Of a stretch of DNA of 64,000 bases, positions 1-64,000 are shown one piece after another (within the stretch, counting starts at the first letter, position 1; each line of letters opens with the position of its first letter). The stretch spans positions 1,313,001-1,377,000 of the forward strand of contig OY101122.1 of assembly GCA_956465555.1 (NCBI GenBank). The letters are read 5' to 3'. Position numbers and translations under genes: made by a program. Under the pieces are notes generated by a model, which was not told the DNA's origin, did no database searches, and saw only the letters and a program-made list of their open reading frames with translations. The stretch comes from Nitzschia sp. pyKryTriq1. Its lineage: Eukaryota; Bacillariophyta; Bacillariophyceae; Bacillariales; Bacillariaceae.

Positions 1-16
1 GCTTTATATGTGGTAT

Positions 17-73
17 GAACGGAATTTGTATGTTTGAACGGAATTTGTATGTTTGAACGGAATTTGTATGTTA
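17..73. repeat. Three tandem copies of a 19-bp unit
   Basis: The unit reads GAACGGAATTTGTATGTTT and is repeated head to tail three times; only the last base of the third copy differs. It lies just beyond the 3' end of the TMEM128-like gene, so it may fall in that gene's 3' UTR or terminator region. No function can be read from it. Confidence 0.9.
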
Positions 74-91
74 CAGTATTCCCTGTTGCTT

Positions 92-722
92 TCAACAAAT
101 CCCCATGGAAGGTATGAAATGTAAAACCATGAGAATTCCCATAAACTGTGTGCCCGAAATCAACGGCGCCAAGAATCCCCAGACAGGCCAAGTTGCTCGC
201 AGAAATATGAGGTAGGACGTCAAGCCCACTGCGGCCATGGTGGGAAGGATTTTGGGGCAATACACACTCCAGGCAGACGAGTCGACCAGTCCCTTGACGC
301 GAGGCAAATAAACTGTCAAGTACAAAATCATTCCAAGAACCGCCAGCGTTCCAGCCCCCGATATTCGTAACAAGGTTCGATTGGCATCCTGGCTACTCCA
401 TAGTGTGCTCAAGAAGGATGTCGATTTCGCCACAATGACAGCCAAAAATACCCAAGCAACTGGATCCATACCAAAAGAAGAAATTCAGTGAGCAATCTAG
501 GTTGATATTGACACCGGCACATCTCAGCAAAGAATGATCAATCCCACGCACCGCCAATGGATGTGGCTTCACCATTAATACTTGTTCGAAGTTCAAAGGA
601 CGGTACTTACGCGCAATCAATTTGTCTTGCAGTCTTTCTCCTCGTGATCTTGTCACATGGGCCTCCAGGCTCTCGTTACTCCCATTTTCTTCTTGTGGCA
701 CCCTTCGATATGAAGTCGCCAT
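92..722 (-). CDS. TMEM128-like small four-helix membrane protein
   Basis: Two exons, complement(join(92..459, 611..722)), give 159 residues. Exon 1 encodes a soluble N-terminus starting MATSYRRVPQEENGS and ends at a GTAAGT donor in phase 1. The in-frame acceptor is the CCAG before TTGCTTGGG. Exon 2 encodes about four hydrophobic segments. The C-terminal stretch WGFLAPLISGTQFMGILM closely resembles the end of animal TMEM128 (remembered as ...SFFTPLLLFTQFMGVVMF), a small multi-pass protein of the endomembrane system with no known activity. Length is close to the human protein (165 residues). An upstream in-frame stop in exon 2 rules out a continuous reading through the intron. Identification rests on that C-terminal signature and topology; the exact acceptor is inferred. 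Confidence 0.7.
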
Positions 723-1036
723 GATGACTACAGGGCAATTACAATCGAAACACTTTACTTCGAGATAGATGGGAAAGAAAGAAGGTGTAGAGACGAAATG
801 AAAAAGGAGTGCATAGTTCGTAACTCGGCGGCGACGCTGCTTGCGTATGATGCCGCCGCCCGCCGCATGCCGCATTTTTGGACTTGATTTTGACCGGACA
901 TGACCGAGCAGTAACTCTGTGAGGTGAGATCGGTGACCGATCTTTTGAATCCCACCGCAAACCGCAAACGGCAACAACTTCGCGCGCCGCGCGCAACGGA
1001 CGCCTTCGTTGTCTTTTTTGATGTTTTTGGGGGTCT
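723..1036. other. Gap between TMEM128-like gene and retroelement fossil
   Basis: About 310 bp without a supportable gene. It should hold the promoter of the minus-strand TMEM128-like gene. Overlapping ORFs on both strands are short, basic and compositionally unlike proteins, so I read them as chance. No repeat or RNA gene seen. Confidence 0.5.
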
Positions 1037-1774
1037 CTACTCGTCTGTAGGTAGCTCGGCGGCTGGTCGGCGGTTCCATTGGCGAAGATCCTGTTGGAGG
1101 ATTGGTTGTTTGGCAAGGATGACATAGGCTAGGTCGATCATTTGACGTTCGGTCATGGGGGAAGTCGCATGTTCGGCGAGTTCTGCAAGATCGACAATGC
1201 TGTTGAAGACATTGTCGACAGGTTGTGAGATGTCGAAGTGCATGTTATACAACTCCATCTCGCGGCCTTTCACTTGTTGGGGTGTGATTTTGCCGTAAGT
1301 ACCGAAGAGATGCAGTAGCAGCGCGCGGATGCTTGCGGAGTACTGGCCGGTGGCTCTGTTGAGTACTGCACGCAGGTAGATAGGGTCAATGGTTTCGACT
1401 ATCTGCGCGATGAGCGCTTTTTCTGTAGCTTGACAGAGGTCGAACGTTTGCTTCAGTTCGCGCCAAACGTCTTTGGCCGCTTCAATTTGAGGGCCCGTGC
1501 CATTGGCGGGGGGGACGAATGGTCCTGGGTTCGCTGGGGACACCCATGGGACAGTGTTGGGTAGCGTTGCGTACCTGACGTCGGACAAAATTAGGCCCAA
1601 ATGGCCGTATAGTCCGCCACCGATAGTGGTGGGCACAGAACTGGCGTTTGCCTTGAGTTCTGTGAGTAGAGTTTGTAGGGACTCGTACACAGGTTGACCG
1701 TGGAGACGAGTGAGCACTTTGTGCTGGAAGTAAGTGTCTTTGACACTGGGAATACGGGAGGACATCATGGTCAA
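1037..1774 (-). mobile_element. Ty1/copia-type gag remnant (fossil)
   Basis: A 245-residue reading frame resembles the gag polyprotein N-terminal part of Ty1/copia retrotransposons, the class called CoDi in diatoms. Features include WRELKQTFDLCQATEKALIAQ and a helical segment around LLLHLFGTYGKITPQQV, followed by a weak-binding region. Only gag-like sequence is present: no zinc knuckle, protease, integrase, reverse transcriptase or recognisable LTRs flank it. The element is therefore broken and truncated, lacking pol and both ends. The gag frame itself is long, so it is probably not very old, or has been kept as a captured gag. Family call from remembered diatom copia gag sequences. Confidence 0.65.
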
Positions 1775-2083
1775 AACTAAGAAAAATCACTAAGCTCTGT
1801 CACTACGTGTGAAGTAAATCAATAAGAGGAGCTTAGTAGATTTATGAGACTAGTGGTGATGAGAGCATCATGGCTCCGGTATGGGTCGTTGACGGACGAC
1901 GGACGGACAGTGACGTCACATATGGATCTTGGATACCGATAGGAGAAACACTTGCTTCGTCTTCGTTTTTCGACGATGTCCTCCTTCGCCGCTTTATTTG
2001 AGAGGAACGTCTCCGGCCCAGCCTCACGAACTTCCTTTCGGAGGCGACACTACTTCCCCCTACTTCCCCACTGCCCTTTTACA

Positions 2084-3265
2084 ATGATTTCACGCTTGAT
2101 TCTTGCTGGCGCGTTGCTGCTTCTCGGAAATGAAAATCCGTGCTTGGTGGATTCTGCGGAGGAATCTTCGGAAGCAAGGGTTTGCCACACTCCCGCATTG
2201 TACAATGAACACCCCGTCCTTTGTCACATGCTGGACCGTCTAGCAGAGGATGAAGACGGTCTCGCGGAAGAAATTCACGAGTGGGCAGCCAAACATGGTT
2301 TGTTAGCGGGCCACAACTTGCCAGCAGCTGCGATGGGTGCCACTCCAAACGCTGAAGCAGCTTCCGATCTTCCAGTGGTTTTCGCCCATGGCATGGGCGA
2401 TTCCTGTTTCAATTCAGGGATGCAACACATCGGAGAGCATACCTCGCAGCTCTTGGGAGGCGTATATGTGACGTGTGTTCCCACGGGCGACACGCAAAGT
2501 GAAGATACCACTAACGGCTACTTTCTGAATATGGATGCTTCTGTCGATGTCTTTGCCGCCAAGATTGCCCAAGATCCCAAGCTAGCGAAGGGATTTCATG
2601 CCATTGGCTTTAGTCAAGGAAATAATGTGATTCGTGGGTACATTGCTAGGTACAATGACCCGCCTGTCGATACGTTCTTGTCAGTGAATGGAGTCAATGC
2701 CGGAATCGGTGCTGTTCCCTACTGCTTTCCCAAGGGAGAGAACGAAGTGCACGGAGTAAAGGGTGGCATGTGTGATTTGCTCATGGAACAAGCCAGCCGC
2801 AGAGCGTATTCGGAGTTTACACAACAGCATTCCTTTCAAGCGAACTATTGGAGGGACCCCCGCCCGGTGGAACGGGAGAAATACGAACAGTTCAGTCAGT
2901 TGGCTCGATGGAACAATGAAGGGACTTTCAATCAAACTATCAAGGACAACTATGCCAAGACGAAGAAGTTTGTCTGGGTCCTGGCAACAGAGGATGGGAT
3001 GGTCTGGCCCAAGGAAGGAGAACATTGGGGAGCACCCGATCCCAAGAATCCGTTCCACTCGATTTTGCCCATGAACCAAACTGAATGGTATATCAAAGAT
3101 CTGTTTGGCTTGAAAACAGCACAAGAAGCGGGCAAGAACTATTTCGAGTCCTTCGAAGGCGATCACCTCCAGTTTCAAATGGACGACTTTGATCGATGGA
3201 TCGACACATATCTAGCCAAGAAGACAAATGAGGACACTGTCGCCGACAGCCTCTCCATGGCATAG
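2084..3265 (+). CDS. PPT1: Palmitoyl-protein thioesterase (PPT1 family)
   Basis: Single exon, 393 residues from the chosen ATG. The enzyme removes thioester-linked fatty acyl groups from cysteines of lipid-modified proteins in the lysosome or vacuole. The protein begins with a signal peptide (MISRLILAGALLLLG). The alpha/beta-hydrolase core starts near residue 97 (VVFAHGMGDSC). The nucleophile lies in GFSQGN (Ser about 177), followed by the family-typical RGYIARYNDPP and VNGVNAGIGAVPYC. The likely acid is in ATEDGMVWP and the catalytic His in EGDHLQF near the C-terminus. The triad looks complete. An in-frame ATG at 1976 would add 36 residues in front of the signal peptide; the signal peptide favours 2084. 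The stop lies 64 bp from the end of convergent RFC1. The 309 bp upstream (1775-2083) hold no other gene. Confidence 0.93.
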   Translation: MISRLILAGALLLLGNENPCLVDSAEESSEARVCHTPALYNEHPVLCHMLDRLAEDEDGLAEEIHEWAAKHGLLAGHNLPAAAMGATPNAEAASDLPVVFAHGMGDSCFNSGMQHIGEHTSQLLGGVYVTCVPTGDTQSEDTTNGYFLNMDASVDVFAAKIAQDPKLAKGFHAIGFSQGNNVIRGYIARYNDPPVDTFLSVNGVNAGIGAVPYCFPKGENEVHGVKGGMCDLLMEQASRRAYSEFTQQHSFQANYWRDPRPVEREKYEQFSQLARWNNEGTFNQTIKDNYAKTKKFVWVLATEDGMVWPKEGEHWGAPDPKNPFHSILPMNQTEWYIKDLFGLKTAQEAGKNYFESFEGDHLQFQMDDFDRWIDTYLAKKTNEDTVADSLSMA

Positions 3266-3329
3266 CTGGTAGGCAATACACAAGTCAAAATTCATATTAA
3301 TGATGATTCTTTCGCTTTGATACCCATTA

Positions 3330-5515
3330 TTATGTCTTCTTTCCTTTCTTGGCAGGGGCCTTATTAGCCTTGCCAGCCCCAGGCGCAGGTTTGCGTCCCT
3401 TTTTCTTGAGCTTCTCTTGCAACTTTCGCATCTCGGCCTCTTCATCCTCACCTTCCGATTCTTCCTCCTCTACATCACCGTCCTCATCAATGGCATCCAA
3501 ATCATGCGGATCTCGTTCTCGCTTGCCCCCACTCTTCTTCGGTTTGGTCGTCCCGAACTCTTCATCGACCAGAGCCTGACTCTTGTGACTGCCCTGGTTG
3601 TATCGTCGAGTGAAGGCTGCCTTTTGCTTGCTATCCAAATCTGCAAAACTAGAGGAGCTTTCTCCCTTTTGGGCCAGCTGAAATTCATCCAACTTTTCCA
3701 TGACATCTTCTCGACTCAATCCATATTCATCCATCAGCTCGATAATCGCATCATTTGCTTCGTCACTCCTGTCACTGCCCTGGAAATAATTGAGGAATCG
3801 TTCGCGAAAGACTGGCAAATAAGATTCGCGCAATTGCTGACTGTCGGCACTAATCTTGAAATTCATGTGGTGGTGCAATTCATTCAGGATTCGTTGCTTC
3901 TTGTTCTTGGAAGAATTCTTTCCCATCCATGCGGTGAATTCTGGGTACCCTGGAAGCATGCCCCCAGCCTTGCCACCGGCGTGGAATCCAGTCTTCACTG
4001 CCATCATCGCAGTAGCAGGCAATAGACTCCAGTTTTGATCCCCCGATCGAATATTGTGCTCGATCATTGCATAGTCGGACATGCTGGCGGCTGCATCATG
4101 CATGCGATTTAGAAATATCATTTCGGCAACGGGATTGTCCGCTTTCTTGACCAATCCGTATTGCGATTGCATCACCCGTGGATAGTTTTGTTGCACCAGA
4201 AGTCCAGTGAAACTGTAGTCGACGAAAAAGGCATCTGAGCGTCGAAACAACGAATCAACCTGCGTCTTGGCATCTGCTCCTGGCAAACCCCTTCGGCCTT
4301 CCATAATTGTCTTTGCGGCGTCAAAGAGACTAACTCGCAGGATCTCATCCTTGTTGATGGAATTTTCACGTTCCTTGAGATTCTTAAATGTCAACGAGTC
4401 ATCCCCAGTTCCTTTCTTTTGCGCCCACATTTGCAAGACATTCAAAACTTGTCGAACGTCATTACCACACGATTCGGCAATGGCTTCGGCTGCATTCCGT
4501 TCGACTGACAATCCTTCCATTTCGGCAATTCGGACCGCTCGATTTGCCATGATATTTTTCGTTGGTCGTTTGAATCTCAAATCCATACAATATGGTAGCA
4601 AGGATTTCATCTTTTGCGATTGCCGATCATTGCAAATACAAATGATGGGGACCTTGGACTTTTTGATCATTTGAATGAGTTCGGCCATACCGCTTCGGTC
4701 TCCCGCACCCATGCCGTCGACTTCGTCCATAATGATACAGCGCAAAGTCTTTTGGCTCGAGGAGGGCTTGGGTTTAGATCCCGCGATTTGAAATCCAAGC
4801 GACTGCGATCCCGTCAAATCTCCGAGTTGTTCCTGGAGAGCCTTTTTGGAACGTGCATCGGACGCATTGAATTCACGCAAATCTCGGCCTGCCTCCTTGG
4901 CTACCAGCGTTGCTGTTGTGGTTTCTATAGAGAAAAAAGACGATGCTTATGAGTCCCGACGACGCGAATAGTATTTTCATACCCCATCCACCAATCAAGA
5001 ACAAACAAAACTTACTCCCGATTCCAGGCGGCCCCGAAAGAAGTGCCGCCTTCCATGGCCCCTTGGGGTTCGAGAAGGCCTTATTATACGATTTTGGGTT
5101 GTTGAAGGTGCGTTCCCAACTGTTCAACCAAGTGGCGAGTTTCTGCACATTATCCTTGTTGCCCAAAATATCCCTTGTCGATGTGGGTGCATGTCGATCG
5201 ACCCACAATTGATTGAGCGTGGAATTATTATTATTATTATTTGCAGATGAAGTAGCAGTCGGCGTGGTGGCTGCTACTGCAGCTCCTCCTCCTTTGCTGT
5301 AGGGGTTTGCTGCTTTGGCATAGGGATTGCTGGCAGCAGCAGCTGGAGCGGTACCACCCGACGCGGCTGGTTTCATGGCATACGGATTGTTGGCAGGCTT
5401 CTTGGCGTAGGGATTGACATAAGGGTTGACTTTGGGAGCCCCCGCCTTGAGTGGAGGAACAGTGGATGCACTGGCGGTACCAGGGGCAACGGGTTTGGCG
5501 CTACTCGTTGTGGAT

Positions 5516-5548
<33 letters not shown>

Positions 5549-6729
5549 ACTTTTTGATCTTCAGGGATCCCTGCTTGTTTCTTTTTCAAATTCTGATACA
5601 AATGGCACAACCCATACAATTTCGATTCTCCAATCACCATGGGAATCTTCTTCTCCAAGGCCGCTTGATATTTTTTCCCTTCTTTTGCATCACGTCCATC
5701 CTCCAGAACGTGTCCTACTACCAGAAAGCTGGTTTTCCCAGACACACTCGTCGTTACTCGCCCTCCCAACGTTTTGATAAGATCCGAGGTATCATCGCGT
5801 CCTAGATTCTCCAAAATACCCGTCAGAACAAAGGTCAATCCTGCCAAACATTCGGGAACTACCGCATCCTTATCGACGTCAAAGGAATCTCGCTCCAAGG
5901 AGGGTTGAAGAATAGGAGTTTTCTTCGTAGTATCCGGTGTCTTGGAGCGTTTGGGACTACTACTGCTCCAACTAGCAGTAGGCGTCTTGGTCACTGAAGG
6001 AGATGGAGTTTTGGTAGCTGCCCTCTTCGCAGGACTGGATCGCTTGGGCGGTGAATGATGATGATGATGATCCTCCACCAGTTCCTCGTCTCCACTTTCG
6101 GAGGCAGACGGGACGTACACATCGTCTTCCTCCTCCTCTTCCTCGTCGTCGTCATCTCGGATACGTTTCTTGGCCGGACTGCTTTTCTTCTTGGGTGGTG
6201 GTGAAGAAGATTTGCTCTTCTTGGGCGAAACCTTCGTAGTAGTTTCCTCAGCAGGTGCTGGTGCGGTTGCTGGCTTCTTTGCTTTGCCTGCCGCCGTCTG
6301 AGAAAAGTAGTCGGATGCTGAGATTTCTTCCACTTCTGTTTTTTTCGTGGTCGCCGCTGTCGTAGACTTGAGTTTCTTTTGAGGGGACGGTTTGCTATAG
6401 GATTCTTCCTCCTCGGAGGACGACGAACTTTCAAATCCCTTCATCTTTTTGTCCTCGCTTTGTTTACGTCGCTCTTCCTTTTTCGAGACGACGGGTTTGG
6501 TGCTGGCAAGAACAGCGGGCTTGGTAGTAGTGCAAGTAGAGTTTACTACCTTGGCCGCATTGTCAATCTTGGCCTTTTTGGAGCGACTTGCTGGCGGCGG
6601 TGGAGCAGCAGTGGCACCAGCACCACCAGCAGGAGCAGCTTGCTTTTCCGTATTGTTGGAAGTCGGTGCCTTGTTGCTGCCCCCCGCCTCGGGCTTTTTG
6701 GCAAAAAAGGAACGAATATCCATGGGCAT
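3330..6729 (-). CDS. RFC1: Replication factor C large subunit
   Basis: Two exons, complement(join(3330..4924, 5016..6729)), give 1,102 residues; human RFC1 has 1,148. RFC1 is the large subunit of the clamp loader that opens PCNA and places it on primer ends in replication and repair. The N-terminus MPMDIRSFFAKK matches the conserved MDIRKFF start of RFC1, a degenerate PCNA-interacting motif. A long acidic, basic and Lys/Ser-rich linker with putative NLSs follows. A BRCT domain begins near residue 295 (LAGLTFVLTG) and a NPYAKK repeat region follows it. The AAA+ domain has Walker A SGPPGIGKTT, split exactly by the 91-bp intron (GGGA/GTAAGT...ATAG/AAACC), then FNASDARSKK and Walker B CIIMDEVDGM. 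The C-terminal collar domain ends in a Lys-rich tail. Start could be 6729 or 6723 (MDIRSFF). Divergent from the PNKP-AKR fusion. Confidence 0.95.
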
Positions 6730-7156
6730 GGTTGATGGATTGATGGATTGATTGCAACGCAAGCAGATACTAGTAGCTAGAGGAGAGAGACGAGGGTTCC
6801 GACGCTCTGCTCTACTTTGGAGAGAGTGGATTGCCTATCAATGTAGACCTCTTCTCCTCTAGTCTAATGATAGATGATCGTTGTCACAGGTCGCATCTCC
6901 ACGTTCCACAAACGAAAACGTTGTTGGTGGCAAGCACGAGCAATGCCGGCCAGCCAGGCAGAACGCGCCAATCCTTGACGCACGTAGAAAGTGTACCACG
7001 GTCCACGCAGAGTTAGAGCCGAAGGAGTCGTCATCTCAGCGGCAAAGATTTTTTCATCAACATGATGACACATGACATATCTGACACAGTGAGAATGTCT
7101 TTTGCATCCGACGCTCCATTCATTCCAACAACAACAACAACAACAACAACAATCCA
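6730..7156. promoter_or_regulatory. Shared divergent promoter region of RFC1 and PNKP-AKR
   Basis: This 427-bp gap separates the start codons of two head-to-head genes and must contain both promoters. A run of nine CAA triplets (7126-7152) directly precedes the ATG at 7157; its purine/cytosine composition suits an unstructured 5' leader. I see no clear TATA box or known element. Co-expression of the two genes is inference from layout. Confidence 0.6.
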
Positions 7157-7475
7157 ATGACGAGTAATAATCAAAAGATCAGCGGTATTGATGGTTCTTC
7201 TGCGACGACGGAACAAGAACCAAAAGCCAAAAAGGCGAAAACCGCCGCGGCACTGCAAACCAATCTCTTTGCATTTTTTGCCTCCAATGTTCCGACGCCA
7301 CCCAAGAAACGAAAATCAAAGGCTAACGACGTCGACCACGACGCCACCGCCACTACGGAAACCAAGAAATTACCTGCTGCTGACAAGGCATCTGATGTGA
7401 ATGATGATATGGTTGCTGCTGCTGCGGCTGCTACTGCTGATGTTGGTTCTTCCTCGGTTGCGAATACTACGTGTA

Positions 7476-7506
<31 letters not shown>

Positions 7507-9745
7507 GACTTTGGATGCTACCGGTACTACAACATGTACGATCCCACCTCCCATGATTCCTACACCCACCCCTACACCACGTTCCATCACTTGGCAATCC
7601 CTTCATGACAACTTTGTCATGGTGAGACAACCAGCTCCTACAGGAGGCAGTAGTATGAGTTTCTTTTCGAAACCATCCACAAAAAATGCTACTACTTCTT
7701 TGCAACAAGAACAACCACTCAAGCGCACCAAAGTGGCTGCCATTGATTTGGATGGTACGCTTGTTGTCTGGAGATGTGCTGGATTTCCCAGTGCCTTGTC
7801 GCATTATGAATTGTGGAATTCCCAGGTTCCTTCGAAATTGCGGGAATTGTACGACAAGGAGGGTTATCAGATTGTTCTTGTATCCAATCAAGCCGCGATT
7901 CAAAGGGCACATACCGGCAAGAAAGCACAACTTGTTCAGAATGTGATGAATTGGATTGCCGCCTTGGTCGATCGGCCTATATATGCTGTACTGTCGACAC
8001 AGTCGTCCAAAAAACAAGGCTCCTTTCATAAACCCAATCCGGAACTTTGGAAGGTGGCTCAGAAACGACTTGGCGGTGGTGATGGTAATGGTGATGGCGG
8101 CTGGGATATTGCTTCGAGTTTCTTTGTAGGAGATTCGGCCGATCCCGAGGATCCGCAGGGAGGCGTCGATGCCCAATTTGCCAAGAATGTAGGAGGTTTG
8201 TATGGAACACCCTTGAAATTCTATACTCCCACGGAATTCTTTGGACCCAGTGACCATGATCGTCGCCAACGCCAACGACAGCTCACCCAATCGTGTCCAC
8301 CGCCCCCGTCGACTGTCACGCAAGCGAGATCGGCATTGTTGGGGGGATATTGGCAAGGACCTATTTTATTGATTCTTTGTGGAGTCCAAGGGAGTGGCAA
8401 AAGTACCTTTTGTGAATCCATTCTTTCTTCGTCCAAGAACGAACAACATTCATCACAGACGTCGTGGGTCCACTTGAGTCAAGATACCATTCAGAATGGA
8501 AAACCGGGCAAACGAGAACAAGTGGAAGACGCGGCACGAGTGGCTTTGCAAAAAGGTCAGTCTGTCCTTGTCGATCGTATGCATCTGACGGTGGAACAAC
8601 GGAGCCATTTTGTAGCAATTGGAGTGGAAGAGTCGGCGCCTGTACATGTAGTCGTTTTGAATCCACCCCGGTCGGTCATTGCCAAACGGGTTCGAGAACG
8701 AACCAATCATCCAGGAAAAGTGCAAGGCAACGATGGCGTGCGACGGGCCTTGCAATCGATGGATCAATGGGTACTTCCCACCTATACGACAGAAAACGAC
8801 ATCACTCTGATTTCTTGTGCCTCGACGGAGACGGCTGTCTCGAGACTCGCCCATCTATATGCCAAGACACCTCCTCCGCTGCAGCTCCCCGCCACATCCT
8901 CTGCCACGCTCTTCGCGGAGGGTTCGGAAAGTGTGCAACTGCCAACCGTATGCTTGGGAACCATGGGCATTGGAAAACGGATTGCTATCGAAACGATAGA
9001 ACGTGCGGTGTCTCATGGGTTTCGAGCCATTGATACCGCACCGACCTACAATAATGAAGACAAAGTGGGGGAGGCTCTTGCGAGCTTTAAAACCGACAAT
9101 GAAATTGTTTGCGTTGCCAAGATTCCCAAATCTGTGGTCCAACCCAACCAGGTTCGAAGCGCTCTATCCAAAACTCTGGATCAGCTCCAACGATCAAGTG
9201 TCGATCTATTGCTACTTCACTGGCCCTGTGATGTCATGGCTGCTGGAACACTGGTGGATGTCTGGAAGGAAATGGAAGCCTGTTGTCGGGGAGGACAATG
9301 CAAGGCCTTGGGGGTCTGCAATTTCAATGTTGTAGCACTTAGTCAACTCTTGGCCCAGGCTTCCATTCCTCCTGTGCTCAATCAAGTGGAACGCCATCCC
9401 TTGTTGGCTCAACTAGATCTTGTTGACTTTTGCGAGCGTCACAATATTCACCTACAAGCCCATACCCCGTTGGGGCAAGGCAACGCACAGTTGCTGGACA
9501 ATAGTGTTGTGAACGAGGTGGCTAGCGAAACACAAACCTCTCCGGCTGCTGTCGTGCTACAGTGGAATCTACAGCAAGGTGTCTCGGTCGTGCCCAAGTG
9601 CCGCAGTGAAGCGCATATGCAGGATGTGTTCCAACGGAAACCGTTGACACCCGAACAAATGAAGCGCCTGGATGCCCTTGATTGTGGAAAACGGTTTGTT
9701 GCGCCGCCGTTTATGGTCGGTGCAGCTCCGTACTGTTGGAAATAA
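7157..9745 (+). CDS. PIP-box + PNKP-type DNA 3'-phosphatase/5'-kinase fused to aldo-keto reductase
   Basis: One uninterrupted ORF of 862 residues. (1) Residues 34-41, QTNLFAFF, form a canonical PCNA-interacting PIP-box (QxxLxxFF) beside basic clusters KAKKAKT and PPKKRKSK that look like NLSs. (2) Residues about 60-190 are low-complexity and Ala-rich. (3) Residues about 192-365 are a HAD phosphatase of the polynucleotide 3'-phosphatase family: IDLDGTL with Asp197/Asp199, VLVSNQAAI, HKPNPELW, FFVGDSADPED. (4) Residues about 403-565 are a polynucleotide 5'-kinase: Walker A GVQGSGKST and LSQDTIQNG. (5) Residues about 593-862 are an aldo-keto reductase with the tetrad positions Asp626, Tyr631, Lys655 and His688, plus GVCNFN and NQVERHP. 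The cofactor motif normally IPKSxxxxR reads VPKCRSEAH, slightly diverged. Phosphatase and kinase together process damaged DNA ends; the reductase fusion is, to my knowledge, unusual. No FHA or zinc-finger domain precedes the phosphatase. Confidence 0.93.
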
Positions 9746-9920
9746 TAAGCTCATTCAGTACAGCAATATTGGTCAATCGAAAGTAGAGACCCTTTTTGGC
9801 TCGACTCAATCGCACTTGTGTCATGGTCATTATAGTGTCTAATTGTACTTTAGCAGCCGCGTGTATCTCTATTGTTAGCCATCATCGATTGGTGCAATTC
9901 GACTTGTGAGTCTTGTTTTT

Positions 9921-11939
9921 TTAGCGAACCCAAAATCGAGGAAGGAATTGCATCACTTTTTTATTCAAAGCCACTCCTGCCTTGAACTGTGCCTCGTCCT
10001 CTCGAACCGGAAGCACAGGGTGTTTGTATAGACGACTCTTTCCAACGACTTGATCCAAGAGAAGATTGCCGGCTTGGATTCCCGAAACGTAAGCTCGCTC
10101 TTGACACAAGCCTTTGGCACCATGTTCCAACTCGCCCATACGAACCCAATCCCCAGCACACTTGATGGATGGAATTTCAGGAGCTCCCTGGAGAGGAGGG
10201 CGTCGATCAAAACTTCCCGGTGAAAAGAAGGATACCGTACCCGGAAACTTACCTACCCACGAGTCAACAACATTGGCGGCACGGAATCCGGGAACAGCTT
10301 CGGGCAGCAAGTCCTCCATCAATATCTGAACGATTTTCTCGTCACTCAAGCTCATTAAGGCACCCGCATTGTAAAAATCGCAAGCCAGAACCGAACCTTG
10401 AGGTTCTTCTCCACCCCACAGACTATCTTCGCTGTCCTTTTGCAATTGATCCAACATGAAAAAGGTACCCCCGGCTCCTCGGAGTGCTTCAAAACGAGAA
10501 AATACATTCGCAGGTGTTCTGGTGGGAACATACTTGTCCAACCAAATTCTGGTTGAAATCACGTCAATGCCATTTTTCATCGAGGCCGCTTTGCTGAATG
10601 TAGGATACTGCGACAGATCTGGGCTCGATTCGATCACGCTTGCCATGCCCTTTCCGTTCAACGCCAAGATAAGCCCATCCACTTCCAATGTTTTCGTATC
10701 ACCGTTTTGAGTCATGAATTCCACGGCAGTCTTATCATTATCCAGGAGACTGATCTTATTGACACGGGATCCTCCCATGACATTCAAGCCATATTCGTTT
10801 TGGAGCTTCTCGGCCAACGGGGCAACAAGAGAATCACTCACGGTACCATTCTTAATCCAACGAACGTCAAAAGAATCTTGGTGAGCCAAGGCATAGTAAT
10901 ACAGCAATTCCATAACAACCAGTGCACTAAGTTCCTCTGGAGGTTTGAATAAGCCCACCAATCTTAGAAGGAAGATAGGATGCAAGTGAGTCAACGCTGG
11001 AAATGTTAGCACAATGCACACATGCCATTTCTTCTTACAAAGTGGGTTTGATAAAGTCCTCAACGAGACGTTCCGACAGACCAAATCGAATAAAAAGGTC
11101 GTGTGCAGTCATTCGGTCATACTTGCGCTGCACTGACTCGTCGTTTCCTAGGCAATCAATCGTCGCAATCAAAAGCCCAACCATGGATGCTCGGTCAGCG
11201 AGCGGAACGCGTTCAAAGAGTGGAAAGGTCGCTATAACTTGCCCTAGTGGAGAAGGTAGTTGAGGGAACGTCTGACCGGATAATTGTCCTAGCAGGGGTA
11301 GATTGTTTGCGGGAAAGGTTCCTTCGGAGAATACAGGAGCTGTTGCTTCCAACCCGTCAGGAGAATAAAAAGATGAATTCGTGTACGGTGTGAAAACATC
11401 ATTCTCGTCCAAACCAAGCTCAGCACAGAGTTTGTTGATGTTGGGATAATCCTTCCAAAATCCCCGGGTTCCAGCCTCAACTACAATAATATAGCACACA
11501 AATACACATTAACCATAAGAGGCGTGACCCCAAAAAAGAAAGATGACCACGGGAACAGTTTCACAGACGCACCTGGTTTGCCAGTTTTTGACAGGAACGG
11601 AGTCTTTCCGGTCGGATCCGGGAGTGCATCCAGTAGAGTAACTTCCACATCATCGGCCTCACACAAAGCTTTCGCAGCACCCCAACCTCCCCAGCCACCC
11701 CCAACGACCGCAAAACTCTTTTTCGAACTTGTCACCTTGACTTCATCCTGCCGTTTCTTCCATTCTTTCGCGGCAGACGAGGAACTTTCGTCTGTTGACT
11801 CCTCTGCACCTCCGTTTGCCTCCTCAGTCATTCGGCGTGCGACAGGACATGACGCAGAAGGACAGACGGTGCCTCGACTCTGAGTTACGAATGCCGAAAC
11901 GAGCGTAGCAGCAGAACACATAAATAACACGACCCTCAT
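9921..11939 (-). CDS. Plastid FAD-dependent desaturase/amine-oxidase-like flavoprotein (carotene desaturase family)
   Basis: Three exons, complement(join(9921..10962, 11039..11480, 11573..11939)), give 616 residues. The N-terminus MRVVLFMCSAATLVSAFVTQ is a signal peptide with Phe right after the predicted cleavage site. This is the diatom bipartite plastid-targeting pattern. The dinucleotide-binding motif VVGGGWGGWGAAKAL binds FAD and opens the core. The exon 2 and 3 segments (EAGTRGFWKDYPNI, LVGLFKPPEELSALVVME, IKCAGDWVRMGELEHGAKGLCQERAYVSGIQAGN) follow the layout of the phytoene/zeta-carotene desaturase and related amine-oxidase family. The C-terminal FAD-contacting CAGDW...GAxxSG-like region is present. 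Substrate is not determined; it could act on carotenoids or another isoprenoid. Exon phases 1, 2 and 0 join without stops. The second acceptor (CTAAG/ATTGG) was chosen because the CCAG upstream breaks the frame. Confidence 0.85.
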
Positions 11940-12557
11940 CTTTGGATAAGTATAGTCGTTTAATCAGATTGTGATTGCTAGAGCACAACCCCTTCTATTT
12001 TCTAGCAGCAAATTAATTGTGCACTGGTCGATGACTGCTCTCTGAAGACTTCACTGATTATGAGGAGTCGATGTGGTACGGTACCAGGTAGTCTACCTGG
12101 TACAAGTAAGATAGTGCCAGTTCGTTTTTGTCAATCTCATCGTGCAGGTTCTTGGGATTGAGTCAGTTGGGATTTGGGGTCGGTGAGCTTTCTTCATCCG
12201 TCATCACGGGGGGCGGGCGGGTATCTTTTTTCTTTTTGTCCATGACACGTCAGCTAAAAATATTCGGGTCGACGAAGTCGAGTAAGTCGTACTGTGTAGT
12301 CTTGTCTGCACTTCGTACGTAATTTTTCGAAATCAGGCGCGAAGATTTCGTGGTCCAAGGTTAGGACTGACACGGCGCGCGGTAAATAACAATGTCCTGA
12401 GGTAAGACATGATTTTTCCTAAATAACCTAAAATTTTAGCTCTGAAAATTTCGAATTAAACTGTAGCAGAAAATCGATCGATCGAGCAACGCATGTGGAC
12501 CAGATGTGGACTGGCGCCGCGGCCAGGAACAGTGCTGCGCTCCAGCGCACACGCGAC
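11940..12557. other. Intergenic gap with a 23-bp imperfectly centred palindrome
   Basis: About 620 bp between divergent genes, holding their promoters. It contains an inverted repeat at 12082-12104 with arms GTACCAGGTAG and CTACCTGGTAC around one central T, one of the GTACC palindromes found across the window. Small ORFs here have no recognisable features. Confidence 0.55.
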
Positions 12558-15500
12558 ATGTCCGTAATGTTTCTGGGCGGTGGATGCAGGCCGGAGCTGA
12601 GCGGCAAGCGTCGAGAGAAACTTCAAATCAAAGCACAACCCCAATCCTTTTTAGGAGAAACGAATGGCGGCAACTGCCCCACCGCCAAACATTGTAGAGA
12701 AGTGGGCAAATTCCCATCAAAGGTATGTCGGGACGAAGAGCGCACAGTTGTGTTTTATTTTGTTGAAGGGCGTCTTGAAACTGGTTTTGTGCCCGTGAGC
12801 ATGCATACTGTAGTTTCCTCCTCTCGACATGTTCATCATTTTCAAAGCTCCAATTTGAATTTCATTCTTCGAAATCATTTCATGCGATGCTTCGAAATCG
12901 TCTGCTATTGCATGGATGGCAGGTATGCCATTTATTCATCCTCTCGATTCGTACCATGACGACTTCTTGTCCTTCACGATTTCCCCAGTCGTCAGTCATC
13001 ATCATGGATCATGGTGTGGATGGATCCGACTTCGCGATTCTGCGGGGAGTTTTCTATCATATCCATGCCTAGTGATGGGATAATACATGTGTGTTCTTAA
13101 ATAAATCCATCCTTGCTTTCCGTTGAAGTCCTTTTGTGACGTGTCATATAAGTCTTTTTCGTTCCGTATCGCGCGGGCCCTCCACCCAGCGACATCTTCT
13201 GACAAAATTGTGGCTGTTGTTGTCTGTTTTTGGTTTTCGGTGCGCAGCAACTCGAGTACACAACTCGCAAGAAAGGTTTTGGATTGGACATGTCAGGCAT
13301 GAGCCTGATGCCATCCTTTGGCGGAGCTGACTTCAGGGGCGGAGAAATGGAAGATAACGGGCAACAAGACCATCACAGGATTGTAGATTCGGGGGATAGC
13401 GTCCATAGCATGAGGTCATCGAACGCGTCGCCCGAGATCACCGGATTGAAAGGCGGCATTCACAGACCACCAGGGCTTGGTGTTGCTGTTCCCTCGCCCA
13501 TCGGGAAACCGGGCCACTCCTACACCTCATCAGCGTCTACGGCTCAAAATCTAACTCTCACTCCAACTTCTTCACTGGACGGTGGTGAGATGTATGCTCG
13601 TCAGTCATCTCCGTTTCACGGTGATGGCCCATCGTTGTCTTCCACGGAAATGCCTCCTGGCTTTTCGTCCATGGGTAGTTACGACGAGGAAGATGGTGAA
13701 CATGATGGACTATTGGGTCTCCAGGCGCTTCGGGACAGAGCTCATTCGGCGCCTGGACCGACTCTCGGGCATGTAGCTGCATTTGATGATGGGCGAACGA
13801 TGAGACCTCGTACTGTGTCTCGAGACAATGGGCGATCGCAGTCGGCAGCTAGTCGACCGCCTTTGTCTGGTAACTCTGGTTCGTCTCCGCATACAACTGA
13901 AAGTAAGAGCTATTATCCAGGTCCCGGAACGAGAAGCCGTGACCACAGTCCCACGCCGCCTGGTGTTATTTCGCGCCCCGGAATGCTAAACGATCCTCAA
14001 CCAGATAGGTTGTACGATCCGTCGCGTAGCAGGTCGATTGGCTCTGACAGTGGACGCGATTATAACCAGCCTTCAATGGATCAGCTCGCGCAGAAGTTTG
14101 TGCAGCTAGGTAACCAACCACACATGGGACATCCACCACAAAATTTTGCACATATTCACCAGGCTTTTAACCGGCATCAGAGGGCATCATCAATGCCGGG
14201 GCCGATGCGCGCTAATGGGTCCCCACAGGATCAGTATCAAGAAGAAATGGCACATGTCGCTTCGAGGCGAGGCAGTGACTATGGTATTGGAATGTCATCC
14301 AACATGTACCACGGCGCAGACGGGAGTTATTCCGACATGTATAACCCCCACCCATCGCAATACGTCCAGGAACAGGTCGGTCGTCCACAGATTATTAACC
14401 AGCGACGATCTTCGCTTCAAAATGTCCCAGGGGTAGGTTCTGGATTTTACGGACAAGGCCATAATGTCCACAGGCGCGAGTCGCTTGATTTTGTTCCAGG
14501 ACACAACCGTCATCCCGATGGTGTTCCAGTTGTGGCTTCGAACGAAGAAATGAGGATGTATATGAGTGCAGAGGAACGAAGTTCTTACCGTAGGGGGGCA
14601 CACGACCGTATGGTTTCTCCTGGCCACAGTCAAGTACACTATGGGGGTGGTCACAGCAGGCACCCAAGTGACATGGGAAACAGCACTCTTTCTTCTTCAC
14701 CCGCGTCATTGAGTAGCAGTGGGGGTGGTGTAAGTTTTTTTTACAACTGCCGTGTTGTTGCTGTACTTTTTGCTTGAATGCGCTTATCATACTTGTTTTT
14801 GTTGAACAGAGAGGAATGCACGGACATGACATGTATGTTGGGAATTCACGTGGGCGCCACCGTGTCACTCCCTCAGACGATGATCTGTCTCATCCACTTG
14901 TCGGTGAGCATATCGATGTTTATGGAGATGATCGCGGGTACCCACCCCATGAGATACAGGAACATCCTCACGGGCAAGGATCACGCATCCGTACCGTGTC
15001 GGGTGACCAAAGTTTGCCACATTACGGTGGGGCCGCTGCCGCCCACGTCCAGCCTGGATCGGCACTGCCAATGCCAAAGATCGTATACAATATCAAGTTC
15101 AAACGTACGCAACGGACATTTGTTTTGGGACCTAGACTGAATCGTGATCTGAAAGTTGGCACATATGTCAAGGTTGAGGCTGACCGCGGCGAAGACCTTG
15201 GTATTGTGATAGGTAGGGTGCCTTCTGAACAATTCATGTCGAACCGCTCCAGCTTCCATGGCGGAGTGGGTGAGATGGGAGCCATGCCTCCGCCAAGTGG
15301 TATGGGCCCAACTGGTGCGGCGGATTTGAAGAGAATCGTTCGTCTTGCTACGCACGACGAGGTAGCGCTGCTGACCATGAAACGAGAAGAAGAAGACGAA
15401 CTGCTGAAGATCTGCCGTGCCAAAGTCAGACAGCGCGCTCTCAACATGAACGTCGTTGATGCAGAGTACCAGTTTGACCGTCACAAGTTGACCTTTTTCT

Positions 15501-15727
15501 TTGAAGCCGAAGGAAGGGTCGACTTCCGCGAGCTTGTCCGTGATTTGTTCAGCATGTATAAGACCAGAATCTGGATGCAGCAATTAGATAAGACCACCAC
15601 TGCTACCTGTCCGACAGCACCAGAAGAAGACCCAGCTGTTGAAGTAGACTACGGCACACCAATCCTTGCCCCTGAGAGTGAATATAGTGGGTTCACAGGC
15701 GGGAGTTCCGGTGACAGCACCGACTGA
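12558..15727 (+). CDS. PSP1 C-terminal domain protein with long Ser/Pro-rich N-terminus
   Basis: The secure exons are 13248..14729 and 14810..15727, joined in phase 0 (GGTGGT/GTAAGT...AACAG/AGAGG), 799 residues. The C-terminal part from LPMPKIVYNIKFKRTQR through DLKVGTYVKVEADRGEDLGIVIG, RLATHDEVALLTMKREEEDELLKICR and DAEYQFDRHKLTFFFEAEGRVDFRELVRDLF is a PSP1/YaaT-type domain. It was named from a yeast polymerase suppressor and is found from bacteria to eukaryotes; its biochemical role is poorly known. The long N-terminal part is rich in Ser, Pro, Gly and His and probably disordered, with many SP and RS pairs. The first exon is uncertain. A strong GTATGT donor follows position 12722. The frame that matches exon 2 (phase 0) starts at ATG 12558, but a more protein-like start at 12664 (MAATAPPPNIVEKWANSHQ) reaches the same donor in phase 2. 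A missed small exon could reconcile them. Confidence 0.8.
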
Positions 15728-16176
15728 AATCATCACAACACATCATAGAAGAGATACAGTTACAGCACAGAAAGCTTAAGAAATACATCATTGTGGAAAT
15801 GTTAAATGAGGACCTTGTGGGCATCGGAGGCAATTTTGTGGAATGGCCAAAGATGCAATTATTTAATGGATTGTATTCCGCACGTTATTTCGTATAAAAT
15901 TTGTTCCGAGTCGTCGCTATGGCTAAAGGACTCGTGTCGGGAGAACGCATATTCTTTCGCATCATTCATTATATATACATAAACAGACAGTAGAATAGTA
16001 CAATTCAAAACTATTTACTCTGCTAGATTTAGACGCGTGTGAATGTCTAGACTACTGAAGTGGCCGGAGTAGACGTCGTGAACAGTACCGGTAGCCATTG
16101 TTGGACCGCCAGTGGAGCGACACCAGGAATGATCCTCACTTTCGCTGCCCAGAAGAAACGTGATGAAATTCACTTT
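15728..16176. other. Gap between two convergent 3' ends
   Basis: About 450 bp that should hold the 3' UTRs of the PSP1 and LRR genes. AT-rich patches such as the run near 15968-15990 are present. No gene, RNA or repeat recognised. Confidence 0.5.
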
Positions 16177-17460
16177 TTAATAGGAGCAAATAACCCCTTC
16201 AAACAAGGCTGGGCCTCGAACCATGAAGTGCAAAACATCCAATTGGTGAGACGTCACCTCAATATCATCAAACGAAAAACCAACAGTACAGACACCCCCC
16301 GCGTCTGCGAAATCCACTCTGTTGATCCTTTCTAATACCAGGGGCCATATGGAAATGGGGTTTTCCTCGAACAGCAGCCGCCTTCCTCCCTTATTCAAAG
16401 CGCATTCATATCGGATCTCTCGACACTTGAACGTGTCGTCGCTGATGTCGACCTGAAACACATTGTGATTCTTCATGACTGCTTTCAAGAGGGCTAAAGC
16501 TCCTGTATTCTGAAAGGGATTCTTCACCACGCTTATCCTTCGAATACCAGTTCCAGTTTCAATGATTTCGGCAAGAGTGGAAATTCCATCATCGGAGAGA
16601 AAGTTCTCTCGGATATCCAACCTTTCAATGTTCGCATTGCAAGCAAGAGCCGTAGCAAGAAGAAGCATGTCAGAATCCGTAAGCTTATTCCTAGCAAGCG
16701 AAAGTGACTTCAGGCTCTTGTTGCTGCGAAGTGATCTGACGAAGCCTTCTATCTCAATTTTTGGAGACTGCCACAGATTTTGGTATCCTAGAGACAATTC
16801 CTTGACATGGCTCGAAGGATTGTTGATCAAAGCAGCCAAATTGTCGAGCCGACGACAGTGGTTGAAGGATACATCTAAGCTTTCCAATGAAGGGTGATTT
16901 TTTACCGAATCAAGTAGGATATTGACATTTTCATCGTTCAAACCTAATGATCTCAGCTTCAAGACCTTGAGCGCCGTGTTTCCTTTTAGCCCGTCGGCGA
17001 GAATTGCGAAGGAGTCCAACCTAGACCGGCTCAAGTCTAATACCTCAACGCTTTTATTTTCTTTCAAGCCCGTGGCAAGTGCTTCGATTTGCCGGCAGTC
17101 GAAACGATCTTGGATTCTTAGATTTTTCAGCTTGGTGGCTGACAGGAGAAGGGTGTCGAGAAAATAATGCGAAAGAAAAGTTGGCTCTGTCAATCGAACA
17201 TTCTTGACAGTGCCCAGCGCCCGAGCCATACGGATGGCCTGGTGATTCATGTAGGCACCACAATCATCCAACTGGACGGTGACGACGGAACGAGCTTGAA
17301 GAAGGTCCACGATCGCCTCGATCACATCGTCATCTAGAACTGTCTCGCGGACCTCCAGCGCAGCAATCGGCTCGTCAACATTGGAAAATTGGTAGTCCTT
17401 CAGTCTGCTCACCATTTCATCATTGTTCCTCCCGTAGTATAGGCGGATAGTACTCGACAT
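16177..17460 (-). CDS. Leucine-rich-repeat (RNI-like) protein
   Basis: Single main exon, 427 residues, with roughly eight LRRs of the ribonuclease-inhibitor type. Examples are VEVLDLSRSRLDSFAILADGL, LKVLKLRSLGLNDENVNILL, LESLDVSFNHCRRLDNLAAL, LKSLSLARNKLTDSDMLLLA and IERLDIRENFLSDDGISTLA. Such repeats form curved protein-binding scaffolds. There is no signal peptide, membrane segment or enzyme domain. The function is unknown; proteins of this kind form large families in diatoms. A possible 5' exon starts at ATG 17618 (MGRILAQQEDDDDPDFETTG) and could join in frame through a 60-bp intron with a weak GTGTCA donor and a CAG/GCAATATG acceptor, adding about 33 residues. I keep the ATG at 17460 as the simpler start. 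Confidence 0.85.
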   Translation of the reverse strand: MSSTIRLYYGRNNDEMVSRLKDYQFSNVDEPIAALEVRETVLDDDVIEAIVDLLQARSVVTVQLDDCGAYMNHQAIRMARALGTVKNVRLTEPTFLSHYFLDTLLLSATKLKNLRIQDRFDCRQIEALATGLKENKSVEVLDLSRSRLDSFAILADGLKGNTALKVLKLRSLGLNDENVNILLDSVKNHPSLESLDVSFNHCRRLDNLAALINNPSSHVKELSLGYQNLWQSPKIEIEGFVRSLRSNKSLKSLSLARNKLTDSDMLLLATALACNANIERLDIRENFLSDDGISTLAEIIETGTGIRRISVVKNPFQNTGALALLKAVMKNHNVFQVDISDDTFKCREIRYECALNKGGRRLLFEENPISIWPLVLERINRVDFADAGGVCTVGFSFDDIEVTSHQLDVLHFMVRGPALFEGVICSY

Positions 17461-18156
17461 ATTGCCTGGTTCAGAAAAAGATCATGCAAGGGGGAAATAT
17501 ATGGTGTGTCTTGTGTTTTGACACCAAAAAGAACAAATAATTCAAAGACGGCTTTCTTGCCAGTTGTTTCGAAGTCGGGATCATCATCATCTTCTTGTTG
17601 AGCGAGAATTCTTCCCATTTTCAAACCCCTAAGTATTGATATAGCTGTACTTTCTAGTGGCTTCGTCTAATTAGAAGAATGATTCATTCACACCAAGATG
17701 TAGTGTAGCTCAGGGGTCCATCGCCGAAAAAATCAAAAAAGAACGCCGGTCGTCGGAGGTCGGATCTATCGAGCGAATGAGAACGAAGGTCGAATGCACG
17801 AACCGCGCGCGCTGAACCACGCTGACGACGCACGAGCGGATTGACTTGGCCGATTCAGAGTCTTCGGTCCGATGGGTCGACTTTTCTGCTACTCTCGCTA
17901 CTCGTAATCCGTGATGATCACGATACCGCTCCCTTCAGTACACTACGAGTGTACCCCACTACTTGTACAGCAGACGTACTAATTCAAAACTCTCTACGAG
18001 AGAGCAACTCTAGCTAGAGCCAATTGCCATGCGAAATGATAGGTTGACGAATGTCGACTCAACCTAGATTGTCGAGTAGTGCAGAGAAGTTTGGTCACCC
18101 TCAGCGGTACAAGTATACACCTTCATTGATAGTTGATTGCATCGTATAGCATAGCC
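17461..18156. other. Intergenic region between LRR gene and ARL2
   Basis: About 700 bp. The proximal part may hold a 5' exon of the LRR gene (see that entry). The remainder contains short direct and inverted tracts built on GTACT/AGTAG and CTCTACGAGAGAG but no gene I can support. Confidence 0.5.
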
Positions 18157-18925
18157 TCAACTTAACAAAAAGATTCGGTCCCCGATATCTTTTACGAGCC
18201 AATCCATGCCCTCTAGTAAGCCTTCTCCTGTGACAGCGCTGCATGCATGGATTGACCAATGACGATCAGACCATGATGATGGATGGTCGTCGTTTCCAGG
18301 CACCACCCTATCATTGGTGGCATCGTCGCTACTATGAGTACCACTATCCCCTTTTGATGACGATGCCAAGGACGATAAATGCAGAGCTTGTGCAATCTGG
18401 TCTGTCGTCAAACTCCCTTGCAAATCTTGTTTGTTTGCCCAAATCAACAAGGACGCTCCCGCCAAGCGTTCTTGCTGCAGCACCTTCTGCAATTCTATTC
18501 TTACTAACTCCAATCTTGAAACATCCAGCGAGTCGATGACCCACACAATTCCATCCGTTTGTTCGAAATAGTTTCTCCAATAAGCTCGAATAGATGATTG
18601 CCCTCCAATATCCCAGAGATTCAAATGATAGCCAAGAAACTCCAAGGAATGAATTTGAAAGCCCAAGGTTGGTTCAATATCCCGGAGGGACTGTCCGCAT
18701 AAGGCTTTAACGATTGTCGTTTTCCCTGCATTGTCTAATCCCAGGACGAGAACTCGCAACTCTCGTTCTTGTTCTTTAATCTGATAGAGAAATAGTATCG
18801 TAACAAGATCCAGCAAGCCGATGGAACACTGGGTAAGATTTGGAATTGACCGATGTGTTCTTATTGAAACATGCACAAGTAAAAACAAATGGGCTCACCT
18901 TTTTCAATATCGTTAACAAACCCAT
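18157..18925 (-). CDS. ARL2: ARF-like small GTPase ARL2
   Basis: Two exons, complement(join(18157..18780, 18899..18925)), give 216 residues. Exon 1 is only nine codons and reads MGLLTILKK, identical to the start of human ARL2 as I recall it. Exon 2 continues IKEQERELRVLVLGLDNAGKTT. The G1 loop is GLDNAGKTT, G3 is WDIGGQ, G4 is ANKQD and G5 is CSAVTGE. The segments YWRNYFEQTDGIVWV and ERLAGASLLIWANKQDL are ARL2-specific. ARL2 regulates tubulin folding cofactors and release of lipidated cargo. Human ARL2 has 184 residues. The extra length is a Ser/Asp-rich insert of about 30 residues before SDRHWSIHACSAV, in the loop before G5. Gly2 is present but no further myristoylation motif is claimed. Divergent from LSM5. 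Confidence 0.95.
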
Positions 18926-19374
18926 GATACTGTGCGTTTATAAGGTGTCGATACGGTCAGTGAGATGAACTTTGTTTGGTGCTGTGAGCTGCTGCATCCG
19001 CCATGGTCGAAATCGACGACGAGAGCAATCGATCGCAAAAGGCGGAGCAAGAGGCAAGAGATCAAAGCAAAATAAAATGCGATGCGTTTGACTGAAACGA
19101 CTTCGCTTGTTCGGGACGACAGACGGACCCGTCCGACCCCCAACCGGGGCGACCATCAATGCCCGTCGCCGCAAAACACAACTCTTCAACTCATGCGCTT
19201 TGTCGTGCTTCGACCATGGCGCCGCCCCCACGCCAGCCCCAGCCCGCTGCCCGCTCCTTCCGTCGTGGAGAGTGGAGCGAGCATAAGTCGTACTGGTCTC
19301 GAGTCTCGATAGCAGAACCTCCCAGGACAACTCACCTTCCCGTAGCATTAAAGGCAAAAAGAAGAACGGATAGA

Positions 19375-19748
19375 ATGGCGACGCGGATTTTGCCATTAGA
19401 GCTGATTGACAAAGCGATCGGATCCCAAATATGGATTCTCCTTCGAGGAACCAAGGAGATTGTGGGGACCCTGCGAGGCTTTGATGATTACGTGAGTTTT
19501 GTTTTGTTTTGTTGATGTCGGCAAAGAAGATTGCAGTTCGTACCATTTTCTAACCACGGAATATCTCTTTTCAGGTCAATCTCGTGTTGGACGATGCCAT
19601 CGAATTCACGCCGGATCCGAATGACAAGACTAAGATCATCAAAACAAAGTTAGAGACTGAGATATTGCTGAACGGAAACCAAATCGCGATCTTGGTCCCG
19701 GGGGGAAGTGGGCCACCAGAAGACTCGTTAGCGGCGCAAACAAGTTAG
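19375..19748 (+). CDS. LSM5: U6 snRNA-associated Sm-like protein LSm5
   Basis: Two exons, join(19375..19491, 19575..19748), give 96 residues. LSm5 belongs to the heptameric LSm1-7 (mRNA decapping) and LSm2-8 (U6 snRNA) rings. Exon 1 ends DDY/GTGAGT and exon 2 begins after TTTTCAG with VNLVLDD, joined in phase 0. Sm motif 1 is [17 protein letters not shown]...[20 protein letters not shown] and Sm motif 2 is [15 protein letters not shown], which matches the LSm5 ILLNGNNITMLVPGG signature. Length agrees with the family (about 91 residues). The gene sits head to head with ARL2, 449 bp between start codons. Confidence 0.95.
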
Positions 19749-20263
19749 AGATAGACCCAATTTGTGCGCACGCTTAGGAGACGACCGACTCTTGCTTCTG
19801 CAGCCAATCCAAACGCAGGTTAGAATAAAATGACTTTCTTCCGAGGTAGTGCACATCGATTAAAACTAAATCGAAGTATATTACGGAGTTTGTCCTAGTA
19901 TTAGTTGTCCAGCCGCCAGTAGAGTCGTAGAGAATACCTACTACTAGAGGCGACCGGTAGAGAGAGAACGAAAGAGAGCTATGAAATAAAACCTCGCTCG
20001 CAGTACGTAGTTTTTAGTCCAGTAAGTCAACCAATGTGATGCTCGCTCCTCCTCTCTGTACCGGAACCGTACACGTACAAGTACCAGGTACTGTACTGTA
20101 CAAGTACCGTACCAGGGACCGGTATTAGTGTGCGGCGCTTTTGGTTTGACTTTTGACCGCGCTTTTGTTGCATTCCCCTCAAACCTCCATGTTCCTACAG
20201 TACTTTCTTCCTATTGACCCCCATCGAGCGACGACTCTTTCAAAATCATAATTAACTAAAGTC
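19749..20263. other. Intergenic gap with GTACC-type repeats
   Basis: About 515 bp upstream of THOC3. Positions about 20058-20130 are packed with GTACC/GGTAC units in both orientations (for example CCGGAACCGTACACGTACAA and GTACTGTACTGTACAAGTAC). No gene seen. The region must include the THOC3 promoter. Confidence 0.6.
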
Positions 20264-21407
20264 ATGGTGTCGGGTGTATCATGGAAGCTGGGAGATGTCA
20301 GCACCGGTGACTTCGGGAACCATCGCCTGAGCGTGAGTAGTTTTGTGGTATCATCGATCGCTTGTTGAGATACCGATGAGACACTCCCCCTTTCTTTTGT
20401 GCTTTGTCCTTATTGTCGCTTTGTGTCTCTTTATCATTGAAAAGTCTAGAAGTGTTTCATGGAATAGTAGTGGGCTTTATTTGGCCATTGCGTCTAGCGA
20501 TCGTATGACAAGGCTGTGCGCAGTGGAAGGATCCAACCCGAGGGAAATTCTAGCGATATCGGGTCATACCGGACCAGTCGAACGGGTACGGTTTCATCCC
20601 AACCAGGAGACACTTATTTGTACAGCTGCATCCGATTCGACAGTGCGCTTGTGGGATGTGAGAGGTGCTTCACAAAAGGCGTTGGGGCAAATCGATGTCT
20701 CGCCCGGGACATCGGCAACGGACATTTCGTGGTCGACTTCTTCATCTCATCCCTCACTTCTAGCAGTGACAGAAAGAAATGGATCCATAAGTCTTTACGA
20801 TACTCGGAAAATTTCGTCGTCTGCATCGTCGTCGGGGACGAAAGGAAACAAGAATGCTTCCTTGTTGAAAATATTTCATTCGAGTACCAGCGTTGTGGAG
20901 GCTTGCATCTTTTCTCCAGCTGGACGTCACTTGGTGGGTGCCATGACGACAAATGGTCTAGGCGAACTTACGGTTTGGGACTGGGAAAGCGAGGACACAT
21001 CTCAGAAGTATGTTTATCCTGCGCATACTGGACCAATATATTCTATGGTATTTTCTCCCGACGGTACACGATTGGCAACGGGAGGGTCCGATGCGATTGT
21101 CGGTTTGTGGGACGTGGACAGTATGGTGTGCACCCACACCATTGACCGATGCATCAAATTCACTCGCAGTGTCTCTTTTTCCTATGATTCCAAGTTGATT
21201 GCAAGTAGCAGCGAAGAAGACGGTATCGATCTGGCCTCTGCCGAAACAGGAGAACTAGTTGGCAAAGTGTCGTTGGGTCGACGCGGTGGGGCGGACGAAA
21301 TCAGCTTTCATCCCAAATATTATATGCTGGCATGCGCAAGGTGTCCGTCAGCGGGAGGAACACCCGCAGCGGTGACCGTGGCAAAAATAACTGTAACGAG
21401 TCAATAG
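20264..21407 (+). CDS. THOC3: THO/TREX complex WD40 subunit THOC3 (TEX1)
   Basis: Two exons, join(20264..20332, 20445..21407), give 343 residues. THOC3 is the beta-propeller subunit of the THO complex, which couples transcription to mRNA packaging and export. Exon 1 (MVSGVSWKLGDVSTGDFGNH) ends AGC/GTGAGT; exon 2 begins after TTGAAAAG with SRSVSWNSSGLYLAIASSD. WD repeats include GHTGPVERVRFHP...DSTVRLWDVR and AHTGPIYSMVFSPDGTRLATGGSDAIVGLWDVDSMVC; the latter matches the human THOC3 stretch YFATGSADALVSLWDVDELVC. The closing repeat contains SVSFSYDSKLIASSSEEDGIDLA, also family-specific. The exon 2 acceptor could alternatively be TCTAG a few bases downstream, but that breaks phase. Convergent with NOP56, 91 bp apart. 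Confidence 0.9.
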
Positions 21408-21498
21408 CATCTTTCAGTATAGACGAGTATATCGAAATTCTTCTTAATAGTATGCATTTGCCGAAATAAAAGCTATCAGCCACCGTGCAACGAAACGA

Positions 21499-23167
21499 TT
21501 AACTCTTGGACTTCTTCTTCTTCTTTTTCTTGTCCTTCTTCTCAGACTTTGGGGTCTCAGCTTCAGCTTCGGCTGCTTCTTCCTTCTTTGCTTTCTTGGC
21601 CTTCTTGGTGGACTTCTTCTTCTCCTTCTCATCATCGCTGTCATCAGCCACAGCTTCAGCGGCAGGCTCTTCGTCGGCCTTTCGCTTCTTGTCCTTTTTC
21701 TTCTTTTTATCCTTCTTCTTTGATGTTTCTGCATCCCCCAATTCTTCATCATCGTCGTCGTCAACCTTCAGTTGACGAGCGACTTCTTGCATGACATCGA
21801 TATTTCGTCGAGGAGCCGCACCGGTCTCATAGAATTTGAGACGCTCTTCAACTTGCTCTCGTAACTTCTCTCCGTACAGACGGCTGGGTTCGTCCGAGAA
21901 CGAGTCAATTCGTGTGGCAATCGAGCACTTGTTGGCCAAATATCTTGATATCCGGCCCTTATTCTTGGCCTCGGCTCGTCCGATAAAAGTGGAATGATAA
22001 ATTAATCCATACTTGGGTGTATTTCCCTTGGTCTTGAGAGCACGGAACAGCGCCTTTTCGGCACCCAGAATTTGAACCGTTGAGGCGGGCGCCTTGGCCA
22101 AGTTAGTCAACGATCCAGCCTATAGACAGCAGTAGGAGAGAAAGAATGAAGAGTGAGATCAAATCGTCGTCCGAGTGTGACGCTTCAGAAGCGGGTTGTC
22201 AATTGTTGCATACCTTGCTGATCAAACGTGCTGCAACCGTGTCTCCAATCAAAGCACTGAGGTTGGGAGCTACTACGGCCATCTTGTCCGTAAGATACAC
22301 GGATAAATTCTTCCGGAATTCGGCAAGTTTGACCATCCGCTGGGTAAAATTGACAATGTTGACCATATCGACAGCCGAGCAATCCATACCCATGCTGGTT
22401 TTGGCCGCTGATACCACTGCCTTGGCCAGGTCTTCATCACCCAAGATTTCAACAAGTCCCGCCATCTTTTCTTCCTCTCCCGACCCAAGAAGGGAGCCCT
22501 TGTCTTGAACAAACGCAGCGGTTCGTGCAAACATGATATTGTCTTTCACTACATCACGGAGCTCTGGAAAGTGCCAGCTGTACCACTCTCGGACTCTCAT
22601 GGCAAAAGTGTTGAGATCCTTGTCCATCTGATCCAAAAGGGCAATCGACTGGATAATCATATTGTCGGAACGGGCGGGATTGAACTTCACTTTGGATCTG
22701 GAATAGGAATGTCCCAATCCTAGCTGCGCCTTTTCCGCGGCGCCTCCTTCCAATCCTTTCACAAAAGTGTCAAGATGCATGCGGCATCCTCTCAATACCT
22801 CACGGACGGTGTCATCACTACGACATGAAACGCCGAGACCGTCCGCTATTGCTGTTGCAAGACCCGGATCAATCACACCAACCGCGAAACTCTTCGATTT
22901 CTTGGGCAAGTTCATTTCCAGAAAGTTGTGCAGCGACGGACTCATGGCGTGCTCCGAAATCGCGTTGGCGTTCTCGAGGGCCTCCTGGGCTGTCTCAAAG
23001 GGAGAAAAGGACTTTAGCTTGACGGCGCGCCCAAAGCGCTTCAAATCCATCACTGTGTCCATGCTGCCTTCCAGAAGCCCTCCGATCTCTTCAAATGCCA
23101 CAACTTCGAAAAGCGCGTATCCAGCGGCACATTCCAGCAGCGTGAACAAGGTCTTTGAATCTGCCAT
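21499..23167 (-). CDS. NOP56: Box C/D snoRNP core protein NOP56
   Basis: Two exons, complement(join(21499..22119, 22214..23167)), give 524 residues, joined [17 protein letters not shown] in phase 0. NOP56 pairs with NOP58 in box C/D snoRNPs that 2'-O-methylate rRNA in the nucleolus. The NOP5NT-like N-terminal domain is [16 protein letters not shown]. The central NOSIC/Nop core includes [34 protein letters not shown] and [14 protein letters not shown], then [37 protein letters not shown] and [20 protein letters not shown]. The wording of these blocks is NOP56 rather than NOP58. The C-terminus is a long Lys/Asp/Glu-rich tail typical of the protein. The start MADSKTLF is the first ATG in frame after a stop-free but TTG-led stretch. 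Confidence 0.96.
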
Positions 23168-23719
23168 TTTAACGCTTTTACGTCTCGCTGTTCTTCGACA
23201 GCAAAACGAAAATAACAGTTGCAGGAAGTTTTGGCTATACAAACACAAGCTGTATCGCTCCCTCTGCCGTTGATCGTAGCAACATCCGCTGTATGTGTCC
23301 GCTGTCGGGTATCGATCCATCGGAACTTGCATGTTGGTGGTTGCTTCTTGCTACGGGTAGACCTACCGGTACCGGGTACCGGGAACTGTAGCTTTCATCG
23401 ATCTTGCGTTTTGGTTCGGTGGCTGGTGGGCGCTCAAACACCCCTGAGTAGGATTTCTCCAGTTTTCAGCGCGCATGCTGCGCGAAGCGTCTTACAGGAA
23501 CGATTTTGTGCGAACTCTGATAGAAGATGGAAGGTGAAACCAAAACATATCAGCCTTGCTTAGGGGTGATTTCACAAAAATATCTTTCGTATTCGTTCGT
23601 CAGTATGTACGTCTTCGAGCGGCGAGGAAGGCGCTCGTGACTCGTGACATGAATCAACAATAATTTGGCTCGTGCCACAGTGCGAGTACAGGTAGAGAGA
23701 GTAATCATTACACTCTACT

Positions 23720-23762
<43 letters not shown>

Positions 23763-24177
23763 CAGGAGAGGACGGCTACAAATTCTAACTCGTAAAGTAG
23801 AGACTGGCTGACTGTAGCTAGAGAGCAAGCAGAGACTATATCTAGCTAAGAATCTTGACATAATATGTCTATCCCAATGACAGAGCACGCATATTGTACT
23901 ACCACCACCAGTACCGTATCATAGTTCCTTCAACAATGAGGGGCAAAGAAAGAAGTTTTTCTCTTCACCCGACACCTAGTAGCCTACCAGATGCACCAGA
24001 GGCAGACAAAGTAGATGATGATTATTCTTTCTCCAGGCTACCCCTACCGTATCCGTACACCCATAGAAGATGTTGATATACTACAAACCCACGATGCAAG
24101 CTTTCTATCCACATGGTGTCATCAAGAACTCAATTGGTTATGGATCATTTACTGTACTTGTACGAATAAACTTTTTA
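23168..24177. other. Intergenic region with simple repeats
   Basis: About 1 kb between the 5' end of NOP56 and the 3' end of the Ser/Pro-repeat gene. It contains a GTACC cluster near 23366-23390, a long GA microsatellite (listed separately) and TAGAGAG/CTAGCT tracts around 23800-23850. Short ORFs lack coding features. No RNA gene recognised. Confidence 0.55.
23723..23759. repeat. (GA)n microsatellite
   Basis: About 18 uninterrupted AG dinucleotides followed by TAGCAGGAGAGG. Likely length-polymorphic; no function inferred. Confidence 0.95.
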
Positions 24178-26694
24178 TTATGCACTGTTCGTTGTAACAT
24201 ACGCGTTGAGAGGAACAATGCGAGGAACAACAAGATTTGTCCTCTCTGCAGTTAATTTCTCGACGTTGTCATTCTCAGCGTTTTCTTTCTCGTCGTCGGT
24301 TTCGTCGGTGCTCACACGAAACTCGTTTGTCGACATTTCGTCAAAGTTGTACCACAAATCTTCCGGTCCATCTTCTGGGTAGGTGAACGTAATCACATTC
24401 TCGTCGTTGTCGTCGTCCAGTGTGGTCTCAGGCGTGGCACTTTGTTGGTTTGAAGATTGCGATTGGACACTGGAAGTTGAATGGCTCACCGTCTTTTCCT
24501 CCGATTGGACGTCGTCTTCCTCCGGCAGCTCGATCGTCAAGCCTTCTGGTGAATCATCGTTCGTTGAAGATTCTGGTGGAGACGGTGCGCTAGTCTCAAA
24601 TCTTTCCAAGAGGAACAGCTTCAACCCATCTGTGGACTGGCTATTTTTGGAGCTCCAATCTTCCATTGTGGTAGAGGCACGACTGGAACAGTCTGGAACC
24701 TCCTTAGATACTCGTTGCTTTGGTTTGACTTCACTCTTTGCTACAGGAAGACAAATGGGGATTTGTGGTTTCTCCGCGGCCCTCGCACATGCACACATTG
24801 TGCAGGTATGAGTATTGACAGGAACACTTTCCAGAAGAGGCTTGCCCTCTAAAGTGTTGCCCTTGCGCAAGACCACAGACTTGGGGGGAGGGCTAATCGA
24901 TCCAACATGGGAGCCCGGGAACACCCTACGTACAAAAGTGCCGAGCTTCGTAAAACCCCTCTTGATTACTGGTTTCTTTGCGTTTCGGGAAGTCTTACGA
25001 AAAGCCTTCGGGTCAAATTCAACTTCTTCTCCCTCAGATCCAACAACGCTGCACGACGCTTGGCTATCTCCTGAAATTGAGTTTTCGGGAAAGGAGAACG
25101 TCACAGCTTGGGTTGGTACCGCAGGGGATTTCTTCAGTCCTCGTCGACCCTTGAAAGGACTCCTACTGAATCTCCTGGCAGGTACTGCTAGATGATGTCT
25201 TTCCTTGATTCTCGACGGGGCTTCCTCAGGTTTCCTCGTTTGGGTTAGACTTGATCGGCCCCTCGTCGTCACTTCTACTGGAAACGGTTCCTTGGTACGC
25301 TTACTTGGACTGCTTCCGCGGCTCTTGCTTGGACCATTTTGCAGGCCCTTAGTGGGGCTCATACTACGGCCAGTGCTTGAACGACGTTGCAGGCTCTTGC
25401 TTGGGCTCATGCTACGACCCTTGCTTGGACCAGCCCTGGCGGGGCTCATACTACGGCCTGTGATTGGACTACGCCGCTTTCTCATGCTTGGGCTCATGCT
25501 GCGACCCTTGTTTGGACTACGTAGCGGGCTCATACTACGTAGCGGGCTCATACTACGTAGCGGGCTCATACTGTGGCCGCTGCTTGGCCCACTTTGCAGG
25601 TTCTTGGTGGGGCTCATGATACGGCCCTTGCTTGAACTACTTCGTGGGCTCTTGGTGGGTGTAATGCGGCCCTTGCTTGAACTACTTCGCGGGCTCCTGG
25701 CAGGACTCATGCTGCGACCCTTTCTGTCGTTTGCGACGGGCACTGCTCGATTATCTCGTTCCTTTATAATTGGACTTGGTTCGGTACACTTCTCTTTTTC
25801 GATTTGAGTCGATCTGTCGCGTCCCCAAAAATTGTGAGAAGGCTTCTTCGGACTGGGACTTGTGGCGATTCCTGTCCTTTTCTTGACTTCCGTTCTTTCA
25901 ACTTCCTTCTTGGTCACAGCTTCGGTCTTTACCGGAAGAGCGGTCTTTACTTGGAATCGGATACCGCTCTTCTTGTCAGATCTTGACCTCACCAGTTGGA
26001 CTAACTCGTTGGGAACATCATCGATACAGTCGACCTGAAGGGAATCTTGAACCGTGTCCCAGAAGCAACCAGTGTCCACACATGTACAATATCCATGCTG
26101 TGTAATGCCATCAGAGCTGTGTACCCGTCTGATATCGCAGGGGGGATCATCCGGTTTCGAGGGATGATCCGAATTCCGGGTCTCAACTGTGATGTTGAAC
26201 TTTCTATCGTGTGTCTGCCAGCCAGCTCCTTCCTCATCCGCAAGAGCATCGAGCAATGAATCGACTCCATAAACTTGGTTCCCAAAACTATTTATGAGAT
26301 CGTCGAATGCCCAAACCCACGAACCAGACTCCTCAGACAAGTCGGTGCCGGAAGAATCCGAAGCTGAATCGTCGCTACCTCTCTCGGGGCGTTTCGGGGC
26401 TTTTCGCGGATTGACGAGCTTCCGAGCCACAACACGAAGTGGGCCGCTGGAAGATTTGTTCCCCGCCTCTGACGATGCCCCGTTCTTTCGTCTCGCGAAC
26501 AGTCTGGGCAACATTTTGCGACGCTGTGGCGGAATGCTCGCATTAACCTCGCCTTCTCGATCGCTGGAGCCACTAGTTGGATCCAACGAGAAAGGAGACC
26601 ACCATCCGTCGTTTTTTTGCGGCATCATCTCAGTACCGCTATCGATCAGTGAGGAGCCCGATATGCTTTTCTTTCCAGCAAGTTTGACTACCAT
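24178..26694 (-). CDS. Large disordered protein with GRSMSP-type Ser-Pro repeats
   Basis: Single exon, 838 residues, not recognised as a known family. N-terminal residues about 1-130 are polar with basic patches (PPQRRKMLPRLFARRK). A moderately ordered part follows with GSWVWAFDDLINSFGNQVYGV and VDTGCFWDTVQDSLQVDCI. The middle, roughly residues 330-480, carries more than a dozen variants of GRSMSP, SPARSP and SPLRSM, each with an S-P site. The C-terminal third is acidic with ELPEEDDVQSEEK and FTYPEDGPEDLWYNF. There is no signal peptide or membrane segment. The S-P density suggests a target of proline-directed kinases (CDK or MAPK), and the Arg/Lys spacing suggests RNA, DNA or microtubule contact; both are inference. 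Codon use and length support a real gene. Confidence 0.75.
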   Translation of the reverse strand: MVVKLAGKKSISGSSLIDSGTEMMPQKNDGWWSPFSLDPTSGSSDREGEVNASIPPQRRKMLPRLFARRKNGASSEAGNKSSSGPLRVVARKLVNPRKAPKRPERGSDDSASDSSGTDLSEESGSWVWAFDDLINSFGNQVYGVDSLLDALADEEGAGWQTHDRKFNITVETRNSDHPSKPDDPPCDIRRVHSSDGITQHGYCTCVDTGCFWDTVQDSLQVDCIDDVPNELVQLVRSRSDKKSGIRFQVKTALPVKTEAVTKKEVERTEVKKRTGIATSPSPKKPSHNFWGRDRSTQIEKEKCTEPSPIIKERDNRAVPVANDRKGRSMSPARSPRSSSSKGRITPTKSPRSSSSKGRIMSPTKNLQSGPSSGHSMSPLRSMSPLRSMSPLRSPNKGRSMSPSMRKRRSPITGRSMSPARAGPSKGRSMSPSKSLQRRSSTGRSMSPTKGLQNGPSKSRGSSPSKRTKEPFPVEVTTRGRSSLTQTRKPEEAPSRIKERHHLAVPARRFSRSPFKGRRGLKKSPAVPTQAVTFSFPENSISGDSQASCSVVGSEGEEVEFDPKAFRKTSRNAKKPVIKRGFTKLGTFVRRVFPGSHVGSISPPPKSVVLRKGNTLEGKPLLESVPVNTHTCTMCACARAAEKPQIPICLPVAKSEVKPKQRVSKEVPDCSSRASTTMEDWSSKNSQSTDGLKLFLLERFETSAPSPPESSTNDDSPEGLTIELPEEDDVQSEEKTVSHSTSSVQSQSSNQQSATPETTLDDDNDENVITFTYPEDGPEDLWYNFDEMSTNEFRVSTDETDDEKENAENDNVEKLTAERTNLVVPRIVPLNAYVTTNSA
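25516..25569. repeat. Three 18-bp tandem copies inside the Ser-Pro-repeat gene
   Basis: The unit ACTACGTAGCGGGCTCAT, read on the minus strand, encodes the six-residue step RSMSPL three times. The copies are nearly identical at DNA level, unlike the surrounding diverged repeats, so this is a recent local expansion that keeps the frame. Confidence 0.85.
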
Positions 26695-27397
26695 CGTCCC
26701 TCAAAGTGCGTGACAATGGATAGAATGGCTGTTTTACGAAGTAGGAGTACGAGTATGTAGTTGTACTGTATCGAGAATGAAGCGACCTTCCTTCTTGAGA
26801 TTGGCGCTCTACTAGTAGAGCGGAAATTTCTTCCAGTGGTGTTGGATGCAGAAAACGAGGAAAAATCTAATTTCGAAAGTTCCCGCCAGGAATATGTTAT
26901 ACGAATATGAATATAATGACGTCTGGCGTGCTGTCTTCAACCGAAAAACAACATGTGCCTACTATATCGACGTCCGATTACATAGAGATTGGATGTCATC
27001 GGAGTTCCGACAGGGGCTTATGCTATCTTTACGCTCAAAATGACTCACTCGTGCCAAAATTTTCTCCCTTGAGAAAATACAGCAGTGTACGGTAGTCATC
27101 CGTCAGTCCCAAGTTGGGGGAAGATTCTTCGATTTATTGAACGATCGATGATCGTTCTTCCCCTCTTCGTTCGATCTTTCGTATGTACTTCGTACCGGTA
27201 CGTACCGGTATGTGAAGGCAGGGTGTACCAGTACCTGGTACCGGTATTGGTACAGTACACCTGGTACCAGCAGTTGTTGTTGTTGTTGTTGTTAACTGTC
27301 TCCAGTCCCATTGAGCGTGGTTAGAACGGGATAGTATCAATCCCACCAGAGGCTCGCAGGCACTTAGACTAGACTACTAAGTGCGTTCTTCGACTAC
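26695..27397. other. Intergenic region with GTACC palindromes and a TTG run
   Basis: About 700 bp upstream of the Ser-Pro-repeat gene. Positions about 27190-27275 form a dense block of ACCGGTAC, GTACCAGTACC and GGTACCGGTA units, followed by about seven TTG triplets (27272-27293). The ORFs are low-complexity and unsupported. No gene is recognised. Confidence 0.55.
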
Positions 27398-27905
27398 CTA
27401 CTCCTGTTTCCCGTCGGATTCCTGGTCGGATACCACGGCCGCCTGGGCTTCTTCGTCCAGCTCCAGGGTTTGTTGGGTCCACCCCCAGTAGAGTCTACTA
27501 GAGTCTCCACTCCGGCGGGTTGCATTGTCACATAACTGTTTGATTGGGCGGATTGCCACTTTGTCGACAAAATTGCTCTGTCGGATTGCAATGTAATGCT
27601 GGATGGTGTAAAGCCCTGCTTCATTACGGGCAACTTCGATCCTCGGGTAGGCCCAACTACCGTCTCGGAGCTTGTTCGGGAGGCGCACCGCAATCCTGCG
27701 CACTACCTGATGGTGAAAGCCCTGGAGGGCATTCAACATCCTCGGCGTGATGGTCCACGTCTCGCACCCATAAAGTAAGACCGACTGTACGATGGCTTTG
27801 TAGAACATCACTGAACCAATCGGAACGCACCGGACGTACTGACGCGTCTAAGAGGACTCCCCAATCGAGCCAAGTTGCTACGATCCCGACTACGGCACCA
27901 AGCAC
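27398..27905 (-). mobile_element. LINE (non-LTR retrotransposon) reverse-transcriptase 3' remnant
   Basis: The frame at 27398-27811 contains MMFYKAIVQSVLLYGCETW followed by RMLNALQGFHHQVVRRI. This is the conserved region just after the reverse-transcriptase core of many non-LTR elements (typically FYKAVVQSVLLYGSETW...L..FH..C.R.I). Sequence just upstream (27808-27905) reads SRDRSNLARLGSPLRRVSTS in another frame, which fits the preceding RT thumb region, so at least one frameshift separates the two parts. The endonuclease, the catalytic YADD box and a poly-A tail are missing. Only the 3' part of the coding region survives, consistent with an old 5'-truncated copy. Confidence 0.75.
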
Positions 27906-28913
27906 CGAGCATGTGCTGAATTCGTTGCAGGAGCTCGCAGAGAGAGCGTTGCTTTGCCGCTATCAACAGGCGAACCACAAGAAAAAGCACTCGCTAGCAG
28001 TTTTAACGGTCTTCCAAATTTTACATAATGGAAATGCATTTAGACTGTCATGCGTGCGTTCTGATTTCAGCCAATCGACCATGTCTTGCTTGTCCACAAG
28101 TACGTGTACGTAGTCAACCACTGTACCTACAGTATGGAGCAGTACTTGAACGACTACTCAGAGAGGGAGAGGCTTCCACGTGTAGATGCGGAGGACAAGG
28201 CGTGAGAGAGGTTGAGGAGTCGTCTGGTCAGAATCCACGATATATTCAAGAAAGACTCCTCAGTAATCTCTCTACTTCGTAGCTCTAGCTACATAGCTAC
28301 AGAGCTACAGGTAGCTCTCTACTAGAGAGAGAGAGAGAGACATTAGTAACTACTGAGCGATACCTTGATGGTCTGGTACTACTGATGTTAGTACTTTTAG
28401 AGGAGAAGTGGTTGAGCTAGTACTAGCCTGCCTCCTCTGCTGGCTAATAGCAGCAACAAGTACGAGTACCGTACCAGTACTGTAGCTCTTATTTTGTAGA
28501 GTTCTACTCTACTCTAGAGTACTCTCTACGAGTAGCTAAACTATGATAGAGGTACGAGCAGTAGTAGTCATGTACTAGAGTAGTAGCTATGTCGTTTGCA
28601 CCATAGTCTATACACTACCCGTATTTCTCTACATGCTTGCAATGCAGTATAGTACTACTATAACACTTATTTGTATTTGAAAGAAAGGTTTCCGCGGAGA
28701 AGATGAGCACCAAGTCTCGAATATTGATCAATTGACCCGTGAGTTTGATGATGGCCACGTCGTCTCAATTTAGCTCCCACCACCGGCAATTAAAAAGGGG
28801 TACGCCATGGTCGGAGACCATCGAAGTAATATATTGCCAGAATCCTCGTAAAAATTACTAGACTTCATTTACTGGGTATCATGTCTTTAAGCTTATGGTG
28901 CATTTGGAATGTT
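27906..28913. other. Low-complexity intergenic region rich in CTAG, AGCT and GTACT words
   Basis: About 1 kb. From about 28255 to 28640 the sequence is built from overlapping CTACTAG, AGCTAC, GAGAGAG and AGTACT words, including a GA run near 28322-28340. No gene, RNA or transposon ends were recognised. Confidence 0.6.
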
Positions 28914-29279
28914 CTATTGAGTGGCGTGCAAGAATTCGTTGCGGCGCGAGTTGCGGTCATAGATCGAGGATTCACTGTTCATGCTGACAAAAGTTTCTCG
29001 CAGTCCTTCATGATGATGAGCAGAATTGTTTGACATGTGTCTTTCTCCTGCATGAGGATCATGATGCATTTCTTGATGGTGAAGCTCGTGAGTCTTATGA
29101 ATTGTCGACCGCCGTGCCAATTGGCCGAGAGTTTCCATGATGGAATGGTCAACGGGTTGGTGCGTGGCGTGGACAGGTTGTCCTGCTGCGATGCCCTTGT
29201 GGGAATTGTTTCTCGCCTCGTGCCTCTTGTAGATGCTGGAACGATTGGCCGTTTCTGCAAGTGCTGAAAAGAAGTTCAT
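28914..29279 (-). CDS. Small His/Asn/Arg-rich protein with a repeated motif
   Basis: ORF of 121 residues from an ATG, not recognised. It contains three copies of a short motif: NRSSIYKRHEARNNSHK near residues 12-28, RRSTIHKTHELHHQEMHH near 57-74 and SESSIYDRNSRRNEFLH near 102-118. The central copy sits in a His-rich stretch (HHQEMHHDPHAGERHMSNN). There is no signal peptide or membrane segment. The internal repeat and the lack of simple-sequence DNA under it argue for a real coding gene in an otherwise barren region. A His-rich protein could bind metal; this is inference. It may also be one exon of a longer gene. Confidence 0.5.
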   Translation of the reverse strand: MNFFSALAETANRSSIYKRHEARNNSHKGIAAGQPVHATHQPVDHSIMETLGQLARRSTIHKTHELHHQEMHHDPHAGERHMSNNSAHHHEGLRETFVSMNSESSIYDRNSRRNEFLHATQ

Positions 29280-29802
29280 GATATGGTGGATAAAATTATA
29301 TTTTTGTTTGTTTGCTTAGAGTTGTGGATTGTGTTTGGTGGTGATGATGATGATGATGATGATGATTGTGATTGCGGTTTTATGATGACAAAGAAGAGGA
29401 AAACGAATGAATGAATTATTATTGTTGAGGAATAATGAGGAACGTCGAGCGAACATTCGTGTCAAATAATACAAAAAGATCGACCCCTGTGTGGATTCGA
29501 GGCATAAATTCAATTTTGTTTAATGTATACTGACATTGAACTTACTCAGGGGTATTCAGGTGAAACCTCCGAAGATGTTGCATTTGCGCGCGTTGTTCGA
29601 TGATACTCGTACTTGTTGTAGTCTACGCTCTACGCGGATGTGGCGACCGGCTCCGACTATTAGTACAGTGGTAGTCTAGTAGAGTAGCTCTCTAGAGAGA
29701 GTCTACTACTACTAGCTAGCTAGCTAGCTAGCTACTAGTAGCTCTAGCTACTAGTAGTAGAGAGAGTAGTAGTAGAGAGTAGAGCTACTACTAGCTCTAC
29801 TG

Positions 29803-29834
<32 letters not shown>

Positions 29835-30203
29835 TACTACAAGCAAAGTCAATACTTTTCTTCTTGTTGGTGGACTCTATTCCTAAAAATCATTGGTGTA
29901 GCTACTGCTTATCGCCAGTAGCCTTCTCTGAGCTCTACTTGTACTACTACTAGTAGAGAGACTACGAGGAGAAAAATCCGGATCTCATCCTCCTAGATAG
30001 CAGACGAGGGTCTCTGTAAATGATGCAAGTTTCAGACAAAATGCTGCCAAATAGTGGTGAATTCAAGTTCTAGTCTTCCACCAAGCAGCTACTTTCTTCT
30101 TCTTAATCACGACAAAAGCTAGAACTGGGGGTAGAAGGTACAAGCTATGGCTACAGTACTGCTCTAGATCCCCACAATACTTCGGCTACTACCATCGAAA
30201 GCT
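29280..30203. other. Low-complexity intergenic region
   Basis: About 920 bp. It holds an ATG/GAT triplet run (about 29340-29366), and a block at 29660-29840 made almost wholly of CTAG, TAGTAG, AGCT and GAGA words, with GCTAGCTAGCTAGCTAGC near 29718 able to self-pair. A GA run lies at about 29806-29834. No gene is supportable. Confidence 0.65.
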
Positions 30204-32744
30204 TTATAATTGGCTCTGCTCGGGGAAGAGCGGAACCTCGTCCATATTGTCGAAAAGCACATTTCGGTGAGCATCCCGCGCTAAACCGAATTGGACCTTC
30301 ATTTCCTCCAGAACCGCCTTGCCCTTTCCTGCCGCGATCAACTGACAAAGCATGTGTTCAATTGCCAAGTGCTCTGCTCGAAACTTGGCTCGGATGAGGG
30401 GTACGTGTGTGATATGTTCATCGCAGTGGGTGACACCCTTGCGATATTCTTTTCCCAAGTATTTCTCCTTGAACTCTTCATCAAAGCCTGACTGCAGAAT
30501 CGAGTTTCGGGCAATTTCCTGATCCGTCAACAGCCGAAAGGTCGGTGTCAGTCGTTGGGTGAAAGCAACGATGCATAGTAATCCCGCCAGACTCTGAACT
30601 TACCATCAAGTCAGTCATTGAAAGATCAAACGTGGCACGTGCCACAGAGTATTCCTCTAGCAAAGCATCGTCAGACATATGGAACAGCAATGGATCATCT
30701 GTCGACAATGTTACATTCAAACCACGGCGCAAGAACTTCTGGAACGGGTTCTCGGCCATTTTGCGGAAAAGAAAGTTGTTGGAGAGGGGACTGATCGAGA
30801 GGCCAATCTATGGATCAAGAATATGAGTGAGAGAGAAATTGTGTGCACGCAACTCAAAAGGCTCTTGATCAAAAACTCACCTGATCAAGGTAATAAAGGT
30901 ACTGCAAGGATACCTGCATGTCGAGATTGATTCCTGGAGGATGGCCAAGCAAACGTACGATATTTCAGGTTGAGGTGGAGGGAGGAACAAATATTGCCAT
31001 ACAACCACACAGAAACCAGCTACATACCGTGGTTGATAGACTCGCAGCACATGTAAGTGGAAGCGAGATGCATAGGATTTCCTGTTTCCCCAGCATGGGG
31101 ACGTAGGGTAATGATGTTCAGTCCTCGAGCTTTCCTGAGTGAGTTCAAGACTTCAAGATTAGCCCAGAGATAGTAGAGTTGCCACCAATACGAGGGATTC
31201 TGCGACTTTGTCCATTCATGGGGCTTGAGACCACCCGGGGATTCCTATATAACATATCGTGAGAAGTGTTCATATCGATAGCATCGTCACGGTAGCATTG
31301 TTGCGTGTTTCGGTGCATCTGCATGGATACATACCTCGGGTTCTCCTTCATCGTCTACCGAATCGATTCCAACAATGTGCGTCAAGCACTCTGCGATTTT
31401 TGGAAATTTTTCCGGATGTAAGGTAGCTTCGAACATGGGGGTGAAGATGTTCTCAAGCATTTCAATGTAGCTCCGATTCGATGAGCCTGGCTTTTTACTA
31501 TAGATGCGCCACAACCGAGGGATCTGAATCAACCAACGGTTGTTGCGACTGAGCACGGGGCCAGGAAAATCACCTCCCCAGTTGGTCAACATCCATTCCG
31601 CCAAGTCTTGCCATTCGTGAGGTTCCATCCCGTAGATACTGAGACGCATCTCAGCCCCCGACTTGTGCCCTTTGCTTTCTTCGTGACGGCTGAGGACCAG
31701 CTTCATCAGTTCCGCAAAGTAGCGTCCACCCATGTGGTTGCTTGTTTTGAGGAAAATGCGTCTCAGGTCAGCCATTCGGAAAGGACTATACTTTGCATTG
31801 AAATTATCAAAGCGCTGGTACACAGAATAGTCCGCCAGCACGTTGAATGCATCGATTGTCAGATGGTCCTTGTCGATTCCAGCGGCCTTAAAAACTTCCT
31901 TCAGGGTCTTTCCATCGCTTGAAACCACAACGTCCGGTTCGGTCTCTAGTTTTTTCGTGACGAAATTGACGAATTGCCTAGCTGTCGGAGCCGCTGCTGC
32001 GTGGATGTGGTTATCGATTTTGAAAGTTCGATAGAAGTCAGTCCCCAGGAGATTGCTTTGCTCTGTGGCTTCTGCTGGTCCGTTCATGGTGACGTGCATC
32101 CTAAATGCGGAACTGAGAAGTTGCAATCGTTGGAAACAAAATGAACGCATGCTTCCATCGTTTGCAATATCCACCAAGCGGTGATAATCTTTATAGAATT
32201 CATCTCCATTCGGAACTTGGCACAGGTTGTTCGTCTTGTCGACATCGGAAGCGCTGTACAACTCAATGACGCCTTCTTTGCCGAATCCAAACTGAATGCC
32301 AGGTTCATTAAAGACGTCATCCGATGCATAGATAGTACCGCCGCTTTTGCAGTACTTCTGACGAAATTCTCGAGCCTCTTGAATTTGCTTACAGGCACGT
32401 TCATGCTCGTGCGTTATGGCGCCAGCACCATAGAAGATAAGTGTACGAGTGAAGGAGAGAGTGTCACGATACGGCCACGGCTGGCCAGGCATCGGGCGCT
32501 CACGTGCAGGAGGATCTTGCTTACGACGGCCACTGATTTCTCGCTCGTGGCGACGAGGGAGTGGAGGAACATCTGAAGGTAAATCCTCGGCTTCGTCCCC
32601 GCTTTCAGTAAACATATCGTCGGCGGAGTCAGAACGTCGCATGTCGTCGGATGCATCATCGCCGGAGATCCGACGTAAAAAGTTGATAGGGTCGGGCGGG
32701 CCACCCTCCCCAAAGATGGTACTTGATGATGTCCTGCTTGACAT
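30204..32744 (-). CDS. AMPD: AMP deaminase
   Basis: Five exons, complement(join(30204..30518, 30604..30807, 30881..30933, 31028..31244, 31335..32744)), give 732 residues with all phases consistent. The enzyme deaminates AMP to IMP in purine nucleotide balance. The N-terminal 90 residues are acidic and serine-rich. The catalytic TIM barrel starts with the metal ligands in FKIDNHIHAAAAPT (HxH). It continues with TLRPHAGETGNPMHLAST, QYLYYLDQIGLSISPLSNN and NVTLSTDDPLLFH, which carries the catalytic Asp pair, then LLEEYSVARATFDLS and MEIARNSILQSGF. These blocks match eukaryotic AMPD almost word for word. The joins at QGV-type borders were fixed by phase: HG/INLDMQ, DQ/IGLSIS, LM/EIARNS. The 53-bp third exon is unusually small. 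The reading frame extends upstream only through a TTG, so ATG 32744 is the start. Confidence 0.96.
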
Positions 32745-33241
32745 GATGTTGTTGACTTCTGTTGTCAGTGTAATGCTAACCAAACTTTGAGATCGATAGT
32801 TGTGGGTTGTGGTGTCAGGCGTTCCCGCAGACAGCTAGCAGACGTCGGAAAATCGAAAATAAGGAAGAAGAATAATCTTTTGAGAGAGGAGAGAAGAATT
32901 GATGTATCGTTGTGAAGCGAGGGTCACTTTTGGGGGAAGAACGTGCACGCACTTTGCCCGCAAATATGTTGCACGTTCCAGTCGTAGGAATCATCAATCA
33001 CCGATGGATGCATGCATGCATGAAGCATGTTTCGCGTCTATCGAAAAATTCCGACAAATTCCCTACTACTGCTAGGGCCCGACAGTACTGGTACCGTACT
33101 GGGACAAGGAGAGTGGGACCATAAGTCGGCACCAGCATCATCATGGAGTAAGTAATAGAAGGTCAATGATAATGTGATACGATATATGGCTATTTCAAAA
33201 TAACTTGTAACCTGATATTGGATCGCACTGCTTTGGCCTCG
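32745..33241. other. Gap between AMP deaminase start and UEV-like gene end
   Basis: About 500 bp holding the AMPD promoter and the 3' end of the next gene. A short GTACTGGTACCGTACTGG cluster lies at about 33083-33101. ATGCATGCATGCATG occurs near 33010. No gene seen. Confidence 0.5.
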
Positions 33242-35187
33242 TTATGAGGACATGAGCTCTGCAAGTTCGTTGTCAGCCTCCTTCAGCATGTTTTCAAAGT
33301 CAGCGATCGGGTCGTCGTCGTCGTCACCGCCAATGCCGACTTCTTCAATCATGGCATCTAGCTCTGGGTCATCATCGTCATCAACCTTCATATTGGCCAA
33401 GTCCGCCTCGGCCTCCTTCAAGATGCTATCCATATTTGCTTCAAAGGCTCGATCTTCGCTGCTGGTGCGACTTTTTTGTGCTGCTTTCATGGGTGTGCCA
33501 CCCTCATTGTCGGCATCGTCCATTGGACCAGACTCGAGAATGACCCCCTCGCCCCCCTCGGTCGAAATTGGTGCGTCGCCTTCGGCCTTTCTGTACGTGC
33601 CCTCGAGGATGCTGACGGTAAGTGGTAACGCCAAAAACTTGCGCATGTGCGTCACAACTTCTTCATGCCTCACATCGCCTGCGACCTCGAAACGCTCCGC
33701 GGCTTGTCGGTACAGATCCATGATTTCATTTACTCGATTGACACTGGGGTCATGTTTCAGCGCTAGTTCCTTTGTCTGGATTTCTTGCACCAAATGGAGC
33801 GCTTGATTAATCGCTCGATGGGTTGCAGCATTGGTGTGTTTTCCCTTGACACCGTGTCGTTTCAAGACGGACTGAATCTGGTGAACGCAGTCGGCACTGT
33901 CAGGGCACATGTAGATCAAGGGGTCATCAGGGGCTGGTTTGAAGAAAAGCGATATAGACTCTTGGCGCCGAAATTTCAACTTGGCCAGCATATCGATGGG
34001 GATCGCAAAGGTCACTGTCCCTGTGCTCAAATTTAGCTTGTTCGACTTCATTTCGATAATGTGCGTTTCAGTGATCATTACGAAAGATTCTTCGAGCACA
34101 CTCCGAGCGGATTGAGTAAATGTCCGGAACATTGCTCCAGCACCAGCAAAACCTGCGTTTGCTGCCTACGTGCCCAGAAAAGAACAACGAGGAGTGAGAA
34201 AGTGCAGCCGGTGGAACAAAAATCGACCGAAAGCCGACACACCTTTGTGAGGCCTCCTGCTTGTGCTTGCATGAATTCCTTCAAATCGCCGGGGATTTCG
34301 CCATCGCCAACATCGGATGGGCTCACCTGCAGTTCTCCGCTTGGTGCACTTGGAGATTTCTTTCCTGTCATTTGAGCCGCCAACTCCATGGCCTCGTCCA
34401 CAAAAGCAGGTCGTCGAATTGCCTTACATGAGTACACTCCCTGACAATCCACCCATGGCGCCTCGAGCATATTGATTTCGTCTCCGATTCGAACCTCGTC
34501 TGGATTCGCCTTTGGTGATTTTACATCAGTCTTCTTTTGTCTCCTTCCGATTCGCAGTCCTTTCTTCTGCTTGTCGCTGTCTGCTTTTTCTGGGGTTGAC
34601 GCTAGTCCTCTGATTCCTTTGCTGAACGTAGTGCCCAGTCTTTTTGCTCTGTCTACCATTTCATGGACGGGGTCGTTCTTTGCGCTTGGAGGTGCAGGAT
34701 GGAATGGTTCGCCCTGCGATATGCATTCTTTGATTTTGAGACCAATGTTCAAAATAGCGTCTGTCAAGTGGAGGCTTGGCGTCCAGTCCATTTCAATATC
34801 AATTAAATCGCCATCTTTAATAGAAGACCCCACAGGAAAACGGCTCGCACCCGACTTGAGAGTTGCTTCTGGTTTCATGAATGGGTAGGCAACTGCAATT
34901 GGGTCGACTGACCCATCCTTCTTCTTGTGAAGGGATGTGTCCAATGCTACTACAATAGCGGGTGGATCGGTCACCCCATCCTTGGCCGGCAAATCCACTA
35001 GAAAGGAAACGACACAGTTGCCGTTTTCAATATTCAAATCATGACTTTGAACCTTAACAAAAGGTGGCAACACGGCCTGAACAGCATCCTTCGTCTCGCT
35101 GGGTGCGTTCTCGCTGGTCAAGGCAAGCAGTTCCCGCTGCAACCGTGTCGACCAAATTTCCGTGTTTCGTTCCCCAGCACCAGACAT
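33242..35187 (-). CDS. UEV-like plus PH-like domain protein of unknown function
   Basis: Two exons, complement(join(33242..34165, 34243..35187)), give 622 residues, joined GGLTK/AANAGFAG in phase 0. The N-terminal part (about residues 10-160) has the outline of a ubiquitin-conjugating (UBC/RWD) fold: RLQRELLALTS, YPFMKPEATL, then MDWTPSLHLTDAILNIGLKIKE, equivalent to the W-P-S helix region of E2 enzymes. The HPN motif and catalytic Cys are absent, as in UEV proteins. A basic linker follows. Exon 2 has a PH/GRAM-like segment (FVMITETHIIEMKS through LKFRRQESISLFFKPAPDDP), a helical part (HRAINQALHLVQEIQTKELAL, LYRQAAERFEVAGD) and a very acidic C-terminus. The domain calls are by eye and not secure; the gene itself is. 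The product is probably a cytosolic scaffold. Divergent from AKTIP. Confidence 0.8.
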
Positions 35188-36059
35188 GATCACTTCTATA
35201 TCACTTCTATTCGTAGTCTACGTAAGTAACTTCGGATAAGCTTCTGCACAAGTCAAGGTGGGAAGAAGGAATGGAAAAGTCAGAAGGAGTGCTCCTTGCA
35301 GCAACAGGAAATGCTGTTTTACTTCAAAACACCAAAATCCTCATCGAGCTTGAACAAGACGACGACGACGACTAACACGCTGTGCTTCCAAGGCCAAAAA
35401 AGTCGCAGGATGACGTTGACTCTGGATCAGAGTATAATTTTGAGGCATGGCGCGCGCGCATGACAGCGTTGAATTTTATGTGCGCCTCTTTTATTGCGTT
35501 CTCACACAAGGATCTCCTTTGACGATGGTACAACGCGCTGGAGAGTTTGCTTTGAACGATAACAAACAACATCTTCACTTACAGAATTGAGATCGAAAAC
35601 CTTCTCTGCAAGAAGGGAGCAATCTTTCTCTGGCAGTAAAAGGGTTGGATTGCGTGTGTTCAACAAGCTTTCCTGCTATCTTGTGGGATCAAGTCTTCGA
35701 AGAAGTGAGCTGAGGAAAAGGAAGCGATCGAGCGCAATGCCGCCGTGGCGTCGGGAGAGGAACAGACGGCTACGTAGGAATTCGTGAAAAGAATGAGTTC
35801 GAACACTCCGAGTGAATTTAGACATGTAGCCGTTAAAAAGATAACGGGCGATGACGGCGCAAGACGACCGCCGCAAGAACAACGAACGCCGAAACGCAAC
35901 GACCATGGCGGAACTTTGAACTCTCCCGCCGCTACTTGTCGTCTACCCGCTACCTGTACCCGCTACTACGACTACTACTCATAGTACAAAAGACCGCACT
36001 GTAGTGGACACCGCACAGCTCTTGTATTCTTACTATTTTGCGCACTTAATACAGTCAAC
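35188..36059. other. Divergent promoter region between UEV-like gene and AKTIP
   Basis: About 870 bp with no supportable gene. It holds GACGACGACGACGAC near 35358-35372, CGCGCGCG near 35450 and TACCCGCTACCTGTACCCGCTAC near 35946 as short repeats. Small ORFs on both strands are Arg-rich and look like chance. Both flanking promoters must lie here. Confidence 0.5.
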
Positions 36060-37061
36060 ATGAAAAGTGCTACTCCCGGTACACCGTCACGAATCCCAAT
36101 CTCTCCTATTGCTTCCGAGGTGAGTTGCCACGATCAACGTTATTGAGACTCCCCTGGATGTGCTCTCTCCTCGTCTTTCTCGAGCATCATTTCAACATTT
36201 ACGTGCCATATCAGACTCCTTCCATAGACGAGATTGGATCCTCGACGACTCTCATATTGTTGTAAAATGAAACAAGTCGTTGATCGCCCGAAGCCCAGTC
36301 CATCGATCGCCCGTATGTTGAAGGATTGTCTATCGCCAGACTACAAGCGTTTGACTCACTCTTCTTCTCCTCCTCCTCCTTCTCATGCGAAACGCTCAAC
36401 GCCCATTCCACTCGATTCTCGAACGATCCAGGAGGAACGCGAGCAAGCTCTTCGAGACTATAAGGTGACGATTGAATACAAGCACTTGAAGTCCCATGCT
36501 CCCGGTGGAGTCTACCTCATTCCGTCCATGGACAACTTGAGGAGATTTTTTGGCATCATTTTTGTTCGTCGTGGACCTTACACCAATGGTATTTTCAAGT
36601 TTCAGCTTCATTTGCCTACCAAGTACAACGATGTCAACATGTGGCCTGAGATTATTTTTTCTAGCTATGTATACAATCCATATGTGGATGAAAAGACCGG
36701 CGTCTTGGACATTCGATCGGCCTACCCCAGCTGGGATCCCTCGCGTCACTATCTGGTAACCGTCTTGACGTATTTGAAAAAGATCTTTTATTCCAAGAAC
36801 TTTGCAGATGCCAAGGCGAATCCCGAAGCTAAAAGGCTGGCTGAGACGGACCCCGAAGCGTATAGGAAAAAGGTCGACCACTGTGTCAGAGAGTCGCAAA
36901 AGAACATGTATAGCAATGAAGAGAACTCGACGGCAAAATTTACAGAAGAACAGGTTGCCCATCGTGTCCTGCGCGATCTTTTGAAGCATCATATTCGCAA
37001 TGAAAGTCAAGTAACCAAGCAGGCGGTACTGGCACAGATTGACAAAGCTCGAAAGGTGTAG
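36060..37061 (+). CDS. AKTIP: AKTIP/FTS homologue (inactive E2 variant)
   Basis: Two exons, join(36060..36119, 36228..37061), give 297 residues. Exon 1 encodes MKSATPGTPSRIPISPIASE before GTGAGT. The acceptor CCATAG/ACGAGA restores frame; the nearby ATATCAG acceptor would lead to a stop. AKTIP (Fused Toes) is the UEV-type subunit of the FTS-Hook-FHIP complex that links endosomes to dynein. The core LRDYKVTIEYKHL...GGVYLIPSMDNLRRFFGIIF, GPYTNGIFKFQLHLP and NPYVDEKTGVLDIRSAYPSW...ILVTVLTYLKKIFY-like stretch tracks human AKTIP (GVYIIPSYDNALLWFGVIFIR, HPLVDPTSGELDVKRAF) closely. The active-site Cys is missing (GVLDI), as in all AKTIPs. The N-terminus is Pro/Ser-rich. The C-terminus is helical and charged. 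Confidence 0.9.
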
Positions 37062-37678
37062 ATGTACTGACTGTAATTGTTGGACATATATTAGTATACT
37101 ACTTTTACGGGGCGTGGTTCTTCGGTAGAGACACTTCGAGATAGCACTATGGATCTCTACTACCTGCAGCAGCTTCCAAGTAGTAGAGAGGATGTCGACT
37201 ACAAAGTATCCATACTGTACCAGGTACCGCCATCAACCCGACGAAGTCTTCCTGCTGCTTTTGTCTTCTTTGGTCGATTCGAGAAGAAGGGGCCGCATGC
37301 AAGGTTGGGGTACAATCTCCCCCGATGATTCCGCATTTCGACCGCGCGCAATAAAGAAGCGGAACGATGACGAAGGATCCAGATTTTATTCAGATTAGAG
37401 GCACGCACTTTTCGCTGACTCCTCCGCCAGCCTGCAGGAAGATGATTGATGCCTGTTGCCATCGCCTGTTCGGATCGTGCCTGCCTGCGGTACGATCGAT
37501 ACTCTAACCTGCTTTCGCTTGTTCCACTCGTTTGGGAAAAGAAATTCCGCAACTCGTCTTCCCAGCACCTTCGCTTATTCATACACTATATTGTTAAAAC
37601 AAAGAGGCAGGGAAGCAAGCATCGTAGAAGGGATTTTATTTGGGGAAAGAAAATACTATCATCGCTACCTTATTAGTC
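37062..37678. other. Intergenic gap between AKTIP and HslU
   Basis: About 620 bp. A GTACCAGGTACCGCC palindrome lies near 37207-37221. The rest probably contains the AKTIP 3' UTR and the HslU promoter and leader. No gene recognised. Confidence 0.5.
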
Positions 37679-39504
37679 ATGATGCTCGCTACTGGTTCTA
37701 TGAGACGCGCCGCAGCACGATCTTTCGTGTCGTTGGGCAAAAGCTGGACGCCGCAAGTCGGCACGAGTGCAGGTCGTTGGTTTGCGACAGTGCCTGCGGA
37801 TACGGAGGTTGAGACTCCGCCCCCAGCGCCCGCTCCCCCGGTGGCAAAGGTTGTTACGGAAGATTCGACCAAGGCCGATGAGCTCAAGAATAACTTGAAG
37901 CCTTCGGAGATCGTAGCAGCCTTGGATCGGCACATTGTGGGTCAACAAGATGCAAAGAAGGCTGTCGCGATTGCAATGAGAAACCGATGGCGTCGGCGTC
38001 AGCTGCCGGAGGAAATTCGTAAGGAAGTCACCCCGCGCAACGTGTTGTTGGTCGGTCCTACTGGTAAGAGTTCATCCCCTTTGGGCCTGTGTACGCACCA
38101 CGTAATGCATCCATTTCATCCGGCGCGCTGTGGATTCTGATCGTCCCCCGTGCACTGTTATTCTTTATTCTTAGGTTGCGGTAAGACGGAGGTGGCTAGG
38201 CGCATGGCTATGATAAATGATGCGCCGTTCTTGAAGGTAGAAGCTACCAAATTCACAGAAGTGGGTTACCACGGACGGGATGTAGATCAAATCATTCGTG
38301 ACTTGATGGATGTATCCATGCAGCTTGCAAAGAAGAAACACACGGAGCACTTGAAAGACCAGGCCGAGAAAATGGCAGAGGAACGCATCCTCGACATTCT
38401 TGCTGGACCGACCTCCGAGACGGCCACCCGGGGTAGGGAATCGTTCCGAGATATGTTGCGCCAAGGACTGTTGGACGACCAAGAAATTGACGTGGATGTG
38501 CCGACCAAACCAGCTCAGAGCGAAATCGATAATAGCAATCCTCAAATTGTTGCAATGAGCGACTTCATGCAGCGTTTGGCGACTGGAGCCAAGAAATCCC
38601 AGTCTGAGCGAAAGAAATTACCCATTGCGGAAGCCAAGAGTATTATTTTGGAAATTGAATTGGAGCGTCTACTGGAAAATGTGGATCTCAAGAAAAGTGC
38701 GCTTACCGCCGTGGAAGAAAGTGGAATTGTTTTCATTGATGAAATCGACAAGATTTGCTCTCCTAGGGAAGGCTTTTCGTCCCGATCAGCCGACGCCAGT
38801 GCCGAGGGTGTACAGCGCGACTTGCTACCTTTGATTGAAGGTACAACCATCAATACCAAACATGGAAATGTCAATACGGATTATATTCTTTTCATTGCGA
38901 GTGGTGCCTTCCATGCCGTGAAAGTCAGTGATTTGCTTCCAGAGCTTCAAGGTCGTCTTCCCATTCGTGTGGAACTAGCAGGATTGACGGAGGACGACTT
39001 GTACAAGATTTTGACCGAGCCGGTGGCCAACGTACGTTTGCAATGATTGTCCGTATGATTCAGAGGTCACCGTGAATACGCCATCTTATTTCTTTGTCTT
39101 GCCTTGTTCCTGTTTTGTGCTACAGCTTCTCCGTCAACAAATTGAGCTTATTGGAGCCGAAGGTGTGGAGCTCGAATTTGACGATGATGCGGTGAGGGAA
39201 ATTGCGCGAATGGCAGCTCAACTGAACAAGACAGTAGAGAATATTGGAGCACGGCGGCTTCATACTGTACTGGAAAGAATCATGGAAACGATCAGTTTTG
39301 ATGCGGCCGAATTGGAGACAGGAGCGGTAAGATCTATCTACTGTCTGTATGATGAAGCTGGAAGCGGACTTTGGTCCGGAAGTGGTTGGCTCACATGTTG
39401 CTTTTTTTCAAATTTTGCAGAAGGTGACGGTCAACAAATCATTGGTTGAGGAGCGTCTAAAGGATGTCACGATGAAGGCGGATGTATCACGATACATCTT
39501 GTAA
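37679..39504 (+). CDS. HslU: Mitochondrial HslU (ClpY) AAA+ unfoldase
   Basis: Four exons, join(37679..38063, 38175..39031, 39126..39326, 39421..39504), give 508 residues. HslU is the hexameric ATPase that unfolds substrates for the HslV protease; eukaryotic copies act in mitochondria. The N-terminus [18 protein letters not shown] is an Arg/Ala/Ser-rich presequence. The bacterial-type core starts [34 protein letters not shown]-like sequence. Walker A GPTGCGKTE is split by intron 1. [18 protein letters not shown] follows, then the helical I-domain, Walker [12 protein letters not shown] and sensor region LLPLIEGT. The gene ends in the classic DVSRYIL, where the C-terminal tail docks into HslV. 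All joins agree in phase (1, 0, 0). The E. coli protein is 443 residues; the excess is the presequence and linker. Convergent with the prolyl hydroxylase. Confidence 0.96.
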
Positions 39505-39593
39505 AGCAATTTAGGTTTGGTTATTTTTATTTTCTTTCTTCATGCCCTGTGCGCTATCAGCTTCGGAGGCTGACTTTAGTTCCTGCTCCGGTA

Positions 39594-41540
39594 CTATGCC
39601 ATGTATGGGTCCTGTTGAGTGGGAGCAAAATAACGTGTTAGAGAATCTTGACCAAATCATTCCGAAGCAACAGCATCATTGTGCCAGATAGAACATCAGT
39701 ACTCACCCAAACCCAAAGATTCGTCAACCACTTTTCTCCTGAAAATGATGATAACAATCACAGTGAGAAGCTCGTACAGGCAGTACCAGTACTGGTACAT
39801 ACATACGATGATTCACCAGCTCTCGTGTACAAGTAGAGTAGGAATAGTAACTCATGCACTCACCTTTCAATACTGGCTTTGCAGCATGTTGACTTCTTTC
39901 ATCGTAGTTTCCATCCGGGAGTACATTGTAGAATAAAATGGCCTTGCCTACTTCCGGTTTCACTTCAAGGATTTGGTCGGTTTCGCCGTTCAACCATCGT
40001 GGAAAGGAGGTTTCTCCTCCTTCCAGACCTTCCTCATTGAGATAGAGCAGTAGAGTGGCAAATCGAGAGGGTTGCCCATGCCTCAAGTCGGGCACCGAAA
40101 AGTCCTGACAGAAAAAAGGCGCAGTGAAGACACCGTGTGAGACAATGTCGAAAGTTTCTGGGGGGAAACTGCAAGATACAAGAACATCCAAACTTACATG
40201 ATGCGCAGTATATTGCTGACCAACAGTATAATGAACCAACTGCAGGCTGGATTCATAGAGAGTATGCATCACAAAGTGTGTGTGAGAGTGAGATGCGTTT
40301 GAACGTGACTCGGTTACTGAGATCCTTACCGTTCGGAGGTCGGACCTGTACTATTGGCCACCAGGTCCAATTCGTGTTTTGTTTTTCGATTGCGAAAGCA
40401 AGCTTCGTCAATCTGCAATAGATCGGCCGCTCTTCGATAAATGGAATCTACCACTGGTGTTCGTTGCCGGGAAATCCACGAGTTCAGCGAGGTCCGAGTG
40501 GCATCACTGGTCGTCGCGTCGGCGGCATCGCCTGCGCGAGTGGTCGATCGCGACAGCTTGGTGCCCATAGCAAGCTCAAGTAGATGCGTCACCTCTTCGT
40601 TCGACAAGAAATTTTGAATTTCAAAGACACGAGGAGCCACCGAAAGTACAGTCATGTTCAATGTCAAAGACGACCCTTCGGGCGAACGATAGAGCTTGAG
40701 CTGTTCTCGGATCTTTAGATCTTTGGGTGACGGAGATGGAGATAGAGGTGCCTTGGCCAGGTCGTCTGGAGGCTGCGAGACAAAATGCGTTTCGTTCGTG
40801 ACGACTTGATGCGTCTGGCCAAAGGAATCCGCGGGCCACATGGGGAAGCGTGGTGGATGTTTGCGGCCATACAAAGCCAACCACTGACGTCCCGTTTTGT
40901 GTCGATAGGCTCTGTCAAAAGCCAGGCTGTTATGTTGGAGCTTGTACAAGCTGAATTCATTACTCTTCAATTCTTCTTTCGCTTTCTTGAGGGATTCATA
41001 AGGATCGTACTTGTACAATGACGCAAATGGCTTCACCGTCCACTGTTGCAACACGTTATTACTATTGGGATCATCTCGGTCAGTGACTTCAAATTTGTGA
41101 TTCGGGTATGTGGCCGTCCCCGCTGCTCCAAACGGCGCAATGTCGGCAATGTAACTCCTGTCCCCCGATTTGCTGACCCAATTCACACGAATAGTCCTGG
41201 GGCTCATGTTGATGAACTTTCCAAATTGTCCTCGAAATGTTGTTTCCACCTTTTTCATGGATCCCGGGGTTGCGTTATAAAACGTAGCAAGATCGGGAGT
41301 CACGTACACATATCTTGTGTCCTGATGGTCTCCAAAGTCCACAGTCAGGGGTACCAGATTTGGATCTCGATACTCGTTTCCGGCAATCGCACAAGCCTCC
41401 CGATCTTCCCAAGTACAGGAGGATCGCTCTTCTTCGACCAAGACGCCATCAGCCACATTGACGGCAGCAAATGATTGATGGCATGCCTGCAGCAAGCAAC
41501 AAACGAGGAGGAGGGGCGAGGTTCGTCGGAAGGTCATCAT
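39594..41540 (-). CDS. Prolyl 4-hydroxylase alpha-subunit-like 2-oxoglutarate dioxygenase
   Basis: Five exons, complement(join(39594..39611, 39707..39738, 39864..40104, 40198..40246, 40330..41540)), give 516 residues. A signal peptide (MMTFRRTSPLLLVCCLLQACHQSFA) sends it to the ER or secretory route. The N-terminal ~280 residues are a lumenal region (VTPDLATFYNATPGS, FINMSPRTIRVNWVS) that looks VHL-beta-like in part. The P4H domain follows: EIQNFLSNEEVTHLL, LQLVHYTVGQQYTAHHDF with the HxD iron ligands, FATLLLYLNEEGLEGGETSFP, then HAAKPVLKGEKWLTNLWVWDPYMA, with the distal His and the 2-oxoglutarate Lys. The final exon is only six codons (DPYMA plus stop), which matches the family's usual end. 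Exons 2 and 4 are 49 and 32 bp. It would hydroxylate peptidyl proline in secreted or wall proteins; the substrate is unknown. Confidence 0.93.
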
Positions 41541-42429
41541 GATATTATTTATTGGGAGTGGTTGTGCCTTCTGGATTTATGATATTTATCTTGATCTTTT
41601 GATCAACTTATTTGTGTGGTCGGAAGTTGGAATTTTCAAGTTCAACGATGGAACCGACGAGAACTCTGCTAGTCTTGGTTCGAAAGATTTTCACTCCGAG
41701 CGAGCGAGGAACAAAAAATGCAAATGACCTTTCAGCGAACGAGCTAGTAGTAGTAGCTAATTGATACTATAGCGAAGACCTTGACTGTTCGCAAACGTAC
41801 GCAGGGGGTAGGAATGAGAATGCAGTAGCACCTCTGATGGTATCATAACCGACCGCTCTTCGTTTTGTTTGCTTCAAGCCGAAGCCCCTTCGGTCATTAT
41901 TATTTGTCGACTCCTCTACTCTCTAGAGTAGACGACTTCGCGTTTCGAAAAAGACGAAAAATGACAGATCGATCGATTCGACTGACAGGACTCTCAGTCT
42001 CGAATCGATGTGTTCGTCTGGGTCGTGCTTGCTCGCATCGTGAATGAATCTTGCGTGATCGTGAGTCATGAATCATCGACGTTAGTCGAGTGGATCGATC
42101 GACTCAGAGCAGCCCAGCAGTCCACTACCGGTACCAGGTACCTGGTACCGGTACCGGTAGAGCGAGGAGGAGGAGGAGTCACTCTACCGGTACAGTAAAA
42201 CGTCCGCGAGCGACGAGAGGAGCAAAATGCAAAAGATGCTAACCACAAAACACAACAGAGAACAGAAGAGACAACATCCTGCATGCTTCTTTTCCATGAC
42301 CGTGCTTCGTTGCACCAGCATTCTCAAGACAAGAGCAACCCTGTTTGACAATCAGAATCCAAAGAGAGCAGAAAGAGATACTATCCGCCCAAAATTGCAA
42401 AAAACACGACCACATCTCCCGAATACTAG
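41541..42429. other. Divergent promoter region between P4H and ankyrin gene
   Basis: About 890 bp. It contains the perfect 28-bp palindrome listed separately and GGAGGAGGAGGAG near 42162-42175. Direct words TCGATCGATTCGA and GATCGATCGAC occur around 41970 and 42092. No gene seen. Confidence 0.5.
42126..42153. repeat. Perfect 28-bp GTACC palindrome
   Basis: Both strands read the same: the half-site is TACCGGTACCAGGT followed by its reverse complement. It can form a cruciform or hairpin with 14-bp arms and no loop. It is the longest perfect member of the GTACC palindromes in this window. Confidence 0.9.
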
Positions 42430-43647
42430 ATGAATCATTCTCTATACCGCCAAGTCAACGACGCGCCTCTCCCTGGTCCCACCGTTTATCGATTAGCATC
42501 CGAACGCCGGTATGGAGAGATTCCGAATCATGTCAAGGATAATCCGCAAGATATTTACTGGGCGGATCGTTACGGTTCCACAGCTCTACACATTCTGTGC
42601 TGCAGTCGGCAAGTGGGAGATGCTTTGTCGCGGGCGATTGACAGTATTTTACAACAAGATTCGACTCTAGTTGGACGACCGAATGAAGCTTCTTGGACTC
42701 CGCTTCATCTGGCGTGTGAAAAGCGTTTGTTGTGGAGAACAAATGTAGCCACGGGGGATCTTGTTCGACGTCTCATTGCGGCATGTCCCCAGGCAGTGTC
42801 GATGCGACTACAAACCGGCTATAAGGCCAAGACTCCCTTTCATATTGCATGTGAAACCAACGCTGTCATTGGGGTTCTAGAAGCGATGCTGCGCGCGGAA
42901 CCATCCTTGGCCTCACAAAGCTATCAGCAGAATGACAAGTCCAATACTTTCAGCAGCAGCAGCAACAACAACAACAAGGGCAGCGAAAATCCTCTAGAAT
43001 TACTCTGGAGTGCTCAACTAAAAGATCAGAGACCAACAAGCCTTGATGAGTCCATGGCAAAGATGGAAGTCTTGCTTCGGGCCTCGTTTCGTGGTACCAT
43101 CATGGATGAAGCTGGAAATGACTACGCAAGAGATCCGTTCCCGATTGCTTGCGCAGTGTGCTCTATCCGATGTCCGCGTGATTATGTGAGCCGGGTTCTG
43201 ACGATCCATAGAGACCAAATATCCACGGCCGATCCCCAAACAGGGTGTCTTCCATTGCATTACGCAATTCTGAGCACCGAAGAAGATGATCGAACGACAG
43301 AGTACAGTTCCTTCTTGATTGAACGGGTTGTCGAGGAGTATCCTGGCGCCGCCTTGGTTCCATTTCGACGGGGAAGCCACGTTCTACCTCTTCATGTTTT
43401 GATTACTGATCGTTGCATGACATGGCACAAGGGTGGAGTGCAACAACTTGCCCTGGCCTCGACAGATGTATTGAAAATGCCCGATCCTCGCAGTCGCTTA
43501 GTACCCGCTTTGGAGAGCGCAGTGCATGCCCACGAGAGCCGACTGCACCTCTCTACTACATACGAATTGTTGCGGCTCGCCCCCGAAGTGGTTTCGCCTG
43601 GATTTTCATCGGCTACGGTAACTACACCCGAGGACCACAGGTCATAA
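42430..43647 (+). CDS. Ankyrin-repeat-like protein
   Basis: Single exon, 405 residues. Ankyrin-like units are visible: YGSTALHILCCSRQVGDALSRAID, ASWTPLHLACEKRLL...LVRRLIAACPQ, KAKTPFHIACETNAVIGVLEAMLR, and TGCLPLHYAIL...VVEEYPGAALVPF, then GSHVLPLHVLIT. Each has the TPLHxA core and second helix, with longer spacers than the 33-residue consensus. A Ser/Asn-rich loop (FSSSSNNNNK) interrupts the array near residue 180. There is no enzyme domain, signal peptide or membrane segment. Proteins of this kind are abundant in diatoms and their partners are unknown. A shard of this gene's 3' part lies about 2 kb downstream, so the locus has been duplicated in part. Confidence 0.85.
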   Translation: MNHSLYRQVNDAPLPGPTVYRLASERRYGEIPNHVKDNPQDIYWADRYGSTALHILCCSRQVGDALSRAIDSILQQDSTLVGRPNEASWTPLHLACEKRLLWRTNVATGDLVRRLIAACPQAVSMRLQTGYKAKTPFHIACETNAVIGVLEAMLRAEPSLASQSYQQNDKSNTFSSSSNNNNKGSENPLELLWSAQLKDQRPTSLDESMAKMEVLLRASFRGTIMDEAGNDYARDPFPIACAVCSIRCPRDYVSRVLTIHRDQISTADPQTGCLPLHYAILSTEEDDRTTEYSSFLIERVVEEYPGAALVPFRRGSHVLPLHVLITDRCMTWHKGGVQQLALASTDVLKMPDPRSRLVPALESAVHAHESRLHLSTTYELLRLAPEVVSPGFSSATVTTPEDHRS

Positions 43648-43934
43648 AAACTATGGACCGCTGATTTTGTCAAACTTTCTCCACAACGGCAGCACAGACG
43701 CCTAAAATTGACAAAATAATGGCATCCACTCGCACCACATAATACTGTACTGAATGCAGAAGTAGAAAAGATTCTTCGTACAAACACACAACCCAAATAG
43801 AAAACATCACATCCGATCATTCATAGTCATCAGCACTCTTCGAACGATGACCGAGCTGAAGGCAAGGCAGAAACACATAAAGTTCTGGTATCTCTCAATT
43901 TTGTCACTTGAGATAATTACCAGTAGGGCGAGTA

Positions 43935-45249
43935 ATGAACATGATGATCCTCACCGGATGCATCGTATTTGCGCTGACGCTTCGTCTCGTCAGCTCCTCC
44001 TCCCACAACAATGATTCAGATGCCCAGCCTCGTGGACAATGCACTATGTACTGTCTATGAATGGTCAACGGCAGGTGACATTGGTGGGCGTGACTACTCT
44101 GGTACTGCAACCCATGGGTCTCCCTCAGGTCATGTGACTGCTTCGATACATCACTTTATGCCGATCCCGATATGCTGAACGATGGTCAACCGATTGGTCG
44201 GCTCATGGGCCAACTTTGGTCTCATGTGACCGCTGCCGACGCTTCGGATGGCAACTTAGATGATGATTCACTCTCTAATGGCTTTTGGAACTTTCACTTT
44301 TTTGCCAATGAAGATGAGGGTGCATCTTTCTGGTGATGTGACCAGGGGCGAGGATGTTCATGTTGGTACCCTCAACAATCCCACATTTAACTCGCTCGAT
44401 GCAACGCTTGCTCTCAATGCCGAACAACTTCGTGGGAGAAATTTGGGTGTCTATTTCCCAACCGCTCTACTGACGACTACGGCGGCCTTCAACTTTCAGT
44501 TCTTTGATCCAGAAGAATCGAATGTCTCGGATTGCATCTCCGCGAGCTTTGGATTTTCCTTTCTATCTGATGCGGGGGGATTCACGAACAATGCGCAACC
44601 AATTATAATATTAGATGGCTCCGGTAAATACTCTGGCCTTGTGGGCACTATTCAGGATACTGTGGAGGAGTTTGTACCTACGGAAAAGCCTGCAGAGGTC
44701 AATTTTTACACCCTTTGTCCTGCTGCTGATCCCAATCCGAGTGTCTACGTGCAGGATGAATGTACTGAGATATATGAATGGTCCACCGAGGGTTCCATCG
44801 GAGATTACAACTTTAGCGGAAGTACCCTTGCAGGACAGGATGATCATATTGGAATCTTCGATACACCCTTCTTCTTTCCACCAAACGTGGAGGATTCTCC
44901 AATGGCTGGCTGTGTCATGGGGGCGTATTTTCTCAACGACAGAGGAGTTGCAGTAGGACAGTGGAACTTTCGTTTCTTCGGATCCACCGAGGATGGCACG
45001 TTGCCTACTGCTTGGCTTTCGGGCAACCTCGGGTTTGGCGGCGAAGGGGCAGAATATCCGGATGTGGTGACCGGAGGATCGGGCGATTGGACAGGCTTTT
45101 TGGACGGATTCGTTCCTCTACCATCAGTTCGGATCCAGAGGTCTTTTTATGGACAATATGTCCCGAAGGGGAAGGCTCTGCTGGAGGAAGGTTCCCGTCA
45201 GAGGCTCCGCCAGGAACAGCAGGTTCAGAGTCACCGTCTTCGAGTATAG
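43935..45249 (+). pseudogene. Broken secreted beta-barrel repeat gene (allene-oxide-cyclase/dirigent-like)
   Basis: The clean frame at 44260-45249 (329 residues) shows two similar blocks. One has LNNPTFNSLDATLAL...FNFQFFDPEES...ILDGSGKYSGLVGTI. The other has YEWSTEGSIGDYNFSGSTLAG...FDTPFFFPPN...GQWNFRFFGSTEDGTLP...VTGGSGDWTGFLDG. The pattern F/Y-x-F-x-F...VTGGSGxFxG resembles the barrel of allene oxide cyclase and dirigent-like proteins. Upstream, a signal peptide (MNMMILTGCIVFALTLRLVSS, at 43935) is followed by a further block copy that runs in changing frames: YEWSTAGDIGGRDYSGT from 44056, then FDTSLYADPDMLNDG and NGFWNFHFFANEDEGA in another frame from about 44140. Intact homology spread over three frames indicates at least three frameshifts, so this is a recent pseudogene or a region of sequencing error. 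Introns do not obviously explain it. Confidence 0.6.
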
Positions 45250-45629
45250 AAGAGGTGGGTAACGGGAGCAGTGGTCCTTTTTTTCGTACAAATGGCAAAT
45301 TGTCCGTCCTCTGGTTTGGAATTCGATGGATCCTCCATATGTTGCTCTAATGTCGCTTTCTAGCTAGAAATTTATTTGATACATTTACAGTCTCATGTTA
45401 TTGAATGTCGACGGGTATTCTATTGCGGGCGGATGGCGCAAAACGAGTGCGAGCCATGAACGGTGGTCTCCTAACAAAAGTAGCGATTCAACAAGGCTTG
45501 ATTGGACATGATCTTGGATCGAAGAAAAGGTAGACTACCCAACACGCAAACAACAAAATATCCTCTTCGAACGATGACAGACAACTGTGCGTGCACCTAT
45601 ATCGAACGGAATCCATCTACTCATATCCG
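45250..45629. other. Gap between barrel pseudogene and ankyrin shard
   Basis: About 380 bp with no gene recognised. The word CTCTTCGAACGATGAC near 45561 also occurs near 43833 downstream of the ankyrin gene, hinting that the duplicated segment is larger than the clearest shard. Confidence 0.45.
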
Positions 45630-45720
45630 GTAGATGCATGGTATGAGGTGGGGTGCAACAACTTGCCCTGGTATCTACAGATACCGGCATCGAGAAGGCC
45701 CGTTCCTCGCAGTCGATTAC
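45630..45720 (+). pseudogene. Fragment of the ankyrin gene 3' part
   Basis: The sequence GGTGGGGTGCAACAACTTGC with following CCTGG, and later CCTCGCAGTCGATTA, matches the ankyrin gene at about 43432-43500 (GGTGGAGTGCAACAACTTGC..., CCTCGCAGTCGCTTA). Translated in the parental frame it reads GGVQQLALVSTDTG against GGVQQLALASTDVL. Only about 90 bp align clearly. This is a decayed partial copy with no coding capacity of its own. Confidence 0.6.
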
Positions 45721-45747
45721 CGCATACGTACTACCATACTAGATAGC

Positions 45748-48700
45748 TTATTGACCACCTTCCATTTTTGTCAAACTGTCCACGATGACTTCAACCTCAG
45801 CCCGCAAGGACTTCAAGGCAGCAATAGCATTCTGGTCGCCACCAGATTCTTCAAGCTTTTTAAGCTTCTCGGATGCCCGATCTCTCATATTCTTGGCCTG
45901 TGTAAGGGGACTCTCAACTTCGCCGCTGTCGGCATAGACTTTGGCACCAAGACTGCCAAGCTTCTCGATCAAACCAAGTTTTTTCAGGCGAACTGCGGCA
46001 TGGAGGATCGATTTTCCATTTCGACCTTCAATGTTGGGATTTAGCTTCAAATCATGGTTCCCCTCGTTGAAACGGGCGATGTTGTCCAGCTGCATAGACA
46101 GTCCTTGTGCCGCATCATGCGATTTGCGACTCACATAATCTTTTTCTAGCCTCACGCGCTGGACTTCTATTGTCAGTTCCCCGGACCTCAGTTCGGGATT
46201 TGTTGCCACGACGGGTATCTCTATGGGGACTGGTTGGTCGTAGTTCGGACAGTCCAGCTCGATATCGTTCAGAGAGATGTCGAACCGGCACAGATTCTGG
46301 TGGTTGCCGCCGTTATCTTTTTCGGTTTTCCGAATATCAACCTCAAAATGGCGCCTCGGTTCCATGGGCATGTGGGAATTGTTCGTGACCTTTACTTTTG
46401 GGATATCGTTTTCTTCGAATACTATGAAGTTTCGAAGCTCCTGCGTCTTTACGTTTGCCTGAATAGCGAGCAATAGAATAAAAGTTGCAATTGTTAGAAA
46501 GAATCGTTTCCAATTTGAGGCAGTTCGGTTCCCACACTTACAAGCGATTCGGTCTTCAGGCCTGCTCGAACTTGAATTCTACCATAAACCATCCACTGCC
46601 CACGTGTCATCGAATCATCCGTCCACCTGAGGTCCATATTCAGTACTCGCAACTCAAAACAACTCAAGTGCTCCAAGGAAAATACCCTCTCCAAATTGAG
46701 CATCGAATTGACGTAGATATTCAAAACTGTTTTCTTTGCCACCAACTCTTCCATACCGTGGACGTCGATTGTCTTAGATGCTGTTGCCTCACTAATCAGC
46801 TTTTTCACTTCGTCGTAGCTCTCACGCAGTCCTTTCTCGATGAAGTCCGCATCGCGGGAAGCTCCACTTTCAAGCACTTGAATAAGCTCCTTGCAGGTTC
46901 TGTTCCTCACTGCATCTTGCAACAGCATCAAAGGCGTGGTCGGAGGAGCAGGAGCTTCCTCCTCATCGGATTCCGTTAGATCAAGCGGAGCATCGTGTCT
47001 TGCAGTTCCATTTGTTGCAGTGCCCCACGGATGTGCAGGAATGATTACAGCTGTTGAAGGCCCGAACGAGATACTACGCTTTCGAGCCAGCGGTTCTCTC
47101 CCAGGAGTATCTGGTTTTGTCTCGATGGCTATTATCTCCCCAACGACTGGTGTGGCAGGCACTGAGGCCACCGAAGGACGCCCTTCAGTGATTCTGGGCA
47201 ACTTTGGAGTGGGCGAGGAAGTCCTCGAGAGCAAGCTCGGGGCCACCAGAGCATTAACACCGGACGGCTGCCTTTGCAACGAGGGAACGGCAGAGGCAGA
47301 CGTCCCCGGTCGGTACTTGCCGGACAACTCGGACCCTCCCGCCCAACCGTCGAGTGAGCCCCCTTGCCACTTCCCATCAAAGGTCCAGTCTTTGTCAACA
47401 CTAGTGTAGACCTCAGAGACACTTTCCGGGTTCTTTAAAACTAAAGATAACCTGGATCGCACTCTCGCGGCATCTTCGTAGAACTTGCAGAGCTCACGAT
47501 GACCTCGAACACGTTGCCGACTAGTCCCGATAATGACAGATTCGACGATTGTTCCTAAACCAGAAAACGGCAAACACATCAGAACCAACCCCGCGACAGA
47601 TCATGCTCGTTGCTTTGGACAATAAAACTCACCTGGTCGGATACGAGAATTGCGTGCCGCCTGACCACTGAACCATATTGATTGAACCTTACACATTTTG
47701 AAAATATCAACCATTTCCGTGACGAAGAAAGCACCAAGAGGCTGAGTGGCGTCGAACGAGTGCTCAAAAATCTCGGATTTTGCAGAAGCCACAGCTTTCA
47801 CCTTTGATTGGGGTATTGTTCGGTTTGTCATCGTCTCTGTGAGGGTCATGGGACGTCGCTTCTGCCCCGGGGATGAGGGCGTTTTGAAACTTGGTGCATT
47901 CTTCCGCCCCAGAGGTTGGAGATCGGGAAGATCATCGCTACTCGCATTATCGTGAACAAAAAAGCCAGCATCGCCATCATGTTCATCCCTGCAGTTTTCA
48001 TTCGAATGGAGTTTCATATTAGTGCCCAATAGCGAGATACTACTATTGTTGCCTTGAGCTGCAAGGGAAGATGGTGTTTTCTTTGGTATCGGTCGGCTTA
48101 GACGAGATAACTCATTACCCACATGTGTCGATGTGGACTCCAGCAAATTCGGCGGAATGCCAGCATCATCCTGTGGCGAAGGCGATTCTCCATGCTCGCG
48201 GTTGGAGGCTTCGACAGGCATGCTCAGGCTTCCTTTCCCCTCCCCACCGTCGTCGACTGGATTCACTGCGTTCGCCGCTTTGGTCTGTTTTGTGATTGAT
48301 GATTCTCGAGTGAAATCGTCAAGTCTCTGCTTTTCGACTGCAATGAACGTCATGCTTTGATCCTGAATGTCCTCACTGTCCGATGCCTTTGCATGACCAG
48401 GTGCAGCTTTCTGGGTGTGCTCACGGTCAGGAGCATTTAGAACGACTTCCTTCGGATTCATGTGAATATTTGGAGGTTCTCGTGGGATTTGAGGCGCAGC
48501 TTCCTCCGCCAACGTTCCACGCGCAGCTCTTTGACGCACCCCCAATAAAGTCCTTATTCCGTGATAGAAGACCGTATCACCCAGCCGACGAACTTTCATC
48601 TCGGGATTATGGAAATTCTTTATCTTGGTGAATTTGGGAATGCATATTGTGATGACCATTTTGGGTTGTGTGGCGTTTTTTTCGTTCACGAGCTTTCTAA

Positions 48701-51700
48701 ATACCGAAGAGGACGTACAAGGAAAATGATCGTCCACTGCAATGATTGCTGCAACAGGATCAGAGACATTCTGCCCCAGCTCTCTAGCAATCAAACCGCT
48801 TGGCGACGAGATTTTAAAGCTGACACCACCACAACCCTCTTGGACATGTTGAAGATGCTCCATGGCGAGGTTTGCAGTGTTGATGAAGGAAATCCCAAGC
48901 ACTTCATGTGCTGGTGTACTTATATCCACCACAATACTCTGCGGGTCACCGAAGAGCAAGTCAAGCATCGTCACTTTCGATATGTACATACCCCAAGCCT
49001 TCACCCTCTTTGTCAAGCTCTCCAGTAACTTGGCATCTCCTTGTGCCTTGAGCTCAAAGAAATCGGGATCCGACGAAATTCGAGCTTTGTATTTAAAACC
49101 GATGAGTTTTGATGGATTCTTCTTCTTCGCATCCCGTCGAAATAGGTCCATGACGTCAGCTTCGAATGTCCTCTTATTAAAAAGAGGCAAGCCATTGAAT
49201 TGCTTTAGAAGCCTAGGTACGAGTAGTGTCACTTCTGAAGTGTCCCCGTTGGGCGATCGGATCTCGGGAGATGATACCATTGAGGGCGATAGAACTTCTG
49301 CTGTCGAAGGTCCATAATACGAGAAATCATCCGTTTCGTTTGATGTTGAAACCAGAGAACGATTCCCCTGTGGCGACGTATACACTACCGGAACGTGATC
49401 CAGCTGAGCATCCAGCTCGGGAGGCACACGAATCTTTGATCCGTCACGGGTCACATGCTCGGAGATGGAGGTCCGCTTGCTTTCCTTGGGATACAAATGC
49501 ATCGGGTATTTCTCACCGTTGCGGCGACGAGGAGAGCTGACAAGCCTCGAATGATCGACGTCACTTAGATCGACTCCGTCAAAGCAAGCCACACGCAGCC
49601 TAAGTGTATCCCTGTCCCCAGCTTTCACCTTTTCCTCCGTGAATTGAGACGTGCCAGAAATTCGGACACCATTGAGAGAGAGAACTACAACAAACCAATC
49701 GCCAGGATTCTTGCCGAAGGCAGCCGCAAGTGGACCGCCCGGATGAAACTCATAGAGCCATCCCACTTGATCTGAAAATTGGAGGCGAGCGCCAATGGTG
49801 CTTCTAGTAGGCATAAGGAATTCCACTTCCACGCTTTTTTCATCACTCAAGATTTTGTTAGCCGCTTCCTGCATTTCTGTGACAGTCTTAGGTGGAGATT
49901 TTGGTAGTGCGGATGTGGGGATGAAGTCGGGTGGTGGATACTCTAGCAGTGTATCATCTGCCGGACGAGCTACATGTGAGGATACTTGTACTCCGCTCAG
50001 CCGATGGTAAAACTCCGTTCCACCCAATTTGCGAAAATTCCATTGGGTACCATGTTTATTGCCCAATATAGATTTGTTGAAGAAACAAAGTGTTATGATA
50101 ATGGTGGCCTTTTCCTTGCGTTGTTGCGCCAATAAGCCCTCCAAATCTCTGGAGCAGCTGAAAGACCCATCACCATTGACCGCAATGATAGCCGCAGCAG
50201 GATTTTTGCAAAGAACTGGTCCCAATTTCTGCGGTATGAAGCCGGAATCCAATAGCTCGAACCAGACTCCTCCGTGGATATCGATGATGTGATCTGGTAA
50301 TACGTGCTGAGTATCGATGAATTTGATTCCAAGATTCTCGTTAGCGGACACCCTGATGTCTAACACAAGGCTATTAGGATCCTTCAGCATCACAATGAGC
50401 TTTCCAATTTTTTTCATATAATCGATCCAAGACGAAGCTTTTTCAAAGAAAAACGAGACTGCGTCTGGGTCCCCTGAAGCATGAAGTTCCATCGCTTTGG
50501 ACTTCCCAAGCATTTTATTGAAAGCCATCGCTTTAAAACTGTCGAATGTGGAGGGAAACAGCTTCCTTGTTTCACTTCGAATTATGGGCATGAAGTGACG
50601 ATTGAATTTAGTGAGACTGATAATTTGTTGACCATCAAAAGGTTTCAGCGGGTGTATTTCCGTCCTGTCACACGCTGTAACAGCTCCCTCCGGCCCATTC
50701 CGCTCGATGGATACGCGGTCCCCCCGGGGGGACGTCTCTTCACTCATGTCAACTGCATGGTTCGGTCGGTTTGCGCTACTCTGGTTCGCTGTCGACGCCT
50801 CTTTTGTGGGATTAGAAGCGACGATACTGCGTCTCGGAATAACCATCGTTAAGTTTGACTGCGTAGGATTAGCAGACAAACGGTCGTCTGACTCTGGTAA
50901 CGGTGCCAAGACGACTGGCTTTCGTTGTTCTCGTGGACTGGGCTCAGGCAGTACTCTTAGCTTCTTGGTCGAGGGAGGAGTCGGATGCGCATCTGCAGTC
51001 CCACCTACTTCCTCTCTGACTTGAACTGAATCTATCGAGGTGGGCCGCTTCAACCCCTTGGAAACCACGGCAGCAGCCATACCAGCAGCATCGCTCTGAG
51101 GGTACAAGTGTAGCGGATATTTCTCTCCATTTCGGCGACGGGGAGGTTTGGCGAGCCGCGAGCGATCGACTCCGCTGAGGTCAATACCGTCATAACAAAT
51201 CAAACTAAGTGTGTAGCAGTCATTGTTCCCCACATTCTCTTTAGCTTTCTTGAAATCGGCAACACTGAAGACTTCGATGTTATTGACGGCACGTAGGACA
51301 ACCCCAATGCTACCGAATTCCTTTCCAAGTGCATTTTCAATAGACCCCCCAGCCTTGAATGAATAGAGCCATCCGACGCCACCAGTTTTCTCGGAAAAGA
51401 ACAGTTGAGCTCCCAGTACGTCCCCGGCTGGCATCAATACTTCTAGTTCCACACTTTTCTCGTCCTCTAAGACATGCACTATTCTCTCTTGAATTTCGCG
51501 TTTGTTTTCAGGTACCGACGTGGGAAGTGCAGAAGCATAGATAAAACGAGGAGGTGCATACTCCAGCCAGCCATCGTCTGCAGCCATGGCAGTTGGCGAA
51601 GGTGACGAAGGTTGACTTTCTGGCGTGCTGTCACTTCTGGAACGGCTGTACAATTTTGATTCAGGCGAGGGGCGCTCTTCATCTCGTAGTCGCCTGATTC

Positions 51701-53687
51701 GCGGCAAAGCGCCAGACCCCCTTGAAAGGTCTGTGTCCTTGTGAAAGCAGAGGGTCAGCCTGACAAAGGTTCTAGCCTTCCTTTTCTCGTCCAAGTATTC
51801 TTGGAGTTTCGAAGGGCTGTAGAACGGTGTGCCATCAGCAGCAATAATTGCAGCCGCAATCTTTGTGACAGTTGGGCCAAACTTTCGCGCTATCATGCCA
51901 GTTTTATCAGTCGCCTCAAACAAGACTGCCCCGACATTCGAGATAAGTTGTTTCTCCGAAAGGTAGTGCTCCCAGTTTCCAAACGAAATACCAAGATGTT
52001 GACCTGGTGGCGCAATTATGTCCACAACCTGACTATGACCATCGTGCATGATACAGCTGAGCTTTGCCATTTTCACGCGGTACGCTACCCACTGTTTCAC
52101 CCTGTTTGTGAGCACATTGATAACCATGGCACCCCCCTTTGCCTCGAAGCTGTACAGGTGTGTTTTGATTGGGTCTATTTGAAGAGAAAAGTCAAAATCA
52201 AGGAGCTTCGATGGATCCTGCTCGTCAATAAATGGATCCATAAGAGAAGATTGGAATTCTTCCTGCGTAAAAGCTAAACCCCCGTTGAGCATTTTCGGCC
52301 TCCGGAGAAATGTTGTTCTGAATATTTTCCTGCGATCGGAAGAATCGAAGCTACCATTCACACTCGGACTTCCACTTGATTGATCTGCGGTAGACTTCTT
52401 CTTTGGGATTGTTGTCGGGCTTCGCTCGACACTGTCGCTGATGGCATCTTCACTAGAAGTCTCCCCAACGTCTCTTCGGACCTCTGTTGATTTTGGAGCC
52501 CTTGCCGACTGTGATGATTTCTCCGTTTGCTGCAAAGATCCAGGCATGGACGCTTTCCGAAGCTCCCTTGCAGGACTGATCGAGGTTTTGCCAGATGTCT
52601 TGGTATCTTCTGCCAGCGATCCTCTCTGCTCTGCTGTCGTCGGACTTTTGGAAGGTGCTCGGACATCGGTAGTTGATCTCGGAGACTTTGCCACCCCTGG
52701 CGAAGATCCCGGCATGGAAGTCTTTCGAAGATCTCTTACTGGGAGTGGAGAAGACGGCCCACCAGATGTCGTATGAAAGACACCAAACTCAGTCGATGGC
52801 AGCAAACCTCCTTGGGTCAGTTGCTCCTGCACGACCCTTTCAGCTGCCTCGGCAGATTCAGCAGCTTGAATATCCAAATCCAATCGACGCATAATATCCT
52901 CCTCCTCGGCCCGCAAGATATCAAGATCTAATCGATGCATCAGCTCTTCTTCTTCTGCAAGACAAGCGGCCCGATCCATACTTCGATTATTCAATACAGA
53001 TGATGATGATTCTTCGAGAGGCCTTGGCGGCGGCTTCTCAGAAGCTTCTTGCTGTCGGCGTTTCTTCTTTTGTCTCCCGTCGTCGTTTTCATTGTCAGAA
53101 AAAGTACCCTGCTCGAGGAGTGATGACTCGGTATCTGCCATGACTTTATCCGTGACGACATTGGCAGGTGAGTGAGGTTTTGAAGAAGGCCGTTCAAGAG
53201 GCGCCGTTTCGGCAGGAGAGTTATCTACTGCTATAGGCGGCGCTTGTTCTTGTTCTTGTTCTTCTACTACCGCTCTGGAAAGGTCTTCCCATGAGGGTTC
53301 CCTGGAAAAGTTGAAAAGTGGCACGGGACCAGCCGCGTCAGTAGCGGGATTATTATTGACTTCCTGAAATACAACGTCATCTTGTGGTGGTGGCGGTAGC
53401 GGTGGAACAACCACGGTGGCAGCAGTACCAGCAGCAATCTGTTTGCCCACGTTATTACTGCTGCTGCTGCTACTAGACGGATCGTGAAATCGACGTTCTG
53501 GGGGAGCGCAGACTTGAATACCAGCAATGGAAATGACAGGCCGAGGTCGTTTTCGGTTCCCACGCGCTCGAGGAGGCACAGGACGTCCTTGATGATGATG
53601 CCTGCCACCACTATCTTTGCTGTTGCTAGTGCCAGTATATTGGCCAGCATTACCATTGTTGTTGTTGTTGCTCGAAGGCCCGCTCAT
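45748..53687 (-). CDS. Giant protein with tandem PDZ-like modules and an ankyrin-like C-terminus
   Basis: Three exons, complement(join(45748..46458, 46542..47554, 47633..53687)), give 2,592 residues; phases 1 and 0 agree. The N-terminal ~430 residues are low-complexity with a duplicated helix (MHRLDLDILRAEEEDIMRRLDLDI). Then come alternating modules. Type A (at about 52340-51760, 50650-49980 and 49230-48510) contains a charged helical part and a segment like VVDIIAPPGQHLGISF...AAAIIAADGTPFYSPSKLQE. Type B (at about 51570-51090 and 49950-49490) contains EVLMPAGDVLGAQLFFSEK...VGWLYSF and ends in RRNGEKYPLHLYP. Both look PDZ-like (LGixF...aiiavdG...), giving A-B-A-B-A. Exon 2 has a low-complexity linker and a helical region. 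Exon 3 ends with an ankyrin-like unit (GKSILHAAVRLKKLGLIEKL) and a coiled coil. There is no signal peptide or membrane span. I do not recognise the family; a cytoplasmic scaffold is the best guess. Confidence 0.85.
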
Positions 53688-54348
53688 TTTCTCTAAGAAG
53701 ACTTGCCGCCACAATTCGACTGGCTACTTGCTCGCACACCGGCAGTTGGAGGTCTTTGGCGATCTCTGCACTCTTCTTCAAGTACAGTGTAAGATGACTG
53801 AATGGATCAGGTGATGCTTATTGAAGCTACTCAAGACGGCAACATTCATTCATTCATTCATTCATTCATTCGTGTTCGAGTGACTGAAAAGCAAAGAAGA
53901 CGACGACTCCTCCTCCTCCTCCACATGTATTTACGGTACCATACAGTTAGTACCGGTACAGTACGATACTCGTACTGCCGGTACACCCTTGAATCACACA
54001 GAGGTCGTTTTTCCCTCGTATTTTGGCTTATTTTCACGCAGACAAGGGTAACCCGGAGCTACGTCACGAGTCCTCTCTCGCCTCAAGACCGAGCGGTCAT
54101 CCTATTAGAACAGAATAGTAGAAGTACGTACTGTTCAACCGTTACATGTTGTATAATAGTAATGACGTACGATGTTGTGTACGTCCGTATATGTTCGACA
54201 AGGTTTGATGACGACTGGCGTATGACGTCATCAGTATGTCCTTCTGTCCTGATCGAGGAAATCACGCGCGGAGCCACGCACACGTTCGAGCAATCCCAGC
54301 CACGAGCGCCCGAGCGAAATTACACGTTCTAGCTTCCCACTTACTGAT
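53688..54348. other. Repeat-bearing upstream region of the giant gene
   Basis: About 660 bp. It contains a TTCA tetranucleotide run (listed separately), CTCCTCCTCCTCCTCC near 53909, and a GTACC block at about 53933-53985 (GTACCATAC, ACCGGTACAGTACG, CCGGTACAC). No gene recognised. Confidence 0.55.
53843..53871. repeat. (CATT)n tetranucleotide microsatellite
   Basis: About seven uninterrupted copies of CATT, about 155 bp upstream of the start codon of the giant gene. Probably length-polymorphic. Confidence 0.95.
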
Positions 54349-55108
54349 GTGGCTAGATCAGATACTAGATCAAGTACTAGGACCTACATCCTTCAAGTTC
54401 CCAGTAGGAATAAAGAGATGCACATCCTGAGTCAGTGCCAACGATGTGGCAAGATGAAAAACAGTAGAATCCTGTGGATTTACTACTGGGAAATGCAATT
54501 GCAATTACTACTGGAAGTTTTTCTGGAAAATCAAGAGTAGCAAAATAGACAATAAAAATAGGCTCACAATTATCAGAAAACCAAATCTGTTTCAATTCTG
54601 TTACAATAGTTTATCATTGACCCAAAAGCTTTACCAGCTCCTGCTAGGAAAGTATTTCATCCATCAGCTGGTGGATGCATCTTTTCTTAGTATCTATGAT
54701 CAAAGTGGCAATGTACAAAAAACAATGTCACGAGGCTATTGGTGCAAATCAAAAGCTTCTCGAATCCACTCTCAAATCCACTAAAATCCCTCCATCTAAA
54801 ATAGCTCACTTTCTTAAAAACAACCCATTAGATATTACTCTAGGTTGTTTGACACCGGAGGCGCACCGCAAGCTGGAGCACAACAAGGCGCTCCAAATGG
54901 TGCACCTCCCCCACAACAGCAACAACCTAACCCACCTGCGCCACCGGCAGTACCCGTAGCTCCACCACAGATGCCGCAGATGCAGCCGGCTGCCGCAGGA
55001 GTCCAACACTACGCTGGGCAAGCAGGATACGGGGTACCGGGCGTCCCCACGATGATGATCAGGTACCAGTCTACCTGGTGTACCACTACTGTACCAGTAC
55101 CCAGTACC
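54349..55108. other. Possible decayed coding remnant, unrecognised
   Basis: The plus strand from about 54693 can be read as VAMYKKQCHEAIGANQKLLE and KSTKIPPSKIAHFLKNNPLD, followed in another frame by a Pro/Gln/Ala-rich stretch (GAPPPQQQQPNPPAPP, QMPQMQPAAAGVQHYAGQ). The composition looks protein-like but there is no start context, no intact gene and no family I know. It may be a remnant of a mobile element or host gene interrupted by the repeats that follow. Confidence 0.35.
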
Positions 55109-55250
55109 ACACTCTTTAGCTATCGGCTGACGTACAAACATTTGGGGGATATTTATGGGGACCCGGCTGTGCAACAGCCGGGTCGGGCCCGTCCCCAAAA
55201 ACGACGGACGGACGCTCGCGTCTGAACATCAGCCGATAGCTAAAGAGTGT
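55109..55250. mobile_element. 142-bp non-autonomous terminal-inverted-repeat element (MITE-like)
   Basis: Perfect 22-bp terminal inverted repeats: 55109-55130 begins ACACTCTTTAGCTATCGG and 55229-55250 is its exact reverse complement. Between them is a GC-rich core with a second hairpin (11-bp arms 55160-55170 and 55174-55184 around GCA; GACCCGGCTGT pairs with ACAGCCGGGTC). The flanks read CCAGTACC on the left and ACAGTACC on the right, a candidate 7-8 bp target duplication, although GTACC is common locally. The element has no coding capacity. Size, TIRs and flanks fit a MITE, perhaps hAT-like by duplication length; the family is not certain. Confidence 0.7.
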
Positions 55251-55278
55251 ACAGTACCAGTAACCAGTACAATAATAT

Positions 55279-55370
55279 GGTACCGGTACCATACTGTACG
55301 AGTACCGGTATGTACAATAATATGCTACCGGTATCTCGTACCGGTACCATACTGTACGAGTACCGGTATG
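55279..55370. repeat. 58-bp-period tandem repeat built of GTACC palindromes
   Basis: A 33-34 bp unit beginning GTACCGGTACCATACTGTAC occurs at 55279-55312 and 55338-55370. The intervening GTACAATAATATG also repeats with one change. Each unit contains ACCGGT and GTAC self-complementary cores, so the array can fold on itself. Confidence 0.85.
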
Positions 55371-55624
55371 GCGCATACTCGTAATGATAGTCCGTCATGC
55401 GACCGCATCCGGAACAATCCACTCGAACCACGAAAATCTATCGACGGCAATGAAGATCACACAAAATCAACGTAACACATATCATACAGCACATAACGCT
55501 CCTGCCCCTATTTTCACCAAAGGCTCTCTTATTCTCCCGACTCATTACACCAATTGAGTTTGTATAGACTATTTTCTTTTCTTTTGTTATTGCCGTGGAT
55601 GTCAAGGCTATAGAAGAAAGCAAG

Positions 55625-57271
55625 ATGCCTGCGCGGGTCAAAAAAGAAAACAAGAGAGAAGATTCATCGTCCTCCTCCTCGCAGCAAGAAGAGTCGACTG
55701 CGAATATGCCGCCGCTTCCCATGGATTTGGATGACGAAAATAACAACAACAATAATGAAACCGCTCATGCTACTACTTCCAGTGCAGAGAATGAGGATGA
55801 TGAAATCGTGAGGGAAATCGACGTCTTTTTATCTCCCGAACTATCCAAACACTTGCACTTGATGCAATTTCCACTCCAACAACAACACCAGGAGCAGCAG
55901 CCTTCATCACTTCACGCGCAAGGAACAACTCCAGGCCGAAGGGACAAACCACAAGCGGCAAGAATAAAGCCTCGTCACTGTATGATTGAATTGGATTACT
56001 CGACAAGACCACGAAATGATGATGATGACAACGACGATGAAGCTACGCAGCAGGAATACAACGGTCTATTCTGCATGTCCACGAGGACGTTCTCGAGTCA
56101 AACGATACCTGTTTCGACTCATATGGCATTGGGAAAGCTGGTGACGGATGGTTCGGCAGCACCGGGCTTGCATTTAATACCACTGACTCGAATCACGCAA
56201 ATGCGACCGAATTTTCAACACGTCAATGAAGCCACTCTACATTTGTCATCAACGTCCGAGGAGGATCCTGATTCCTTCCAATCATCGTCTTCCGCATTGG
56301 ATGCCACTGGTGCACCTCGTCGCCCGTTGACATTTCAAAAGAAGGAATCAGAGCGAGCTGCCTTGGCCCGCAAATCCAGTTATGCCTACAAAAAAGCTAG
56401 CGAAGAATCAGAAATCTGGATCCCCCTCGAAGTGCACGCCGAAAAGACATTGGAGTCCAAACGAATGATGGAAAAGGTTGCATGTACGACACCCGATCAG
56501 AATCTACTATTGCCAATACTAAGCAATGATCCTATTGTATTAACGACGGAACCTCAATCTGCTGGAGGAACAGCCGCCACCGCTGTTGCATCCAACCAGG
56601 AAGTGGCAAGCACGGCTCTACCCCCCTCGGCTTCGTCCGCCTTGTCCTCGTATGTGCAAAGTCTCAATTATCTTCCACAACCACAAAACCATCCAAAAGA
56701 GGGAGGAGTTGTATCCGACGCCAACATTGGGATCATGGGCGTTCAGCACAACCTACAACAAGACGTCGTGTCAAGGGTGGTCGGCAGAATGGTTGAGTTG
56801 ATGCACCAAGGATGGCCGATACCCTTTTCGGTACTGCGAGATCGTTTCAATCTTTCTGTTTTTTCAGATGACGTCTTGTTGCAAGCATTGAACAGCTGCG
56901 CCTTTCTCGTGAGAGGGAATTTTATTTTGCAGTCGCGACTCATGCCATTGCCAGCAGCTGTTGGACAAGCGCGGACGTTTGTCTTGTTTCTACTTCAAAG
57001 TTTGGGGGTTGTTCATCGGGCACGCCTGGAACATGTCTATCATGGCGACGATCAAGTCACTTCGGAGGTAATCTTGATGCTACTCGAACAAGTAGGTTCT
57101 CGAACCGAAGAGGGAGGATGGAAACTCAAACTTGACGACGATACTACGCTTGAGATCAAATATCCGGGCGTTGTTCAATTGCACTTGGAATTCTGGAGAA
57201 AACAGGTTCGATGGTTTGAACCACTATTTGAATGTTACCGAGAATTGCCACCAGAAAATGGTAACCGCTAA
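55625..57271 (+). CDS. POLR3E: RNA polymerase III subunit RPC5
   Basis: Single exon, 548 residues from ATG 55625; the frame upstream is led only by GTG. RPC5 is a Pol III-specific subunit (with RPC4, related to the TFIIF pair) that makes tRNA, 5S and other small RNAs. The Sin-like N-terminal region EIVREIDVFLSPELSKHLHLMQFPL matches the family start (VQEIDVFLAKSLAEKLYLFQYP). It is followed by IKPRHCMIELDYSTRP and STHMALGKLVTDG...LHLIPLTRITQMRPNFQHVNEA, again close to RPC5 (LHLTPLHGILQLRPSFSYLD). The C-terminal part has winged-helix-like helices (MVELMHQGWPIPFSVLRDRFNL). It is shorter than human RPC5 (708 residues), with Gln-, Ser- and Asp-rich loops. Convergent with the phosphotransferase. Confidence 0.88.
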   Translation: MPARVKKENKREDSSSSSSQQEESTANMPPLPMDLDDENNNNNNETAHATTSSAENEDDEIVREIDVFLSPELSKHLHLMQFPLQQQHQEQQPSSLHAQGTTPGRRDKPQAARIKPRHCMIELDYSTRPRNDDDDNDDEATQQEYNGLFCMSTRTFSSQTIPVSTHMALGKLVTDGSAAPGLHLIPLTRITQMRPNFQHVNEATLHLSSTSEEDPDSFQSSSSALDATGAPRRPLTFQKKESERAALARKSSYAYKKASEESEIWIPLEVHAEKTLESKRMMEKVACTTPDQNLLLPILSNDPIVLTTEPQSAGGTAATAVASNQEVASTALPPSASSALSSYVQSLNYLPQPQNHPKEGGVVSDANIGIMGVQHNLQQDVVSRVVGRMVELMHQGWPIPFSVLRDRFNLSVFSDDVLLQALNSCAFLVRGNFILQSRLMPLPAAVGQARTFVLFLLQSLGVVHRARLEHVYHGDDQVTSEVILMLLEQVGSRTEEGGWKLKLDDDTTLEIKYPGVVQLHLEFWRKQVRWFEPLFECYRELPPENGNR

Positions 57272-57406
57272 TAAAAACAAACGAATGGGCACTGCCTGTC
57301 AACTGTGATGGTCATCAAACACTAGACTATATACTTCTCGTAGTGCAGACTAGTGTTCGACTTGGACACTGCAGAATCGAATCCCGCTTACAAAACCGCT
57401 TCCTTC

Positions 57407-58729
57407 TTATTGATTCCTCTTCTCTTTGATTCGGAAGAGTTGAATTTGTAAGTGAGTACAGAGTTGGTGGATTGCTCGACGGATCCAGTATACCAATCTT
57501 GCAAAGTAATACAAATCCAAAATCGCAAAGGCAATAGAAGGATTCAATGGGAAGGTTTGACCGTCGTCATCAGCATGAATCCAAAGAACGACCACAACAA
57601 ACGGAATGATATCCATCTGAAAGGTGGCGTATGCCATGCGTGCCATACTGTATATAATGATTTTGATGGTAATCAAGCAAAAACATAGTCCCAAAGCCAG
57701 CCAGCACGACGGAATGTATCCCGCAAAGGATTCGTTGGGAACGTAGTGATGATACGAGTCAGTTGCCACAATAGCCACGATGCACAGCAAGATTGGGCTC
57801 GCCAGCTTGCTCATCGCAGATGCAAAGACGCGAATGTCTTTCACGTGTCGGTAGACGCGCATCCAGGAGAGCGTGAGAAGGCAGACAATCATGCAGGCCC
57901 ATCCAATGGCTGCAATGTGTCGGATTTGTAAATCTGACATTTTGCCCGTATTCGTTTCCACAAGGAGCCAGTTCACGACCGGACTCTTCAAATCGGCCAA
58001 TTTTTCGGCGCTGAGGAGAGTTGCACTGTACATTTGAGAACCAAAGAGTCCCGCCGAAATGGTCCACAACGCGAGTCCGTAGTTCACCTCTGTGACTCCA
58101 CAGTAGTCTCCCGTTGCATGAGGCAGAATGCCGGTATAATATTCTTCCCACTGAGCCTGCCAAAAAGTGAATTGCAAGCTGCATTGCAAAATAACAAGCA
58201 AGCGCGGAGGGACCAAAACGATGCATTGCACCAACTGCAGATGACTAAGGTTGCACACACAGTCCATCCCGTGATCGAACAATTGACCCAAGGGACTCGA
58301 ACTTCCTGTTCGTCGGGCTTGTTTCCCATCCATGCAATCGAAGGTGTAGTAGAGAAACATGCAAATTCCATTGCTTAAATACAACCATCGGGGGATTACA
58401 TCAGCAGCACTTTGTTCAGTGGTAGAGGCACTGAGATACAAGCTGCTCAAGACGAAGGATAGCAGACAATACATGCCACCGATGGTTGTAACTACATTCG
58501 GCGCCAGCCATAGAGGCAGCATGTCAGTCAAGGGCTGCCACAGATTGGGACTCAAAAAGGTATCCAGCAGTGTGTAGCTGCCGGCCTGGTATTTGTGGTT
58601 TGCAATTTGGGTCAAACCATCCTTGGTCAGGACGACTCCTCCATCATTGGGAATCGAAGGTTCCAAAAACCAAATATGGCATTTGTGGTTATCCGCAGGG
58701 GATTTGGTGTCGCTAGAGTTTACTGTCAT
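57407..58729 (-). CDS. CDP-alcohol phosphotransferase (ethanolamine/choline phosphotransferase)
   Basis: Single exon, 440 residues. The enzyme moves phosphoethanolamine or phosphocholine from its CDP ester to diacylglycerol, the last step of the Kennedy pathway in the ER. The catalytic CDP-alcohol motif DGx2ARx8Gx3Dx3D is complete: MDGKQARRTGSSSPLGQLFDHGMD, located near residues 135-158. The upstream YQAGSYTLLDTFLSPNLWQPL and LPLWLAPNVVTTIG are typical of eukaryotic EPT/CPT enzymes. About eight to ten hydrophobic segments follow. Length is normal for the family (about 390-450). Headgroup choice cannot be read from sequence alone. The start ATG at 58729 is the only good one before a divergent short gap to the tRNA gene. 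Confidence 0.92.
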   Translation of the reverse strand: MTVNSSDTKSPADNHKCHIWFLEPSIPNDGGVVLTKDGLTQIANHKYQAGSYTLLDTFLSPNLWQPLTDMLPLWLAPNVVTTIGGMYCLLSFVLSSLYLSASTTEQSAADVIPRWLYLSNGICMFLYYTFDCMDGKQARRTGSSSPLGQLFDHGMDCVCNLSHLQLVQCIVLVPPRLLVILQCSLQFTFWQAQWEEYYTGILPHATGDYCGVTEVNYGLALWTISAGLFGSQMYSATLLSAEKLADLKSPVVNWLLVETNTGKMSDLQIRHIAAIGWACMIVCLLTLSWMRVYRHVKDIRVFASAMSKLASPILLCIVAIVATDSYHHYVPNESFAGYIPSCWLALGLCFCLITIKIIIYSMARMAYATFQMDIIPFVVVVLWIHADDDGQTFPLNPSIAFAILDLYYFARLVYWIRRAIHQLCTHLQIQLFRIKEKRNQ

Positions 58730-58920
58730 GCTCTTCTACAGGTTGTTGACAAGCTTCAAAAACAGTATGCGATCGTACCTGTGGATGGTAAAGCAAAGGA
58801 GTGATCAGAGGATGTCAACAGTCAACAGTCGCATCAACGAAGGAGCAAAAGCAGTGACATCATTCTGAGAATTATTTTCCCAAAATAATACAAAAAAAAT
58901 GCGTCATGCAAAATGAGATG

Positions 58921-59002
58921 CGACACCTACAGGACTCGAACCTGTGCGGAATAAATCCAATCGATTTCTAGTCGATCGCCTTAACCACTCGGCCAAGGTG
59001 TC
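58921..59002 (-). tRNA. tRNA-Ser (anticodon AGA)
   Basis: The minus strand reads GACACCTTGGCCGAGTGGTT and folds as a class II tRNA. The acceptor stem pairs GACACCT with AGGTGTC, with discriminator G. The anticodon arm ATCGA-CTAGAAA-TCGAT gives anticodon AGA (reads TCT, and TCC after inosine modification). A long variable arm (GGATTTATTCC) is typical of tRNA-Ser. The T-arm CAGGTTCGAGTCCTG carries box B. There is no intron and no encoded CCA. Pol III subunit RPC5 lies nearby by coincidence. Confidence 0.97.
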
Positions 59003-59013
59003 ACCTATGGATT

Positions 59014-59451
59014 GCAGAACTCATTATTATATATATAAATTGTGTGTTTACATCATACTATTAGACTAACAAAAGAAGAATTTTCCGTTTCCATAGTTTC
59101 GTCGTTTTTTCGCCCTTTTTCCACGCACTCGATCCGCCGTCCTCCGTGTTGCTTTCTCAATTCTCAAGAACTTATTTCGCTCGCTCACCTCTTCGCCAGG
59201 AACCAGTACTACAAGTAATGTACGTTTAAAACGCAGAACTCATTATTATATATATAAATTGTGTGTTTACATCATACTATTAGACTAACAAAAGAAGAAT
59301 TTTCCGTTTCCATAGTTTCGTCGTTTTTTCGCCCTTTTTCCACGCACTCGATCCGCCGTCCTCCGTGTTGCTTTCTCAATTCTCAAGAACTTATTTCGCT
59401 CGCTCACCTCTTCGCCAGGAACCAGTACTACAAGTAATGTACGTTTAAAAC
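59014..59451. repeat. Exact tandem duplication of a 219-bp segment
   Basis: 59014-59232 and 59233-59451 appear identical base for base. Each copy starts GCAGAACTCATTATTATATA and ends GTACGTTTAAAAC. The first copy begins 12 bp from the 5' end of the minus-strand tRNA-Ser gene and includes an AT-rich block (TTATTATATATATAAATTG) that may serve as an upstream element for the tRNA or as the promoter of the plus-strand membrane-protein gene that starts 83 bp downstream of copy 2. The absence of any difference implies a very recent event or an assembly artefact. A 79-residue ORF across it is Arg-rich and not credible. Confidence 0.95.
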
Positions 59452-59534
59452 TCGTATTGACACAGCTTTTCATTTCATTTATCCTCTGGTGAATGTGAGA
59501 CAACAAAACGATATTACAAATCACTACTCTGAGG

Positions 59535-60446
59535 ATGTGTAGGAAGAATCATCCGTCCACAGTTCCGGCAGGGCCACCAAGCTCGAGACCAGCAGCAGCA
59601 GCATCGTCAGCATCGGCAATGACGCAAAAAGAATCTACGTGGTCCTTACCTCGCATTCCCCCACTCTTGGTAATTGCTCTTATTCCACTGTTACCCACAT
59701 GGTGCTACATTAATCGTGGATTTACACAATGGTTCCACTGGGTAGCTGTCCTCTACCTGCTTTCCAGATGGCCCTTCCTGGAACGGTTTCAAGTAATCAC
59801 TGGCATATCAATCTGCCTTGGTTGGTACAGCGCCCTAGGTTATGCTGCGGTCTACTATGGACAGTTCTGTCTTATCTTGTACCAAAACATGCCATCGTCT
59901 ATCAAGGACAGCATCTTCCACGAGGAAACAGGCGAAATCCAGTATGGGTCGACTTCGGCCCAGTCAATGATGGCGTTGTCTCACGTGTTGGACCTTATCG
60001 GCCATCCGCTTCTTACCTACTACTTTTGGCGCCGACACAAGCAAACTGGTGGGACAGCTGCCGACATCTTTATGAGCTGGCCTGTCATTGTGTCTTCCTA
60101 TCTATACTCTCGTCTCTGGGGAATGACACACTTGTTATACAATTTCGGGAGACCAGGTATCTTCTACATCGGCTACGATATCTATATTATGCAACACTTG
60201 GATTGCTGGATTCCTGCCTATGTTGCCGAGAGCGTATTTTATGCGCTTGTAGTGTGCTACAAGCTATTTGGAGGGTCATCGAGCGACGGTAAGCTCGTCA
60301 AGGCCACCCGCCCCTCCAAGTATGATTCTACCCCCAAACTAGCCTACAGTGAATCAGGGGTTTCGCGGAGTAGCAGTACTGAGTCTTTGGCACTCGTTGG
60401 GAAAGGAGAGTCGTCGTTTCTTGGGACTGATTGGTCCAAAATGTGA
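59535..60446 (+). CDS. Multi-pass membrane protein of unknown function
   Basis: Single exon, 303 residues, not recognised. Residues 1-35 are Ser/Ala/Pro-rich. About six to seven hydrophobic segments follow: PPLLVIALIPLLPTWCYI, GFTQWFHWVAVLYLLSRW, FQVITGISICLGWYSALGYA, a central SHVLDLIGHPLLTYYFW, DIFMSWPVIVSSYLYSRLWG and YVAESVFYALVVCYKLFGG. Between segments 3 and 4 is a polar loop with FHEETGEIQYGST. The conserved-looking HVLDLIGHP motif has two His and one Asp inside the membrane and could be catalytic or metal-binding; this is inference. The C-terminus is cytosolic-looking and Ser-rich (SGVSRSSSTESLALVG). A short start at 59619 (MTQKESTW) is also possible. The exact tandem duplication lies immediately upstream. 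Confidence 0.8.
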   Translation: MCRKNHPSTVPAGPPSSRPAAAASSASAMTQKESTWSLPRIPPLLVIALIPLLPTWCYINRGFTQWFHWVAVLYLLSRWPFLERFQVITGISICLGWYSALGYAAVYYGQFCLILYQNMPSSIKDSIFHEETGEIQYGSTSAQSMMALSHVLDLIGHPLLTYYFWRRHKQTGGTAADIFMSWPVIVSSYLYSRLWGMTHLLYNFGRPGIFYIGYDIYIMQHLDCWIPAYVAESVFYALVVCYKLFGGSSSDGKLVKATRPSKYDSTPKLAYSESGVSRSSSTESLALVGKGESSFLGTDWSKM

Positions 60447-60755
60447 GCAGGGTGTAGGCCTAAAATAACATCTGAACTACAGTATGCTCCTAACGGTTGT
60501 TGCTGCCACAGTCAGGAGTCTTGCTCCATGAACAGGAGTCGTCCTAGCTAGAAGACAGGTAATTCATTCAATAAAATAAAGCGCGCTTTACTCTGTAGGA
60601 GCACATTCACGGACAAACAAGCGAGAGCCTACGGGTATTCTTGTTGCTGGCAGTCGGTGCTACAGTCTAGAAAAGATTGTAAGTAACAGTAGATAACAGT
60701 CATTAGTAATGTTAATGAGCCGCGCAGTGACTCAAAACAACTACGAAGTAGATGT
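60447..60755. other. Gap between convergent membrane-protein and RPL15 genes
   Basis: About 310 bp that should carry both 3' UTRs. Candidate polyadenylation signals include AATAAAATAAA near 60570. No gene seen. Confidence 0.5.
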
Positions 60756-61373
60756 CTATCTGTAACGCTTGAGGCGCTGAGTGTTGCGACGGAGCCAGGC
60801 AGCACGAGAGGATCCTCCCTTGGTACCATTGGCACGGTGTCCGCTCTTGCGAAGACCACGGGCCTTGCGGCCAGCGCTGGTAAGTCCACGGCACTCGCGG
60901 TGCTTATGGACAGGGTTGACGATCCAGTTGATGCGGGGGTCGTTGCGGATCTTTTGGTGCGCAGTGTCGACCATGATGATTTCGTAGTACTTCATTGTGG
61001 CGTCCTGGTTGACCCAGTACGAGTTCAAAACACGCAAGTTGGAGTAACGACGTCCAGCCTTTTCCTCGGCAACAGATTGAAGGTTACGCTCGAACTTGAG
61101 TTGGTTAATACCTTGGTGCTTGGGCTTACCAAAGACCATACCACGGTGGTTTTGTCGCTTACGTCCTCCACGACGGACACCGGCGCGGACAATCACAAAT
61201 CCTTGCTTGGCCTTGTATCCAAGACGGTGGGCCTTTTCGGTACGAGAAGGACGGTTGCAAGTCAAGATGTTGGGACGTTGACGGTATTCCCAAGCGCGGA
61301 CACGCATCAAGAATCGGAGGGCATCCGACTGCTTGTGGCGCCAAAGCTCTTCCATGTACTTGTAAGCTCCCAT
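60756..61373 (-). CDS. RPL15: 60S ribosomal protein L15 (eL15)
   Basis: Single coding exon, 205 residues, matching the family length (204 in human). eL15 sits in the large ribosomal subunit core. Sequence is strongly conserved throughout: [94 protein letters not shown] and the basic C-terminus [20 protein letters not shown]. The start is the first ATG. It is head to head with RPL28, 840 bp between ATGs. The 5' leader may hold an intron, as is common for ribosomal protein genes, but I could not place one. Confidence 0.97.
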
Positions 61374-62213
61374 GATTGCGTTTGTTTTGGTAGACTAATC
61401 AACTGAAAGGTAATGGAAGGGAGGGGAAGAGAATGTGAGCTATTGAGTAATCAGGATCTCGGCAATTTCCCCGGAACACAGGGGGCTTTCATCGACATAG
61501 ATCAAACTATGCGTCGAGAAAAGACCAGCCCTAAAGTTTCCAGAGGATCATCATGGTTCATCGTACCTTGCGAAAAAGAAGTTGTGGGAGACGAGGTCAT
61601 GGTTGCTGGTTGCTTTCGACAGTCGAGCGGCGATCTACCGGGCGGTGGAAGGAGAGCCGCGAGTGTTAATGGGAAAGGGGGGACAGACTGTACGTATAGA
61701 TACCGTTCAATTGAGTACCAAGACTTCTTACCGCTTTTCACAATACTAAGAAATTTGATCGCAGTAGTCAAGCTGCGTCGGCCGCCGCCCGCCAACGTGC
61801 ATTCCGACAGTCGTCCATCGTTGGTTTCACCCGCTCGTGCCCTTGCTTATGGTCTCTGCGGGGGTCTCTCCTCGACCAGCCTTGAGATTAGCACCAGCAT
61901 CAACCTCTGTTGCAACTACTAATCGATTTCAACGTGTTTCAGGTGAGGACGATGGTGTGGATGGGGATGCTATAGCCTTGGAGTAGTATTTCGTGTGAAA
62001 GTAGTGTGTGGACCATTTGTTGGAGTGCTACTGGAGGTTTCAATTTCGGATCATCCTCGTCCTCGTTCTTGGCAGTGGGCACTGATCCGACTGGCGGTAT
62101 TGCTACTTGTTGGCTTAGGTCGAATGTGTTGTCATGTATCAAACTCTCCAGTCCAGCTTGAATCTAACGCCCGAATCTTTCTCTCGCTTTATATTAGTCA
62201 AATTACTTTAAAA
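61374..62213. promoter_or_regulatory. Divergent promoter and 5' leader region of RPL15 and RPL28
   Basis: This 840-bp gap separates two highly expressed ribosomal protein genes in opposite directions. It holds both promoters and probably 5' UTR introns: near the RPL28 side a GTGAGGAC donor-like site (about 61942) precedes pyrimidine-rich DNA, and the ATG of RPL28 follows AATTACTTTAAAA. No other gene is supported; the longer ORFs here look random. Confidence 0.5.
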
Positions 62214-62666
62214 ATGGTGACTTGTCCGGATTCTTTGGTGTGGGAACTTACCCGACGCAACACTTCTTTCATGAAGAAGAAGAATGGCCAAACCAAGCGC
62301 TCGGGTCAAGTTGTTTTCTCCACCGAAAAGGGAAATGTCAAGTCATTGAACCTTTTCAAGTATTCGGGTATTGCCAACTCCAAGGTTTGCGATATTGTGT
62401 GCACAGCTGATGACCGTGCTTCCTTGATCGTCAAGACCGCGTCCAAGGCCAGCACTCAACCCAAGAAGAGCAAGGCTGTTATCCCCATGAATAAGGACTT
62501 CAAACGAGTGGAGAGCGCCATCAAGAAGAGCACAAGTGACGTCTTCTACCGTCGTGACCTCGAGGCCGCCATGCTTGGAAAGTGGACAAAGGTATACCAA
62601 GCAAACCGACGTGCTAAGGGAATCAAGAAGCTTGTTGTTACGAAGAAGGCACGTGGAACTAATTAG
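62214..62666 (+). CDS. RPL28: 60S ribosomal protein L28 (eL28)
   Basis: Single coding exon, 150 residues (human 137). eL28 is a eukaryote-specific large-subunit protein. Family blocks: DSLVWELTRRNTSFMKKKNG (like LQWMVVRNCSSFLIKRN), FSTEKGNVKSLNLFKYSGIAN (like [20 protein letters not shown]), then FKRVESAIKKSTSDVFYRRDLEAAMLGKW-type C-terminal helices and a basic tail KKLVVTKKARGTN. The ATG at 62214 fits both the family start and an A-rich context (AAAATGG). The frame is open upstream only through GTG. Confidence 0.93.
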   Translation: MVTCPDSLVWELTRRNTSFMKKKNGQTKRSGQVVFSTEKGNVKSLNLFKYSGIANSKVCDIVCTADDRASLIVKTASKASTQPKKSKAVIPMNKDFKRVESAIKKSTSDVFYRRDLEAAMLGKWTKVYQANRRAKGIKKLVVTKKARGTN

Positions 62667-63576
62667 GCAATACTAGGTGAATAAAGCATTTAGATTTGTC
62701 TTTTTCTACCGTAGCACAAACAATGCAAGATGCACTTCCAACCGAAAACCGATTGGGAACAGGGAATATGCAGAAGTGGAGAGTACCGGTGTTTGCTAGA
62801 GTAAATTGCAAATAGTATTGCTTCTGCTAGCCCTTCAACAGAACACTGGTTTTTATTCAGATAACAAACGACGACAACTACTAGTAGAGAAACGCACTCT
62901 CAGGGAAATAGATACGAACGACCGGAACGTAGTACTTCGTAGACTGCTACGAAATTGGAGTTCGTCCCAGTAGATCTCTGGTAGTGAGTTAGAGGAGGGG
63001 GAACCCCTCCAAGAAGTAGTACCTGCACAGGAGAGTTGTGGCCGGTAGCTAGAGATGATCTCCGCCCAAAGTTTCTAATCTTGTACGACTGCATCGGAAA
63101 GAGGTCTCACTCTGTCTACCCAATTGATCAAAAGTTGAAACAGGTCGTTGAGAGAGGAGGCGAGGACAGTATACTAATTCGTAGTAGTACGGTAGGTACT
63201 AAATAGTAGTAGCCCGGGGCGCGGCGGGCGGGCGGGATAGACGACGCCGACTCCTTCGACCGCGTTTTCGGCAACAACGAACGCAAAATGCGTCCTCGGC
63301 TTTTTTCGTGCCGATAAGTATTAATACACTACAGCAGCAAGCAGAGCCTCGAAGCCCAAGCAGCACTCAGCACTCATTGTCTTCTGCTTTGTATCATGAG
63401 CGAGCGTTTTCAATCTTTACAAGCTTCGATGATTACACCCGACCGCTGTGGTGCAAATATTGTGCTTCTGGACGACGCTTTCTGGCGATAGATAGTAAGC
63501 TTGGAAGAATCATCAGAGGACCACTCAAGCTCAACTCTTGTCGAAACCATCGATCAACGTAGAGCTGACCAGCACA
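62667..63576. other. Intergenic region upstream of the lumen-protein gene
   Basis: About 910 bp. It contains TAGTAGT/GTACGGTAGGTAC words near 63178-63205 and a GC-rich CGGCGGGCGGGCGGG patch near 63221. A 31-codon ORF starting at ATG 63396 and ending at 63491 (MSERFQSLQASMITPDRCGA) lies just before the next gene and could be a uORF. No larger gene is seen. Confidence 0.5.
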
Positions 63577-64000
63577 ATGGCACCGTCAAGTCTCATCATT
63601 TTCTTAGGAATTTTGTTTCAAACCCTATGTCATGGCTTCAGTTTGGATATTTCGTGTCGGGCTCGGCGTTCTTTCATCAAGGGGATTGGCGCTACTACTG
63701 CCGTTGGATGGCTGATCGAGGATGCGCAAGCCGATCCCTACAATGCCTTCCTTCCGGCCGGCAGCCTGGGGATCATACAACCTTACTCGGAGATAGCAGA
63801 CGGGTGGTCACCCCCATCACAACTTGCTACAAAGCTTGGATCTTCTCGAATCCTGGCCAATTCTCTGTCACCTCTACAGCAGAACAACCCGTTTGCGAGT
63901 CAAGAACTTTACTATCCAAGTTTTCTCTTTGGATCTTGGAATGTGACAACCACACTCCAAGATAAAATATATCCGTATGGGAAATCTTTTGCTCCTTCCA
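63577..64000 (+). CDS. Thylakoid-lumen protein with Tat-type signal (5' part, cut by window end)
   Basis: The frame opens at ATG 63577 and stays open to the last base, 141 codons. It starts with a signal peptide MAPSSLIIFLGILFQTLCHG followed by FSLDISCRARRSFIKG. Phe after the predicted cleavage site is the diatom plastid-entry signal. The twin-arginine motif ARRSFIK plus the hydrophobic GIGATTAVGWL and a lumenal processing-like site (DAQAD) indicate Tat transport into the thylakoid lumen. The mature part FLPAGSLGIIQPYSEIADGW...NPFASQELYYPSFLFGSWNVTTTL looks like a cyanobacterial/plastid lumenal protein family (DUF6816-like, from memory). Its function is unknown. The 3' part lies outside the window. 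Confidence 0.8.
   Translation, partial: MAPSSLIIFLGILFQTLCHGFSLDISCRARRSFIKGIGATTAVGWLIEDAQADPYNAFLPAGSLGIIQPYSEIADGWSPPSQLATKLGSSRILANSLSPLQQNNPFASQELYYPSFLFGSWNVTTTLQDKIYPYGKSFAPS

Follow-up and report, generated by a model that had tools for sequence, protein, structure and literature searches.

A conserved diatom fusion of a PNKP-like end-healing pair with an aldo-keto reductase, and its possible role in restoring 5'-aldehyde DNA ends

A single gene of the diatom Nitzschia sp. pyKryTriq1 joins a candidate PIP box, a HAD 3'-phosphatase domain, a P-loop kinase domain and an aldo-keto reductase (AKR) domain in one chain, and our analysis confirms that this fusion is a real, conserved and transcribed diatom gene family. 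The predicted domains suggest a conserved end-healing enzyme whose AKR would restore 5'-aldehyde ends to 5'-hydroxyls for the kinase, a reading to which we assign a probability of roughly one in three. New among the sequences compared are bacterial proteins that join an AKR to a kinase in the reverse order.

A fused gene family in diatoms

The gene lies at positions 7157-9745 of the window (the whole 64,000-nucleotide stretch of DNA that was analysed), on the plus strand, as do all features described below. Its frame is intron-free and open throughout, from a start ATG to a stop TAA, and encodes 862 aa (P0001). Reading of the frame and a Pfam scan bore out the preliminary description of a single 862-codon frame with a PIP box, PNKP domains and an AKR, and each motif was found where it had been placed: QTNLFAFF at residues 34-41, IDLDGTL at 196-202, GSGKST at 412-417, and the AKR tetrad at Asp626, Tyr631, Lys655 and His688. 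PNK3P (PF08645) matched residues 192-362 (E 3.2e-21; 76.2 bits, cut-off 22) in a HAD 3'-phosphatase domain of about residues 190-365 (7724-8251; nucleophile motif DLDGT at 197-201). AAA_33 (PF13671) matched residues 404-535 (E 5e-14; 53.3 bits, cut-off 27) in a P-loop 5'-kinase domain of about residues 401-560 (8357-8836; Walker A GSGKST, Asp443 and Asp473-Arg474). Aldo_ket_red matched residues 598-841 (E 4.8e-42; 144.4 bits, cut-off 24) in an AKR domain of about residues 592-862 (8930-9742), which also matched PDB entries such as YvgN (3f7j, 3.1e-42). By domain prediction, the chain is thus a PNKP-type end-healing pair plus a catalytic AKR. The gene holds the only PNK3P match in the Nitzschia sp. 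genome, which also has a PCNA_N match; a search for XRCC1 found none, but the control search was likewise silent and the result is given no weight.

Among the matches listed (out of 169), 119 of 120 homologues carry PNK3P and Aldo_ket_red together, as a search of relatives proposed in the preliminary description was meant to reveal, and the fused matches listed that bear an organism name come from diatoms without exception, Cyclotella cryptica (P0109) among them. The searches scored candidates sharing short words and two of the three covered 8000 candidates; eukaryotes outside diatoms are thus poorly sampled. The preliminary description had also named transcripts breaking between the domains as evidence against a fusion, and here the outcome was divided: three transcript-derived MMETSP ORFs labelled 'complete' (P0019, P0040 and P0114) span both domains, whereas a fourth with the same label (P0185, 384 aa) starts inside the kinase and has the AKR domain only. 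Because the fusion recurs in the listed homologues and in transcript-derived ORFs, we rejected an assembly or lost-stop artefact, the other doubt raised at the outset; the fusion is widely conserved, and transcribed in relatives.

Eight family-like PNKP matches had no AKR call: two read on into the AKR, three end within the kinase, one has an apparent frame change (by eye), and two (P0139 and P0140) stop just beyond the kinase portion without reaching an AKR call. Among 112 AKR matches, 33 start before residue 570 of the Nitzschia protein, i.e. in the kinase or linker, and nine are AKR-only pieces starting exactly at Met603. AKR-only models came from the jgi 'Psemu1' genome (P0174) and from Phaeodactylum tricornutum (P0184, called partial). 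Such pieces and models are likely to reflect introns, cut contigs or partial models, and some may be separate genes. One candidate pair of separate neighbouring genes, P0141 and P0152, is probably no such pair: both are on 18,743-base contigs, and the pair looks like one gene split in the kinase by the gene caller.

Mean identity to the Nitzschia protein was 0.54 for the HAD domain, 0.55 for the kinase, 0.52 for the AKR and 0.22 for the linker; on this measure the AKR is constrained equally with its partner domains. Both Asp residues of the HAD nucleophile motif were read in 124 of 132 rows, one of the two not being read in the other eight, and the kinase has K415 and S/T416 in 137/137 rows and D443 in 137. 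The protein has a DxDGT PNK3P domain followed by a GxGK[ST] P-loop kinase, both above the Pfam cut-offs (scores as given above). It falls below the cut-offs of the NCBIfam PNKP equivalogs (TIGR01663, 77.7 against 502.8 bits; TIGR01664, 71.8 against 107.65 bits), and we therefore call it PNKP-like and not an equivalog; 3'-phosphatase and 5'-kinase function on DNA is predicted from the domains.

The preliminary description knew of no enzyme with this architecture, and among the literature matches listed we likewise found no description of a PIP-PNKP-AKR protein; the available portion of a dinoflagellate paper names AKR and PNKP apart, with no fusion (PMC7460133). A search for viral relatives gave 76 pattern-matching stretches, of which none encodes a relative.

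The reductase domain and the N-terminal tail

The Asp-Tyr-Lys-His tetrad (Asp626, 9032-9034; Tyr631, 9047-9049; Lys655, 9119-9121; His688, 9218-9220) is intact in 127/127 fused diatom-family rows, so that the four catalytic positions claimed for the Nitzschia protein hold throughout the family. Together with the Aldo_ket_red score, the tetrad places the domain in the AKR superfamily; the NCBIfam equivalog for DkgA, a 2,5-diketo-D-gluconate reductase, scored 174.6 bits against a cut-off of 425. Ten pocket residues (P629, T630, P657, K658, D692, C721, Q767, H769, F852 and M853) are nearly fixed in the 127 fused rows and rare among 36 stand-alone AKRs. Pro657-Lys658 (9125-9130), adjoining the catalytic Lys, occurs in 119/127 fused and 0/36 stand-alone AKRs, in which these positions are mostly Trp-Asn.

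Three further residues lie at the cofactor site. Cys721 (9317-9319; 108/127 fused, 3/36 stand-alone AKRs) is at what we take to be the nicotinamide-binding Ser position (AKR1B1 Ser159), His769 (9461-9463; 126/127 and 7/36) presumably at the site of AKR1B1 Tyr209, the aromatic residue that stacks on the nicotinamide, and His820 (9614-9616; 126/127 and 13/36) presumably at the 2'-phosphate-binding Arg position (AKR1B1 Arg268). A His at the site of His820 is reportedly linked to NADH preference in an engineered 2,5-DKG reductase, an analogue for which the literature listing gave no match; because His is likewise there in 13 of the stand-alone AKRs, we rejected His820 as a mark of that preference. 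The Cys/His pair also occurs in one of the stand-alone AKRs, P0236. The fused AKRs of both the diatom family (mean -0.6, n=127) and bacteria (-0.7, n=24) are close to neutral, whereas stand-alone AKRs average -7.9 (n=36). We infer that the AKR catalyses NAD(P)H-dependent carbonyl reduction, both substrate and cofactor being predictions.

The N-terminal tail is of low complexity and contains the PIP box QTNLFAFF (7256-7279) and a basic stretch, KKRKSK (residues 50-55; 7304-7321), which we take to be nuclear-localisation-like. We searched for the PIP-box consensus, Qxx[ILM]xx[FY][FY], N-terminal to the phosphatase in the 118 rows that start with Met and whose tail is 60 aa or longer. The pattern was present in 86 tails and absent from 32, while shuffled tails gave a mean of 0.07 matches and a maximum of 1 (200 rounds), and the rest of these proteins, 80,344 residues in all, contained one match. 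Of the rows with a name, 8/10 from pennates or Bacillariaceae have it, as against 0/7 from centrics and Attheya. The PIP box first noted in the Nitzschia protein is thus there, and by this pattern is kept far above chance in a poorly conserved tail, though it is not universal. K[KR]x[KR] is present in 109/118 tails, with 31.7 expected from shuffles. These motifs suggest that the candidate PIP box binds PCNA and that the enzyme is probably nuclear.

Bacterial proteins with the reverse domain order

Bacterial AKR-kinase-HAD proteins, with domains over Pfam cut-offs, were found at 9 of 16 loci, the nine coming from eight genomes. A sample of one phylum gave 26 matches, of which 21 join the AKR to the kinase (15 of 19 without the five previously known genomes); 12 of these 21 have a full phosphatase match, eight a weak or partial HAD match, and one has no HAD match in its frame. 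The fusions come from MAGs titled Deltaproteobacteria, Gemmataceae, Planctomycetota, proteobacterium or bacterium, plus P0149. A planctomycete sample gave matches in 4 of 294 genomes (three previously known, one partial) and zero new fusions, and a scan of genome contigs with the whole of P0149 gave 25 stretches, none of them confirmed.

Like the diatom family, these proteins unite all three domain types in a single chain and mostly have the Cys/His residues at the cofactor site, but they differ in their reverse domain order, in a different AKR branch and in a DNTY-type kinase motif. The tetrad is present in 25/25 bacterial fused AKRs; Cys occupies the Ser159-like position in 20/25, His the Tyr209-like position in 22/25, and both are found in 18/25, compared with Cys in 0/13 and His in 0/10 readable rows of stand-alone AKRs from those genomes. 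A single origin of all AKR-PNKP fusions was rejected, in that an AU test rejected one fused clade (p 6.4e-6; one tree of 73 rows, 18 of them diatom-side including the partial P0200 and P0204, with bacterial domains below 230 aa dropped). The bacterial fusion therefore appears, from this tree, to have arisen independently of the diatom one. P0236 branches between the diatom and bacterial fused groups, so the Cys/His pair could be ancestral and retained in both groups, not acquired twice. That bacteria, too, combine such a trio, although in the opposite order, speaks for a functional link between AKR and PNKP. Among ten neighbouring ORFs chosen by eye at four loci we found no repair context: neighbours include a glycosyl transferase, a PhoD phosphatase, an S41 peptidase and an aminotransferase, and 5/10 have no family. 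In the same neighbour set, one HHH_5 protein adjoins a Lokiarchaeal gene.

Candidate substrates and relation to known enzymes

When deoxyribose is oxidised at C5', one end of the resulting break is a nucleoside 5'-aldehyde and the opposite end a 3'-phosphate. In the mechanism that we propose, the AKR would use NAD(P)H to reduce the 5'-aldehyde to a 5'-hydroxyl, the kinase domain would phosphorylate this new hydroxyl and the HAD domain would strip the 3'-phosphate, leaving a ligatable nick with zero nucleotides lost; in most members, the PIP box would tether the enzyme to PCNA. In the preliminary description, the reductase was suggested to work on aldehydes of damaged ends, for example after AP-lyase cleavage. 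The general proposal is plausible, and is strengthened by the apparently independent bacterial fusion; the example is not the best fit, because a reduced 3'-unsaturated or abasic aldehyde is a substrate for neither PNKP activity, whereas a reduced 5'-aldehyde is the 5'-hydroxyl that the kinase uses. According to section 2.5 of a 2025 review, deoxyribose is most susceptible to oxidation at C5', and the nucleoside 5'-aldehyde lasts days, non-specific long-patch repair being the only repair named there (PMC12564780). The accessible text of a 2012 review describes Zinostatin or calicheamicin double-strand breaks with a 5'-aldehyde and a 3'-phosphate or 3'-phosphoglycolate, and calls the removal of such ends essentially unknown (PMC3825254). 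Borohydride converts a 5'-aldehyde terminus to a 5'-hydroxyl, as described in an excerpt of PMC4227780.

In favour of 5'-aldehyde reduction count the constraint that the AKR shares with its partner domains, the family-specific pocket, the PIP box, the bacterial counterpart with its matching cofactor-site residues, and the near-neutral fused AKRs, as compared with the negative mean of stand-alone ones. Several observations count against it: the fused AKRs, though close to neutral, are not basic; 32/118 tails lack the PIP box; one of the two HAD Asp is not read in 8/132 rows; His at the Tyr209-like position also occurs in 7/36 stand-alone AKRs, and P0236 has the whole Cys/His pair; that pair is found in only 18/25 bacterial fused AKRs; the HAD match is weak, partial or missing in 9/21 joined bacterial matches; the planctomycete sample yielded no new fusion, and the bacterial neighbours no repair context; and the AKR could act on free carbonyls. 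A wider proposition, that reductive end healing is a direct-reversal step of its own with at least two origins (diatoms and bacteria), on two AKR branches with the same two cofactor-site residues, is tentative and in our judgement doubtful. If 5'-aldehyde reduction is correct, it would provide a direct-reversal route for a lesion for which, in the text available, only non-specific long-patch repair is named (PMC12564780), and the presence of the AKR and both end-finishing activities in one protein makes that route testable.

A tethered AKR might instead disarm small reactive carbonyls (base propenals, pentenals, methylglyoxal) near breaks without being end-specific, which we consider unlikely. 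The closest solved relatives, YvgN and 2,5-diketogluconate reductase, are general carbonyl reductases, and a methylglyoxal reductase model matches, if weakly (39.3 bits, cut-off 550). However, the 38 further AKR matches elsewhere in the genome (counted exon-wise) indicate that general detoxification is already covered, the pocket is nearly fixed family-wide, unlike in stand-alone AKRs, and the joining of a bacterial AKR to a kinase and phosphatase suggests a substrate common with PNKP. Less probable again is that the AKR caps other DNA sugar aldehydes (abasic sites, 5'-deoxyribose phosphate, 3'-unsaturated aldehyde, 3'-phosphoglycolaldehyde) and so blocks cross-links. A reduced abasic sugar resists lyases, and the product alcohols would be usable by neither kinase nor phosphatase, leaving the PNKP fusion unexplained, even though the fusion would place the reductase at the break. 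Such aldehydes are described as break-side lesions in the portions available of two reviews (PMC12564780, PMC3825254).

The altered cofactor-site residues C721, H769 and H820 could favour binding over turnover, but retention of the tetrad in all diatom rows and bacterial fused AKRs makes it very improbable that the AKR is mainly an NAD(P)H sensor or scaffold tuning the kinase and phosphatase, in the way that AKR-like beta subunits of potassium channels tune their channel. Least probable of all is that the enzyme heals RNA ends (oxidised or cleaved RNAs) and not DNA, given that most diatom rows carry a PIP box and a basic motif of nuclear type, although no DNA context is known for the bacterial proteins (neighbours at four loci) and, for the RNA examined in PMC4227780, hydroxyl radicals yield 5'-aldehyde ends as the major cleavage product.

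The diatom protein, which we read as a candidate enzyme for healing 5'-aldehyde ends, resembles eukaryotic PNKP (mouse 1yj5) in having a HAD phosphatase followed by a P-loop kinase, with both active-site motifs kept. Unlike animal PNKP, it has no family match to an FHA domain in the Pfam scan (E 1), carries a PIP-box tail in its place, and has an added C-terminal AKR; its kinase motif is DRMH, as against DNTN in mouse PNKP, and the top PDB match for its HAD-kinase pair is another P-loop kinase, 9drz. Bacterial Pnkp (TIGR04075) shares the P-loop kinase of end healing, but that model gives 30.5 bits (cut-off 750), through the kinase part alone. The nearest solved relatives of the AKR, YvgN and the 2,5-diketo-D-gluconate reductases, match it over the whole domain and have the tetrad in common; in contrast to them, the diatom AKR is fused to PNKP domains, forms its own clade (support 100/100) and has family-specific pocket and cofactor-site residues.

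The fused gene and its diatom family

The feature at 7157-9745 on the forward strand is an open frame that runs from ATG to TAA without an intron and encodes 862 amino acids (P0001, the window protein, to which residue numbers refer). We observed three Pfam matches above curated cut-offs: PNK3P (the HAD 3'-phosphatase; residues 192-362), AAA_33 (the P-loop kinase; residues 404-535) and Aldo_ket_red (the aldo-keto reductase, AKR; residues 598-841). The preliminary description had proposed a single-frame fusion of a PIP box, a PNKP-type end-repair enzyme and an AKR, and its motifs lie in the translation at the residues that it named. The surrounding genome of Nitzschia sp. pyKryTriq1 (40.65 Mb, 20 contigs) has no PNK3P match other than this gene, which is also among 39 AKR matches, a tally of exons rather than genes. 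At 3330-6729, on the reverse strand, is the gene for RFC1 (the large subunit of the clamp loader for PCNA), oriented head to head with the fusion gene (~430 bases from start to start), and a common promoter region is possible. The RFC1 N-terminus, MDIRSFF, also resembles a PIP-type motif.

A homologue search with residues 150-862 gave 169 matches, of which the best 120 were considered. PF08645 and PF00248 co-occur in 119 of the 120 matches listed, the lone exception, P0115, being without PNK3P. In the homologue and profile searches, which sampled non-diatom eukaryotes shallowly, all fused matches with an organism name came from diatoms: the pennates Nitzschia, Cylindrotheca, Epithemia, Mayamaea, Pseudo-nitzschia and Amphora, the centrics Thalassiosira, Cyclotella, Conticribra, Stephanocyclus and Skeletonema, and Attheya. 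The lineages of Attheya and Mayamaea were verified. Because P0019, P0040 and P0114 are MMETSP transcriptome ORFs marked "complete", the fusion can be read off a single transcript. A fourth ORF so marked, P0185, starts within the kinase and has the AKR as its sole domain.

The profile search gave 112 matches, among them eight family-like PNKPs without an AKR call. Two of these continue into an AKR (P0134, P0136), three end within the kinase (P0141-P0143), two end past the kinase (P0139, P0140), and one has an apparent frame change, judged by eye (P0144). Two further matches, P0145 (Trichoplusia) and P0148, are only distantly related PNKPs that carry no AKR, and AKR-only models come from Psemu1 (P0174) and, as a partial one, from Phaeodactylum tricornutum (P0184). 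No AKR-PNKP enzyme was described in the titles and abstract openings of the open-licence literature among the matches listed, nor is such a fusion found in the consulted part of PMC7460133.

Constraint on the domains and the N-terminal tail

Mean identity to the window protein was 0.54 for the HAD, 0.55 for the kinase and 0.52 for the AKR, 0.22 for the pre-AKR linker, and 0.19 for the tail (15 comparable rows only). The AKR catalytic tetrad (Asp626, Tyr631, Lys655, His688) was complete in all 127 rows of readable length, the Walker A lysine was kept in 137/137 rows, and both HAD aspartates were kept in 124/132. These values are not what an AKR under drift would show. One HAD aspartate is missing from the alignment in P0015, P0031, P0072, P0091, P0099, P0114 and P0122, and both in P0084; these eight rows point either to a lost phosphatase or to an error in sequence or alignment.

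We next considered tails of at least 60 aa with a Met start, which excluded 19 of 137 rows. The PIP consensus, Qxx[ILM]xx[FY][FY], precedes the phosphatase in 86/118 rows; 200 shuffles of the tails gave a mean of 0.07 and a maximum of 1, and there was one match outside the tails of those proteins. A basic stretch, K[KR]x[KR], was found in 109/118 tails, as compared to 31.7 in shuffles. Among rows with an organism name, the PIP consensus was present in 8/10 from pennates or Bacillariaceae but in 0/7 from centrics and Attheya, so the PIP box looks like a pennate trait.

The AKR pocket and a bacterial counterpart

At sixteen columns, fixation reaches at least 85% in the fused family but no more than 25% in 36 stand-alone AKRs picked from profile-search matches; ten of these columns are beside catalytic residues, in the cofactor site or within the C-terminal loop. 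P629 and T630 adjoin Tyr631; P657 and K658, mostly Trp-Asn in stand-alone AKRs, adjoin Lys655; D692 is near His688; and C721, Q767, H769 and F852-M853 are further pocket columns. In AKR1B1 the equivalents of C721, H769 and H820 are Ser159, Tyr209 and Arg268, which bind the nicotinamide, stack on it and bind the 2'-phosphate, respectively. Among 12 other readable AKRs of the Nitzschia sp. pyKryTriq1 genome, none has equivalents of both C721 and H769 (Cys in two, His in one).

P0149, a profile-search match, has the domain order AKR-kinase-HAD. A genome scan that used just the kinase and HAD parts of this protein as queries found 16 loci; nine of them, in eight genomes, carry all three domains (AKR, kinase, HAD) in a single frame, above Pfam cut-offs. 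Four are Lokiarchaeal (L003, L006, L007, L008), free-standing kinase-HAD proteins of ~320 aa akin to the bacterial fusions; L005 has another N-terminal part, and two more loci have only a partial HAD. Because all bacterial queries stem from a fused protein, these proportions do not tell how common the fusion is in bacteria generally. The 282 genomes sampled from the phylum of L010 gave 26 matches in 21 genomes; 21 of the 26 matches have the AKR in frame with the kinase (15/19 without five genomes known from the first scan). The HAD match was full in 12 of these 21 frames, weak or partial in eight, and absent from the available frame in one (L043); in these nine (L034-L039, L042-L044), another activity perhaps substitutes for the phosphatase. 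Of the other five matches, L024, L028 and L031 reach the edge of available sequence, and L030 and L032 have no AKR. In the phylum of L012, four of 294 genomes had a match, three fused and already known and one partial. Five bacterial genomes (G004, G005, G012, G143, G236) each carry a pair of distinct kinase-HAD matches (L025/L041, L019/L042, L029/L043, L026/L040, L024/L044), and the AKR is present in 9/10 of these frames.

A phylogeny of 73 AKR domains placed the diatom-side fused AKRs in a single clade (support 100/100) and the bacterial fused AKRs on the opposite side, together with some stand-alone bacterial AKRs. A single clade of all fused AKRs was rejected (p 6.4e-6). Bacterial fused AKRs have Cys at the C721 position in 20/25, His at the H769 position in 22/25 and both in 18/25; readable stand-alone AKRs of the same genomes have Cys in 0/13 and His in 0/10. 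The 36 other stand-alone AKRs include three with Cys, seven with His and one with both, P0236. Since P0236 branches between the fused groups, the pair may be an old state retained. The AKR domain is near-neutral in both fused kinds (means -0.6, n=127, and -0.7, n=24), and stand-alone AKRs gave -7.9 (n=36) and -3 to -11 (n=5) by the same measure. In the kinase-HAD tree, whole AKR-free members (Lokiarchaea, L030, L032) group beside fused ones (support 91/89); this tree is unrooted, so the AKR may have been either gained or lost.

Proposed end healing and comparison with PNKP

PNKP removes 3'-phosphates and phosphorylates 5'-OH ends. The oxidised end best suited to a reductase plus these two activities would be the nucleoside 5'-aldehyde. 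The portion of PMC3825254 consulted places this aldehyde among radical-induced ends, and describes zinostatin and calicheamicin breaks as bearing it along with 3'-phosphate and 3'-phosphoglycolate. According to the consulted text of PMC4227780, borohydride converts the 5'-aldehyde to 5'-OH. According to section 2.5 of PMC12564780, the lesion persists for days and may also decay by itself, and the sole repair named is strand displacement, which is not lesion-specific. We therefore propose reductive end healing by the AKR-PNKP fusion; from domain anatomy, we infer that the 5'-aldehyde may be the substrate.

The window kinase also matches kinases fused to HIT-type domains from Parachlorella and Macadamia (P0146, P0147). 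In the PDB, the phosphatase-kinase part is matched best by 9drz, a P-loop kinase (61.2 bits), over the kinase only (8357-8836). Mouse PNKP scores lower, at 54.2 bits; its kinase has DNTN, whereas the window kinase has DRMH at that place.
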